A DNA stretch of 49,958 bases from Patescibacteria group bacterium (GTDB lineage Bacteria; Patescibacteriota; Patescibacteriia; Patescibacteriales; UBA12465): the NCBI GenBank assembly GCA_028692765.1, contig JAQUWT010000009.1:1-49958 (forward strand). Direction: 5' to 3'. The notes beneath the pieces were generated by a model, which was not told the origin of the DNA, did no database searches, and saw only the letters and a list, made by a program, of their open reading frames with translations. Made by a program: the position numbers and the translations under genes. Position 1 is the stretch's first letter, and every line of letters starts with the position of its first letter. This document shows, piece by piece, positions 1 through 49,958 of the stretch.

Positions 1-210
1 TTCTTGGGCGACCTTATGAGCTTTATCAATGCCGTCTTCTATTGGCGAATAACAATCACGATTAATTGTTTTGTGATTATTTTGATGAGGTAGTTTAATG
101 TCCATCCTGTAGTTGAGTGGTATTTTTTTGATGGAATATTCTTTACTGTCAAAAATTAAAACTGATTTTTTCTTTTTTCTTGCTAAAGCAAGAGATTGTT
201 GCTTGTTCAT
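1..210 (-). CDS. hypothetical protein, partial (C-terminus beyond the window)
   Basis: An open frame of 70 codons starts at an ATG (minus strand, 210-208) and runs off the left edge without a stop. The N-terminus MNKQQSLALARKKKKS is strongly basic, followed by a short stretch that reads like beta strands (VLIFD, YSIKKIPL). I recognise no family. A possible 32-codon ORF ends 15 bases upstream on the same strand, so the two could share a transcript. The A+T-rich codon use matches the rest of the left island. Confidence 0.5.
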   Translation of the reverse strand, partial: MNKQQSLALARKKKKSVLIFDSKEYSIKKIPLNYRMDIKLPHQNNHKTINRDCYSPIEDGIDKAHKVAQE

Positions 211-225
211 ATGTTTAGTAGCTAG

Positions 226-324
226 TTAGTGGCTTAATTGTTCAAAAATATCAAGAATAGCAGAAACATAATCGATTAAAGATTCATTTAAGATATTGAT
301 TTGTATTTCTTTGTCATTCTTCAT
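226..324 (-). CDS. possible small protein (32 aa)
   Basis: A 32-codon frame runs from an ATG at 324 to a TAA at 226. It reads as a short, mostly acidic and hydrophobic amphipathic peptide (MKNDKEIQINILNESLIDYV...). It lies between the terminator hairpin near 400 and the partial gene starting at 210, on the same strand, which is the position of a small leading gene of an operon. There is no homology evidence and it could be chance; its compactness and good spacing are the only support. Confidence 0.3.
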   Translation of the reverse strand: MKNDKEIQINILNESLIDYVSAILDIFEQLSH

Positions 325-384
325 AAATTTGATTATAAGGATATTATGCTTCGCAACATAAAATACCGAAACCATACCTTAAAT

Positions 385-417
385 CAAAAAAAGACCAATA
401 AAATTGGTCTTTTATAA
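385..417. terminator. bidirectional intrinsic terminator
   Basis: A perfect 9-bp stem (AAGACCAAT / ATTGGTCTT) closes a 3-base loop. A runs on the left and T-rich sequence on the right give U-tracts in both directions. On the minus strand it ends the gene at 444-1100. Confidence 0.75.
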
Positions 418-443
418 GGATATTAACAACTGTTTTTAGGTAT

Positions 444-1100
444 CTATTTTTTATTATTTACAAAGTAGTATCTGGAACTATTTATACAATAGCCAATATT
501 TTTATTATGAATTATTAATTCATATTTTAGCGTTAATTTTTTTCTTGTCATCTTATTAATTTCTGTCACTTCTTTTTTTAGCTCTGAACAATCTCTGTAG
601 TTAATTTTTTTTACTATTTCTTTAGGCGTCAATAGTTTATTAGATTTTATTAATACTCCAATTAGATTCATTCTTTTTGATTTTTTATTATCTTTTTGTC
701 TTGGACTGTAATCTTTTATTATTTTTCCTTGTGATATATAAATTTTATCTTCGGTGTAAAATATAGTATTTTCTTTATTTTGGTCTTCTTTATGTTTTAC
801 TAAGATATTTAATATTGATAATATGTAATTTTTAATCTCGGATTTATTTTGTTCAAAGCTCTTTTTATTTTCTAGCTTTTCGAAGTCAAAAAGACCGGCT
901 ATCGGGTTATTAATAGAGAGTATCTTTATTTCATCTTTGTCCTTGCCTATTACTCTTAAAATATGTAAGGAGTTTTTGGACCAGTTATTTATGTTGTCAG
1001 TAAAAATAATGGCCCCCTCTCGATTATTTGGTGAGATATCAAGCCTATCTATTAATATGTATCCTTCTTTTATTAATTCTCTTATATCTTGATTTTCCAT
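444..1100 (-). CDS. hypothetical protein with C-terminal winged-helix-like region
   Basis: 218 residues, soluble, with no signal peptide or membrane segment. The first 110 residues alternate strands and helices (IIFTDNI, LHILRVIG) and match no family I know. From about residue 140 the pattern RMNLIGVLIKSNKLLTPKEI, then a second helix and a beta hairpin ending NIGYCIN, resembles an OmpR/SARP-type winged helix, in which a GY motif sits in the wing. A DNA-binding role is therefore an inference. It is a single gene closed by a terminator at about 400, and A+T-rich like its neighbours. Confidence 0.6.
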   Translation of the reverse strand: MENQDIRELIKEGYILIDRLDISPNNREGAIIFTDNINNWSKNSLHILRVIGKDKDEIKILSINNPIAGLFDFEKLENKKSFEQNKSEIKNYILSILNILVKHKEDQNKENTIFYTEDKIYISQGKIIKDYSPRQKDNKKSKRMNLIGVLIKSNKLLTPKEIVKKINYRDCSELKKEVTEINKMTRKKLTLKYELIIHNKNIGYCINSSRYYFVNNKK

Positions 1101-1176
1101 ATTTTATCCACTTCGTTTTAACGGAGTGTATGAATTGGCTTATATTTATAGTTTAAAGCTTATAGAAACAGGCGTC

Positions 1177-1207
1177 AATAAAAGAGAGTATCTGAAGACA
1201 CCCTCTC
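1177..1207 (-). terminator. intrinsic terminator of the four-gene minus-strand operon
   Basis: Read on the minus strand, GAGAG..TGTCT pairs with AGATA..CTCTC across a 2-base loop, with a small bulge in the stem, and is followed by TTTTATT. It lies 60-90 bases past the last stop codon (1265). Confidence 0.6.
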
Positions 1208-1264
1208 AAATCAGCTTAAGCTTTGCTTAAAATCCTTCTTTAGATTCTTGGACAATTTTATAAA

Positions 1265-1477
1265 CTATCGAATTATTCCTTTATGTAGAAGACATAAGTC
1301 TATCCCAACCGAAATCACTGGTCCATCATTTATTTTATTTTCTTTAGCCCATTCTGTGATTTTTTTGCTACATTCTATACCTGCTTGATATTTTTTCCAT
1401 TCAAACCAGTAGAAGGATATAGACAGAGTAATAATAAGAAATAGTATTATTATCCAATATTCTTTAAGTTTTTTCAT
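1265..1477 (-). CDS. small single-pass membrane protein
   Basis: 70 residues starting MKKLKEYWIIILFL. I chose the ATG at 1477 over one at 1534 because the longer form would overlap the upstream gene by 53 bases, while 1477 starts 4 bases after that gene's stop. One hydrophobic segment covers residues 8-24, preceded by lysines (N-terminus inside). A small soluble tail of about 45 residues carries two cysteines (ECSKK, DLCLL). Family not recognised. It is the last gene of a compact four-gene operon. Confidence 0.5.
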   Translation of the reverse strand: MKKLKEYWIIILFLIITLSISFYWFEWKKYQAGIECSKKITEWAKENKINDGPVISVGIDLCLLHKGIIR

Positions 1478-1481
1478 ATTT

Positions 1482-1832
1482 TTATAAAAATATAGTTTGA
1501 TATAAAATCCAAGAGCAATAAGTGCAAATAGCATTCTCTAGTAATTGTACTAATGAGCCTGCCCATAAATATTTTTGCTCTTGCCATTGATTAGTATCTT
1601 TTTCATAAAGATTTACAAAAAGAGCCACAACGCCTAGTAAGATTGAATATATAAAAATTAGCAGTCCTGTAAGGTTTAATCCAATTAATATTACTGCTAG
1701 TATTTTTGAGATTATGATATATCCAAGATTCAAATATAAAACTTTTATTATAACTGTGGTTATTATATAAAATAACCCATTTCTTATTGCATTATTTACA
1801 ACGGTGAAAAAAACTTCTTGTTGTTTTTTCAT
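1482..1832 (-). CDS. small integral membrane protein
   Basis: 116 residues with about three hydrophobic segments: residues 18-40, 42-75 (long, perhaps two helices) and a weaker one at 95-114. The sequence between them (YEKDTNQWQEQKY) is polar. The start at 1832 is one base from the stop of the preceding gene (1834), so translation is probably coupled. I do not recognise a family. Its place between an anchored protein and a small single-pass protein suggests that the operon makes a membrane complex, which is inference. Confidence 0.55.
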   Translation of the reverse strand: MKKQQEVFFTVVNNAIRNGLFYIITTVIIKVLYLNLGYIIISKILAVILIGLNLTGLLIFIYSILLGVVALFVNLYEKDTNQWQEQKYLWAGSLVQLLENAICTYCSWILYQTIFL

Positions 1833-1833
1833 A

Positions 1834-2910
1834 TTATTTTATTATATTAATTATTTCAATATCAGGTATGCATCTATCCCCAGAACAATCAATGCCATTT
1901 ATTATTCCTTTGATAGTGTAGATATCGTTATAAAAATTAGAATTTTTATTAAAGTCAACTTTATAATAATTTAAAATATAGTTTACCCACAGACCATCCC
2001 AATTAGGATTAATTGAGGTTATATCAGCGTTTTTAGTTTCTTCGGAATTAGCCCAGAACCAATCACAGGGCTTGTTTATATCTACTTCTGTGTGGTTGTC
2101 ATTAATAATACAAAACTTTATTCCAGTAATTTGAGAATAATAAGCACTTATTTTGCCTCGCCATTGAATTTTTTGACCTTCATATTTACTTTTATAGTGG
2201 CTATAATTTTTTGTTTCCTCGATTTTAGATTTAACAACGTCATCATAAGCAAGGGTTGTATTATTAGATTCCATTGAATCACCACAAAGTTGATTTATAA
2301 ATATTTTTTGTATATTTTCTATACTCTGTTGCGGGGTATATTCATTAAAAGACCTTAAATCAAAATAATTATTATTGTTTTTATCTTTATCTCCATATAC
2401 CCATGCATAATAAAGTTTATCAGGATAATCTTTAAACATAAGCACTATTGAAGATCCGCCACCAACGGCAATATTAGTTTCTAGAACTATAAACTCACTT
2501 TTTAATATTTCCTTGCTGTATTTTTCTAGATCAGAATAAGCGGTGTCTTCGAAGTGTTGATTTAAAAATAAGCCAGGCAAGGAGTCCGACTTATTAATAG
2601 CTGAGTAATTATTATTTGCAAATTTATTTAGTGTAAATTTTAAGTATTTTACAAAAGGATCATTCTTTATTAATTTATTGTACCCAATCTCTTCTGCACT
2701 AGGCTCAGTAAACTTCATCATTTCACATAAAGACAGCTTTGTGTTGTTTTTACTATTTAACTCATTATTATCTAAATTGTTTGACAATGGAATGTCTGTA
2801 ATATTTGTAATTTTATTTTTTATTTTATAAAAAGACGACCAGTTAATTATTATAATTAAACTAATGCAAAAAATTAAAGCTATTATTAAAATATTTTGTT
2901 TTTTAATCAT
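1834..2910 (-). CDS. membrane-anchored extracytoplasmic protein with possible OB-fold domain
   Basis: 358 residues. Residues 5-25 form an uncleaved signal-anchor (ILIIALIFCISLIIIINW) after a short KK N-terminus, so most of the protein should lie outside the membrane. The region around residues 135-215 is rich in beta strands. From about residue 240 the pattern KYEGQKIQWRGKIS, a strand stretch, and TIKGIINGIDCSG looks like an OB-fold (a strand with WRGKI, returning as IKGII). This fold assignment is tentative. The ATG overlaps the end of the upstream gene by 8 bases, showing an operon. No catalytic motif was seen. Confidence 0.6.
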   Translation of the reverse strand: MIKKQNILIIALIFCISLIIIINWSSFYKIKNKITNITDIPLSNNLDNNELNSKNNTKLSLCEMMKFTEPSAEEIGYNKLIKNDPFVKYLKFTLNKFANNNYSAINKSDSLPGLFLNQHFEDTAYSDLEKYSKEILKSEFIVLETNIAVGGGSSIVLMFKDYPDKLYYAWVYGDKDKNNNNYFDLRSFNEYTPQQSIENIQKIFINQLCGDSMESNNTTLAYDDVVKSKIEETKNYSHYKSKYEGQKIQWRGKISAYYSQITGIKFCIINDNHTEVDINKPCDWFWANSEETKNADITSINPNWDGLWVNYILNYYKVDFNKNSNFYNDIYTIKGIINGIDCSGDRCIPDIEIINIIK

Positions 2911-3205
2911 GTTTATCTTTTTTTAATTCTTTTAAAAATAAGGCGATTTTTATTTCACGTTCTAATTTTTGAGCCTTAAGATCCTCATCTCCATCCTTGT
3001 ATATAAAATTAATAAAATAATTAGATAATCCGTCCCCAAAGGATTTAATTATAAAAGCACCTTTATGTTGTGCCCACTCTGTAAGATCTGATGTTTTTAT
3101 AAAATAAGTGTTTTCAATTTTTAAATTTGGAAGCTTATTATTTATCACGCCAGTGATTGCCTCATATGTATTTTCTACAGCGATCACTATTTTTTTATTG
3201 GGCAT
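2903..3205 (-). CDS. hypothetical small soluble protein
   Basis: 100 residues, starting MPNKKIVIAVENTYEAI. An alpha/beta pattern (IVIAVENTY, AFIIKSFGDGL, helix) with a lysine-rich C-terminal helix is visible. It lacks a signal peptide. It is the first gene of the four-gene minus-strand operon, and its 3' end overlaps the next start by 8 bases, so the two products are probably made in step. Family not recognised. Confidence 0.5.
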   Translation of the reverse strand: MPNKKIVIAVENTYEAITGVINNKLPNLKIENTYFIKTSDLTEWAQHKGAFIIKSFGDGLSNYFINFIYKDGDEDLKAQKLEREIKIALFLKELKKDKHD

Positions 3206-3257
3206 ATTTTGCTAGTTATAAACTAATTATTATTACGCAAATTTTAAAAAGTAAATA

Positions 3258-3333
3258 GCTAAGCCGTATACAGTCCTATTTTCAAAAATAACTGCTTAGC
3301 AATGGGGTAAGACACAAAACAGGACAAACGGCT
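3258..3333. repeat. imperfect inverted repeat in intergenic region (structured RNA or DNA candidate)
   Basis: AGCCGTATACAGTCCT (3262-3277) is matched by AGGACAAACGGCT (3321-3333) as an imperfect inverted pair. A second pair, GCTAAG (3258-3263) and CTTAGC (3295-3300), overlaps it, so the two foldings compete. No ORF fits here. With 3431-3557 it makes up most of the 486-base gap between the unknown operon and the defence operon. Confidence 0.4.
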
Positions 3334-3430
3334 CAAATTTGACAGAATAAGCCGTCAAAACGAGCTAACTTATTGCTTGTATGGTGAAAGATATTTTATT
3401 ACCAACAAAAAAACGGACACCCGACCTAGT

Positions 3431-3557
3431 TGCGAAACTACACTTTGGGTATCCGTAAAGGATCCTACTTATGCTGGTCGGTGTGCCCGTTCCATTGCAC
3501 AAATAGGATAAATGCCAAGATTGACAAAATCCTTTACAGATTAAGTATAGTTTCGCA
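3431..3557. repeat. 127-bp element bounded by 29/33-bp inverted repeats
   Basis: The left arm (3431-3463) begins TGCGAAACTACACTT and ends ATCCGTAAAGGAT. The reverse complement of 3529-3557 begins TGCGAAACTATACTT and ends ATCTGTAAAGGAT. The arms differ by about three substitutions and one 4-base indel. About 65 bases lie between the arms. Inside, GGTCGGTGTGCCCGT (3475-3490) can pair with ACGGACACCCGACC just left of the element (3413-3426), an alternative fold, and TGTGC/GCACA forms a small hairpin. No transposase is near. Nature unknown. Confidence 0.6.
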
Positions 3558-3605
3558 CCTATATTTTAGTTTAAAATTAATTATTTTTCAAGAAAAATAT
3601 AAATA

Positions 3606-3635
3606 CTTGTTTGCTATTAAACAAGATGCTATAAT
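3606..3635 (+). promoter_or_regulatory. promoter and palindromic operator of the controller gene
   Basis: TTGTTT (3607-3612), 17 bases, then TATAAT (3630-3635) with an extended -10 (TGC). A perfect 7-bp inverted repeat, CTTGTTT-6-AAACAAG (3606-3625), covers the -35 and spacer. This is where restriction-modification controller proteins usually bind their own promoter. The transcript would have a leader of about 50 nt before the ATG at 3692. Confidence 0.6.
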
Positions 3636-3691
3636 TTATATATCCATTTTTTGGTAACAAAAAAATACCATCAATAAAATACTAACAATTT

Positions 3692-3910
3692 ATGGAAATA
3701 GAAAAAAATAATAAACTGGGGAAGAAAATAAGAGATTTGCGTCTACAAAAAGGACTAACTCAAGATGATTTTGCAAGAGAGGCGAATATTTGTTATACAA
3801 CTTTAACAAAAATAGAATCTGGGGTAATAAAAAAGCCAACAGTATTTCTTGCCGCTAAAATTGCTAAAACCTTAAACATAACTTTAGATAAATTAATAAA
3901 TAATATATGA
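3692..3910 (+). CDS. Xre/Cro-type helix-turn-helix controller protein
   Basis: 72 residues, essentially one HTH_3 domain. LGKKIRDLRLQKGLTQDDFA (residues 9-28) holds helix 1 and the start of the helix-turn-helix, and YTTLTKIESGVIKKP carries the recognition helix and the conserved I-E-x-G. The size and position ahead of a methyltransferase fit the C (controller) proteins of restriction-modification systems, which time nuclease and methylase expression. A palindrome sits over its promoter at 3606-3625. The TGA stop overlaps the next ATG (ATGA), so the two genes are coupled. Confidence 0.85.
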   Translation: MEIEKNNKLGKKIRDLRLQKGLTQDDFAREANICYTTLTKIESGVIKKPTVFLAAKIAKTLNITLDKLINNI

Positions 3911-6081
3911 AAACTTTCTTACAAGCAAAACAAGAGTTTGATAATAAGAATTTAAAATCATCCGAGTTTGAAGCTTTTATCCCTGTTAATATAAAAATTG
4001 CGGGAAAATATAAAATAAAAAATAATAAAAATCAGCCAAATGAGGAATATTATAAATGGCAATTTTTTTATTCATTGGTATACTCTGGTTTATACAAAAA
4101 AGACTACATTGGCACAGAGGTATTTTTCCCAAAGGGAAATAAAAACTCAGCACCAATTAAGTTTGATGGAGCAATTTTTGATAGTGTTGATTGGTTTAGT
4201 TATTATTCTGAATGGGCAACAAATAAAAACCAAGAATCTCTGGATTGGTTGAGAAAACATCTTATAGCAGTAATAGAATTTAAAAAAGAGGATTCAAAAG
4301 ATACTGAAACTGTTTATAATCAACAATTAAAACCAGCTATAAAAGAGTCGGAAATGGAATATTGTCTCGGAATTCTTTATGACACCGAGAGATTATATTT
4401 ATTTCAGAAAAAAAATGGTAATTATTTACGCCTTGATGAGTCATTAAACCAAAAGGGTGATGAGAGTTCTACAAAAGATTTATCACTTCATCTTACAGAT
4501 GCTTATTATAAAATTCCATCATTTGATCAATTACAAAAGAAGATTACAAGCATTAAAATAGATAGAACAAAAAGAACTATTGATGATTTGGATATAGTTA
4601 CTGGAATTTATAGCAAACAATTAACTGATGGGGTTTCAAACATTTTAAGATCAATGGATAGGGTTGGAATGAAAAATCAAAGGGGGTACGAAATATTAAT
4701 ACAAATATTGGCTTTAAAAATTTATGATGAAAAAAGAAGTCTAAAAACAAATCCTAGAGAATTTTTGGATTTTTATAAAACAGATCAAGAAACTGATAAA
4801 CTCAATTTACTTTTTTATATTACTGAAAAAGAAAAAAATTTTGTTTCATTGGGAGATGATGTTATACAGGAGTTTTTAGAAAGAATGAGGCTTTTATACA
4901 ATGAAGCTTCAGAGGTTTATCACTTTATATTAAAAAGAGATGATACTGAAACAATAAACTGGAAAAACCCGAGTCATGTTCAGATAATTAGTGAGGTTGT
5001 TGAACAATTTCAGGATTATAGTTTTGTAAAGTCACATAAAACTGATTTATATCAAATCGTTTTTTATAAATTTGCTAATGAGTTTTCCAAGGCAGACAAA
5101 GGTCAGTTTATTACACCTTTGCCGCTTATTGATTTCTTGGTTAGAATAGTAAACCCGAGAAGTACAGAAAAGGTAATAGATCCAACAGCTGGTATAGCAG
5201 ATTTTTTATCAGTTTCTTATGTTAATTCTAATAGCAAACTGGATGACAAAAATATTTACGGAATTGACAATGATGAGCAAATGATAATGTTGGCTCAATT
5301 AAATATGTTGCTCAATGGTGATGGTAATGCAATCTTAAAATTTAAACCAGACAAGGGGTCGATATCATGGAAATTTGACGACAGAGATAACCTGGTAGAA
5401 TTACAGCCGTTACTTCACAAAGATGGAAATTGGGATAATTGGAAAGATCAAACAAAGTTAAAAAAATTTGATGTAGTTTTAACTAACCCACCATTTGGCG
5501 AAGATAGAAAGTATGAACCAAAAACAAAGAGGGATAAAGAAATTATTGAAATGTATGAGCTTTGGAATGTTGGAAGAAGTGGAAATTGGATAGATTTAGG
5601 TTTAGTATTTTTAGAAAACTCTTATAGAATTTTAAAAGAAAACGGAAGGGTCGGAATTATTTTGTCTAACTCTTTGGCCTCAATAGACAGATGGGAAAAG
5701 GCTAGAAAGTGGTTAATGCAAAAAATGAGAATTGTAGCACTATTTGATTTACCAGCTAATGTATTCGCTGACACGGGAGTAAATACAACCCTAATAGTTG
5801 CTTATAAACCGAGCGAAAAAGAATTAATTAAATTACAAAAAGAAAATTACAATGTTTTTGTTAAGGATATTAAAAAGGTTGGATATGAAGTTAGAACGTC
5901 AAAAAGAGTAAAATATTTTAACCCTATATATAAAATAAATGAAAAAACCTTTGACATTGAACAAGACTCTGAGGGCAATCCAAAAATTGATGAAGATTTT
6001 ACTAGCACTATATCTGAATTTAAAGAATGGTGTTTGGGGCAGGAAAAAACACTGCAAGATTTATTTATTGAAAATAAATAA
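3907..6081 (+). CDS. restriction nuclease-methyltransferase fusion (N6-adenine, type IIB/IIG or type I-like)
   Basis: 724 residues. The N-terminal 170 residues look like a PD-(D/E)XK nuclease of the HsdR-N kind: FDGAIFD (D87), then IEFKK (E124-x-K126), then NQQLKP and GILYD. A helical linker follows (about 180-360), then an N6-adenine methyltransferase of the HsdM/N6_Mtase type: QFITPLPLIDFL, motif I DPTAGIADFL (D425) and motif IV NPPF (527-530). Motif I is unusual, with GIA where most relatives have GTG. Nuclease plus methylase in one chain next to an S gene is the layout of BcgI-like type IIB systems. It could also be a methylase with a non-catalytic N-domain, but the D...ExK triad argues for activity. 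It overlaps the controller gene by 4 bases. Confidence 0.82.
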   Translation: MKTFLQAKQEFDNKNLKSSEFEAFIPVNIKIAGKYKIKNNKNQPNEEYYKWQFFYSLVYSGLYKKDYIGTEVFFPKGNKNSAPIKFDGAIFDSVDWFSYYSEWATNKNQESLDWLRKHLIAVIEFKKEDSKDTETVYNQQLKPAIKESEMEYCLGILYDTERLYLFQKKNGNYLRLDESLNQKGDESSTKDLSLHLTDAYYKIPSFDQLQKKITSIKIDRTKRTIDDLDIVTGIYSKQLTDGVSNILRSMDRVGMKNQRGYEILIQILALKIYDEKRSLKTNPREFLDFYKTDQETDKLNLLFYITEKEKNFVSLGDDVIQEFLERMRLLYNEASEVYHFILKRDDTETINWKNPSHVQIISEVVEQFQDYSFVKSHKTDLYQIVFYKFANEFSKADKGQFITPLPLIDFLVRIVNPRSTEKVIDPTAGIADFLSVSYVNSNSKLDDKNIYGIDNDEQMIMLAQLNMLLNGDGNAILKFKPDKGSISWKFDDRDNLVELQPLLHKDGNWDNWKDQTKLKKFDVVLTNPPFGEDRKYEPKTKRDKEIIEMYELWNVGRSGNWIDLGLVFLENSYRILKENGRVGIILSNSLASIDRWEKARKWLMQKMRIVALFDLPANVFADTGVNTTLIVAYKPSEKELIKLQKENYNVFVKDIKKVGYEVRTSKRVKYFNPIYKINEKTFDIEQDSEGNPKIDEDFTSTISEFKEWCLGQEKTLQDLFIENK

Positions 6082-6087
6082 CCCTAT

Positions 6088-7557
6088 ATGAGAATAGTAA
6101 CGTACAGTGATATTATAAAAAATAAATGTAATTTAGCACCCCATCAGCTAAGCGTTTTAAGTTTTTCAAATGACAACGTAAAAACAATTAGAGAATTGTT
6201 AAGCAGAAAACTTACAAAAAACGATAATGGAATTGAAGTCGGTTCAAACAATTATATATCAAAATCGCCGTATTATTTTTTAAGGACCAAAAGCATACAA
6301 GAAGAAAGTTATTTACCACAAATAAGTGATGAGTGTTTTGTCCCTGTGATGCCAAACGTTTTTATAAAATTTAATTTAAAACAAGGTGATTTAGTTATAT
6401 CAAAAGACTCAAATATTGGAGAATCGGTTATTCTCGATTCGGATTACCCGAATTTTATGCTTTCTGGAGCAATGTATAGACTTCCAATTGATAAATATAA
6501 GTTATATTTATTTGCTTTTTTAAAGAACGGCATTTTTAAAGATCAGCTTGATTTATTGGTGCCAAAAGGTGCAACAATTAGACATGCGGGTACAAAGTTC
6601 CTTGATTGTAAAATACCATTTCCAAAAGAAGACTCCATAATTAGCTATGTTGAAAATTTAACCCAGTCTATAATTAACAAAGAAATTGCAATAAAAGAAA
6701 AAAATCAACTAATCTTTAACTTAATTGAATCAGAATTATTAGAAAATCAGAAAAAGTCTATATTTAAATATCAAACGCCAAGTTTAAGCAATTTAGAAAA
6801 AACTGGAAGAATGGATGTCGGATTATATTGCAGAGAGTTTGAGTATTATAATTTTATAGTAAAAAATTATGTACATGGCTCAGTAAATTTAATTGAAAGA
6901 GGATATAAGTGGTCCAGGGGGACTAGCTTAGAAATAAAGGGGATAAAAACAAGAATAAATAGTGATGTTGCCAAAGAAGGGTTTTATGAATTAATTATTC
7001 CAACAAATATTTCTGAATACGGAACAATAATTAAATCAACATTTATTGGTACTACCAAAAAATTAAAAACAATTAAAAAGGGTGACATCATATTTGGTGG
7101 AGAAGGATTTAAAAAAGGAAGAAGTTTTGTTGTTTGTGAAAACGTATCAAACATAGCAACAAATTATCATGGTATAAGAATATATAAAAAAGAGGTTGAT
7201 TTGATTGATTCGGTGTTTATTAGATGTTTTTTGGCATATTGGAGATCTAAAGGGATTATTGATTATATTGGCGTTGGTGGATCAGGTGGTCATTGCGCGC
7301 CACAATATTTTGATTTAATTGAAACGCCATTGTTTCCTGATCAAATAAAAAATAAAATTTCCTCACTCTATCACTGTGAAGCGATCAAAGAAAAAAACTT
7401 AAAAGAGGATGATTTTATAAACAAGGACAATGAGTGGAATAAGAAAGCCGGTATTTATGATATTGATAAATCTATAAAGAAAATTAAAACTTGTTTAAGT
7501 GATACTCTTGCAAAAATTGCAAACAACCAAATAGTTGATATTGATTACAACTTATAA
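6088..7557 (+). CDS. hsdS: HsdS-like DNA specificity subunit
   Basis: 489 residues in two roughly repeated halves, as expected for two target recognition domains. Half one (about 30-215) contains KQGDLVISKDSNIGESVIL and KGATIRHAGTKFLDCKIPFP. Half two (about 245-440) contains IKKGDIIFGGEGFKKGRSFV and ending IETPLFPDQI. Both show the 'GD-hhhs' strand and the closing 'hphP.P' motif of type I specificity subunits, and each is followed by a lysine-rich helix that acts as a spacer. It starts 6 bases after the methylase stop. It should give the complex its bipartite target site; the site cannot be read from sequence. Confidence 0.8.
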   Translation: MRIVTYSDIIKNKCNLAPHQLSVLSFSNDNVKTIRELLSRKLTKNDNGIEVGSNNYISKSPYYFLRTKSIQEESYLPQISDECFVPVMPNVFIKFNLKQGDLVISKDSNIGESVILDSDYPNFMLSGAMYRLPIDKYKLYLFAFLKNGIFKDQLDLLVPKGATIRHAGTKFLDCKIPFPKEDSIISYVENLTQSIINKEIAIKEKNQLIFNLIESELLENQKKSIFKYQTPSLSNLEKTGRMDVGLYCREFEYYNFIVKNYVHGSVNLIERGYKWSRGTSLEIKGIKTRINSDVAKEGFYELIIPTNISEYGTIIKSTFIGTTKKLKTIKKGDIIFGGEGFKKGRSFVVCENVSNIATNYHGIRIYKKEVDLIDSVFIRCFLAYWRSKGIIDYIGVGGSGGHCAPQYFDLIETPLFPDQIKNKISSLYHCEAIKEKNLKEDDFINKDNEWNKKAGIYDIDKSIKKIKTCLSDTLAKIANNQIVDIDYNL

Positions 7558-7558
7558 T

Positions 7559-7975
7559 ATGAGAAAAACTGGATACAATACAAATCTTGCATCAGAATAT
7601 TATGCTTTATCAATGTTATATCGAAAAGGAGCTAATGCCTATTTAACTTTGGGTAACAAAAAATCGGTAGATATTGTTATTGAAACTGATAATGGAGAGG
7701 TTGTTACTGTAGATGTTAAAGGATTAGCCGGTAAAACTTGTTGGCCAATGGATAATTTCAAGAAAGAAGCTAAGAACCATTTTATTTTGTTGGTGTGCTT
7801 TTTAGATAAAATAAACGATCATAACGTTAATCCTGAAAGTTGGATAATTCCTTCAACAATCGTCAGAAAATTATTTTACATTAATCCAAAAGGAAACAGG
7901 TGTGTGATAGATAGAAGTAAAATTATTAAGATTGGTCAGCAATACAAAGAAAATTGGGACTCATTATTAAAATAA
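7559..7975 (+). CDS. small PD-(D/E)XK nuclease-like protein
   Basis: 138 residues from MRKTGYNTN. The ATG at 7559 was chosen because it follows the hsdS stop by one base; an in-frame start 24 bases upstream lies inside hsdS. Residues line up with a minimal PD-(D/E)XK core: E13 in the first helix (ASEYYALSML), D38 (SVDIVIE), and D52-V-K54 (TVDVKG), followed by a strand-helix region (NHFILLVCFLD). This is the arrangement of resolvase-like and homing-type endonucleases. Such small nucleases are not a standard part of type IIB systems, so its role here (second nuclease, modified-DNA cleavage, repair) is open. Confidence 0.65.
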   Translation: MRKTGYNTNLASEYYALSMLYRKGANAYLTLGNKKSVDIVIETDNGEVVTVDVKGLAGKTCWPMDNFKKEAKNHFILLVCFLDKINDHNVNPESWIIPSTIVRKLFYINPKGNRCVIDRSKIIKIGQQYKENWDSLLK

Positions 7976-7980
7976 ATTTT

Positions 7981-9363
7981 ATGTCATACTATTTAATTAG
8001 AATGGGTGAGGGGTCTAAATATATAGAAGAGGGGTGTACAAATAATTTTATTGCGATTGGTTGGAATGAGATATCTAATATAAAAGATCTTGGTTCTACT
8101 GAAGCTATTAAAAATGAATTAAGTAAGACTAGTTACAAATATTCTCCTTCTCAGATAGCAGCGCAAGCTGGTCAATTATCAAGATTTGCTTTAGAAATGG
8201 CAAATGGTGATTTTGTAATTTCACCTAAAGGTGGTGGTAAATATGTTGTTGGTGTTATTGGTGATTATTATTTTGAAAATGATCCACAAGGCATATGTAA
8301 ATATAAACATCGTCGAAAAATAGAGTGGAAAAAAAGTATTCTTAAGGAAGATATGTCTACTAATTTGGCATATGCAATGGGGGCAACTTTAACAATATAT
8401 TCTCTTAATAAATATTCAAAAGAATTGGATTCGTTAATAAGTGGTGATGTCTATACACCGGCAGATAAGCCACAAAGAATTAGGGACTTGGTTAGAGAGG
8501 GGTTATATGAGTTAAATGGAAAAGAATTTGAAGAATTTGTTAGACACTTATTAGAGATTATAGGATTTCAGGCAGAAACAACTCAGTATGTTGGCGATAA
8601 TGGTATAGATGTAAACGGTATTTTAGATGCTGAGGGGTTAGCTAATGTAGTTTTAAGAATACAGGTTAAAAGAGTTAGGGGGTCAATTTCAAATCAACAA
8701 GTATTAGCTCTAAGAGGAACATTAAAACAAGAAGAACATGGTTGTTTTATTACCTTATCATCTTTTACGTCTTCAGCTATCGAAGAAGCTCATTCTATTG
8801 GTAAGGTTCCAATAAAATTAATAGACGGTGAAGATTTATCAGTCATTGTTCTAAAACACTATGAAGAAATTGATGATAGATATAAAGAGATTTTTGGCAT
8901 AAGAAGAAAAAAAGATTTTAATATTGAAGATCAGTTTGAGACTAACACATATCAAGAAGATGAAATTCAAAATAAAGTATTCTTTGACAAAAATAAAAGA
9001 AGTAATTATAAATGGGATACATTGCTTTGTGCAGCTAAAGATGATGGATTTAAAGAAGCTTTTTTAGAAAAGAAATCTTGGTGGGCCGTAAGGTTAAGCT
9101 CCAAAGCGATTCCTTTAATAAAATACATAGCGATGTATCAAGTAGCACCAGTATCTAAGATAACTTATTATGGAAAGGTTTCTGCAATAAAGCCATTTAA
9201 GGAGTCAAACAAATATATTATCTATTTAGAGGGGGAGCCAATAAAACTTAAAAATCCTGTACCACTCGGAAAAAATCGTTATCTTAAACCTCAAGGACCT
9301 AAATATACAGAACTAAATAAAATATTAATATCAAAATCGTTGGATGATTTATTTAATAAATAA
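7981..9363 (+). CDS. Mrr-type restriction endonuclease with N- and C-terminal accessory domains
   Basis: 460 residues from MSYYLIRMGEG; the ATG at 7981 is preferred over an in-frame one inside the preceding gene. Three parts can be seen. Residues 1-155 (YLIRMGEG, FIAIGWNEI, GDFVISPKGGGKYVVGVIG) resemble a PUA/EVE-like reader of modified bases. Residues 165-295 form an Mrr catalytic domain: E184 in FEEFVRHLLE, D210 in GIDV, Q228-V-K230. Residues 345-460 (KKSWWAVRLSS, KYIAMYQVAPVSKITYYGKV, GPKYTELNKI) form a domain often fused to nucleases. Mrr enzymes cut modified DNA (type IV). Next to a methylating system it might attack foreign methylation or act as a second effector; this is inference. Confidence 0.78.
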   Translation: MSYYLIRMGEGSKYIEEGCTNNFIAIGWNEISNIKDLGSTEAIKNELSKTSYKYSPSQIAAQAGQLSRFALEMANGDFVISPKGGGKYVVGVIGDYYFENDPQGICKYKHRRKIEWKKSILKEDMSTNLAYAMGATLTIYSLNKYSKELDSLISGDVYTPADKPQRIRDLVREGLYELNGKEFEEFVRHLLEIIGFQAETTQYVGDNGIDVNGILDAEGLANVVLRIQVKRVRGSISNQQVLALRGTLKQEEHGCFITLSSFTSSAIEEAHSIGKVPIKLIDGEDLSVIVLKHYEEIDDRYKEIFGIRRKKDFNIEDQFETNTYQEDEIQNKVFFDKNKRSNYKWDTLLCAAKDDGFKEAFLEKKSWWAVRLSSKAIPLIKYIAMYQVAPVSKITYYGKVSAIKPFKESNKYIIYLEGEPIKLKNPVPLGKNRYLKPQGPKYTELNKILISKSLDDLFNK

Positions 9364-9369
9364 TTTAAT

Positions 9370-9828
9370 ATGAAATTAATTAAAGGTTTTTGGTACGAGA
9401 TACCACCACATGAAAATTGCTATGAAGTTGCTGTTGTTCGAACAAACAGAACACCTAATTCAGTTTCAGGGGCTGGTTATGAATTAATACAAAGATTTGA
9501 CAACGAAGAGGATGCAAAAGAATGGTTAGATAACCAAGTTGGTTTTATAAAGGAAATTACATCACCTGATCAAGACGGTTTTTCGTTGTTATATGAGGGA
9601 TTAAATTGCCAGGTGATCGTGTCAATAAGCAAAGATGCTGTTGAGACGCTTGAAATACACTCTGAAAATGTAGCGGAGTTGCTTGGGCAAATTAATTTTG
9701 AGCCATTAATAGAATCTTTATTTCCCGATGCTAATTTAGATAAGATTGATATAGATTCTGACGGCGTGAAAATTAAAGGTAAATTAATTTACAACATTGA
9801 TAAATTAAAAGAAATAGTAAAGAGGTAA
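9370..9828 (+). CDS. hypothetical protein, last gene of the defence operon
   Basis: 152 residues, acidic, with no signal or membrane segment. An alpha/beta pattern is visible: FWYEIPPHENCYEVAVVRTNR, a helix (DNEEDAKEWLDNQ), then a beta-rich stretch and two acidic helices. I do not recognise a family. The start is 6 bases after the Mrr-like gene's stop, so it is almost surely co-transcribed. A small acidic partner at the end of a restriction operon could be an inhibitor, immunity factor or structural subunit, but nothing in the sequence decides this. Confidence 0.6.
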   Translation: MKLIKGFWYEIPPHENCYEVAVVRTNRTPNSVSGAGYELIQRFDNEEDAKEWLDNQVGFIKEITSPDQDGFSLLYEGLNCQVIVSISKDAVETLEIHSENVAELLGQINFEPLIESLFPDANLDKIDIDSDGVKIKGKLIYNIDKLKEIVKR

Positions 9829-9888
9829 TTGTTTAACGACATTATTTTGGCTAATAATTTTTTATATCAATTTACCAAATATTCTATC

Positions 9889-9923
9889 AAAAAAGTTTTC
9901 CAACTTTTGCGCTTAGCCACCCA
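9889..9923. repeat. 35-bp imperfect direct repeat, copy 1
   Basis: Matches 10709-10743 at 27 of 35 positions without gaps. Both begin AAAAAAGTTT. On the minus strand the two copies translate to similar peptides, VAKRKSWKTF and VTKNKTWETF, and the differences between them are mostly conservative. Here the minus-strand frame extends from an ATG as a 22-codon ORF. Confidence 0.5.
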
Positions 9924-10009
9924 CTTTTGTTTCATTGTAGCTTTAGCGAGAGCAGGTAGAGGCTCCTAGATTTATAGAATTAAGCATTATTAATTTAATA
10001 GAGCGTTAT

Positions 10010-10696
10010 ATGAACTTAGAAAAGATTTGGAATCATCCTAGCCCACAAGAGATTAAAGATCAAATTAAAAGAGATATAATAGAAAGGGATGAAGAAATGA
10101 TGATGCAAGAATTAGAAAAAGACAGCAACTCAGAAACTGTTGATATATATGAAGATGCTTATTTTAAATTTCAGTCATCAGAAAAAATATTAGAAGACGT
10201 CTCTGAAGAAGAAATATATTTATGGTATTCTCAGGCAATGCAACGTCGAGGTCGCGAACCGCTAGAAATTGAATCATTTTTTAATCATTTTTTTAATGAA
10301 GGTAGTTATCACCCAACTTTTTCCTATGGTGATAAGGAGAAGGGATATCTATTAGGATTTAATAAGTTTGGTGTTTTTACCCCAACTCATTTTGCCCCAA
10401 AAACATTGCGTGGTGGATATGATTTATTTGCTGCGCTTAGTGATAGCAACAACGTTCCTGCAATATTAGCAATTACTGAAGATTTAGCAGACACTTTAAA
10501 AAAAATGCCTAATTGGCATAAATTAGATATTAACAAGGATATTTTATCTTTTTTTAGGGGTGAATTAGTAAAAAAGGAAATTTTTTATAACTCTCATCCA
10601 GAAGTACAAAATTTAATGATAGGCTTGTTGATGGATTATCTGAATGAAGAAGATGACAATTTAGATATTAAAACTATTTTAGATTCTAGTAACTAA
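10010..10696 (+). CDS. hypothetical protein between two repeat copies
   Basis: 228 residues, strongly acidic and soluble. The first 80 residues are helical and highly charged (IKRDIIERDEEMMMQELEKD). A more globular middle follows (FFNEGSYHPTFSYGDKEKGY, NKFGVFTPTHFAPKTLRGGYDLFAAL), and an acidic tail closes it. I recognise no domain. It is flanked by the imperfect 35-bp repeats at 9889 and 10709 and has about 180 bases of non-coding DNA on each side, so it is its own transcription unit, possibly a mobile or gene-cassette-like unit at the island's right edge. Confidence 0.6.
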   Translation: MNLEKIWNHPSPQEIKDQIKRDIIERDEEMMMQELEKDSNSETVDIYEDAYFKFQSSEKILEDVSEEEIYLWYSQAMQRRGREPLEIESFFNHFFNEGSYHPTFSYGDKEKGYLLGFNKFGVFTPTHFAPKTLRGGYDLFAALSDSNNVPAILAITEDLADTLKKMPNWHKLDINKDILSFFRGELVKKEIFYNSHPEVQNLMIGLLMDYLNEEDDNLDIKTILDSSN

Positions 10697-10708
10697 AATT
10701 ATACTCTT

Positions 10709-10743
10709 AAAAAAGTTTCCCAAGTTTTATTCTTGGTCACACA
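10709..10743. repeat. 35-bp imperfect direct repeat, copy 2
   Basis: Second copy of the repeat at 9889-9923 in the same orientation, lying just after the stop of the 10010-10696 gene. The minus-strand reading VTKNKTWETFL ends at a TAA after two more codons. Confidence 0.5.
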
Positions 10744-10756
10744 TAAAGGTATGGTA

Positions 10757-10790
10757 TAAAAATAACTCTAATATTAGGGTTATTTTTATT
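10757..10790 (+). terminator. intrinsic terminator
   Basis: AATAACTCTAA pairs with TTAGGGTTATT across a short AT loop and is followed by TTTATTTT. It ends the gene at 10010-10696 and marks the right border of the A+T-rich island. Confidence 0.65.
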
Positions 10791-10879
10791 TTGGCTTTAT
10801 TACATTTGTCATAATTGTAAAATAATTTTATTTACTATTTCCCATCCATAGTATAAAATTAATATATAAATATCGATTT

Positions 10880-11719
10880 ATGCCTATTCAAAGCAATAAA
10901 TATCCATTAAACCCAGAAGAGGATTTATTTGTTATTCATTCCGGCGATAAACCTCTTAGCCCGGAGGAGGTGGATGATTTAGAGGGTCCGATAGACGAAG
11001 AAGAGCCGCTGGAATTGCCGGATGTTTTTAAGACCGCTGATGTCTTAAAAAAACAGGGATTAGAATTGTTGGGAGACAGAGAGCCTTGCAGCGGCGGTAT
11101 CTTTGGACCTATTTTTAAACTCAAGGTTAAAAATATTGAAAGCGGAGAAGAGTTTTTTCTTTTGGAGAGAACTTTTACCGAAGTTGAAGATATTGAGAGG
11201 CGTTTTTGCATATTAGAGACCGGTGGTTTGCCCAGTAATCCGGATTCAGAGCCACGTTATGAGATTATTAATAAGGCCGACAATCATCAGAATAAACTGG
11301 TGATAGATTATCTCTATAATGAAGAGCATGCTTTGCGCGATTTACAGGGTATTAAAGGAATACCTAAATTTTTTGGAGCAGTTTATGACGATTTAAAAGG
11401 CTCGATTTTAATGGAGTATATTGATGGTCCAGATTTAGGCATGATATTAATGCAAAATGAGTCGGAGCGGCCGAATTTGGACATTTTAGAAACTTTAGAA
11501 AAAGTTAAAAGTGTTTATACGACAGCGGCTGAACGGGGTTTTATTAATAACAGTCCGGTGGGCGGCACCGTCATGCTTGATGGTAAATATAATCCTTATT
11601 TAGCTGACTGGTATTTATATTCCCAGGGTAGAATAGACGCGGATGGGCCTGTGCGGGATAAATATTTACAGGGCTTAAAAGATATTGAGGACTTGAAGAA
11701 GAGTTTAATCTCTTTATAA
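10880..11719 (+). CDS. protein-kinase-fold protein lacking the catalytic Asp (putative pseudokinase)
   Basis: 279 residues. An acidic, proline-rich N-terminus (1-50) precedes what looks like a kinase fold: glycine loop CSGGIFGPIFKLKV (70-83), an alpha-C-like NEEHALRDL (147-155), hinge ILMEYIDGPDLG (176-187), catalytic-loop position GFINNSPVGGTVML (220-233), and LADW (241-244) where kinases have DFG. The HRD aspartate appears replaced by Asn, and the N-lobe lysine is not clear (FFLLERTF). I infer a degenerate kinase or a small-molecule-kinase relative. Family not identified. It stands alone, closed by the terminator at 11733, and its base composition is that of the core genome. Confidence 0.6.
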   Translation: MPIQSNKYPLNPEEDLFVIHSGDKPLSPEEVDDLEGPIDEEEPLELPDVFKTADVLKKQGLELLGDREPCSGGIFGPIFKLKVKNIESGEEFFLLERTFTEVEDIERRFCILETGGLPSNPDSEPRYEIINKADNHQNKLVIDYLYNEEHALRDLQGIKGIPKFFGAVYDDLKGSILMEYIDGPDLGMILMQNESERPNLDILETLEKVKSVYTTAAERGFINNSPVGGTVMLDGKYNPYLADWYLYSQGRIDADGPVRDKYLQGLKDIEDLKKSLISL

Positions 11720-11732
11720 TTATTATTTATTT

Positions 11733-11763
11733 AAAAAACCCGGTAGCAGTGCTATCGGGTTTT
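11733..11763. terminator. bidirectional terminator between convergent genes
   Basis: AACCCGGTAGCA pairs with TGCTATCGGGTT (one mismatch) around a single base, with A's on the left and T's on the right. It serves both the 10880 gene and plsC, whose stop codon lies in the T run. Confidence 0.8.
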
Positions 11764-12424
11764 ATAGTATTTTAATTTCATCTTGAATTTTTTGGCGGAC
11801 ATCACCAATATCCATGGAATCAAACTGTATAGCCGGTCCGATTTTAATGAAGATTTTTTGTCCACCTTTGATTCGGCCCCAATTAAAGCCGACCTCAATC
11901 GGCATCACCTTTTCCATTCCGGAGATTTTTATCGGAATGGTTGTTGGTTGCAGGTCAATCACCAGTTTGGCGGGCCCGTATTTACAAGGACCGATTTCGC
12001 CGTTACGGCTGCGCGTGCCCTCAAAGAAAAGCAGCAAGTTGCCATTTTTCAAAATATTTTTAAATTTTTCAATATCTTGATTGGCTAATTTTATATTGCT
12101 TTGTCTATGGGCGGGGATTGTTTTTAAAAAGTAGCAGAATATTCTTCTACTGGGTTTTTTAAAAAAGTTTTCCCAAGCGGCAGCATTCCAGGGAATTTGG
12201 CGGTAACGCCGAAAAATATCCCAGGGCTTAAATAGAGCGTAACCGATTAACATTGAATCAATTAGGCTCTGGTGGTTTGAAAGAAAAAGCATTCCCGTTT
12301 CTCTAGGGATGTTTTTCCTTCCAATAATGGTGGTTTTGTTTTTTATTTTAAATAACCACCAGCTGATGCTCCAAAAAAGCAGGAGCATCAGTCCGCTGAC
12401 TAAGTTTTTAATGAGCTTTTTCAT
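11762..12424 (-). CDS. plsC: 1-acyl-sn-glycerol-3-phosphate acyltransferase family protein
   Basis: 220 residues. An N-terminal hydrophobic segment (about 8-25) places it on the inner face of the membrane. The acyltransferase motifs are in order: NHQSLID (H51, D56; motif I HxxxxD), a basic stretch at 97-112, FFEGTRSR (133-140; motif III), and PIKISG (motif IV). PlsC moves an acyl chain onto position 2 of lysophosphatidate to form phosphatidate. Many CPR genomes lack full phospholipid synthesis, so it may instead remodel scavenged lysolipids (inference). The length is normal for the family. Confidence 0.88.
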   Translation of the reverse strand: MKKLIKNLVSGLMLLLFWSISWWLFKIKNKTTIIGRKNIPRETGMLFLSNHQSLIDSMLIGYALFKPWDIFRRYRQIPWNAAAWENFFKKPSRRIFCYFLKTIPAHRQSNIKLANQDIEKFKNILKNGNLLLFFEGTRSRNGEIGPCKYGPAKLVIDLQPTTIPIKISGMEKVMPIEVGFNWGRIKGGQKIFIKIGPAIQFDSMDIGDVRQKIQDEIKIL

Positions 12425-12502
12425 TCCTGATTTTTTTTGGGTTAATATTTATAAGTCTAGAGCCTAATAGTTTTTTTTGCAAATTAGCCGTCATTATTCA
12501 TT

Positions 12503-12530
12503 TTGCCAGATTTTAGTCTGATGTTATAAT
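12503..12530 (+). promoter_or_regulatory. promoter of the yibE/F operon
   Basis: TTGCCA (12503-12508), 16 bases, TATAAT (12525-12530), with an extended -10 TGT just upstream. Start of transcription is expected near 12537, about 20 nt before the ATG at 12559. Confidence 0.65.
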
Positions 12531-12558
12531 TATTCATATATTCAAACAATCTAAATTT

Positions 12559-13671
12559 ATGAAAATCAGCAAGTTAATTTATATTTTTATAATCATTGGC
12601 CTCTTGTTTGCGGGGCAAGTTTTTGCGGCCTCTTCTCCGACTACGGTTAAGGCAAGAGTGGGCAAGATTTTAGAATCCCAATCTTTATATCGGGAAAATG
12701 GAGACGAAATCATTCAGCAGAATGTTGAATTAATCGGACTAAACGATGATTATAAGGGAAAAAGTTTAGTTTATCAGGGTATTGGCGACCTTGATGTTGT
12801 AGCTAATCGGATTTATAAGGTCGGTGATATTGTTTTTGTAAGCGTTGACTATGACAGTGATGGCAACCAGGTTGTTTATATCACCGATTATGTCCGCAGC
12901 CGCGGTTTATTGTGGTTATTGGCTCTTTTCGTGGCCGTGGTTTTATTGATTGGCGGAAAAATTGGCTGGCGCTCAATTTTGGCTTTGTTTTTAAGCTTTT
13001 TTCTGATAATGAAATTTTTAGCGCCTCTGATTTTAAAAGGAGATAATCCAATATTAATCGGTTCGGTTTCCGCTTTCATTATTCTTTTACTGCTTGTTTA
13101 TATTACCGACGGTTTTAACCGTAAAGCCCATATTGCCGTGCTGAGTATTTTTTCAGCTTTAGTCATTACCATTGTCCTGTCTTGGTTTTTTGTCGGTCTT
13201 ACTAATTTGAGCGGCACTTCCAGCGAAGAAACGGTTTTTTTGATTAGCGATAGTATTGCTACGATTGATTTCCGTGGTTTATTATTGGCGGCGATTATTA
13301 TCGGCGCTTTAGGGGTCTTGGACGATATTGCGATTGGTCAGGTTGAGGCGGTAGAACAATTAATAATAAATAATCCTAATCAAAGTCGCAGGCGTTTATT
13401 TTTTTCTGCCATGAAGATAGGCAGAGCGCATCTTGGGGCTATTATTAATACTCTGTTTTTGGCTTATGTCGGCGCTTCCCTGCCGTTGGTGCTATTATTT
13501 AGCCTGAAGCATGAGCCGTTCTTGTCTTTTGCCCAGGTGGTTAATAACGAGGAGGTGGCCACTGAAATCGTTCGTTCCCTCGTGGGGGTTATTGGTCTTT
13601 GCTTAACTATGCCGATTGCTACCACCTTGTCTATTTGGCTATTATTTACTAAAAAAGAATCAAAACAGTAA
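12559..13671 (+). CDS. YibE/F family multi-pass membrane protein
   Basis: 370 residues. A cleavable signal peptide (KLIYIFIIIGLLFAGQVFAA, cut near residue 24) leads to an extracytoplasmic beta-rich domain (25-115), then about eight membrane helices (115-370). The conserved family signature GALGVLDDIAIGQ (about 253-265) and GRAHLGAIINTL, with SFFLIMKFLAPLILKG, identify YibE/F. Function is not known for any well-studied member; transport or envelope roles have been suggested. It heads a plus-strand set with the two following genes. Confidence 0.88.
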   Translation: MKISKLIYIFIIIGLLFAGQVFAASSPTTVKARVGKILESQSLYRENGDEIIQQNVELIGLNDDYKGKSLVYQGIGDLDVVANRIYKVGDIVFVSVDYDSDGNQVVYITDYVRSRGLLWLLALFVAVVLLIGGKIGWRSILALFLSFFLIMKFLAPLILKGDNPILIGSVSAFIILLLLVYITDGFNRKAHIAVLSIFSALVITIVLSWFFVGLTNLSGTSSEETVFLISDSIATIDFRGLLLAAIIIGALGVLDDIAIGQVEAVEQLIINNPNQSRRRLFFSAMKIGRAHLGAIINTLFLAYVGASLPLVLLFSLKHEPFLSFAQVVNNEEVATEIVRSLVGVIGLCLTMPIATTLSIWLLFTKKESKQ

Positions 13672-13688
13672 CAATTATTTTGATAAAA

Positions 13689-13717
13689 TTTACCATTTTG
13701 GGCAAAAAAGCTATAAT
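13689..13717 (+). promoter_or_regulatory. possible promoter of the 13744 gene
   Basis: TTTACC (13689-13694), 17 bases, TATAAT (13712-13717). The -35 is weak. A start near 13724 would leave a leader of about 20 nt. Confidence 0.4.
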
Positions 13718-13743
13718 AAAATTAGGAGAGATAAGTTTAAATT

Positions 13744-14466
13744 ATGCAGCACGTTTTTAGGTGGAGAAAAATATTTTTTAGTCTTTTGGCCCTTAATTTT
13801 ATTTTAAGCGCCTTTATCCCCTTCTTGATTAAATCCGATTTTCTGGGATTGCCGGAAGAAAGCGTCGAGGTGCTTATCATCGCCCTCCTTTTGATTTTGG
13901 CTTATATAGTTAATTTTTTATATCTACGCGAGGTGGGCCGCTTGAGGCGGTATCAGGTAAATTTAGAAGATCGTTTGCAGGATACATTTAAATATATTGG
14001 TTCCGTTAATCTGCAGATGGAAGAAATGCGTCAAGCTTTTGCTAATTTTAAAAAGTATCCGGAAAGCAAAAAAGACATAAGAACGGTTTTTGTATATTTT
14101 TCAGAAAAAATATTAAGCATCGTTAATGCTGATTGGGTTGTTTTGCGGATTATCGATTTAAAAACGGGGCGAACCATTCGGGACGACACCTTTACCCGTA
14201 ATAATCAAAAGATTAATCACATTAAATTTGATAATCAAGAAATATTATCCGGTCAATGCAATTTAGAGCAATGTACGGTGGTAAAATCCGATCAGGAAAA
14301 TCTTAATATTAAAGCCTGTTGCATCTTACCAAGCAAGTTGAAAAGCCGCGACCAGGAATTTTTTGTCCGTTCTATGATTAATCAATTGGAAATGATGTTT
14401 ATTGTTTTTTCGTCTCTGAGTAATCGCAAGGTTATCAGTCCTAAAAATCGGACTAAAACTAAATAA
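13744..14466 (+). CDS. membrane-anchored protein with coiled coil and GAF-like C-terminal domain
   Basis: 240 residues. Two membrane helices (about 10-30 and 43-60) form a hairpin, followed by a coiled-coil stretch (65-100, LREVGRLRRYQVNLEDRLQDT). The cytoplasmic part from about 115 (ADWVVLRIIDLKTGRTIRDD, then cysteine pair KACCILPSKL) has the strand-helix order of a GAF sensor domain. A signalling or sensing role is inferred; no output domain is present. It follows yibE/F by 72 bases and precedes a DUF4342-like gene by 16. Confidence 0.6.
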   Translation: MQHVFRWRKIFFSLLALNFILSAFIPFLIKSDFLGLPEESVEVLIIALLLILAYIVNFLYLREVGRLRRYQVNLEDRLQDTFKYIGSVNLQMEEMRQAFANFKKYPESKKDIRTVFVYFSEKILSIVNADWVVLRIIDLKTGRTIRDDTFTRNNQKINHIKFDNQEILSGQCNLEQCTVVKSDQENLNIKACCILPSKLKSRDQEFFVRSMINQLEMMFIVFSSLSNRKVISPKNRTKTK

Positions 14467-14482
14467 CTTAATTTTTATTTTT

Positions 14483-14752
14483 ATGGCTAGCACTAAGAAC
14501 AAAAATTCTAAAACAGAATCAAAATTTGAAGAGTTTAAGCTCACCGGTCATGAGTTGGTTAAAAAGATAAGGGAGCTTATTAAGGCGGGTAACATCAGGC
14601 GTATTATTATCAAGAATGAAAAAGGAAAAGTGATGATGGAAATACCGGTTACGGTAGCCGTCGTTGGTACGGTTTTTGCTCCCGTTTTGGCGGCCGTCGG
14701 CGCTTTAGCGGCTTTATTGAATAAATGCAGTATCGTTGTAGAAAAGAAATAA
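14483..14752 (+). CDS. DUF4342-like small membrane-associated protein
   Basis: 89 residues. The family pattern is clear: FKLTGHELVKKIRELIKAGN, then RRIIIKNEKGKVMMEIPVTV, then a glycine/alanine-rich hydrophobic segment (VFAPVLAAVGALAALL, about 63-80) and a charged end. DUF4342 proteins have no known activity; an amphipathic helix and one membrane segment are typical. The ATG lies 16 bases after the previous gene, and a strong terminator follows, so it ends the transcription unit. Confidence 0.8.
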   Translation: MASTKNKNSKTESKFEEFKLTGHELVKKIRELIKAGNIRRIIIKNEKGKVMMEIPVTVAVVGTVFAPVLAAVGALAALLNKCSIVVEKK

Positions 14753-14761
14753 GCTATCAAT

Positions 14762-14792
14762 AAAAAAAGACCTCGATAACGAGGTCTTTTTT
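14762..14792. terminator. bidirectional terminator between convergent genes
   Basis: AAAGACCTCG pairs perfectly with CGAGGTCTTT around a 4-base loop, with A7 on the left and T6 on the right. It separates the DUF4342-like gene from the minus-strand phosphomannomutase gene. Confidence 0.85.
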
Positions 14793-14803
14793 GTTGGTTA
14801 ACA

Positions 14804-16171
14804 TTAACAAGTTTCAATCAAGCGAAGAATTTCGTCTCTCCTTTTTTCCATTACCGTTTTTTCTTTCGCTTCCAAGTTTAGCCTGACTTTGTCTTCCGTA
14901 TTAGAGCCCCTGACGTTGAACCAAAAATCAGGATAAGTTACGCTCACTCCGTCCAGGAGGCTGATTTCGCCGTCAGCGTAGTTTTTTTGAATAGTGTTAA
15001 ATACTGATTCTTTATTTTTAACATTGCGATTAATTTCCCCGGAGTGAAAATAGCGGCGATATGGCTGAATAAAATCGGCGCTGCTTAAATTGCTTTGCGA
15101 AAATAGGGCGAGCATCTTACCAATCATTATCATCGGCATTTCAAAGCAGCCGATTTCAAGATTCAGAAAAAAGTGGCCGGAGGATTCACCGGCGAAATAA
15201 GCATTTTCAGCCAGCATTTTTTCTTTTATCAAAGAATGCCCGACACGAGTGGGTATGGGAATTCCGCCCGCTTCTTCAATCAAGTCAACCGTAATTTTAC
15301 CGGGTCTGACATCATAGCAAATTTTGCTACCTGGCTTATCTTTCAAAAATATTTGTGCTAGCAGGCCCCTGATAATGGCCGGGTCAATCAGTTCTCCGCG
15401 ATTATCAACAAAGAAAACGCGGTCGCCGTCGCCATCAGTAGCAATGCCCAAATCAGCTCCCCGTTTGATAATCGTTTCTTTTAGCTCATTTAAATTTTCT
15501 TCTTTAAGCGGGTCGGCTTCATGCGCCGGGAAAGTACCGTCAAGCTGAAAATTTAGCTTTTCCAGATTGATTGGTAATTTTTCCGACAAGAGCTCTAAAT
15601 ATTGGGCGCCCATACCATTAGCCGCATCCGCTATTATCTTTAGGGGCTTAATCGCCGGAATGTCGATAAATTTTAAGTCGTGTTTCAATTGAGATTTATC
15701 CGCGTCGGCCAATTGCTTGGCAATGACTTTTTCTGCGGGCATTATTGCTTGGCCGATATTATCTTTAAGCCAATTGATACCGCTGTCGCCGCTAACGGGA
15801 CGGCTTTTTGTCCTGACCATCTTGAAGCCGTTCCATTCCTTGGGATTATGGGACGCGGAAATCATAATGCCGCCATCTGCGTTTTGGTCGGAGACGTTAA
15901 AATAAAAAGCAGGCGTGGAAATGAGGCCGGCATCTATTACATCCGCTCCCGCTGAAGCTAGTCCGGCGATTAGGCTGTCATTTAAAGCGGGCGAGCTTAA
16001 GCGCATATCTCTGGCTACTAAAATTTTTATAGGACGACTTGAGCTACAATCTCCGTCCAGTTGCCTCAAAGAGACAAAAGCCCTGCCTAGATTATAGGCA
16101 AAATCAAAATCAAAATCTTGGCCGAAAATGCCTCTAATATCATAAGCTTTAAAGATTTCTGGATTAAACAT
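14804..16171 (-). CDS. manB: phosphomannomutase/phosphoglucomutase
   Basis: 455 residues, the usual length for the alpha-D-phosphohexomutase family. All four signatures are present: ISASHNPKEWNG with the phosphoserine (S107), the metal loop DGDGDR (246-251), the sugar-binding GESSGHFF (about 328-335), and a C-terminal phosphate-binding region VRGSNTEDKVRLN. It interconverts 6-phospho and 1-phospho mannose or glucose in the cytoplasm, feeding nucleotide sugars for surface glycans. It starts 3 bases after the bactofilin-like gene ends, so both form one operon. Specificity (man versus glc) cannot be told from these motifs. Confidence 0.92.
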   Translation of the reverse strand: MFNPEIFKAYDIRGIFGQDFDFDFAYNLGRAFVSLRQLDGDCSSSRPIKILVARDMRLSSPALNDSLIAGLASAGADVIDAGLISTPAFYFNVSDQNADGGIMISASHNPKEWNGFKMVRTKSRPVSGDSGINWLKDNIGQAIMPAEKVIAKQLADADKSQLKHDLKFIDIPAIKPLKIIADAANGMGAQYLELLSEKLPINLEKLNFQLDGTFPAHEADPLKEENLNELKETIIKRGADLGIATDGDGDRVFFVDNRGELIDPAIIRGLLAQIFLKDKPGSKICYDVRPGKITVDLIEEAGGIPIPTRVGHSLIKEKMLAENAYFAGESSGHFFLNLEIGCFEMPMIMIGKMLALFSQSNLSSADFIQPYRRYFHSGEINRNVKNKESVFNTIQKNYADGEISLLDGVSVTYPDFWFNVRGSNTEDKVRLNLEAKEKTVMEKRRDEILRLIETC

Positions 16172-16174
16172 ATA

Positions 16175-17293
16175 TTATTTTCTTATTTTTAAATACACAA
16201 TTAAAGAGCCTAAGCCCAGACAAGAGGCCCCTAATGAGATTAGCCAGCCGATAAAAGGGATAGAAAACAGAAGCCAGGATATAGTTACGCCAATAAGCAA
16301 AGGAGCTAATAAAGATTTTTCTTTATATTTTTTCAAAAGTTTCTGCACTTCTTTACCGATAAAGATGGCGCTTGTAACTTTGCCTAAGTATAGGGCTAAC
16401 AGCCAGCCTAGTATGCTTAGCAAGGCTAAGGGGATGCCGATAACGGTAAAAATTAAAATTAAGCTTAAGGCCGGTATTGCCAATAAAGCTAACAGGCCCC
16501 AGCCCAGGCTGGCCCCTGGATTTTTTCTGGTGGCGCCGTATAAAGCCTCGACAATTTTTCTGCCGGGGAAAATTATGATTAAGCCGACAATAATAGCTGC
16601 CAGAATTTTATAGATAAGACTGAAAAAATAATTTTTATTTGTTTCTCTTTCTTTGTTTTTTATCAATTTAATCTGACCGGAGATTTGCGCTCCGTCTTTT
16701 TTCAATGTTTTTATATTTTCTGAATAACTTAAATTTCCGCCGATGCTTGATTCAGGGCTTAAAGAGAGGCCGGCATTTTTGCCGCCGATAAATTCCAGGT
16801 TTTTGCCCACATTGCCGGAGAGAATAATGTTGTCACCTTTTCCGTATACATTACCGCTAATCAGTCCGGCGATATTTATACTATTAGCTCCGCTCATCAG
16901 GTCCCAGCCTATTTTTGCGTTTTTTTCTACATTGAGAGCGTTGCCGATAAAATTAAGATTGCGGGCAACCGTGCCGTTTATTTGTGCGCTATTTCCGGCT
17001 AAGCGGACGCTGCCGTTGATTTCTCCATTCACCGTGATGGTCTGGGCGGCGGCAATCAAGTCGCCGTCGAGACGCCCATTCACCGTGATGGTCTGGGCGG
17101 CGGCAATCAAGTCGCCTTTGATTTCTCCATCAATCGTGATATTATTGCTGGCGGCATATAAATTACCGTCTATTGTCTCCTGAGGAGGTAAATAGACATT
17201 ATTTCCAGATTTAATGTCGGCGGCCGAAACGTATATCGGGGCGAGTAATAATAAGCCGATAATTATCAGGGGTAGTTTTGTATTTTTAAGCAT
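16175..17293 (-). CDS. secreted/membrane bactofilin-like (polymer-forming) protein
   Basis: 372 residues. A signal peptide (LPLIIIGLLLLAPIYVSAAD) is followed by a beta-helix made of about 17-residue repeats (DGEIKGDLIAAAQTITVNG and similar) from about 28 to 205, as in bactofilins and polymer-forming cytoskeletal proteins. The C-terminal half (about 225-370) has four membrane helices. The beta-helix would lie outside the membrane. Two repeat units are nearly identical at the DNA level, a recent duplication (17025-17116). It is co-transcribed with the hexomutase gene, pointing to an envelope or cell-surface role. Confidence 0.75.
   Translation of the reverse strand: MLKNTKLPLIIIGLLLLAPIYVSAADIKSGNNVYLPPQETIDGNLYAASNNITIDGEIKGDLIAAAQTITVNGRLDGDLIAAAQTITVNGEINGSVRLAGNSAQINGTVARNLNFIGNALNVEKNAKIGWDLMSGANSINIAGLISGNVYGKGDNIILSGNVGKNLEFIGGKNAGLSLSPESSIGGNLSYSENIKTLKKDGAQISGQIKLIKNKERETNKNYFFSLIYKILAAIIVGLIIIFPGRKIVEALYGATRKNPGASLGWGLLALLAIPALSLILIFTVIGIPLALLSILGWLLALYLGKVTSAIFIGKEVQKLLKKYKEKSLLAPLLIGVTISWLLFSIPFIGWLISLGASCLGLGSLIVYLKIRK
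17025..17116. repeat. tandem duplication, 51-bp period, inside the bactofilin-like gene
   Basis: A 41-base stretch at 17025-17065 is repeated exactly at 17076-17116. The period of 51 bases equals 17 codons, one coil of the beta-helix, so the protein gained one whole rung (GDLIAAAQTITVNG twice). Confidence 0.9.
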
Positions 17294-17346
17294 AGAATAA
17301 TAATTAATAAAAATTTGCTATAATAACAGTATTATATCGTAAAAAC

Positions 17347-18927
17347 ATGATAGAAGCAATTAGAGAATTAATTGAAAGAGCACAAATTTCCGTGGAAAAT
17401 AGGGATAATTTATTATCCTTAAAAAGAGAAATTAGCAAAAAATATAAGATAGATTCGCTTTTAAATGCCAGCATCATTAAGGAGTATAAAAGGCTGCTTT
17501 CTTTAAAATTAATAGAACCCAATTTAATATTAGAAAATTTATTGCGTAAGCGTTCTATCCGTACTCTGTCGGGGATTGCGCCAGTCGCAGTTTTAACCAA
17601 GCCTTATCCTTGTCCGGGGACCTGTGCTTATTGCCCGCGCCAAAAAGAAGTGCCGGTCAGTTATTTATCCAATGAGCCGGCGGTGATGCGCGCTATTCGT
17701 TGTAAATATCATCCTTATATTCAAACGGCTTCTCGTTTGCGGTCTCTGGAAAATAATGGCCATCGACCGGAGAAAATTGAATTGATAGTCATCGGCGGTA
17801 CTTGGAGTTATTTGCCGGTGAAATATAAATATTGGTATATTCTTAATTGTTTTAGAGCGGCTAACGATTATAGCTCCTATGGAGACATTAAGGCGTCGCC
17901 TTACCGCCAAACTTTAAAGATAGAGGAATTGCAGCACTTACTGTTATTAGAACAAAAAAAGAACGAAAAAGCGCGTTATCGTATCATCGGCCTTACTTTA
18001 GAAACCAGGCCTGATTATATTAATGTTGAGGAAGTGGAGGAAATGCGCCTTCTTGGCTGTACGCGAGTAGAAATGGGCATACAGATTATAGATGATAGAG
18101 TTCTGACGTTAAATAAGCGCGGACATGGTGTTAAGGAAATTGCGGAAGCGACCGCTCTTTTAAAAAAGTATGGCTTTAAAATCACCTATCATATAATGCC
18201 CGCCTTGCCCGGTTCGAACCCTAAACTAGATTTTCAGCTTTTTTCCGGGCTGTTTAAAGATGAAAGATTCCAGCCTGATCAGATAAAATTTTATCCCACA
18301 GTCGTGACTGAAGGCAGTTTATTATATAAATGGCATAAACAAGGTAAATATAAGCCCTATTCAGATAAGGTTCTGCAGAATTTGATTGTTAAATGCAAGG
18401 CGATTGTACCGGAGTATGTGCGTATTATTCGTCTGATTCGCGACATTCCCTCCGAATCAATTATCGCGGGCAACAAGATTACTAATTTGCGCCAGATAAT
18501 GAAACAAAAAGGCGTCCACTGTCGCTGTATCCGTTGCCGGGAGGCTAAAGATACGCCCGTTAGCGCCTATTCGGTTAATATTCAAAAATATCAAGCCGCG
18601 GGCGGCTGGGAGTATTTTATCAGCGCCGACAGTTTGGATAAATCTATTCTTTTCGGCTTTTGTCGTCTTCGTTTGGATAAGGACAGTCCGGTTGCTCCCG
18701 CGATTATCAGGGAACTTCATGTTTATGGCGAATTAACTCCTTCTGGAATCGGTGCAAAAGTCCAGCATCGCGGTTTGGGCAAGGAATTATTGGCTAAAGC
18801 GGAGCAATTGGCTTTAGATAATGGCGCCGATAGGATAGCGGTAATTTCCGGAGTCGGGGTTAGAGATTATTATCGCCGCCGCGGCTATCGTTTGGGGAAG
18901 ACTTATATGATAAAAGGCTTGAGTTAA
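17347..18927 (+). CDS. elp3: Elp3-like tRNA wobble uridine carboxymethylase (radical SAM + acetyltransferase)
   Basis: 526 residues. A helical N-terminal part (1-75) is followed by the radical SAM domain with CPGTCAYC (C89, C93, C96), then NEPAVMRAIRCKYHPY and the Elp3 motif ELIVIGGTWSYLP. Residues about 310-375 hold the linker with a second Cys cluster (CRCIRCRE). The C-terminal 140 residues are a GNAT acetyltransferase (RELHVYGEL, QHRGLGKELL, GVRDYYRRRGY). Elp3 uses SAM and acetyl-CoA to make 5-carboxymethyluridine at tRNA position 34. Bacterial and archaeal forms act without the other Elongator subunits. A Trm9-like methyltransferase 4 kb downstream may act on its product. The start 53 bases from a divergent gene is well placed. 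Confidence 0.92.
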   Translation: MIEAIRELIERAQISVENRDNLLSLKREISKKYKIDSLLNASIIKEYKRLLSLKLIEPNLILENLLRKRSIRTLSGIAPVAVLTKPYPCPGTCAYCPRQKEVPVSYLSNEPAVMRAIRCKYHPYIQTASRLRSLENNGHRPEKIELIVIGGTWSYLPVKYKYWYILNCFRAANDYSSYGDIKASPYRQTLKIEELQHLLLLEQKKNEKARYRIIGLTLETRPDYINVEEVEEMRLLGCTRVEMGIQIIDDRVLTLNKRGHGVKEIAEATALLKKYGFKITYHIMPALPGSNPKLDFQLFSGLFKDERFQPDQIKFYPTVVTEGSLLYKWHKQGKYKPYSDKVLQNLIVKCKAIVPEYVRIIRLIRDIPSESIIAGNKITNLRQIMKQKGVHCRCIRCREAKDTPVSAYSVNIQKYQAAGGWEYFISADSLDKSILFGFCRLRLDKDSPVAPAIIRELHVYGELTPSGIGAKVQHRGLGKELLAKAEQLALDNGADRIAVISGVGVRDYYRRRGYRLGKTYMIKGLS

Positions 18928-19061
18928 GTTGTATTTGTTGTCTTGGTTATTTTGAGTTACAATTATTTATATGTTGATTACTAAAAATATTAAAACTTGG
19001 TCCAGCTTTATTGTAATGACTGGCTTATGTCTTTAAACCAGGGGCGTCGCTTTTATTTATT

Positions 19062-19087
19062 TAAAACGCCCTTGGGGCGTTTTTTGT
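19062..19087 (+). terminator. intrinsic terminator after elp3
   Basis: AAACGCCC pairs with GGGCGTTT around TTG and is followed by six T's. The 130 bases between the elp3 stop and this hairpin hold no convincing gene. Confidence 0.8.
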
Positions 19088-19089
19088 TT

Positions 19090-19118
19090 TTGACAAAAGA
19101 ACCTCTCTAAACTAAGAT
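19090..19118 (+). promoter_or_regulatory. glyA promoter (probably leaderless transcript)
   Basis: TTGACA (19090-19095), 17 bases, TAAGAT (19113-19118). Transcription should start near 19125, one base before the ATG at 19126, so the mRNA would be leaderless or nearly so. Confidence 0.55.
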
Positions 19119-19125
19119 TATAAAT

Positions 19126-20367
19126 ATGAAAAATGATATTTTATTTAAAAAAGACCCGGTGGTGGCGGATATTATCAATCGGGAGGAAAAAAGGCAGAAT
19201 GAAGAGTTGGAATTGATTGCCTCGGAAAACTATGCCTCTCCGGCAGTGCTCTTAGCCCTCTCTTCATCTTTGAGCAATAAATACAGCGAGGGCTATCCCG
19301 GGAAGCGTTATTACGGGGGCAATTTTATCGTTGACGAGATAGAGAATCTAGCTATTTCCAGGGCTAAAGAATTATTTAGTGCCGAGCATGTCAATGTCCA
19401 GCCTCTTTCCGGCTCTCCGGCCAATGCGGCGGTTTATATGGCTTTTTTAGAGCCGGGCGATAAGGTTTTGGGTCTTCGTTTGGATCATGGCGGTCATCTT
19501 TCTCATGGGCATAGCGTTAATTTCTCCGGGCGTTTGTATAATTTTATCCAATACGGCGTTGATTCTGCTACCGGATTGATTGATATGGACGAAGTCCGGC
19601 GTATTGCTTTGGCGGAAAGACCAAAAATGATAGTGGCTGGTTTTAGCGCTTATTCCAGAGAAATTGATTGGGCTGCTTTTAAGGAAATTGCGGACGAAAT
19701 CGGGGCTTATACTTTTGCCGATATTGCCCATATTGCCGGGCTTATTGCCGGTAAACAATTAAGCAACCCCGTACCTTTATTTGATGTTGTTTCTACTACT
19801 ACCCATAAAACTTTGCGCGGGCCGAGGGGGGCGATTATAATGTGTAAGGAAAAATATGCCAAACAGATAGATAGAGCGGTTTTTCCCGGAATGCAAGGCG
19901 GTCCGCATGACAATGTTACCGCCGCTAAAGCGGTAGCTTTTGGCGAGGCGCTCTTGCCCGAATTTCAAGATTATTCTCGACAGGTGATTGTTAATGCTCA
20001 AGCTTTGGCGCGGTCATTGGCAAAGAGGGGCTATAAGATTGTTTCCGGCGGCACCGACAATCATCTTTTAGTTTTAGATTTATCTCCTTTAAATATTGCC
20101 GGCAAAGAAGCAGAAGCGGCCTTGGAGACTGTCGGTATTTCAGTCTCCCGTTCCACCATTCCCAATGACCCCAATCCGCCCCTTAATCCTTCCGGTTTGC
20201 GTTTGGGAACGCCGGCGGTAACAACGCGCGGTCTGGGTGTTTTAGAAATGGAGATTATTGCTGATATTATTGATAAGGCGATAAAGAACCGGCAGCAATC
20301 CGATAAACTTATTGAATTAAAACGCGCGGTCGCTGATTTATGCCAGCGTTTTCCGATTCCCGCTTAA
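19126..20367 (+). CDS. glyA: serine hydroxymethyltransferase
   Basis: 413 residues, the family's normal length. The N-terminus ELIASENYASPAVL, the substrate loop YPGKRYYGG and the PLP site STTTHKTLRGPRG (Schiff-base lysine K228) are all intact. The enzyme moves a one-carbon unit from serine to tetrahydrofolate, giving glycine and methylene-THF in the cytoplasm. The next gene, folD, starts 2 bases after its stop and takes methylene-THF onward, so the pair is a one-carbon operon. The start is fixed by a promoter that would place the ATG at the mRNA 5' end. Confidence 0.96.
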   Translation: MKNDILFKKDPVVADIINREEKRQNEELELIASENYASPAVLLALSSSLSNKYSEGYPGKRYYGGNFIVDEIENLAISRAKELFSAEHVNVQPLSGSPANAAVYMAFLEPGDKVLGLRLDHGGHLSHGHSVNFSGRLYNFIQYGVDSATGLIDMDEVRRIALAERPKMIVAGFSAYSREIDWAAFKEIADEIGAYTFADIAHIAGLIAGKQLSNPVPLFDVVSTTTHKTLRGPRGAIIMCKEKYAKQIDRAVFPGMQGGPHDNVTAAKAVAFGEALLPEFQDYSRQVIVNAQALARSLAKRGYKIVSGGTDNHLLVLDLSPLNIAGKEAEAALETVGISVSRSTIPNDPNPPLNPSGLRLGTPAVTTRGLGVLEMEIIADIIDKAIKNRQQSDKLIELKRAVADLCQRFPIPA

Positions 20368-20369
20368 TT

Positions 20370-21218
20370 ATGAAAAAAACAGCTGAAATTATAGACGGAA
20401 AAGCAATTGCCGAAACCGTTAAGGACGGCATCGCTTTGGAAATATTTAATCACCCATCTCGGCGCCCTAGTTTAGCCATTATTTTAGTGGGCGAGCGCCC
20501 TGATTCCGAATTATATGTTTCTCTCAAGGAGCGTGAAGCTAAGAAAGTCGGCATCGATACTCATCTCTACCGTCTGGAAAACGACGTTAACGAAAACGAA
20601 CTACTTGAGGTTATTAGTTTTTTAAATAACGATGAAGCGATTGATGCTATTTTACTGCAATTACCCTTGCCGGAAACAATGGATGCCGACAAGATTATCG
20701 GCGCTATCAATCCTTTAAAAGACGCTGACGGTTTTCATCTGCTACATCCTGAATATGTGATTTCGCCGGTTATTGCCGCCGTTGATTTTGTGGTTAAAAA
20801 GTATCAAGTTAAAGGGCGGGCTTGTGTTTTTTATCGCTCCGAGGTATTTGGTCAAAGCTTAAAAAAGCATTTGCAGTCTCTAGGTTTGGTGGTTGATTTA
20901 TTGTCTGTCAGCGAAGCTGAGAACCCTCGCCGCGATTCCGATTTAAAGCAGCGCTTAAGCGCCGTTAGTATTAAAGCTGACGTGATTGTTACCGCTTTAG
21001 GAATTTCTAATTTTCTGGATAAAGATTATTGCCAAGAAGGCGCAGTGCTGATTGATGTTGGTATTTCTAAAGAGGATGGTGTTGTTTTGGGCGATGTCGA
21101 CGCTAATAGTGTTATTGATAAAGTTGCGGCGATTACACCGGTTCCCGGCGGCGTAGGGCCGATGACGATTGCCTTTTTATTCCGCAACGTCTGGGCGATA
21201 TATCGGCATAGAAATTGA
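20370..21218 (+). CDS. folD: bifunctional methylene-THF dehydrogenase / methenyl-THF cyclohydrolase
   Basis: 282 residues from MKKTAEIIDGKAIAETV; the ATG at 20370 is 2 bases after glyA and is preferred over a start inside it. Motifs: VGERPDSELYVSLKEREAKKVGI (Y and K of the active site, about residues 48-63), LLQLPLP, the DADGFHLLHP region, and the closing TPVPGGVGPMT. One deviation is the dinucleotide loop, where ACVFYRSEVFGQSL stands for the usual V-x-GRSxxVGxP, so cofactor binding may be altered. It oxidises methylene-THF to formyl-THF for purine and formyl-Met synthesis. Confidence 0.92.
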   Translation: MKKTAEIIDGKAIAETVKDGIALEIFNHPSRRPSLAIILVGERPDSELYVSLKEREAKKVGIDTHLYRLENDVNENELLEVISFLNNDEAIDAILLQLPLPETMDADKIIGAINPLKDADGFHLLHPEYVISPVIAAVDFVVKKYQVKGRACVFYRSEVFGQSLKKHLQSLGLVVDLLSVSEAENPRRDSDLKQRLSAVSIKADVIVTALGISNFLDKDYCQEGAVLIDVGISKEDGVVLGDVDANSVIDKVAAITPVPGGVGPMTIAFLFRNVWAIYRHRN

Positions 21219-21251
21219 TTTAGATTGATAATTCTTTGATTATTTAAATTT

Positions 21252-21275
21252 AGCCATGCTCCCATGGCTTTATTT
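21252..21275 (+). terminator. possible terminator after folD
   Basis: AGCCATG pairs with CATGGCT around CTCC, followed by TTATTTAT. The U-tract is imperfect. The hairpin contains an ATG in the recQ frame, which argues for the later recQ start at 21289. Confidence 0.45.
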
Positions 21276-21288
21276 ATCTTTTGATAAA

Positions 21289-23046
21289 ATGATTGCCAAA
21301 AAAGCACAATTGAAGGAACTGCTAAAAATCCATTTTGGCTATGATTCTTTCCGTCCCGGACAAGAAAAAGCGATTGATGCCATTTTGGAAAACAGGCACA
21401 CAATTACTGTCTTACCTACCGGAGGGGGTAAGTCTTTGATTTTCCAATTACCATCCCTTGTTTTAGAGGGGGTCACTTTAGTGGTTTCTCCTTTAATTGC
21501 TTTGATGAAGGATCAGGTTGATTCGATGGAGAAAGTCGGCATTCCGGCTACTTTTATTAATTCTTCCGTTTCTTTGAGCGAGACGCTTAAGAGAATGGAA
21601 AAAATAAGGCAGGGTTATTATCGTTTGGTATATATCGCTCCGGAAAGATTCTATAACCAATCGTTTTTGGCGGAATTGAAGAATATTAAAGTTTCCTTGT
21701 TTGCTATTGACGAGGCGCATTGTATTAGTCAGTGGGGGCATGATTTTCGTCCCAGTTATTTACGTTTGAAAGAAGCGATAAAATATTGCGGTTCGCCGGT
21801 GGTAGCCGCTTTGACGGCTACCGCCACTCCGGAAGTTAGGGCGGATATTGCCAGACAGCTCGGCCTGACTGATTATGAAAATATCATCAGCGGTTTTTCT
21901 CGACCTAATTTACACTTTGCGGCGGTTTTAGCCAGTAATGGCCGCAAGCTTGAATATATTCTTGATGCCGTGCGCAGCCAAGAAGGCGGTTCCGGTATAA
22001 TTTATGTGGGTACGCGCTCCAAGGCGGATGAAGTTGTCGAATTTTTATCGGACTATGATGTGGCCGCGGTCGCCTACCATGCCGGCATGGATAACGATAG
22101 CCGCGACTGGGTGCAAGAGCAGTTTATGCAAGGAAAAGCGCAAGTGGTGGTTGCCACTAATGCTTTCGGTCTAGGGATTAACAAGAAAGATATTCGTTTT
22201 GTGATTCATCATGATTTGCCCGGTACCATTGAGGCCTATTATCAAGAGGCTGGGCGCGCCGGGCGCGACGGCCTTGATAGCTATTGCTTACTATTCTATT
22301 CCCCCTCGGACCGCTATTTGCAAGAATTTTTCATTTCCGGTGATAATCCCAGTCCTAATTTAATTAAGGAAATCTATCGTTTCTTATTGGAGGCTCAAGA
22401 GGCTAATCCTGATGGTGAAAATTCCGTGCTTATTACTTATGCCGAGCTCTCCAAGCGTCTTTCCGAGTCCGCTCCGGAAATGGCCATTGGCACGGCGATT
22501 AAAATTTTAGAAAAAGAAGGGTATGTTTCCCGTCCGAATGAACGCACCAGCAATACTTTTATTAAGCTGATTAATTCTTGGGAGAATACGCTGGCGTCTA
22601 TTAGCCCGCGCGCCAAAGTACAGTTGGCGGTGGCGGAAAAATTACAGCATCGTTTTGCCAAAGAAATTGAAGAGGGCTGGCAATTTGTCGCCGAAGAAGC
22701 GGCTATAGTCCTACAGATAAAGAAAGAGGTGTTAAACCGCGCTATTAAAAAAATGGCTGAACAGGATTTATTATCATATCGTCCGCCTTTTAAAGGTACG
22801 GAGATTCGGATTTTAAAATTTAGCGAGCCTGATGATTTAGCTTTAGATTTTAAAGCTTTGGAAATTAAAGCAGACAGGGCGAGGCATAAATTGGATGAAA
22901 TGGAATCTTATGTCTATTCTTCCGCCTGCCGCCAGCAATATATTCTGAAATATTTCGGCGAAAAAGATGCGCCTGTATGCGGTCATTGCGATAATTGCTT
23001 AAAGCAAGGAAAAGAGCCAAAGAGGCAGTATTTAGGCGACTACTAA
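21289..23046 (+). CDS. recQ: ATP-dependent DNA helicase RecQ
   Basis: 585 residues from MIAKKAQLKELL; the earlier in-frame ATG (21256) lies inside a hairpin. Helicase motifs: FRPGQ (motif 0), LPTGGGKS (Walker A, K48), DEAHCISQWGHDFRPSY (Walker B plus aromatic loop), TATAT, YHAGMD, and QEAGRAGRDG (motif VI). The RecQ zinc-binding region follows (CRQQYILKYFGE, CGHCDNCLK), but here the last of these cysteines sit near the very C-terminus: the usual order RecQ-Ct then HRDC is not kept, and no HRDC domain is seen. A winged-helix-like segment lies before the zinc site. RecQ unwinds DNA 3' to 5' in recombination and repair. Confidence 0.92.
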   Translation: MIAKKAQLKELLKIHFGYDSFRPGQEKAIDAILENRHTITVLPTGGGKSLIFQLPSLVLEGVTLVVSPLIALMKDQVDSMEKVGIPATFINSSVSLSETLKRMEKIRQGYYRLVYIAPERFYNQSFLAELKNIKVSLFAIDEAHCISQWGHDFRPSYLRLKEAIKYCGSPVVAALTATATPEVRADIARQLGLTDYENIISGFSRPNLHFAAVLASNGRKLEYILDAVRSQEGGSGIIYVGTRSKADEVVEFLSDYDVAAVAYHAGMDNDSRDWVQEQFMQGKAQVVVATNAFGLGINKKDIRFVIHHDLPGTIEAYYQEAGRAGRDGLDSYCLLFYSPSDRYLQEFFISGDNPSPNLIKEIYRFLLEAQEANPDGENSVLITYAELSKRLSESAPEMAIGTAIKILEKEGYVSRPNERTSNTFIKLINSWENTLASISPRAKVQLAVAEKLQHRFAKEIEEGWQFVAEEAAIVLQIKKEVLNRAIKKMAEQDLLSYRPPFKGTEIRILKFSEPDDLALDFKALEIKADRARHKLDEMESYVYSSACRQQYILKYFGEKDAPVCGHCDNCLKQGKEPKRQYLGDY

Positions 23047-23047
23047 T

Positions 23048-23743
23048 ATGAAGCAAAATCGATTAGATGCCTTAAAAAAAATCGTTGCCGATTCTTATGA
23101 ATTAACCGCCGGACATTTTAACGATACGCGCAGCAAGGTGGCGGCGCCGGATTTTCAGTGGGCGGCCAAACAAATTAACTCTCATGACCAAGTTTTTGAT
23201 GCCGGTTGCGGCAATGGCCGTTTATTAGATTATGCTCCGATTAGTTCAGCTAATTATTTAGGCTTCGACCAAAGTAATAAGCTGCTATCTTTCGCCCGTC
23301 GCCAGCACCCAGGATATCAATTTAAGTCCGGTGATTTGTCTAAATTGCAGAGTGTAGCACCAGCTTCTTTTTCCGTAATTTTTTGCTCAGCCGTACTTAG
23401 CCATATGCCCGGACGAAAGGAGAGAATTGATGCGTTGCATTCTTTTTATAATCTAAGTTTGCCAGGAGGAAGGTTAATTATCAGTTTTTGGAAAATGAAA
23501 GGCAAATATCGTCGTCAGCTTTGGCATAATTGGTGGAAAAAATTAACGGGACATTATCCCTATGACTGGAATGACCTTATTTTCCCCTGGAAAGACCAGA
23601 AAGGCCAAGCGGTTAGCGCCAGATATTACTATTGTTATTCCCGCCGTCGTTTTAAAAAGGATATATTAGCGGCGGGTTGGAAAATAGAAAGAATTTACGA
23701 TGATGTCTTTAATTATTGGGTGGTTGCAGTAAAAAATAATTAA
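23048..23743 (+). CDS. Trm9/ALKBH8-like tRNA wobble uridine methyltransferase
   Basis: 231 residues, a class I SAM methyltransferase: motif I DAGCGNGRL (51-59), acidic GFDQS, GDLSKL, then SAVLSHMPGRKERIDAL (114-130) where Trm9 has VxHHxxTxxRR. Family-specific features point to Trm9/ALKBH8: the N-terminus SYELTAGHFNDTR (compare VYNxIAPHFSxTR in Trm9), DLIFPW (176-181; compare DVxVPW), ARYYYCY (191-197; compare RYYHLY) and NYWVVAV (222-228; compare NWWVVLQ). Trm9 methylates cm5U34 of tRNA to mcm5U34. It starts 1 base after recQ and lies about 4 kb from elp3, which makes cm5U. Specificity remains an inference; a Trm112-like partner is not in this window. Confidence 0.72.
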   Translation: MKQNRLDALKKIVADSYELTAGHFNDTRSKVAAPDFQWAAKQINSHDQVFDAGCGNGRLLDYAPISSANYLGFDQSNKLLSFARRQHPGYQFKSGDLSKLQSVAPASFSVIFCSAVLSHMPGRKERIDALHSFYNLSLPGGRLIISFWKMKGKYRRQLWHNWWKKLTGHYPYDWNDLIFPWKDQKGQAVSARYYYCYSRRRFKKDILAAGWKIERIYDDVFNYWVVAVKNN

Positions 23744-23758
23744 ACTGATTAATTTGCC

Positions 23759-23788
23759 TTGACACCCCCAGGGGGTGTATGCTATACT
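23759..23788 (+). promoter_or_regulatory. csoR-family promoter with palindromic operator
   Basis: TTGACA (23759-23764), 18 bases, TATACT (23783-23788). A perfect palindrome ACACCCCC-A-GGGGGTGT (23762-23778) fills the spacer, the G-tract/C-tract operator type bound by CsoR/CstR proteins. The start of transcription falls near 23795, two bases before the ATG at 23797, so the mRNA is nearly leaderless. Confidence 0.8.
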
Positions 23789-23796
23789 TGTTTTGT

Positions 23797-24042
23797 ATGA
23801 AAACTACTGAACAGAGAATCAATAATATTATCGGCCAGCTCGAAGGCATAAAACGCATGTTGTCGCACTCGCCGGAAGACTGTTTTGCCCTTCTTACACA
23901 AATGAAGGCGGTTAAATCAGCCATGTCGTCTTTGACTGAGCAGATATTATCCTCAGAATTTGATCGCTGCCTTGGCGGTAAGATGGCTCCTGATAGGAGA
24001 AAAAAGATGGAGGTCATTTTTAAAGAAGTAATTAAAAAATAA
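23797..24042 (+). CDS. CsoR/FrmR/CstR-family transcriptional repressor
   Basis: 81 residues from MKTTEQRINNIIGQ; an in-frame upstream ATG overlaps the -10 box and is not usable. The all-helical family pattern is plain: RINNIIGQLEGIKRML, then EDCFALLTQMKAVKSAM. C29 and C58 align with the two Cys ligands of CsoR (29 apart), but the His between them is replaced by Glu54. Cys-x-Cys without His is the pattern of CstR, a persulfide sensor, rather than the copper sensor. The palindrome in the promoter is its likely operator, giving autorepression. The next gene is a thioredoxin, in keeping with thiol or sulfur stress. Confidence 0.88.
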   Translation: MKTTEQRINNIIGQLEGIKRMLSHSPEDCFALLTQMKAVKSAMSSLTEQILSSEFDRCLGGKMAPDRRKKMEVIFKEVIKK

Positions 24043-24096
24043 AATAATAATTAAACATTGCGGCTTAGCCTGATGGCAGTCGCTATCCATAAATTT

Positions 24097-24426
24097 ATGA
24101 GTAAAGCAGTTGATTTATTAAAAAGCAATTTTGAAAACGAGGTCTTAAAAAGCGATATCCCGGTATTGGTCGATTTTTGGGCACCGTGGTGTATGCCTTG
24201 CCGGATGATGGCCCCGATTCTTGATGAATTAGCCGGTGAACTTGAAGGCAAGATTAAAATTGCTAAGGTAGACACGGAAAATCCCGAAAATCAAGAATTA
24301 GCTATCCAATACCAGATTCAGAGCATCCCCAATATGAAGCTATTCAAGGGCGGGCAGGTGGTGGATGAATTCATCGGCATGCGCAGCCAAGATGCACTGA
24401 AGCAAGACTTAGAAAAATATCTTTAA
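24097..24426 (+). CDS. trxA: thioredoxin
   Basis: 109 residues from MSKAVDLLKSNFENEV; the ATG at 24097 gives the normal thioredoxin length, while an upstream in-frame ATG adds an unusual leader. Active site WCMPC (31-35; most have WCGPC), then KVDTENP, and the cis-proline loop SIPNM. It reduces disulfides in cytoplasmic proteins. It lies 54 bases after the csoR-type gene with no terminator between, so it is probably under that repressor's control, and a terminator hairpin follows it. Confidence 0.93.
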   Translation: MSKAVDLLKSNFENEVLKSDIPVLVDFWAPWCMPCRMMAPILDELAGELEGKIKIAKVDTENPENQELAIQYQIQSIPNMKLFKGGQVVDEFIGMRSQDALKQDLEKYL

Positions 24427-24432
24427 TCGATA

Positions 24433-24465
24433 TAAAAGCGGCCGCCTCTGACAGCGGCCGTTTTA
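24433..24465 (+). terminator. intrinsic terminator after trxA
   Basis: CGGCCGC pairs with GCGGCCG around an 8-base loop, flanked by AAAA and TTTT. Confidence 0.8.
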
Positions 24466-24483
24466 ATTGTTAAATTCAAATAT

Positions 24484-25716
24484 ATGAGTATCTTTCAAGA
24501 TAATCTGGAGAGATTGCAGGCTTTAGCTTCCTTGGATGGAATTAGTGCCGAGGATTTGTCCTTGCTAAGTAAGCCTGCCTTAGTATCAAAAGCCGAATTA
24601 GAAGTTGGCGGTAATAAATATCCGGCTTGGCGCATTCTCTATAGCCGCGATTTGGGCCCGGGTAAAGGCGGAATCCGTTTTCATCCGGAAGTAAGTGAAG
24701 ACGAGGTGCAGTCATTAGCTTTTTGGATGGTTCTAAAAAATTCTTTAGCGGACATACCGTACGGCGGTGCCAAGGGAGGGGTAAAATTTGATCCCAAGCA
24801 AGCGGATAAAACAGAATTAGAAGCGATTAGCCGCGCTTATGCCCGTGCTTTCCAGCCGGTCTTAGGCCAAGATAAGGACGTACCCGCTCCTGATGTTTAT
24901 ACTAATAGTCAGACGATGGCTTGGATTTTAGATGAATATGAGAGCCTTGTCGGCCATCATGAGCCGGGGATGATTACCGGAAAGCCGGTGGAATTAGGCG
25001 GTATAAAACTGCGTTCAGATTCCACTGCCCAGGGCGGCTATTTTATCGCGCAGGAAATGGTAAAGGAGTTTTTGCCGGGCAAAGAAGCTAAAGATATAAG
25101 AGTGGCAGTTCAAGGATTCGGTAATGCCGGCTTGTTTATGGCGGAAAAACTTTTTGCCGATGGTTTTAAGATTGTCGCCACTTCCGACAGCCGCGGCGGT
25201 ATTTTTAAGGAAGATGGGCTTGATATCTCCGCTCTATCCGCTTTTAAAGCGGAAGGAAATTCTGTGAATGATTTTAACCAGGGAGAAGCAATTAGTAATG
25301 GACAATTATTGGAATTAGATGTTGATATCTTAGTTTTAGCGGCTCTGGAAAATCAGATTACCGCTGTCAATGCGGATAAAATTAAAGCTAAGCATATTAT
25401 TGAATTAGCCAATGGCCCGATAGATTTGGCGGCTGATAAGATTTTAGACGCGGCCGGAAAGATAATAGTGCCTGATATCCTCGCTAATTCCGGCGGCGTG
25501 ATTGTCAGTTATTTCGAGTGGGCGCAAAATCGCACCGGCCAGATTCTTGATGAAGATTATTTAAAGAATCTTCTGGAAAAAAAGATGAGAGGCAACTGGG
25601 ATAGAATGCTGTCTTTGTATAGAGAAAAAAGTAATATCAGTTTAAGACAATCAGCCTATATCTTGGCTGTAAGAAGGATATTGGCGGCTAAGCATTGGCG
25701 CGGCGGACAAGCTTAA
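24484..25716 (+). CDS. gdhA: Glu/Leu/Phe/Val dehydrogenase (glutamate dehydrogenase family)
   Basis: 410 residues. The catalytic site IPYGGAKGGVKFDP (K97) lies in the dimerisation domain, with the GPGKGGIRFHP substrate loop and PAPDVYTNSQTMAW ahead of the nucleotide-binding half. The Rossmann motif is VAVQGFGNAGLFMAE (about 206-220). The C-terminal ILANSGGVIVSYFEWAQN is typical of the hexameric type. It links glutamate and 2-oxoglutarate with NAD(P)H; leucine-type specificity cannot be excluded. It is a single gene, framed by terminators, with no clear promoter seen in the 20 bases before the start. Confidence 0.92.
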   Translation: MSIFQDNLERLQALASLDGISAEDLSLLSKPALVSKAELEVGGNKYPAWRILYSRDLGPGKGGIRFHPEVSEDEVQSLAFWMVLKNSLADIPYGGAKGGVKFDPKQADKTELEAISRAYARAFQPVLGQDKDVPAPDVYTNSQTMAWILDEYESLVGHHEPGMITGKPVELGGIKLRSDSTAQGGYFIAQEMVKEFLPGKEAKDIRVAVQGFGNAGLFMAEKLFADGFKIVATSDSRGGIFKEDGLDISALSAFKAEGNSVNDFNQGEAISNGQLLELDVDILVLAALENQITAVNADKIKAKHIIELANGPIDLAADKILDAAGKIIVPDILANSGGVIVSYFEWAQNRTGQILDEDYLKNLLEKKMRGNWDRMLSLYREKSNISLRQSAYILAVRRILAAKHWRGGQA

Positions 25717-25737
25717 TTGTAAGAATTAATGCATAAT

Positions 25738-25768
25738 AAAAGACCCGGTTTAATTCCGGGTCTTTTAT
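25738..25768. terminator. bidirectional terminator
   Basis: AAGACCCGG pairs with CCGGGTCTT around a 7-base loop, with A's on the left and T's on the right. It separates gdhA from the convergent thioredoxin-fold gene. Confidence 0.85.
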
Positions 25769-25781
25769 TTACCGGTTGATT

Positions 25782-26789
25782 TTAGTTGCAGGAAGCAGCT
25801 GTATTGGTATTGCTATAATCAAAGCCGAAGCCGGGAGTGGGTGATTGAGCGTTTAATTGTTGGTTGCATTCTTCCGGAGCGTTATTAAAGGCGGAGCAGA
25901 TGGACGCCAGTAAAGAGGCGGAATCGCGGCCGCTTTGTACATCGGTGCCATTGATAATTAAAGTGGGCGAACCGCCGACATTATACTTTTCGTTGTCGGC
26001 TTTATTGACTGCGAATCCAGGGAAGCTTCCCTGCCAATCAGTTTTATTGTTATAGTTGGCCGTTACTTTGTATTCTTTATCGGTAGCGGCGATACAGCTG
26101 TCAATTTTGTTTTTATTGGTATTTTTGCTTAAGCAATCGGAACCGTTTCCGTCGGCTAGGAAGCACTGGAGATAGGCGCTTAATTTTTCCGGCTGTTCTT
26201 TCTGAATGCAGTATTGGACAAGGTTTTCATCCAACTCTTTTTTTTCATGCATCGCGTAGTCTACGAATTTTAATTGGAAATCAATTTTATTTCCTAAAGT
26301 TTCTAGAACCGGTAGAATTCCTTTTTCAATCTGGGTGCCATAAGGACAGTAGCTCATTACGAATAGTTCGACAACCGGCTTGTCATTCTTGGGAACGTTA
26401 GCTTGGACTGAAGGGCTGGAGGCGGAGTTGTTGCTACCGGCCTGTTCTTGGGCGGTTTTATCCATATCGATAGCTTGCGGGAAAAAGAGCTTTCCGTCTT
26501 TACTGACGTATGACTCTACCGGGCTTTCAGAGCCGATATTGATTTTCATCTTATATAAATCATATTCTTCCGAGGTTTCGATAATCGAAGCCTTGCTTCC
26601 GCTCGGCATTAAGAATTGATTGATAAAATCTTCAGACTTAGCGGCCGCTTCGGCTACGCTGATTTCTTTATATTGTTTTTTGCCGGCAATAACGGTTGCA
26701 ATAACCGCTACCGCGACCACGATTAAGGCGGCAATAACTATTGTCAAAGCCTTCTTATTCTTAAAAAGACGCTTACACATTTTTTTCAT
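25782..26789 (-). CDS. membrane-anchored DsbA-like thioredoxin-fold protein
   Basis: 335 residues. A signal-anchor (about 14-36) is followed by a linker domain (40-110), a low-complexity Ser/Ala/Gln stretch (115-132) and a thioredoxin-like domain (138-310). The active-site position reads SYCPYGTQ: one cysteine (C148) in a CPYG arrangement, not CxxC. The cis-proline loop GGSPTLIING is present. Several more Cys (YCIQ, QCF, DCLS, SCIA, ICSAF, ECNQ) could form disulfides. This resembles GILT/DsbA relatives of CPR, facing outside, probably for disulfide handling. A strong promoter lies just upstream. Confidence 0.75.
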   Translation of the reverse strand: MKKMCKRLFKNKKALTIVIAALIVVAVAVIATVIAGKKQYKEISVAEAAAKSEDFINQFLMPSGSKASIIETSEEYDLYKMKINIGSESPVESYVSKDGKLFFPQAIDMDKTAQEQAGSNNSASSPSVQANVPKNDKPVVELFVMSYCPYGTQIEKGILPVLETLGNKIDFQLKFVDYAMHEKKELDENLVQYCIQKEQPEKLSAYLQCFLADGNGSDCLSKNTNKNKIDSCIAATDKEYKVTANYNNKTDWQGSFPGFAVNKADNEKYNVGGSPTLIINGTDVQSGRDSASLLASICSAFNNAPEECNQQLNAQSPTPGFGFDYSNTNTAASCN

Positions 26790-26821
26790 ATGATTATTTT
26801 TTTATTTTCTATAATAAGGTA

Positions 26822-26850
26822 ATTATAGGAAATATTAGATTTAAAGTCAA
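26822..26850 (-). promoter_or_regulatory. promoter of the DsbA-like gene
   Basis: On the minus strand TTGACT (26850-26845), 17 bases, TATAAT (26827-26822). The -35 is 2 bases downstream of the stop codon of the preceding gene, showing tight packing and independent transcription. Confidence 0.7.
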
Positions 26851-26852
26851 AA

Positions 26853-27626
26853 TTATTTTAATGTATCAATCACCTTTTTTAAATCCGGCGGCAGCTCTAT
26901 TTGAAATTCTTTTTTATTTCCTTCCAAGTCTTTAAATTTTAATTTTCTAGCCACTAAAAATATTCTACCTAAAGACATTTTTTGGTTTTTTAGTTTATTT
27001 TTGGGTGTGCCATACAAGTCGTCCCCCACTAGGGCGTGTCCGTAGGCGGCGAAGTGAACTCTAATTTGATGAGTTCTGCCTGTTTTGATGTTTACCGATA
27101 TCAAGCTGAGGTGGGGCCATTTTTTTTCGACCGTAAACAAGCTTAGGGCTTGCCTTGATTTTAGTCTGGCCTTGATATTGCCTTCATCGCGGTTGGAAAG
27201 CTTTTTTTTCGCGCTGTTGCTAATCGGCAGGGCCGCCATTTTATGTCCGGATTTGGATCTGGTGATGGGAAAGAGAATTTCTCCTTCGTCCTTGGCTATT
27301 TTGCCGTGAACTAAAATAATGTATTCTTTGTAAATTGTCCGTTTTTTAAATTGCTGCTTGATTGCCTTAAAAGCTTGATTGTTTTTGGCAATAATCATCA
27401 GCCCGCTGGCATCTTTATCCAGACGATGGACAATGCCCGGTCGGGATTCATCTTCTCCGACGTTTCTGATTTCCGGATAAACTTCCAGAATGTAATCGGT
27501 CAGGGCCTTGCTTTTATTGCCAGCGGCCTTATGGACTATCAGTCCGGCCGGCTTATTGATTACTAAAAAATCAGTGCCTTCATAAATTATTTGGATGTCG
27601 CCGGCGTGGCTGTAAATTGTTTTCAT
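26853..27626 (-). CDS. RluA/RluD-family pseudouridine synthase
   Basis: 257 residues. The catalytic motif HRLDKDASGLMI (D70), VINKPAGLIVH and GRTHQIRVHFAA are intact, marking the RluA/RluD group that makes pseudouridine in 23S rRNA or tRNA. E. coli RluD has an N-terminal S4 domain; this protein starts almost at the catalytic domain, so it lacks one, like RluA. Which uridine it modifies is not known. It starts 1 base after the flippase gene ends, so the two are one operon. Confidence 0.9.
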   Translation of the reverse strand: MKTIYSHAGDIQIIYEGTDFLVINKPAGLIVHKAAGNKSKALTDYILEVYPEIRNVGEDESRPGIVHRLDKDASGLMIIAKNNQAFKAIKQQFKKRTIYKEYIILVHGKIAKDEGEILFPITRSKSGHKMAALPISNSAKKKLSNRDEGNIKARLKSRQALSLFTVEKKWPHLSLISVNIKTGRTHQIRVHFAAYGHALVGDDLYGTPKNKLKNQKMSLGRIFLVARKLKFKDLEGNKKEFQIELPPDLKKVIDTLK

Positions 27627-27627
27627 T

Positions 27628-29061
27628 TTATTTTTTACTGAAAATTAATAATAAATCGCTGCGGCGGAACGCTTTTAGTAATCCCAAAAAGACAAGATAA
27701 GAAAGGCCGGCGGCGGCAATGGTCAGAAGAAGACCGACAGCTGAATTTGTCCAAGCGGAGGGCCATATCCACAACAAAGCGCCCATCAGCAAAGAAGCCG
27801 CCAAGGCTTTTAATGTTCCCTGCCAGTGTATGCGGAAACCTAAATGGCGATAGATAAACCAAGTAGAAAGAAGAGCAATAGCCGCTTCGCTATAAATGGT
27901 GACTGCTGCCGCTCCGAAATAAGAGAAGCGGGGGATGAGAATAATGTAGGCCGCCAAAGAGGTGATGCTGGTAAATATATATATCCAAATTACTTTTTTT
28001 TGCGCTTTAATGGCAATAATAGCATGAGCCATCATATTACCCATAAAGATGGCGGCAATCGCAAAGATTAATACGCGCAGAATCATGCCAGCTTCCAAAA
28101 AGTCGGGACCGGCGATAAGTACGATAATTTTATCGGCTAAGAATTGCGTCCCTATAACCAAAGGAATGGCCGCCGCCGCCATTACATCAAATGATTTTTG
28201 TAAGATTTTGTAGAAATTTTCCTTATTATTTTGCCACGCCACTATCATGATGGGCAGGATGATGCCGGCGAACATAAATGGCAGCGAACTGAGCACGTCG
28301 ATGATTTTATAGGCCGCTCCGTAGAGGCCGACGGCATCGGCTGTTTTTACTAAAGACAGAATTAGAGTGTCCGCCCTTAAATAAATAAGGTTAAAGGCGA
28401 TGGTTATGGCTAGGGGCCAGGAAAGATGAAGAATTTTCTGCCATTCCTGCCAATTAAATAAAGGCTTAATATGGGCAAAGCGGCGAGCGAAGATAAAGTG
28501 CAGGAGAAAGCTGGCCAGACTGGCGGCCACCGTAGTTGCCAACATGCCGTTAAGACCCCAATTTAGATTAATTGATATGATAACGCCGGCAATCATCACG
28601 AAGCGGCTCAGAGTTTCCGCCCAGGCCACTCGGTTCATTTTCAATCTAGTTTGAAAAAGACCGACCATAATCTGATTCAAAGCGTTAAAGACAAAAGAAA
28701 CGGCCGTAATCAAGACTCCTAATTTGATATTATCGTTATAATTAGCTAAATGGACGATAATTGGAGCTAAACCGATGAAAATCAAAGAAGAAATGAGGCG
28801 CAAGCCAAAGAGGTTGCCTAGGATAAGGTTTTCTTTTTCCCGGTCACCGCTAATCATTTGGACAGTTACTAAGGTGAGTCCTAAATCAGCCATAATCGCG
28901 AAAAACGAGAGGAAGGTAATAATGGTGGTGTATTCGCCGAAGCCGTTTTGTCCCAATTCTCTGGTCATTAAAGCAAAAGCAAACAGGTTTAGGCCGGTCG
29001 AAGCTAATTTTCCAATGATTTGTATTAAAGTATTGCTGAAGATTTTTTGCTGGAGATTCAT
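27628..29061 (-). CDS. polysaccharide/lipid flippase (MATE/MviN-like superfamily, Wzx type)
   Basis: 477 residues from MNLQQKIFSNTLIQIIGK; the ATG at 29061 is preferred over one 51 bases upstream, which overlaps the promoter region. Twelve to fourteen membrane helices span nearly the whole chain, with RELGQNGFGEYTTIITFLSFFAIMADLGL (about 30-60), the signature of the Wzx/RfbX group, near the start. It would move lipid-linked glycans across the membrane, in line with the hexomutase and other envelope genes. The operon partner is the pseudouridine synthase. Confidence 0.85.
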   Translation of the reverse strand: MNLQQKIFSNTLIQIIGKLASTGLNLFAFALMTRELGQNGFGEYTTIITFLSFFAIMADLGLTLVTVQMISGDREKENLILGNLFGLRLISSLIFIGLAPIIVHLANYNDNIKLGVLITAVSFVFNALNQIMVGLFQTRLKMNRVAWAETLSRFVMIAGVIISINLNWGLNGMLATTVAASLASFLLHFIFARRFAHIKPLFNWQEWQKILHLSWPLAITIAFNLIYLRADTLILSLVKTADAVGLYGAAYKIIDVLSSLPFMFAGIILPIMIVAWQNNKENFYKILQKSFDVMAAAAIPLVIGTQFLADKIIVLIAGPDFLEAGMILRVLIFAIAAIFMGNMMAHAIIAIKAQKKVIWIYIFTSITSLAAYIILIPRFSYFGAAAVTIYSEAAIALLSTWFIYRHLGFRIHWQGTLKALAASLLMGALLWIWPSAWTNSAVGLLLTIAAAGLSYLVFLGLLKAFRRSDLLLIFSKK

Positions 29062-29067
29062 ATTTTC

Positions 29068-29096
29068 TTGTTTTTTCGGGAAAGATTTTATATAAT
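29068..29096 (+). promoter_or_regulatory. promoter of the pilin-like gene (divergent region)
   Basis: TTGTTT (29068-29073), 17 bases, TATAAT (29091-29096) on the plus strand, with a leader of about 17 nt before the ATG at 29120. On the minus strand TATAAT (29103-29098) with an extended TG points toward the flippase gene, so two promoters share this 58-base gap. Confidence 0.55.
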
Positions 29097-29119
29097 GATT
29101 ATAGCATAACATAAATTAT

Positions 29120-29554
29120 ATGAGCACTACTATCAAGAAAACTTTATCTGTCATTTTTTTTCTATTCCTCAGTTTTTTGCAAATAGGCGTTTTTTTACCG
29201 CTGCGGCCCGCTGTGGCTGATACCAGTTTGATTGATAGCCAAGAAGGCTTCAAGGGCAAGGAAATACAAGCGGCCTTCGGCAACGATACTCCCGACGATA
29301 TCCGTATAACAATGGTTAGGATTATTATGATTGTGCTGTCAGTCTTGGGGGTAATTTTTCTATCCTTGTTGTTATTCGCCGGTTTTAAATATATGACGGC
29401 GGCCGGCAATGAAGATAAGGTAAAAGAAGCAGTTAAACAGATTACTCAGGCGGTTATCGGTCTCGTGATAATTTTATCGGCTTGGGGAATAAGTTATTTT
29501 ATTCTTTTGAGAATCAGGGCGGCAATAACCGGCACCAATTATCTTTATTTCTAA
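29120..29554 (+). CDS. T4SS-pilin-like small membrane protein
   Basis: 144 residues. A signal sequence (about 8-33, ending RPAVADT) precedes a short polar part, then two membrane helices (69-90 and about 110-130), separated by MTAAGNEDKVKEAVKQITQA. This short two-helix layout with the AGNEDKVKEA loop is the pattern of the pilin-like (VirB2/TrbC-type) proteins that are frequent in CPR genomes. No other conjugation or type IV secretion gene is nearby, so a role in secretion or surface fibres is only suggested. Confidence 0.75.
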   Translation: MSTTIKKTLSVIFFLFLSFLQIGVFLPLRPAVADTSLIDSQEGFKGKEIQAAFGNDTPDDIRITMVRIIMIVLSVLGVIFLSLLLFAGFKYMTAAGNEDKVKEAVKQITQAVIGLVIILSAWGISYFILLRIRAAITGTNYLYF

Positions 29555-29560
29555 ATTATT

Positions 29561-29589
29561 TTGACAAAATCCATAGGTTTTGCTATATT
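29561..29589 (+). promoter_or_regulatory. nusA promoter
   Basis: TTGACA (29561-29566), 17 bases, TATATT (29584-29589). Transcription should start near 29596, giving a leader of about 118 nt before the nusA ATG at 29715. Confidence 0.75.
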
Positions 29590-29597
29590 TGAAGCAG

Positions 29598-29651
29598 AAA
29601 GCTAATTGTGATAAACAATTAGCTTTTTCTCTAGCTTTATAAAAAGCTAAT
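29598..29651 (+). promoter_or_regulatory. candidate attenuator in the nusA leader
   Basis: Two mutually exclusive hairpins start right at the 5' end. The first is AAAGCTAATTGT / ACAATTAGCTTT followed by TTTCT (29598-29630), a terminator. In the second, ATTAGCTTTTT of that right arm pairs with AAAAAGCTAAT (29641-29651). A third small hairpin, CAGCC/GGCTG, lies near 29690. Confidence 0.5.
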
Positions 29652-29714
29652 ATAAAGAATCTAGTTTTTATTATTTTTTGAGTCTTCAGCCCGTCGGCTG
29701 GACTAATAAACATT

Positions 29715-30965
29715 ATGTCTGAATTAACAAACGCCATTAAGCAGGTGTGCGAAGAAAAAAATTTAGATTATCAGGCGGTGGTAAATACCATTGAATTAGC
29801 TTTGGCGGCCGCCTATCGTAAGGACTACGGAGAGAAAAATCAGAATATAAAAGTTGTTTTTGACCCTAATACCGGCAGCTCGGAAATTTATGATGTAAAA
29901 ACCGTGGTAGATAATTTGCCGGCGCAGGAAGAAGAAGAAATGCTCCGCCGCCTCAATGACCCTGATTATAAGCGGGAAGAAGATAAGGAAAAGCATGATG
30001 AGACTGAGAATGAGGACGAAGAAAAGGAGCATCGTTTTAATCCTAAAACCGATATCCAGCTGAAAGAGGCGGCTATTATGAAGCATGGCGCCCAAATCGG
30101 CGAAGAAATCATGACCGAATTGCCTATTCCTGAAAGTTACGGCCGGATGGCCGCTCAAACCGCTAAACAGGTTATTATCCAGAAGTTAAGGGAAATGGAA
30201 AGAGACATGGTCTTGAGTGAGTTTAAGGGCAAAGAAAAAGAGGTGGTCGGCGGCGTTGTCCAAAGGCGCGAAGGTCGTTTAGTTTTTGTCGATCTCGGCA
30301 AAGCTATCGGTATTTTGCCGTCTGAAGAACAGATTTTTAGCGAACGCTATAATCCCGGAGAAAGGGTTAAGGTATATATTAAGGAAGTTCGTGAAGGCCA
30401 TAAGGGTCCGGAAATTATTTTATCTCGGCGCAGCGAAGAAATTTTGAAAAAAGTATTTTATCTGGAAATTCCAGAAATTGCCAACGGTTTAGTTGAAATT
30501 AAAGGGGTGGCGCGTGAAGCCGGTTCTCGTTCTAAGGTAGCAATATATACAGAGGCGGAGAATGTCGACCCGGTCGGCTCTTGCGTCGGCCAAAGGGGCG
30601 CGCGTATCCAGACAATTATTAGCGAACTCGGTGGAGAAAAAGTTGATATAATTGAATATAGCGACGAACCCGCTAAATTTATTGCTAACGCCTTAGCCCC
30701 GGCTAAAACTTTAAGTATTGAACTTGATGAAGCTGAGCATAAGGCGGTGGTCAAAGTAAGCTCGGACAAACTCTCTTTGGCTATTGGTAAAAGCGGGCAG
30801 AATGTGCGCTTAGCCGCCCATCTTACCGGTTGGAAAATAGATATTATCGAGGCTTCTGAAGACGGCGAAAAGAAAGTTGCTGATAGCGAAGACGGTGAAG
30901 TTGAAGCTAGTAAAGAGGATTCTATCAGTGATGAAAACCAGTTAGAATCTGAAGAAAATAAATAA
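29715..30965 (+). CDS. nusA: transcription termination/antitermination protein NusA
   Basis: 416 residues. The N-terminal RNA polymerase-binding domain (1-165) carries an acidic insertion (about 76-105, [20 protein letters not shown]...), then an S1 domain (about 168-235, [21 protein letters not shown]) and two KH domains (about 240-375; VGQRGARI and [12 protein letters not shown], the KH loop GxxG). The C-terminal tail is acidic, without the acidic repeat domains of E. coli. NusA binds RNA polymerase, pausing RNA and antitermination factors. The leader has an attenuator-like fold. Its partner nusB is also in this window. Confidence 0.95.
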
Positions 30966-30974
30966 TTTTAAAAT

Positions 30975-30992
30975 CTTGCCCGGAGGGGCAAG
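30975..30992 (+). terminator. hairpin between nusA and hppA
   Basis: CTTGCCC pairs with GGGCAAG around GGAG. There is no T-run after it, so it may be a pause or processing site and not a full terminator. Confidence 0.4.
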
Positions 30993-31012
30993 GATTAATA
31001 ATATTTAATATT

Positions 31013-33025
31013 ATGACGAATCTCTTAATCATTGCGAGCGCTATTGTCGCGATTATCTATGGCTTTATCGCTGGCATGTTTATTCTTCGCTTGCCGGCCG
31101 GTAACGACAAGATGAAGGAAATCGCTAAGGCTATCCAAACCGGGGCTAAAGCTTTTTTAAATCGCCAGTACCGCTCCGTGGCGATTGTGGCGGTCATTCT
31201 CTTTTTGTTAATCGGGTTTTTGCCTTCTTTAGGCTGGTCGACAGCCGCCGCTTTTTTATTGGGGGCGATTTTTTCCGCTCTGACCGGCTATATTGGTATG
31301 TTTGTCAGCGTGCGCGCTAATGTCCGTACCGCTGAAGCCGCTCGAGGCGGTTTGCAAAAGGCTTTAAATGTCGCCGTTCGCGGCGGCAGTGTTACTGGAT
31401 TATTGGTGGTTGGCTTGGCTTTATTAGGAACAGCCGGTTTTTATTTTCTTAATCCCGGAGATTTGCATGCGATTATCGGTTTCGGTTTCGGCGGTTCGCT
31501 GATTTCTATTTTTGCCCGCTTAGGCGGTGGTATTTATACTAAAGCCGCCGATGTCGGTGCTGATTTAGTGGGCAAGGTTGAGGCTGATATCCCGGAAGAT
31601 GATCCCCGCAATCCGGCGGTGATTGCTGATAATGTCGGCGATAATGTCGGTGATTGCGCTGGTATGGCCGCTGATCTTTTTGAGACTTATGCAGTGACTT
31701 CAATTGCCGCCATGGTCCTCGGTTCCCTGTTGTTTGCCGGCGACCATAACGTTATTATCTATCCTTTAGTTTTGGGGGCGGTTTCGATTATTGCTTCCAT
31801 TATCGGAATTTTCTTTATCCGCTTGGGCAAAAAGAAAAATATCATGCGCGCTCTTTATAAGGGCTTGATTGCTGCCGGAGTTTTATCGGCGATTGCTTTT
31901 TATCCTATTACCCGTGCTTTTATTGCCGATGCCCATTTAGCTTTAAATATTTATTTTGCTAGTTTGATTGGTTTAGTGGTAACAGCAGCTTTGGTAGTGA
32001 TTACTGAATACTATACTTCCACCAAGTTTGCTCCGGTCAAGAATATTGCTGAAGCTTCCAAAACCGGACACGGTACCAACGTTATTGCCGGTTTGGCTGT
32101 GTCTATGAAATCAACCGCTTGGCCGGTAGTGATTATTGTGGCCGCCATCTTAGGTTCTTATATGTTAGTCGGTTTATATGGCGTCGCGGTAGCAGCGGTA
32201 GCGATGCTTTCTATGGCCGGTATTATTGTCACTATTGATGCTTATGGTCCGATTACTGATAATGCTGGCGGTATCGCGGAAATGGCTGAGTTGGGCGATG
32301 ATGTCCGTAATATTACCGATCCTTTGGATGCTGTTGGTAACACCACTAAAGCAGTAACTAAAGGTTATGCTATCGGCTCTGCCGCTTTAGCCGCTTTGGT
32401 TTTGTTTGCTGATTTTACTTACAAAATTTCTGATTTGGGCGGCACGGCGCAATTCTTAATTAATAACCCCTTCGTTCTCGCCGGGCTTTTCATCGGCGGT
32501 TTATTGCCTTATTTATTCGGGGCGATGGCGATGAAAGCGGTGGGCCGGGCGGCCGGTTCAGTAGTGGAAGATGTCCGCGCCCAATTTAAAGAAAAAACCG
32601 GAATTATGGCGGGAACTGAAAAACCAGATTACGGTCGTACTGTTGATATTGTCACTAAGGCCGCTTTGAAAGAAATGATTTTGCCAGCTCTAATCCCCGT
32701 AGTTGCTCCGATTATTGTTGGCTTTGGCTTTAATTTATTTGGAGCCGGGCACGGTATTGAAGCTTTAGGCGGTCTTTTGGTTGGTTCTATCGTTACCGGT
32801 ATTTTTGTAGCCGTTTCCATGACCTCCGGCGGCGGCGCTTGGGATAATGCTAAAAAATATATCGAACTCGGATATTTCGGCGGTAAAGGGTCGGACGCTC
32901 ATAAAGCAGCTGTTACCGGAGACACAGTCGGTGACCCCTATAAGGATACTGCCGGTCCGGCGATTAACCCGATGATTAAAGTCTTAAACATTGTCGCTTT
33001 ATTAATTATCGGTTTGTTGCTCTAA
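31013..33025 (+). CDS. hppA: membrane-bound proton-pumping pyrophosphatase (K+-independent type)
   Basis: 670 residues, about 16 membrane helices. The pyrophosphate-binding and metal motifs are intact: [20 protein letters not shown] (the [11 protein letters not shown] signature), [29 protein letters not shown], and [19 protein letters not shown]. The K+-selectivity site reads [11 protein letters not shown], with K446 and T449. K at this place marks K+-independent H+-PPases, so protons rather than Na+ are the likely cargo. The enzyme makes a proton gradient from pyrophosphate released by biosynthesis, useful for an organism with few respiratory genes. Confidence 0.94.
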
Positions 33026-33046
33026 AATAATATTTTATAGTATTGG

Positions 33047-33075
33047 AAAAGTGCCGGCAATTGCCGGCACTTTTT
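33047..33075 (+). terminator. intrinsic terminator after hppA
   Basis: AAAGTGCCGGCAA pairs perfectly with TTGCCGGCACTTT, followed by TT. The palindrome has no loop bases beyond AATT. Confidence 0.85.
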
Positions 33076-33120
33076 GTAATCTAAGCTTTTAAATTAATAA
33101 AAAGACTAGATAAAATAAGC

Positions 33121-33148
33121 TTGCTTTTTCTTAAAAAACTGCTAAAAT
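33121..33148 (+). promoter_or_regulatory. possible promoter of tig
   Basis: TTGCTT (33121-33126), 16 bases, TAAAAT (33143-33148); a TATAAT lies 5 bases further on. A CGAGC/GCTCG hairpin sits in the leader at 33173-33190. Confidence 0.45.
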
Positions 33149-33211
33149 ATAATAAATAAAGGAAAAAATCAGCGAGCCCGCCACAGCTCGTTTCTAATTG
33201 TAAAAAAGATT

Positions 33212-34522
33212 ATGCAAAGCACTAAAAAAGATTTGGGAAAATCACAAGTAGAATTGACGGTCTCTTTGGAGTTTAAGGAATTTCAGCCTTATATTGAAGA
33301 GGGAGTGAAGCATGTTTCTGAGCATGTAAAAATTGAAGGTTTTCGTCCGGGTAAGGCTCCTTATGAAATTTTAAAACAAAAAGTCGGTGAAATCAGTATT
33401 TTAGAAGAAGCAGCTCATATCGCTATCCGTAAAACCATCGATGATATTTTTGCCAAAGAATTAGCCGGTCGACAGCCGGTTGGTCAGCCAAAAGTAGAAA
33501 TAACTAAATTGGCTCCTGATAATCCTTTGGAATATAAAATCACCATTTCTCTTTTGCCGAACGTCGCCTTGGGTGATTATAAGGGTTTAAACATTGTTAG
33601 GGAAAAACCGGCAGTCAGTGCCGAGGATATTGATAAGACAATAAAAGAAATTTTAGAAATGCGCGCTAAGGAAAGCCTGAGTTCGGAGCCGGCTGAGGAA
33701 GGAGATAAATTAGTCTTGAATGTCAGCCTGAGTTTAGATAAGGTGCCGGTAGAAGGCGGTCAGGCTCAAGATGTAACCGTTGTTTTAGGCAAGGAATATA
33801 TGGTGCCTGGTTTTGACGATAAGGTAAAAGGCATTAAGCAGGGAGATAAGCGAGAGTTTAAATTACTCTATCCTGAAACTCATCATCAGGCTAACTTGGC
33901 CGGCAAAATGGTTGAATTTTCCGTGACCGCGACCTCCGTCTATAAACGAGAGCTTCCGGCTTTGAATGATGAATTGGCTAAGGAGATGCATTTTAAAAAT
34001 GTGGAAGATTTAAAATCAGCGATAGAAAAAAATATTTTAGCCGACAGAGAACGCCAAGCCGATATTAAGGCTGAACTTAAAATGCTGGAGATGATTGCCG
34101 ATAAGGCTAAATTTGATGACATCCCGGAAGATTTATTAGAAAAAGAAGCGGATAATATGATGATGGAATTAGAGCGTAATGTTACCTCTCAAGGAGGTAA
34201 GTTTGATGACTATTTGAAACATCTCAAGAAAACTCCGGCCGAATTGCGCCTGGAGCTTTTACCCAATGCCGTGAAGCGTATCAAAACCGCTTTGATTATC
34301 CGTGAGGTTGGCATCATTGAAAAAATTGAAGTTAAGCAAAACGCGATTGCAGAAAAACTGGAAGGCTTGAAAAAGATGTATGCTCATGACCAGGAGGCTT
34401 TAAAGCAATTGGGCAGTCATGAATATTTTCATCATTTAGAAAATATGATGTTCAACGACCAGGTCGTTGCACAGTTAAAATCTTGGAATTATGCCGACGC
34501 TGGCAAACAATCGGAGAGCTAG
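33212..34522 (+). CDS. tig: trigger factor (ribosome-associated chaperone)
   Basis: 436 residues. The ribosome-binding domain carries the signature GFRPGKAP (about 43-50) in its loop. A PPIase (FKBP-like) domain lies at about 155-240 (EGDKLVLNVSLSL, LVPGFDDKVKGIKQGDKREF). The C-terminal helical arms follow to the end (EKNILADRERQADIKAELKM, helix-rich). It meets new chains at the exit tunnel. The last 32 bases overlap the smpB start, so the genes are translationally linked. Confidence 0.95.
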   Translation: MQSTKKDLGKSQVELTVSLEFKEFQPYIEEGVKHVSEHVKIEGFRPGKAPYEILKQKVGEISILEEAAHIAIRKTIDDIFAKELAGRQPVGQPKVEITKLAPDNPLEYKITISLLPNVALGDYKGLNIVREKPAVSAEDIDKTIKEILEMRAKESLSSEPAEEGDKLVLNVSLSLDKVPVEGGQAQDVTVVLGKEYMVPGFDDKVKGIKQGDKREFKLLYPETHHQANLAGKMVEFSVTATSVYKRELPALNDELAKEMHFKNVEDLKSAIEKNILADRERQADIKAELKMLEMIADKAKFDDIPEDLLEKEADNMMMELERNVTSQGGKFDDYLKHLKKTPAELRLELLPNAVKRIKTALIIREVGIIEKIEVKQNAIAEKLEGLKKMYAHDQEALKQLGSHEYFHHLENMMFNDQVVAQLKSWNYADAGKQSES

Positions 34523-34958
34523 TTTTGATTACGACCTTTTAGAAAATTATGAGGCCGGCTTAGTTTTATTCGGCCATGAGGCCAAATCCGCCAAGGCCGG
34601 GCATGTAAATTTAAGCGGCGCCTATGTCAGTTTGCGCTCCGGAAGCGACGGCTCGGAACTCTGGCTGGTTGGCGCCCATATTTCTCCCTACCGTTTTGCC
34701 GGCCAGATTCCCGATTACAGCCCCACCAGAGAACGCAAGTTATTGTTGAATAAGAAAGAAATCGCTCATCTCATTGGGAAAACACAGGAAAAGGGCTTGA
34801 CATTGGTTCCGGTCAAAATGTATACTAAACGCAGTTTTGTGAAACTGGAGTTTGCTTTAGGTAAGGGAAAAAAGAAGTATGACAAGCGTGAATCCATTAA
34901 GAAGCGTGAGTTAGATAGGCAGATAAGGACTTTGACAAAGAGGCAGATTTCAAGATGA
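34491..34958 (+). CDS. smpB: SsrA-binding protein SmpB
   Basis: 155 residues. Motifs: FDYDLLENYEAGLVLFGHE (YxxEAGxxLxGxEVKS-type), LSGAYV, SPYRFAG, then RERKLLLNKKEI and KGLTLVPVKMYTKRSFVKLE, and a basic tail (KGKKKYDKRESIKKRELDRQ). SmpB delivers tmRNA to stalled ribosomes. It overlaps tig by 32 bases and ends 2 bases before its RNA partner, the tmRNA gene (34961). Confidence 0.95.
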   Translation: MPTLANNRRASFDYDLLENYEAGLVLFGHEAKSAKAGHVNLSGAYVSLRSGSDGSELWLVGAHISPYRFAGQIPDYSPTRERKLLLNKKEIAHLIGKTQEKGLTLVPVKMYTKRSFVKLEFALGKGKKKYDKRESIKKRELDRQIRTLTKRQISR

Positions 34959-34960
34959 TC

Positions 34961-35345
34961 GGGGATGCCGGGCATCGATAATAAGACCTGCTTTTAGATA
35001 TTCAAGACGGGTTTAGGTTACACCGTAAAAATAACCAAAAACATACATGCCAAAAATACTGGCAGGGCGTTTACTTGGAAAGTTCCGAGTTTCGCTCCCG
35101 TTATGGCTTAATTAAAAAATAGCTGTAACCATCGGCGCGGGGAGGCTTCAGCTCCGTCAACCGGTGTCATAATTTGAAGCTTTGAAAATTTCAGTCCTCT
35201 CCTGGAGTTTTCGAGACAAAGAGAGGTGGCCGGCTCTGCTTTTGTCCGGTTTCCGATAGTGTCGGCGACTCCAATAAATCGGACTATTTTTGTAAATATA
35301 TCTAAGGGCACTTGTTAGACATGGGTTCAACTCCCATCATCTCCA
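34961..35345 (+). ncRNA. ssrA: tmRNA (transfer-messenger RNA)
   Basis: About 385 nt. The acceptor stem is GGGGATG (34961-34967) paired with CATCTCC (35338-35344), and the T-arm is ATGGG-TTCAACT-CCCAT. Helix 2 is seen as TAGATAT / ATATCTA. No CCA is encoded. The tag reading frame runs through about 35034-35111 and ends ...FAPVMA then TAA (35109-35111); the resume codon is uncertain (ACC at 35034 or GCC at 35049 are candidates). Adjacent smpB supports the call. The usual ALAA ending is absent. Confidence 0.9.
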
Positions 35346-35371
35346 CATTTTTTGTTAATATCTTTAATTTG

Positions 35372-35455
35372 GCCGCGGTGGCGGAACTGGTAGACGCGCT
35401 GGACTTAAAATCCAGTTGTAGAGATACAGTGCGGGTTCGATTCCCGCCCGCGGCA
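35372..35455 (+). tRNA. tRNA-Leu (anticodon UAA)
   Basis: 84 nt with acceptor stem GCCGCGG / CCGCGGC and discriminator A. The anticodon loop is CTTAAAA (anticodon TAA), there is a long variable arm (TTGTAGAGATACAGT), and the T-arm is GCGGG-TTCGATT-CCCGC. No CCA is encoded. U34 would be a possible target of the Elp3/Trm9-like pathway if it covers this tRNA. Confidence 0.95.
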
Positions 35456-35501
35456 CGGATTTCTTTAAAATTATCGTAAAAGTTTAAATTTAGGGAAGTA
35501 C

Positions 35502-35530
35502 TTGCTTAGTGTTTGAATATTTGCTATATA
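35502..35530 (+). promoter_or_regulatory. promoter of tRNA-Gly
   Basis: TTGCTT (35502-35507), 17 bases, TATATA (35525-35530) with an extended -10 TGC. The start near 35537 is 6 bases before the tRNA. Confidence 0.55.
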
Positions 35531-35542
35531 AAATATATGTTT

Positions 35543-35614
35543 GCGGGTATCGTATAGTGGCTATTATGCAACCTTGCCATGGTTGAGAGACGAGTTCGAT
35601 TCTCGTTACCCGCT
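35543..35614 (+). tRNA. tRNA-Gly (anticodon GCC)
   Basis: 72 nt with acceptor stem GCGGGTA / TACCCGC and discriminator T. The anticodon stem CAACC / GGTTG closes loop TTGCCAT (anticodon GCC), and the T-arm is ACGAG-TTCGATT-CTCGT. No CCA is encoded. Confidence 0.95.
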
Positions 35615-35621
35615 CCGATAT

Positions 35622-35651
35622 AAAAACAGCCTCGAAAGGGGCTGTTTTTGT
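35622..35651 (+). terminator. intrinsic terminator after the tRNA genes
   Basis: AAAACAGCC pairs with GGCTGTTTT around TCGAAAGG (inner pair CTC/GGG possible), followed by T's. Confidence 0.8.
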
Positions 35652-35703
35652 TTTTATACTTGTTTTGGGCTATTATATTAGTGTAAAACTTTATTTTAAA
35701 AAT

Positions 35704-36015
35704 ATGAAAAATTTTAAATTAATGGCGATTAGTTTAATTCAGGCTTTGGCCGCATCTTTGTATATTGCCGCTATATCCTGGATTTTAAATAATGGCGAAA
35801 GATTATTTGGAAAAAATAATAATTTTTTGGGCGGAGCTGCCATTTTACTTTTATTGGTTATCTCGGCCACCGCCATGGGGGCAATTATCTTAGGCAAGCC
35901 GGTATTAATGTATTGGGATGGACAGAAAAAAGCCTCTTTAAAGCTATTTTTTCTCACTTTTATTTGGTTATTAGTTATTGCTTGCCTTTTGTTTTTGGTT
36001 TTAGCTTTGCGTTAA
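35704..36015 (+). CDS. small three-helix membrane protein
   Basis: 103 residues from MKNFKLMAISLIQ; the ATG at 35704 is preferred over a TTG upstream. Three hydrophobic segments: about 7-24, 40-62 (GGAAILLLLVISATAMGAIILG) and 78-101. Loop residues KPVLMYWDGQKK join helices 2 and 3. Short proteins of this type are frequent in CPR. Function not known. It lies between the tRNA terminator and the infC promoter. Confidence 0.55.
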   Translation: MKNFKLMAISLIQALAASLYIAAISWILNNGERLFGKNNNFLGGAAILLLLVISATAMGAIILGKPVLMYWDGQKKASLKLFFLTFIWLLVIACLLFLVLALR

Positions 36016-36061
36016 TTAAATTTTTGAATTATTACAATAGCGGCTTTAGAAAAATTTTTGT

Positions 36062-36090
36062 TTGACTTTTTTTAATTTTTCCGCTATAAA
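36062..36090 (+). promoter_or_regulatory. infC operon promoter
   Basis: TTGACT (36062-36067), 17 bases, TATAAA (36085-36090). The start near 36097 gives a leader of about 23 nt. Confidence 0.7.
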
Positions 36091-36119
36091 TAGCTATATA
36101 AATAATAATTTGTACTACC

Positions 36120-36674
36120 ATGCGCATTAAATTTCATCGCGTTGAACAGAAAGAAAAGAAGTTTTTTAAAGCTAATTCCCAGATTCGTTCGGAACAGGTT
36201 TTTTTAATTGATGAAAATGGTGAAAATTTTGGCGTTATTGATACTCAAGAGGCGATTGCTAGGGCCAAAGAACTTGATTTAGACTTGGTTGAAGTAAATC
36301 CTAAAGCTGAGCCGCCCGTCGCTAAAATAGTAGATTTGGGTCAGTTGAAATATGAGCATGAAAAGAAGCTTCACCGCCAGAAAGTCATGCAGAAAAAAGT
36401 TGACACTAAAGTAACCAGGCTATCTTTCCGCATTAGTGAACATGACTTTAACTTCCGTCTCGCACAGGCCGAAAAATTTTTAGAGAAAGACAACAAATTA
36501 AAAGTTGAACTAATATTGAGGGGCCGTGAGCGTCAGTATCCGCAGAAAGCTCGAGAAATTGTCGATAATTTTGTGGCTAAACTTAGACAAAAAGAAAATC
36601 TATCTATTGAAATAGAACAAGCCTTGACAAATCAAGGCGGAAGATTTACTATAGTGTTGATAAATAAGAAATAA
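36120..36674 (+). CDS. infC: translation initiation factor IF-3
   Basis: 184 residues. The N-domain (about 17-80) has NSQIRSEQVFLIDENGE, IARAKELDLDLVEV and PPVAKIVDLGQLKYE. A lysine-rich linker leads to the C-domain (about 95-184) with FRISEHDFNFRLAQAEKFL and GRERQYP. IF3 monitors the start codon and keeps the ribosome subunits apart. It begins with ATG, not the rare AUU start by which E. coli infC is autoregulated, so that kind of control is not likely. It is the first gene of infC-rpmI-rplT-secG. Confidence 0.96.
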   Translation: MRIKFHRVEQKEKKFFKANSQIRSEQVFLIDENGENFGVIDTQEAIARAKELDLDLVEVNPKAEPPVAKIVDLGQLKYEHEKKLHRQKVMQKKVDTKVTRLSFRISEHDFNFRLAQAEKFLEKDNKLKVELILRGRERQYPQKAREIVDNFVAKLRQKENLSIEIEQALTNQGGRFTIVLINKK

Positions 36675-36690
36675 TAGTCTTGTTATCATC

Positions 36691-36713
36691 CAGGTGATTT
36701 CGCCTGTTTTTTT
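36691..36713 (+). terminator. terminator or attenuator between infC and rpmI
   Basis: CAGGTG pairs with CGCCTG (one G-U) around ATTT, followed by seven T's. It stands 10 bases ahead of the rpmI start and could reduce or regulate ribosomal protein synthesis relative to IF3. Confidence 0.6.
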
Positions 36714-36722
36714 ATCAAATTT

Positions 36723-36920
36723 ATGCCGAAAATAAAGACTCACCGAGCGACGGCCAAGCGTTTTCGCTTAACCGCCACTAATAAATTAAAGAAAAGAAAA
36801 TCCGGTCAGGATCATTTTAATTCTCGCGAAACAGGCAATACTAAGCGCGCTAAGCGTTTAGATATTAATGCGGACGCGACTTTAGTAAAAACCATTAAAA
36901 CCTTAACCCCGTATCGATAG
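36723..36920 (+). CDS. rpmI: 50S ribosomal protein L35
   Basis: 65 residues, highly basic. MPKIKTHRATAKRFRLTATN and HFNSRETGNTKRAKR match the family's conserved ends. It binds 23S rRNA domain regions late in assembly. It lies downstream of the infC/rpmI hairpin and 25 bases before rplT. Confidence 0.94.
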   Translation: MPKIKTHRATAKRFRLTATNKLKKRKSGQDHFNSRETGNTKRAKRLDINADATLVKTIKTLTPYR

Positions 36921-36945
36921 GATACGGATTTTAAGTTAATCGTAT

Positions 36946-37293
36946 ATGCCCAGAGTAAAAAGAGGAGTTGGCCACAATAAAAAACGCCGCACGCTGTTAA
37001 AGCAGGTTAAAGGCTATAAATGGGGTCGCAAAAACCTAATTAAACTAGCTCGGACCGCCCGCACCAAAGCCGGTGCCCACGCTTACCGCGACCGCCGCAA
37101 GAAAAAGCGCGATATGCGCGCTTTGTGGCAAGTGCAAATTAATGCTTTTGTGCGCGAGCATGATTTTTCTTATTCTAAATTCATTGGCGCCTTAAAGGCT
37201 GCTAATATTGCGGTTGATAGGAAAATTTTGGCTGATTTAGCTATTAACAATAAGAAAGTTTTAGCCGCTTTATTGTCTCAGCTTAAGAAATAA
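36946..37293 (+). CDS. rplT: 50S ribosomal protein L20
   Basis: 115 residues. The N-terminus MPRVKRGVGHNKKRRTLLKQ, the region YKWGRKNLIKLARTARTKAGAHAYRDRRKKKR and WQVQINAFVREHDFSYSKF are typical. L20 is essential for early 50S assembly and represses its own operon in E. coli by binding the leader mRNA. Whether this happens here is unknown; the infC/rpmI hairpin is a candidate target region. Confidence 0.96.
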   Translation: MPRVKRGVGHNKKRRTLLKQVKGYKWGRKNLIKLARTARTKAGAHAYRDRRKKKRDMRALWQVQINAFVREHDFSYSKFIGALKAANIAVDRKILADLAINNKKVLAALLSQLKK

Positions 37294-37297
37294 GCTT

Positions 37298-37510
37298 ATG
37301 TCTTTGATTCAAATTGCCCAGATTATTGTTTCCATCCTTCTTATCATCGTCGTTTTACTTCAGAATCGCGGCGCCGGTCTTGGTAGCGCTTTTGGCGGCA
37401 CCGGCGGCGTTTATTTGACGAAACGCGGTCTTGAAAAAAAATTATTCACCGCTACCATTGTTTTGGCGGTGCTTTTCTTCGGCTTATCTCTAGCCAGTAT
37501 TTTATTCTAA
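37298..37510 (+). CDS. secG: preprotein translocase subunit SecG
   Basis: 70 residues with two membrane helices: 4-22 (IAQIIVSILLIIVVLLQ) and 50-69. Between them is the SecG signature NRGAGLGSAFGGTGGVYLTKRG. It helps SecYEG exchange the translocating chain. It follows rplT by 4 bases, so it joins the ribosomal operon. Confidence 0.92.
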   Translation: MSLIQIAQIIVSILLIIVVLLQNRGAGLGSAFGGTGGVYLTKRGLEKKLFTATIVLAVLFFGLSLASILF

Positions 37511-37549
37511 GCCGATTTTTATTCTTCCCTTTTCGTCTATTTCCACCCT

Positions 37550-39511
37550 GTGGATCAATCTTCTCAAAAAATAAATAAATTTTTTTCCGGAAAGATAAAA
37601 TCTGTTTTCCGTTTTTTTGTTGATGTTAAGTATTTTGTTAAGGAAAATTTTTTATCGGGAGGTAAGAAAAATTTACGAGCTGAAAGCGACAGAAACCTGG
37701 TTTATTCTTTGGCTCCGACTAAAATTCCCGGACGCGAACAGTTAAGGCACCTTTTTAAATTTTTAAATCCTAAAGAAAAAACCATTCTCAAATTAGCAAT
37801 TCTTGTTTTTTTAATTAGCGCTTCTTATTTAGGTTTTGTTTTTTATCAAAAACATCTTATTCTAGTGCCGACTAGCGGCGGTACTTATATAGAGGGCTTA
37901 GTCGGCTATCCTCAGTCTATTAACCCCCTTTATTCTAATAGCCGCGATGTTGATGCGGATTTATCCCGTTTAATTTATTCACGCTTGTTTAATTATGACG
38001 AAAATGGCCGGCTGATGCCGGACTTAGCGTCTGCTTGGAAAATTGAAGACGGCGGTAAATCCTATATTATTTCCCTGCGTGAAGGAGTGAAGTGGCACAG
38101 CGGTGAAGATTTAAGCATCGATGATATCATCTTTACTTTTAATTTGATTAAAAATCCAGATTTTCGCTCCTCCCTGCGCACGAGTTTAAATGGTGTGGAT
38201 ATCGAAAAGATTGACGACCATTCAGTCAAATTTTCCCTTAGCGAGCCTTATGCCGATTTTTTAAGCCTCCTAAGCTTTGGGATTATGCCGGCAAATACCT
38301 GGGAGAATATTTCTCCCGAGACCGCTTCTTTGTCGGAATTGAATTTAAAGCCGATGGGCTCCGGACCCTATAAATTTGAATCTTTAATTAAAAGCAAAGG
38401 CGGAGAAATCAAAGAATACCATCTCATCGCCAATGACGATTATTATGGCGCCAAGCCCTATATTAAGGAAATAATTTTCAAATTCTTTCCCGACTACGTG
38501 GAATTGGTGCGCGCTTTAAACGGCAATGAAGTTGATGCCGCCAGTTATATCCCTGATGATTTGAAGAAGGATTTACTGGCTAAGCATTCTTTGGTAATTC
38601 ATAATTTGCGCTTGCCCCAGATAAATTCAATTTTTTTCAATAAAGATAGAAATAAATCTTTGGGGGATATTAAGGTGAGGCAAGCATTAGCTTTCGCTAT
38701 TAACCGTGATTATTTATTTGGTGAGATTTTAGGAGCGTCCGTTAGCCGTGCTGATGGTCCGATTATCGCTCCGGACTTTTCTTATACTCCGGATGGCGCC
38801 GCCTATAATCTGGATAAAGATAAGGCCGAGCAGCTTTTAGACGAGAGCGGATTTAAGCGGGTGGATGTTAATCGGGAAATGATTGATAATCCTGAGCACA
38901 GCCCGGAATTAGCGGCAATTATTACTTATGCCAGTTCCACCCAGATGGATGCTACCGGTTATTGGCGCGTTGCTCTTAAAGATAAGGAATATCAGATTTT
39001 AGCTTTAAAATTGTCAGTGCCCGAGAACGGCAGGATGGATGTAGCCGAAAGTTTAAAGAAAGATTGGGAAGCGGTTGGCATTAAGACGACCATCGTGCCG
39101 GTGTCAGTCGCTAGCTTAAACGCAGAGATGATTGCCGGCCATAATTTTGAAGCCTTTTTGTATGGGCAGGTTGTCGGCACCGAGCCTGATGTTGCTTCTT
39201 TTTGGCACTCTTCACAAATTGGCGGTCAAGGATTAAATCTTTCCGGTTATAATAACGCTGAAGTTGATACGTTGTTAATCGAAGCGAGGCAGGCGGCCGA
39301 CAATGTTGATTTGCGCCTATCTAAATATAAAAAATTTCAAGAGATTGTCAGTAAAGATTTGCCGGTTATTTTCTTGTACTCCCCCAGTTACACCTACGTT
39401 CAGTCTAAGAAAGTCCATGGTTTTGAGGGTACGGCTATCAATGAGCCCTGCGATCGTTTCGCCGGCTTTAGCCACTGGTACTTAAAAACCAAGAAGCATC
39501 TTTCTTGGTAA
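37550..39511 (+). CDS. membrane-anchored family-5 solute-binding protein (oligopeptide type)
   Basis: 653 residues from a GTG start (no ATG nearby). About 75 basic N-terminal residues are followed by one membrane segment (80-99). The rest is a family-5 solute-binding domain: GGTYIEGLVGYPQSINPLYSN, RLIYSRLFNYDENGRLMPDLA, KSYIISLREGVKWHSGEDLS, and DIKVRQALAFAINRDYL. The protein lies outside the membrane. It has no cleavable lipoprotein signal; the single N-terminal membrane helix anchors it. No ABC permease or ATPase lies nearby, so the partner transporter, if any, is elsewhere. Peptide or nickel uptake is inferred from the family only. Confidence 0.85.
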   Translation: MDQSSQKINKFFSGKIKSVFRFFVDVKYFVKENFLSGGKKNLRAESDRNLVYSLAPTKIPGREQLRHLFKFLNPKEKTILKLAILVFLISASYLGFVFYQKHLILVPTSGGTYIEGLVGYPQSINPLYSNSRDVDADLSRLIYSRLFNYDENGRLMPDLASAWKIEDGGKSYIISLREGVKWHSGEDLSIDDIIFTFNLIKNPDFRSSLRTSLNGVDIEKIDDHSVKFSLSEPYADFLSLLSFGIMPANTWENISPETASLSELNLKPMGSGPYKFESLIKSKGGEIKEYHLIANDDYYGAKPYIKEIIFKFFPDYVELVRALNGNEVDAASYIPDDLKKDLLAKHSLVIHNLRLPQINSIFFNKDRNKSLGDIKVRQALAFAINRDYLFGEILGASVSRADGPIIAPDFSYTPDGAAYNLDKDKAEQLLDESGFKRVDVNREMIDNPEHSPELAAIITYASSTQMDATGYWRVALKDKEYQILALKLSVPENGRMDVAESLKKDWEAVGIKTTIVPVSVASLNAEMIAGHNFEAFLYGQVVGTEPDVASFWHSSQIGGQGLNLSGYNNAEVDTLLIEARQAADNVDLRLSKYKKFQEIVSKDLPVIFLYSPSYTYVQSKKVHGFEGTAINEPCDRFAGFSHWYLKTKKHLSW

Positions 39512-39530
39512 TTATTTTCTATCTATTTTT

Positions 39531-39552
39531 TCCGACTGATTTTTCGGTCGGA
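39531..39552 (+). terminator. weak hairpin after the solute-binding protein gene
   Basis: CCGAC pairs with GTCGG around TGATTTTTCG. No clear T-run follows, so the terminator call is uncertain. Confidence 0.3.
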
Positions 39553-39631
39553 TGCTCTATACTTCATAATTGGAAGCTAAAAAATCAGGATTATTTTGAT
39601 TCCTGTTTTCTTTATTTTCCAGAAAATTTTC

Positions 39632-41443
39632 ATGATTACTCGTTATAAGTCCGGAATAGAATCCGGCAAAGATAATGTCGCTAAGGCGCCATTAAAAACT
39701 AGTCCGTCGCCGCGGCGTCGTTTTCCCGTCCGTTCTCGCCAAGTTTTTCGCAAAGATAATTCTGACGATTATGTTAAGGTTATTGTCCTAGGCGGCTTGG
39801 AAGAGGTCGGACGCAATATGACCCTAATAGAATGCAACCGCGAAATTATCATTATCGATATGGGCTTGCAGTTTCCGGAGGAAGATATGCCTGGCATTGA
39901 TTACATCATTCCCAATGTTTCCTATTTACGCGATAAGCTTGATTGGATAAAGGGCGTAATTATTACTCACGGCCATTATGACCATATCGGCGGTATCCCT
40001 CATATTATGGGAGAAATTGGCAATCCGCCGATGTTTACCGGTAAATTGACAGCTGGTTTGATTCGCAAGCGCCATCAAGAATATAAAACTGCGCCCCAGT
40101 TGAAAATAAAGGAAATTGATGACAATTCCGTTATTCAGCTCGGCGCTTCGTTCCGACTGGAATTTACCCGCGTCAACCATTCTATTCCCGATTGTTTTGC
40201 GGTGATTGCCAATACTCCTTTAGGCACCATCATGCACACGGGTGATTTTAAGATTGATTTTACCCCGGTTAATGATAAGCCGGCTGATTTGCAGCGTATT
40301 GCCCAAATCGGCAACCGCGGCATTTTAATGTTAATGTCGGACTCGACCGACGCTACTCATGCCGGCTATCAGATTTCCGAGTCTGCTATCGGTGAAGAAA
40401 TCGGTAAATTGATTGAGAAAATTGACGGCCGCGTTATTATCGGTACTTTTGCTTCCCAAATCAGCCGCGTGCAGAAAATATTAGATTTAGCCAAGCGCTA
40501 TGGCCGCCGAGTTAGCCTTCAAGGCAGGAGTATGAATTCTAATGTAGAAATTGCCCATCAAATAGGCTATTTAAAGTTCGATCCAAAAATTTTAATCAAC
40601 GATAATGAATTAAACCGATTGCCGGATAATCAAGTTTTGATTATCGGTACCGGCGCTCAGGGAGAAGATAACGCCTTCTTAAGCCGGGTAGTTAACGGCG
40701 AGCATCGCGTTGTCAGTTTGAAACAGGGGGATACAGTTTTGTTTTCTTCTTCGGTGATTCCCGGCAATGAACGTTCAATTCAGAATCTTATGGACATGGT
40801 CGTGCGCCAGGGAGCTCACATCATCCATTACCGGATGCTTGATATCCACGCCGGCGGACACGCTAAGGCGGAGGATTTAAAATTGATGATGCGCTTGATT
40901 AAGCCTGAATATTTCATGCCTATCGAAGCTAATCATTATATGTTAAGAGCGCATGCAGAACTAGCCGAGCAAGTAGGCATTCCTTCCGACAAAATATTCG
41001 TGGCGGATAATGGACAGGTTGTTCTATTCCAGAAAGATGGCCGGGGACAGTCTGTCGGTCACTTGACGAAAGATAAAGTGCCGTCCGACTATGTGATGGT
41101 TGACGGTCTTGGCGTCGGTGATGTCTCAGAGGTAGTCTTACGTGATCGCTTGATGATGGCCGGTGATGGCATGATTGTAATTATTGCAACGATTGATTCC
41201 AAGACTGGCAATATTATCGGCAATCCTGATATTATTTCTCGTGGCTTTATTTATATGAAAGAAAGCCGGGATTTAATTGAAAAAACTAGAATGAGGGTCA
41301 AAAAAATTGTTAAGGATAAGAATCCGATGACGCCAGCAGACGATGATTTTATTAAAAATAAGATTAGAAATGATGTCGGGCAATTCTTATTTACCCAAAC
41401 AAAACGTCGCCCCATGGTTCTTCCGGTCGTAATTAAGGTGTAA
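39632..41443 (+). CDS. rnj: ribonuclease J
   Basis: 603 residues from MITRYKSGIESG; the ATG at 39632 is preferred over a TTG upstream. A basic N-terminal extension (about 1-45) comes before the metallo-beta-lactamase core: GGLEEVGRNMT, THGHYDHIGG (H113, H115, D117, H118), HSIPDCFAV, HTGDFKID, and a beta-CASP region with SDSTDA and GRSMNSN. The C-terminal domain ends with a long helix. RNase J is a 5'-3' exonuclease and endonuclease in mRNA decay and rRNA maturation. Upstream, a strong hairpin may end the previous transcript. Confidence 0.95.
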   Translation: MITRYKSGIESGKDNVAKAPLKTSPSPRRRFPVRSRQVFRKDNSDDYVKVIVLGGLEEVGRNMTLIECNREIIIIDMGLQFPEEDMPGIDYIIPNVSYLRDKLDWIKGVIITHGHYDHIGGIPHIMGEIGNPPMFTGKLTAGLIRKRHQEYKTAPQLKIKEIDDNSVIQLGASFRLEFTRVNHSIPDCFAVIANTPLGTIMHTGDFKIDFTPVNDKPADLQRIAQIGNRGILMLMSDSTDATHAGYQISESAIGEEIGKLIEKIDGRVIIGTFASQISRVQKILDLAKRYGRRVSLQGRSMNSNVEIAHQIGYLKFDPKILINDNELNRLPDNQVLIIGTGAQGEDNAFLSRVVNGEHRVVSLKQGDTVLFSSSVIPGNERSIQNLMDMVVRQGAHIIHYRMLDIHAGGHAKAEDLKLMMRLIKPEYFMPIEANHYMLRAHAELAEQVGIPSDKIFVADNGQVVLFQKDGRGQSVGHLTKDKVPSDYVMVDGLGVGDVSEVVLRDRLMMAGDGMIVIIATIDSKTGNIIGNPDIISRGFIYMKESRDLIEKTRMRVKKIVKDKNPMTPADDDFIKNKIRNDVGQFLFTQTKRRPMVLPVVIKV

Positions 41444-41482
41444 TTATTGTAATTTTAGCTTTTTTATTTAAATATTTTCCTA

Positions 41483-41511
41483 TTGACTTTTTTGCTTATT
41501 TATTATATAAT
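41483..41511 (+). promoter_or_regulatory. strong promoter of the 41541 gene
   Basis: TTGACT (41483-41488), 17 bases, TATAAT (41506-41511). The start near 41518 gives a leader of about 23 nt. Confidence 0.75.
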
Positions 41512-41540
41512 TACTTATATATAATTTATTTAAAAACAAT

Positions 41541-42239
41541 ATGAGCATGGAAACTATGACAAGCCAACCTGAAAATTTATCACATGACACCGAAGTGATG
41601 GAGGCGCCATCAGATGAAATGGAACTTAACCCGCAAGATAATGAAGATTTGCGCGAGGCATTGGATAACGCACGCATCTCTGAAGGTGAGGTTCCTGCAA
41701 AAATAGCGGCTGTATCCGAAGAAATTCAAGAATTTAAATCTCCTGAGGAAATTAAGGATGAAATTAAGAGATTACAGGATGAGTATGAGATGAAAAAGAA
41801 GGCTTGGCAGAGCTTTACTACTATTTCTAGCACCGACACCGGTTTAGGCGCTTTAGGTGCTTTCGGCGGCAATAAAGAAAGCGCCGCTAAACTTGAAGGT
41901 CAATTTCCCGGTATAGGAAAAGTTTTAGAAATGATTAAATTAGCGGAAAAGAAAAACAGTACGGGTTTAAAGTTTTGGAAAACCCCAGAATTAGACGACT
42001 TTCAATTCCAGGTTATTAAAAATTATTTAACCACCGGAAGCATGGGTAATTTTACTAATCCTAAAATGGAAGCGGTTGCTCGGGAGACTGTTAATAAATT
42101 TTTATCAGAAAATTCTCAGGCCGAAGGGGCGGTTGCTAATATTAAAGAAGCTATTTGGGGTGAGCGCGATGGTAGATATTATGAGGGCGCAATCGCTGAT
42201 TTAAACCAGCAATTTTCTAAAATGAATGAAGCTAAATAA
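41541..42239 (+). CDS. hypothetical soluble protein with coiled coil
   Basis: 232 residues, acidic. The N-terminal 45 residues are low complexity and acidic (METMTSQPENLSHDTEVMEA). A coiled-coil stretch (about 55-92, EIQEFKSPEEIKDEIKRLQDEY) follows, then glycine-rich SSTDTGLGALGAFGGNKESA and a helical C-terminal half. I recognise no family. It is transcribed from one of the best promoters here, which suggests a well-expressed product. It stands alone between RNase J and S1. Confidence 0.6.
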   Translation: MSMETMTSQPENLSHDTEVMEAPSDEMELNPQDNEDLREALDNARISEGEVPAKIAAVSEEIQEFKSPEEIKDEIKRLQDEYEMKKKAWQSFTTISSTDTGLGALGAFGGNKESAAKLEGQFPGIGKVLEMIKLAEKKNSTGLKFWKTPELDDFQFQVIKNYLTTGSMGNFTNPKMEAVARETVNKFLSENSQAEGAVANIKEAIWGERDGRYYEGAIADLNQQFSKMNEAK

Positions 42240-42279
42240 GTTTTTATTAATTTAAATATTCACCTATTATAATTCTTTC

Positions 42280-42395
42280 GGGTTCTAAGGCGCCGCCTTT
42301 AAAGCGGCGCCTGAGGTGACCGAAAGGCTGTCCCGCAAGGGGTGGTTAAAGATCTTTTTTTGTTTTAAGAAGAGGAAAGTCCGCTTCCGAATGAA
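42280..42395 (+). other. structured rpsA leader with RNase P RNA-like CR-I motif
   Basis: A -10-like TATAAT (42268-42273) points to a start near 42280. The leader holds a strong hairpin AGGCGCCGC / GCGGCGCCT (42288-42312), a pairing region GACCGAAAGGCTGTCC, and CTTTTT-TTGTTTT-AAGAAG directly followed by GAGGAAAGTCCG (42372-42383), the CR-I core of bacterial RNase P RNA placed right after a P3-like hairpin. The rest of an RNase P RNA does not follow; the S1 start codon comes 26 bases later. Confidence 0.4.
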
Positions 42396-42409
42396 TAAAG
42401 ATTATATTT

Positions 42410-43594
42410 ATGTCTAAAGAAACTAAACAGGTATCGGGCGAGTTCGCCGATTTACTGGAAAAGGACGGAGTCAAAGTGCCGCAGGTCGGTGATGTCGTTA
42501 AAGGCACGGTCGTGACTGCTTCAAAATCCGAGGTCGTTTTGGATATTGACGGCGTTTTAATGGGTATTGTCCGCGGACCGGAGCTTTATGTCGAGGTTGA
42601 GGAGTATGCTCATCTTAAACCCGGAGACCAGGTTGAAGCCGCTGTGCTGGAAACTGAAAATGAAGAAGGGCATCTGGAAATGTCTTTCCGCCAAGTGGGG
42701 CAAGAGAAGGCTTGGCAGAATTTACGAGAAGCCTTTAAAGAAAAAAATACCGTTAAAATCCGCATCATCGATGCTAATAAAGGCGGACTTTTGGCTCGTT
42801 ATTGCCAGATAAACGGATTTTTGCCGGTGTCCCAATTAGCCCCGGAAAATTATCCCCGTATCAGTGGTGGTGATAAGAGTAAGATTTTAGAAAAATTAAA
42901 GACTTTTGTCGGTCAAGATTTTGAAGTTAATGTTATTACTCTAAACGAAGAAGAAAATAAGATTATTTTCAGCGAGAAGGATGTTTGGAATAAGAAGCAG
43001 AAACCCGCTTTGGACCGTTATAGCGTCGGCATGGTCGTTGACGGGCGCATCACCGCTATCACTAATTTTGGAGTTTTCTTAAATTTTGACGATGGCATGG
43101 AGGGCTTAATCCATATTTCAGAAATTGCTTGGCAGCGCATTGATTCTCCGAATGAATTATTCAAAGTGGGCGACCGCATCAAGGCGGAGATTGTCAGTAT
43201 TGACGGCAGTAAGATTTTCTTAAGCTCTAAAAAATTACAGAAAGATCCTTGGCAGGAAGCGAGCGCTAAATACAGCGTCGGCCAAGTAGTCAAAGGCACA
43301 ATTGTCAAAGTTAATCCCTTCGGCTTATTTGTTAAGCTCGACGAAGAAATCCACGGCTTAGCCCATATCAGTCAGTTGAATTTAAGCTTAAAGGAAAAAA
43401 TTGGCGAATTATTTAACGCCGGCGAAGAGAAAGATTTTGAGATTGTTAGCATTTCTCCTTCCGAACATCGTTTAGGTTTAAAATTAGCCGGAGAGGCTGA
43501 TAAAAAAGAACCGGCAGCTAAGAAAAAAACTGCTAAAGCCAAGAAAGAAGAAAGTTCTGAAGACAATGAAGAATCTATAGTTGATGAAAACTAA
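42410..43594 (+). CDS. rpsA: 30S ribosomal protein S1
   Basis: 394 residues with four S1 OB-fold domains: about 24-95 (VGDVVKGTVVTASKSEVVLDI), 110-175 (NTVKIRIIDANKGGLLARY; less typical), 200-272 (GMVVDGRITAITNFGVFLNF), and 285-360 (GQVVKGTIVKVNPFGLFVKL). Lysine/alanine-rich C-terminal tail. CPR-type S1 is shorter than the six-domain E. coli form. S1 guides mRNA to the 30S. In a genome with hardly any Shine-Dalgarno sites it may be more important than usual (inference). The long leader is structured. Confidence 0.93.
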   Translation: MSKETKQVSGEFADLLEKDGVKVPQVGDVVKGTVVTASKSEVVLDIDGVLMGIVRGPELYVEVEEYAHLKPGDQVEAAVLETENEEGHLEMSFRQVGQEKAWQNLREAFKEKNTVKIRIIDANKGGLLARYCQINGFLPVSQLAPENYPRISGGDKSKILEKLKTFVGQDFEVNVITLNEEENKIIFSEKDVWNKKQKPALDRYSVGMVVDGRITAITNFGVFLNFDDGMEGLIHISEIAWQRIDSPNELFKVGDRIKAEIVSIDGSKIFLSSKKLQKDPWQEASAKYSVGQVVKGTIVKVNPFGLFVKLDEEIHGLAHISQLNLSLKEKIGELFNAGEEKDFEIVSISPSEHRLGLKLAGEADKKEPAAKKKTAKAKKEESSEDNEESIVDEN

Positions 43595-43622
43595 AGACAC
43601 TACATATATTAGTCTTTTTCGA

Positions 43623-43655
43623 AAGTGCTCCCTGTTTTTGGGGAGCACTTTTGTC
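43623..43655 (+). terminator. intrinsic terminator after rpsA
   Basis: AAAGTGCTCCC pairs with GGGAGCACTTT around TGTTTTTG, followed by T's. Confidence 0.85.
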
Positions 43656-43657
43656 GA

Positions 43658-43686
43658 TTGCCAAAAAGGCGTTGCCGTTATATAAT
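43658..43686 (+). promoter_or_regulatory. ftsH promoter
   Basis: TTGCCA (43658-43663), 17 bases, TATAAT (43681-43686). The start near 43693 gives a leader of about 17 nt. Confidence 0.7.
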
Positions 43687-43709
43687 GGGTATATTATTCT
43701 AGTAAAAAT

Positions 43710-45548
43710 ATGAAGAATTTAGCAAAAAATTTCTTAGTTTTCTTTATAATATTTTTAGCGATGGCTGCTATCTTTAGCACTTTTTCTAATAATAGCGAAA
43801 GCGCCAGAGTTGGCATTGAGACCATGATTCAAGAATTGAATCAGGATCAGATAAAATCTTTGTCTGTCAGCGGCGATACGGTTAAAGTTGAGCTTAAGGA
43901 TGGTAGCCGCCAGACCGTGCGCAAGGAAAGCGGCGAAAGCCTTTCTGCTCTTTTAAGTAATTTTCAGATTTCGCCGGATAAATTAAATCAGGTCGCTATT
44001 AGCGTCCAGGAGCAGTCGGGATGGTCTTATTGGTTGGGTGAATTATTGCCTTTTGTCTTGCCGCTTATTTTAGTGGCCCTTCTTTTTTTCTTTATGATGC
44101 GCAGTGCCCAAGGAATGAATAGCAAAGCGATGAATTTTGGCCAGTCCAACGCTAAGGAATTTGACCTTAATAATAAGAATCAGGTTACCTTTAAAGATGT
44201 GGCCGGAGCGAAAGAAGCTAAAGAAGAATTACACGAAGTGGTTGAGTTTTTAAAATACCCAAAGAAATTTCAAGATTTAGGCGCGCGTATTCCTAGGGGC
44301 GTTTTGCTTTTAGGCGGCCCCGGCACTGGTAAAACTTTATTGGCTCGCGCTGTAGCCGGCGAGGCTAAGGTCCCCTTTTTTCATATGTCCGGCTCGGAGT
44401 TTGTGGAGATGTTTGTCGGCGTTGGTGCCTCCCGCGTGCGCTCGCTTTTTCAAAAGGCAAAAAAACATTCTCCTTGCATTGTTTTTATTGACGAAATTGA
44501 TGCAGTTGGACGCCGCCGCGGTTCCGGCCTTGGGGGCTCGCATGACGAGAGAGAACAGACTTTAAATCAGATTTTGGTGGAGATGGATGGATTTGAAGCT
44601 ACTCAAAATGTTATCGTCATTGCGGCTACTAATCGTCCCGATGTTTTAGACCCGGCTTTGTTGCGCCCGGGACGTTTTGACCGCCAAGTGGTTATTGATC
44701 GACCTGATTTGAAGGATAGGGAAGAAATTTTAAAGGTGCATGCCAAAAAGAAACCACTAGCTAAAGAAGTTGATTTAAAAAGAATCGCTGAGCGTACTCC
44801 GGGTTTTTCCGGTGCTGATTTAGCCAATCTTCTTAATGAAGCATCCATATTAAGCGCCAGGCAAGACAAAAAGACGGTTGGTATGGAAGAATTGTTTTCT
44901 GCTATTGAAAAAGTTATGATTGGCCCGGAGCGTAAAAGCCGGATTATTAGCGACCAAGAAAAAAAGATAACCGCCTATCATGAAGCCGGACACGCTTTAG
45001 TAGCTCATTTTCTTGTGAACAGCGATCCTGTCCAAAAAGTTTCAATTATCGCCCGCGGCCAGGCCGGTGGTTATACTCTCAAAGTTCCAATCGAGGACCG
45101 TTATTTCCATTCTCGTACAGATTTTATTGACGAAATTGCCGTCCTTTTGGCTGGCCATCTGGTAGAAAAAGAGATTTTCGGCGAAGTGACTACCGGTGCG
45201 ACTTCGGATTTGCGTCGGGCGACTTCGGTCGCCAGGAGCCTGATTACCGATTACGGCATGAGCGATTTACTCGGTCCGCGCACTTTCGGTCAGAAAGAAG
45301 AATTAATTTTCTTGGGTAGGGAGATTCATGAGCAGAGAGATTATAGCGAAAAAATAGCCGAGCAAATCGATGTAGAAATATTAAATTTCATCAACCAGGC
45401 ATCAGATAAGGCTAAAGATGTGCTGGTGCGTCATCGAGATAAGCTGGAAAAAGTCGCTCAAGCCCTGTTAGTTCAAGAGACCTTGGAAAAGGAAGCTTTT
45501 GAGGCTTTAGTCGGTCCGGCCGCTTCTTCGGAAAATAAAGAAGCTTAG
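43710..45548 (+). CDS. ftsH: ATP-dependent zinc metalloprotease FtsH
   Basis: 612 residues. Two membrane helices (about 6-24 and 111-130) enclose a small periplasm-side domain. AAA+ domain: Walker A GGPGTGKT (202-209), Walker [12 protein letters not shown], second region of homology [21 protein letters not shown]. The zinc protease site is HEAGH (424-428). FtsH removes damaged membrane proteins and regulators. Length and motifs are normal for the family. Strong promoter directly upstream, ending at 43686. Confidence 0.97.
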
Positions 45549-45640
45549 GCCGAAATTTGACTAATATTATTTTTTAGTTATACTGAAAATAGAGATTAAA
45601 TGAATGCTGTTTTATTTATATTTTTTGAGTTTTAAAATAT

Positions 45641-45841
45641 ATGGCTAACCCTAAGAAAAGAAAAGCAAGAAGCGCCGTCCGTACCAATCGGGCCCATCTG
45701 GCTTTAGAAAAAACAAGTTTAGACAAGTGTCCGAAATGCGGTAAAGCAAAAAAGCCTCACACTGTTTGTGTTTTTTGCGGCACCTATCGCGGCCGCCAAG
45801 TATTAAAAGTGGAGGCTAAAGCCGCTAAGAGTAAGAAATAG
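45641..45841 (+). CDS. rpmF: 50S ribosomal protein L32 (zinc-binding)
   Basis: 66 residues. MANPKKRKARSAVRTNRAHL and a four-cysteine zinc ribbon, CPKC (C30, C33) and CVFC (C43, C46). L32 binds 23S rRNA. It starts the rpmF-nusB pair: nusB begins 3 bases after its stop. Confidence 0.95.
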   Translation: MANPKKRKARSAVRTNRAHLALEKTSLDKCPKCGKAKKPHTVCVFCGTYRGRQVLKVEAKAAKSKK

Positions 45842-45844
45842 TCT

Positions 45845-46369
45845 ATGTCTAATCGCCATTTAGCACGTACCATCGCCTTGCAGACTTTATTCGCTTGGGA
45901 TTTTAATGGTAAAAATGGCCAGAATACCGCTTCTTTGATGCGCGATAATTTTGTTAATTTTGCGCCCGATTTTGATGATGGCGGTTTTGTTAATGAATTG
46001 GTAAATGGCGTCATTGAGAATTTATCAACTATTGATGCTTTAATCGTTAAGTACGCGACTGAATGGCCCTTAGATCAAATTACGACAATTGATCGCAATG
46101 TTTTGCGTTTAGGTATTTTTGAACTTGTTTATACAGCTATTCCTCCCCGAGTGGCGATTAATGAGGCCATTGAAGTGGCTAAGAGTTTTGGCGGCGATGC
46201 TTCGGGAAAATTTATTAATGGTGTCTTGGGAGCGATTTATAACGATTGGCCCGAGGAAGAAAAGAAAAAGCGGGATAACCATTGGGATAAAGGGGGGTCG
46301 GCCGGTGACGAGACGCCTGATGATACAAAGGCCTCATCTTCAGAATCTCTTGATTCGGCGGCAGAATAG
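45845..46369 (+). CDS. nusB: transcription antitermination factor NusB
   Basis: 174 residues. The family core is clear: [17 protein letters not shown] at the N-terminus, then [21 protein letters not shown] and [31 protein letters not shown]. An acidic/polar tail of about 35 residues is extra. NusB binds boxA of rRNA leaders with NusE. A boxA-like sequence lies in the 23S leader at 48553. Confidence 0.94.
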
Positions 46370-46385
46370 TCACATTTATACTTTT

Positions 46386-46408
46386 AAGGCCCGCATAGGC
46401 GGGCTTTT
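46386..46408 (+). terminator. intrinsic terminator after nusB
   Basis: GCCCGC pairs with GCGGGC around ATAG, flanked by AAG and CTTTTATTT. Confidence 0.8.
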
Positions 46409-46485
46409 ATTTAATAGTTATTAAGCAGTATGGCGGCGCCTAGTTTAAAAAGGTGCCTCGATTTTGCTTCGTAACCGAGAAATTT

Positions 46486-47178
46486 ATGCCCGAGTTGTCT
46501 AATTTACAAAAGACTTTAGGCTGGAAGTTTAAGAATCAAGAAATTTTACGTCAGGCGATGGTTCATCGTTCTTATTTAAACGAGCACCCTGAGTTTGCCG
46601 GCGGGCACAACGAACGTTTAGAATTTTTAGGCGATGCGGTTTTAGAGATAGTGGTTACAGAGTATCTGTTTCTTAATTACCCTGATACTCCGGAGGGCGA
46701 TTTGACTAATTGGCGCGCTTCTTTAGTCAATGCCAAAATGCTTTATGTGATTGCTACTGAGCTTAATCTTGAAGAATATCTCTATCTTTCTCGCGGTGAA
46801 GCTAAGGATAAGAATAAAAAATCACGCCATTATATCTTAGCTAATGCCGTTGAGGCTTTAATCGGTTCTATCTATATTGATCAAGGCTTGGATAGAGCTA
46901 AAGCGTTCATTTTGGAAAAGATAGTGGTAAAACTTCCTGAAATTTTACAAACTCAAGCCTATCTTGACCCGAAATCTCGTTTTCAAGAACAGGCCCAAGA
47001 TAAGCGAGGTATTACTCCGCGCTATGAAATTATTAGCGAAGAAGGCCCCGACCACGCTAAAACATTCACCGTTGGCTTGTATTTGGACAGCGAACTGATA
47101 ACGAGCGGCAGTGGTTCTTCCAAGCAGGAAGCGCAAGTCGACGCTGCCGCCAAAGGCCTCAAAATTCTTAATTGGTAA
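46486..47178 (+). CDS. rnc: ribonuclease III
   Basis: 230 residues from MPELSNLQKTLG; the ATG at 46486 is preferred over a GTG at 46453. The endonuclease signature HNERLEFLGDAVLE (E46, D50), then the second acidic site NAVEALIGSIYID, and a C-terminal double-stranded RNA-binding domain (about 155-228, DPKSRFQEQAQDK ... GSGSSKQEAQVDAAAKGL). It cuts the rRNA precursor and structured mRNAs. It is followed at 4 bases by the pilT-type gene. Confidence 0.95.
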   Translation: MPELSNLQKTLGWKFKNQEILRQAMVHRSYLNEHPEFAGGHNERLEFLGDAVLEIVVTEYLFLNYPDTPEGDLTNWRASLVNAKMLYVIATELNLEEYLYLSRGEAKDKNKKSRHYILANAVEALIGSIYIDQGLDRAKAFILEKIVVKLPEILQTQAYLDPKSRFQEQAQDKRGITPRYEIISEEGPDHAKTFTVGLYLDSELITSGSGSSKQEAQVDAAAKGLKILNW

Positions 47179-47182
47179 ATTT

Positions 47183-48238
47183 ATGGATATTCGTCAGCTT
47201 TTAGGCGAGGTCGCCCGCCAGCAAAATTCCGATTTACACTTAGTATTCGGCATGCCTCCGATGGTGCGTAAAGATGGCCAGTTGCAGCTTTTTTCCGATG
47301 GTAAAAATAACAGCCTACCGCCTTTATCCGATTTAGATTTAGAACAGATGGTAAAGAGCTTGCTTGATCTCAGCCAGCGCAAAGAGCTTGAAGAAAATAA
47401 AGATTTAGACGCCGCCGCTTCGGTGGACACTTATCGTTTCCGGCTTAATTTTTCCTTCGATCGGGGCCATTTGAAAATCGTGGCGAGAGTTATTGATGAG
47501 CATAAGCCTAGTTTAGAGGAAATAGGCATGCCGGCAGCAGTGGCTGATTTGCTCGATTCCCCGCAAGGATTAATTTTAATGACCGGTCCTACTGGTTGCG
47601 GCAAGTCTACGACCTTAGCCGCCATGATTAATCATATTAATAGCCGCCGTAATTGCCATATTCTTACCTTAGAAGACCCGATAGAATATATTTTTAGCCC
47701 TGATAAAAGTTTGATTTCCCAAAGGCAGTTAGGTGAAGATATGGTATCTTTTGCCTCTGGACTCAAGCATGCCTTACGTCAAGATCCAAACGTTATTATG
47801 GTTGGCGAAATGAGGGATTTAGAAACTATTTCCGCCGCCATTACCTTGGCGGAAACAGGGCATTTGGTTTTAGCTACTTTGCATACCTATAGTGCCGCTC
47901 AAACGATTGACCGTATTATTGATATTTTTCCGGCTCACCAGCAGTCTCAAATCCGTTCTCAATTATCTATGATTTTATCTGCTGTTGTTTCTCAGCGTTT
48001 GTTGCCGCGTTTGTCCGGCGGACGCATTGCCGCCAGGGAAATTATGATTCGTAACAGCGCTATTGCTAATTTAATAAGAGAGAATAAGATTCCTCAGATT
48101 AAGACGGTTTTAGAAACTAGCATCCAGCAAGGCATGACTACGATGGACCGTCATCTTAAGCAGCTTTACCAAGCGGGAGAAATTGATCGCGAGACGGCTT
48201 TAAATTACATGGAAGAAAGTGGTTTTCTTGATACTTAG
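47183..48238 (+). CDS. pilT: type IV pilus retraction ATPase PilT
   Basis: 351 residues from MDIRQLLGEV (ATG at 47183, 4 bases after rnc). Walker A GPTGCGKST (135-143), Asp box ITLEDPIEYIF-like region (ILTLEDPIEYIF), His box RQDPNVIMVGEMRDLETI and the PilT C-terminal AIANLIRENKIPQIKT with GMTTMDRHL. PilT drives pilus retraction, twitching motility and DNA uptake. In CPR, type IV pili probably help with host attachment and DNA uptake. No other pilus gene is in the window. Confidence 0.92.
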   Translation: MDIRQLLGEVARQQNSDLHLVFGMPPMVRKDGQLQLFSDGKNNSLPPLSDLDLEQMVKSLLDLSQRKELEENKDLDAAASVDTYRFRLNFSFDRGHLKIVARVIDEHKPSLEEIGMPAAVADLLDSPQGLILMTGPTGCGKSTTLAAMINHINSRRNCHILTLEDPIEYIFSPDKSLISQRQLGEDMVSFASGLKHALRQDPNVIMVGEMRDLETISAAITLAETGHLVLATLHTYSAAQTIDRIIDIFPAHQQSQIRSQLSMILSAVVSQRLLPRLSGGRIAAREIMIRNSAIANLIRENKIPQIKTVLETSIQQGMTTMDRHLKQLYQAGEIDRETALNYMEESGFLDT

Positions 48239-48316
48239 AAATTCAGTTGCCGTTTTCTTATTTTTAAGATTGTAAATATTGCTAAAAATGTTTAAAATAA
48301 GCCTTTTTCATAGGGC

Positions 48317-48344
48317 TTGACAATATTTTTAAAAGTTCTATAAT
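48317..48344 (+). promoter_or_regulatory. promoter upstream of the 23S rRNA gene
   Basis: TTGACA (48317-48322), 16 bases, TATAAT (48339-48344). The start is expected near 48351, 345 bases before the 23S gene, with a terminator-type hairpin 90 bases downstream. Confidence 0.75.
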
Positions 48345-48437
48345 TAGTAACAGTTTTCATAAACAGCCTATGCGTATTTATTTTAAAGTCAATAAACTTA
48401 AGCGGTTATAAATATTTGCTTTTTTTGCGATTATTTT

Positions 48438-48464
48438 AAACCGCGGCTACCGCGGTTTTTTGAA
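48438..48464 (+). terminator. terminator or attenuator in the rRNA leader
   Basis: AAACCGCGG pairs with CCGCGGTTT around CTA, followed by TTT. It lies between the promoter at 48317 and the 23S gene, so it ends a transcript of about 110 nt, or terminates read-through from pilT, or is bypassed by antitermination. Confidence 0.7.
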
Positions 48465-48694
48465 CCCTGAAGATAAGTTTAGACTTTAAGATAAAAAATT
48501 AAATATTTACTCGCCCTTATCAGTTCGCTGGTAATGGCAACGAATATTTAATTGCCCTTTAACAGTTAAATATTTTTTTGTCGCTTTTTAACAAAAAAGC
48601 GAACCGTTTACCGCCGGTTTATTTGCAATTTCCGGGCGGTAAATTAAAAAATCGCGTTCGCGAAGGAACGCGTCCACTTTTGAAAACAAAAGTG
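48465..48694 (+). other. 23S rRNA leader with processing-type hairpins and boxA-like site
   Basis: No gene. TTAAATATT (about 48500) and AATATTTAA (about 48543-48551) form a stem. TGCCCTTTAACA (48553-48564) is similar to boxA. CGCTTTTT/AAAAAGCG (48582-48601), CGCGTTC/GAACGCG (48652-48671) and CACTTTTG/CAAAAGTG (48674-48693) are further hairpins, the last one just before the mature 5' end. RNase III, NusA and NusB, all encoded here, would act on such a leader. Confidence 0.45.
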
Positions 48695-48696
48695 TG

Positions 48697-49958
48697 GGAA
48701 AATCTCGTAAAGAGTGTATGGCGGATGCCTAGACATAAGAAAACGATGAAGGACGTAGCAGCCTGCGATAAGCTGCGGTGAGGTGGCAAGCAACCTTTGA
48801 CCCGCAGATCTCCGAATGGGGAAACCCACTCCGTTGTCGACGGAGTAAGCGCTGCCGCTTGGCGGCGCTGGAAGACCCGGTGAACTGAAACATCTTAGTA
48901 GCCGGAGGAAAAGAAAACAACAGTCATTCCCTTAGTAGTGGCGAGCGAACGGGGAGGAGCCTAAACCTGCCGAACTGCAGTTTTGATCCAGCTTGCTGGG
49001 GAGAAACTAGAAGGTTCTAGAACTATATGTTCCGCAGGGGTTGCAAGACAGCGCGTCTGTTCTCTAGATTGGACAGAGCAGAGTCATAAAAAATAATCTT
49101 TAGCAGAAGCGAGTTGGAAAACTCAGCCAGAGCGGGTGATAGCCCCGTACGCGAAAAGGATTGTTTCTCTGCCGTGCTTGTTCTTAAGTAATGCGGGACT
49201 CGTGAAATCCCGTATGAATCCGGGTCGACTATGACCCAAGGCTAAATATTTCTTATGATCGATAGTGAACCAGTACCGTGAGGGAAAGGTGAAAAGCATC
49301 CCGAGAGGGAGGTGAAATAGTACCTGAAACCATATACTTACAAAGAGTCGGAGCCGCGCTTGCGCGGTGACGGCGTGCCTATTGAAGAATGAGCCAACGA
49401 GTTTGTTCTATGTGGCTTACATAATCTCCTCCGGAGAGTATGTGTAGTGAAAGCGAGGGTTAATAGCCCGCATTGTGCTTCACTTTTACGCATTAAGCAA
49501 TTAGTGCGTTAAAGTGAAGTACACGTCGCATGGACAAGACCCGAAGCCGGGTGATCTAACCATGTCCAGGTTGAACTCTGTCGAAAGACAGAGGAAGGAC
49601 CGAACCCACGAGCCGTGCAACACTCGGGGATGAGATGTGGTTAGCGCAGAAATTGTAATCGAACTCGGCAATAGCTGGTTCTCCTCGAAATAGTTTTTGG
49701 ACTAGCCTCGAGCGCTGACTGCGGGGGGTAGAGCACTGGATGAGGGCGGGTCGCAAGATACCGTCTTCAATCAAACTCCGAATACCCGTAGGTGCAGCTC
49801 GGGAGTCAGACCATGGGCGCTAAGGTTCATAGGTCAAAAGGGAAACAGCCCAGATCACAATCTAAGGTCCCTAAATATATGCTAAGTGTAAAAGGTGGTG
49901 TTGTGACCGCGACAATTAGGAGGTTGGCTTAGAAGCAGCCATCCTTTAAAGATAGCGT
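48697..49958 (+). rRNA. rrl: 23S ribosomal RNA, 5' part (runs off the window)
   Basis: The sequence follows bacterial 23S rRNA closely: TGGCGGATGCCTAG and GATGAAGGACGTAGC near the 5' end, TCCGAATGGGGAAACCCA, TAGTGAACCAGTACCGTGAGG, TAGAGCACTG and GGCTTAGAAGCAGCCA at the right edge (about E. coli position 1,070). The 5' end is estimated to within 10 bases by comparison. About 1.26 kb of domains I and II are present. A hairpin extension of about 50 nt near 49475-49520 is longer than in E. coli. Confidence 0.96.

Follow-up and report, generated by a model that had tools for sequence, protein, structure and literature searches.

The stretch of DNA analysed here, a window of 49,958 nucleotides from the Patescibacteria contig JAQUWT010000009.1, carries a structured RNA of about 150 nt on its minus strand (window 3560 to 3407), which is near certainly one of 23 members found of a structured RNA family. 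The family is real and, set against Rfam 15 and the literature, new and previously uncatalogued, and it very probably serves as an attenuator-like regulatory leader of prophage cargo and defence genes. As to how it operates, we consider it rather likely that the RNA is a cis-acting 5' leader, or attenuator, of these genes, in which a pseudoknot between the apical loop and the 3' tail forms the terminator stem.

Architecture of the RNA

The long, nearly matching inverted repeats noticed in a preliminary description of this DNA were recovered by repeat search as two blocks, 3427-3445 with 3543-3561 (17/19) and 3451-3463 with 3529-3541 (12/13), with a small internal loop in between. Read from the minus strand, the element folds at -63.8 kcal/mol (z = -7.7, none of 200 shuffles being as good), and from the plus strand far more poorly, at -43.1 kcal/mol (z = -3.3). 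The functional strand is the minus strand, along which a promoter is followed by a rod with a small three-way junction, a tail and a T-run.

3586-3591, minus strand: -35 hexamer TTGAAA, with a 17-nt spacer to the -10 hexamer (spacing identical in 22 of 23 members)
3563-3568, minus strand: -10 hexamer TAAAAT, ending 2 nt before position 1 of the RNA model (exact distance and spacing in 20 of 23)
3407-3560, minus strand: structured RNA, comprising the model span 3409-3560 and the remaining T-run (covariance-model match of 128.1 bits, model R2)
3543-3557, minus strand: helix P1, 5' arm (both sides change in 13 of 14 P1 pairs within the family)
3431-3445, minus strand: helix P1, 3' arm (family covariation, folding)
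3529-3539, minus strand: helix P2, 5' arm (7 of 10 P2 pairs change on both sides)
3452-3462, minus strand: helix P2, 3' arm (family covariation, folding)
3514-3525, minus strand: small hairpin P2a of the three-way junction, variable and covarying (7 of 7 pairs)
3497-3508, minus strand: helix P3, 5' arm (12 of 12 P3 pairs change on both sides)
3463-3474, minus strand: helix P3, 3' arm (family covariation, folding)
3476-3489, minus strand: conserved apical loop CGGGCACACCGACC, the partner of the tail (94.5% of loop-tail cells paired in 23 members)
3414-3426, minus strand: nearly invariant 3' tail GGTCGGGTGTCCG, complementary to the apical loop
3407-3413, minus strand: T-run (TTTTTTT) directly 3' of the tail, the presumed termination point (T-run in 23 of 23 members)

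A second pairing, reported earlier between the 3475-3490 region and 3413-3426, is likewise present, the loop at 3489-3476 (CGGGCACACCGACC) matching the tail at 3426-3414 (GGTCGGGTGTCCG) in a duplex of -25.2 kcal/mol (p about 0.001). The two folds had been described as mutually exclusive, which holds for purely nested alternatives of the window copy (-62.4 vs -48.2 kcal/mol). Topologically, however, the loop-tail pairing is a pseudoknot on the main fold, i.e. both pairings can coexist and need not exclude each other.

Distribution and covariation of the family

A DNA search for other copies uncovered one further copy in the same genome (C2), which thereby holds two, 77% identical over the conserved half, and others in relatives that belong to several families of the order. 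Two of the copies found in this manner, the window copy not among them, served to build a covariance model (R1), which scores the window copy at 93.6 bits (cmsearch). Within the order it matches 14 of 111 genomes, and in a phylum sample 3 of 380; a second model (R2) matches 13 of 381 genomes of a class sample. In the seven other genomes of the genus the RNA was found in none (0/7), hence the distribution is patchy. The hosts are Patescibacteria of the Ca. Falkowbacteria type, and two copies assigned to other phyla, both on short contigs, are probably mislabelled. When copies were scanned against Rfam 15, neither the gathering score nor relaxed E-value limits (10 in one scan, 1 in another) brought up more than chance matches, and no description of the family was found in literature searches. 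IMG/VR scans with loop-plus-tail, tail-only and loop-only patterns yielded no true member, the single tail match (L056) lacking the RNA body.

Across the 23 members, 94.2% of cells are paired and 40 of 56 pairs change on both sides, counts that derive from an alignment fitted to the model structure and are inflated by related sequences. Shuffles average 22.4 such pairs and 0 of 500 reach 40, and slid controls give 14-18. Eleven members, each folded as a single sequence, independently gave the same rod. The sequence of the loop-tail helix hardly varies, and one of its 13 pairs changes on both sides in the fitted alignment; loop and tail are complementary at p < 0.01 in 21 of 23 members (dinucleotide shuffles), and matching changes are visible by eye in L082 (CTGAC/GTCAG) and L051 (GATC/GATC). 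Upstream, the promoter keeps a near-fixed distance to the RNA, with the same position in 20 of 23 members. The tail also has a second candidate partner, the segment just after the T-run, with p < 0.01 in 8 of 23 members; as a universal partner this segment was rejected, being significant in only these eight copies and in 2 of 25 copies of LOOT RNA (see below).

Prophage setting and cargo genes

Most copies that can be placed lie at the end of serine-integrase prophages, either divergent from the integrase or just inside a tRNA-Ser. The divergent serine integrase (PHROG integrase, E = 1.6e-64) is located about 95-125 bp upstream of the RNA in L036, L041, L044, L047, L049, L079 and L080. In L040, L043, L046 and L050 a tRNA-Ser instead ends 106-166 bp upstream, a position typical of the end of an integrated element, which suggests that these elements integrate at tRNA-Ser. 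The anticodons of these tRNA-Ser differ (tga, gga and gct). Terminase and ParB/methylase genes are present 3' of the RNA in several copies, and C2 is part of a prophage with tRNA-Ser, RNA, cargo, integrase and terminase.

No integrase was found near the window copy before the contig end. This copy is located left of an acyltransferase gene, and in genus mates the stretch beside the acyltransferase, before SpoU-dnaA, is variable and looks like a defence hotspot. One genus mate (G001; L164:9840-11743) has an AbiEii-family gene in this variable spot, with a possible AbiEi-like partner. According to PADLOC, the defence neighbours of the RNA comprise type III R-M (L043, L054 and L082), type I R-M (L047) and, directly upstream of the RNA, a CBASS-type patatin-like phospholipase with a nucleotide cyclase (L045:3006-5332, G015), while the window holds an N6 methylase with HsdS-like and PDC-S02 proteins. 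The RNA is not a component of one defence system, as had been considered, but its prophage cargo slots are often shared with R-M or CBASS genes. Elsewhere, the window contains a tmRNA (34961-35346) with the predicted tag AKNTGRAFTWKVPSFAPVMA, the end of which is unlike the usual LAA.

A same-strand, ATG-started ORF begins 3-66 nt past the T-run in 21 of the 23 copies, the exceptions being the window copy (203 nt) and L050. The shortest distances are found in L082 (3 nt), where the RNA leads a type III R-M methylase, and in L040 (14), L048 (16), L046 (17) and L055 (18). With 3-18 nt there is no room for a separate promoter, hence such genes are reached by read-through of the RNA. In the window, two cargo genes follow.

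2903-3205, minus strand: first cargo gene, 100 aa, starting 203 nt past the T-run, no match in Pfam or PHROG
1834-2910, minus strand: second cargo gene, 358 aa, membrane-anchored as judged by eye

In its C-terminal part, the 358-aa protein shares 52% identity with one of the cargo genes that follow the L048 RNA copy, and the cargo of the family includes zinc-ribbon membrane proteins, bPH_2 'membrane-flanked' proteins and a secreted SNase, among others. Further inverted repeats are situated between the T-run and the first gene of the window (3250-3365), with three AGCCGT copies and arms near AGCCGTTTGTCCTGTTTT / AAAATAGGACTGTATACGGCT; they are perhaps an insertion that explains the 203-nt gap. 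In L050, no ATG-started ORF is found close after the T-run. About 48 bp past it, a homologue of the membrane-flanked cargo gene of L043 appears to have ATA at the position of the L043 ATG, pointing to a non-standard start or a decaying gene.

LOOT RNA in the same slot

The order was searched with the integrase, and the same slot was inspected where the new RNA is absent. In L118 (2984-3102) and L119 (7544-7663), the slot between integrase and cargo gene is occupied by LOOT RNA (Rfam RF03000), which was reportedly first described in a 2017 paper on 224 candidate RNAs. Rfam lists it as 'Gene; sRNA' and assigns no function. Between the LOOT-led cargo gene of L118 and its L047 counterpart behind the new RNA, the identity is 43%, and an integrase of the same kind adjoins both. 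LOOT was detected in 21 of 109 genomes of the order, usually with a same-strand gene 24-162 nt downstream. Its apical loop is complementary to a 3' tail running into a T-run (p < 0.01 in 16 of 25 copies); the Rfam match stops before this tail (L118: 2984-3102), the loop-complementary tail and T-run being located just beyond. About 25 further LOOT loci (L122-L151) likewise display the loop-tail-T-run design ahead of prophage cargo genes.

Scanning the LOOT model against copies of the new family gave no match at the gathering score or at E-values up to 10 or up to 1. The new RNA is an analogue of LOOT that by model falls outside it. That two unrelated RNAs have slot, cargo and design in common speaks more strongly than any other finding for loop-tail pairing at the T-run as the functional part.

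Discussion

Combining the covariation with the position of the RNA ahead of prophage genes, we propose the following mechanism. From a promoter placed about at the foot of P1, the nascent transcript folds into P1-P2-(P2a)-P3, as the covarying pairs show. The exposed P3 loop then pairs with the nearly invariant 3' tail in a 13-bp helix, which from the observed pairing and position abuts the T-run. This pseudoknot would act as the stem of an intrinsic terminator, so that transcription stops before the cargo gene. Anything that keeps the loop off the tail, be it a ligand, a protein, an RNA or kinetics, would allow the polymerase to reach the downstream gene, whether accessory, lysogenic-conversion or defence. 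In some members, the segment after the T-run is complementary to the tail and might, by pairing with it, exclude the pseudoknot; as this partner appears only after read-through, it may hold the read-through state and would be unable itself to prevent termination. We infer that transcription is ended by the loop-tail helix, and that control is exerted by allowing or blocking this step. As in intrinsic terminators, a G+C-rich stem is directly followed by a T-run, the stem being a long-range pseudoknot and not a local hairpin, and as in riboswitches, a conserved, covarying structure forms the 5' leader of a presumably regulated gene. The downstream genes suggest no common metabolite. Among the four suggestions of the preliminary description, a switch-like RNA is favoured by the conserved and covarying structure, by the competing tail partners in part of the family and by the cargo gene directly downstream, and the RNA looks made for turning such genes on or off. 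Of the outcomes that would have spoken against the preliminary description, a lack of other copies, of conservation in relatives and of covariation, none was borne out.

Several observations count against the attenuator. The near-invariance of the loop-tail helix leaves it little covariation of its own. P1 and P2 are long and the linker from P1 to the tail measures 0-5 nt, hence an intramolecular pseudoknot requires the RNA to bend sharply or to open in part; once P1 and P2 have formed, the tail would have to fold back along the rod, making intermolecular pairing or a partial opening of P1 possible. In addition, 203 nt separate the window copy from its gene, an ATG-started ORF is lacking close to the L050 copy, most copies lack the second partner, and LOOT, the closest analogue, is classed as an sRNA by Rfam.

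This classification agrees with an alternative that we regard as rather unlikely, although it deserves attention, i.e. that the RNA acts in trans, as a prophage sRNA equipped with a promoter and terminator of its own, and that the cargo gene owes its expression to read-through alone. Loop and tail, both conserved, would then be the working ends, for target pairing or protein binding, for example in superinfection immunity like the phage P4 CI RNA. The RNA does have its own promoter and T-run, and loop and tail are its most conserved parts, beyond what pairing alone needs. However, an independent sRNA does not require a same-strand gene, which is found within 66 nt in 21 of 23 copies and within 18 nt in five, and no shared target was identified. 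The geometric difficulty of joining loop and tail within one molecule, together with the three-way junction and the terminase genes near several copies, would fit a phage RNA of the scaffold or packaging type. In such an RNA the loop of one molecule would pair with the 3' tail of another, forming dimers or rings, and cargo transcription would be a side effect. The model for such intermolecular, loop-mediated pairing is the phi29 pRNA, in which loops pair between subunits. We consider this improbable, as no Rfam match to any phage RNA family was obtained, phi29-type pRNA included, some copies have no terminase in view, and the T-run and the adjacent gene would go unexplained.

By far the least probable reading is that the inverted repeats act as DNA, i.e. 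as a MITE remnant or a recombination or attachment site. It can draw on the location of the RNA where elements end: four loci (L040, L043, L046 and L050) have it 100-170 bp from tRNA-Ser, and others about 100 bp from an integrase gene. The arm sequences nevertheless diverge widely between copies with the pairing kept, G-U pairs included, which indicates selection on RNA; the fold is far better on the minus strand, and the region shared beside the integrase lies outside the RNA and is present also where the RNA is absent. A DNA-level element is thus largely refuted by covariation, and MITE, attachment site and recombination site were rejected on covariation combined with the minus-strand bias. 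The MITE-type remnant and the recombination site suggested earlier are also at odds with pairs that covary instead of arms that are copied, and with the promoter and T-run shared by the copies. A MITE would moreover be expected as near-identical non-coding copies flanked by terminal inverted repeats and target-site duplications; the own genome holds only the two copies described above, and it is structure rather than sequence that is conserved.

Returning to the pseudoknot attenuator, a more tentative extension would be that Patescibacteria prophages gate lysogenic-conversion and defence cargo through convergent leader RNAs, the new family and LOOT, by means of a conditional 'pseudoknot terminator' coupled to the state of the phage or of the infection. 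In any case, a well-supported structured RNA family is added in a bacterial group whose gene regulation is almost unstudied, and the orphan LOOT RNA gains a testable function through the common architecture and cargo gene. The findings suggest RNA attenuation as a means by which prophages control morons and R-M genes. If the loop-tail pseudoknot indeed terminates transcription, it would represent an unusual form of intrinsic terminator.

Among known systems, LOOT (RF03000) resembles the new RNA in its integrase-cargo slot in related prophages, homologous cargo, loop-tail pairing and T-run. It consists, however, of several short hairpins, whereas the new RNA is one long rod with a three-way junction, without a sequence or structure-model match between them. 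The phage HK022 put RNA and the phage P4 CI RNA are, like the new RNA, phage-encoded structured RNAs at the start of a transcript that control transcription beyond, with sequences compared through Rfam only. The put RNA promotes read-through and is not known to have a T-run, and the P4 CI RNA acts on replication genes. Riboswitch and attenuator leaders with pseudoknots (ZTP, fluoride and preQ1-I) share with the new RNA a structured 5' leader, a pseudoknot and a T-run ahead of the gene. In these classes the pseudoknot is generally part of the ligand-binding domain and a separate hairpin terminates; in the new RNA, by contrast, the downstream genes have no common pathway and it is the loop-tail helix itself that abuts the T-run.
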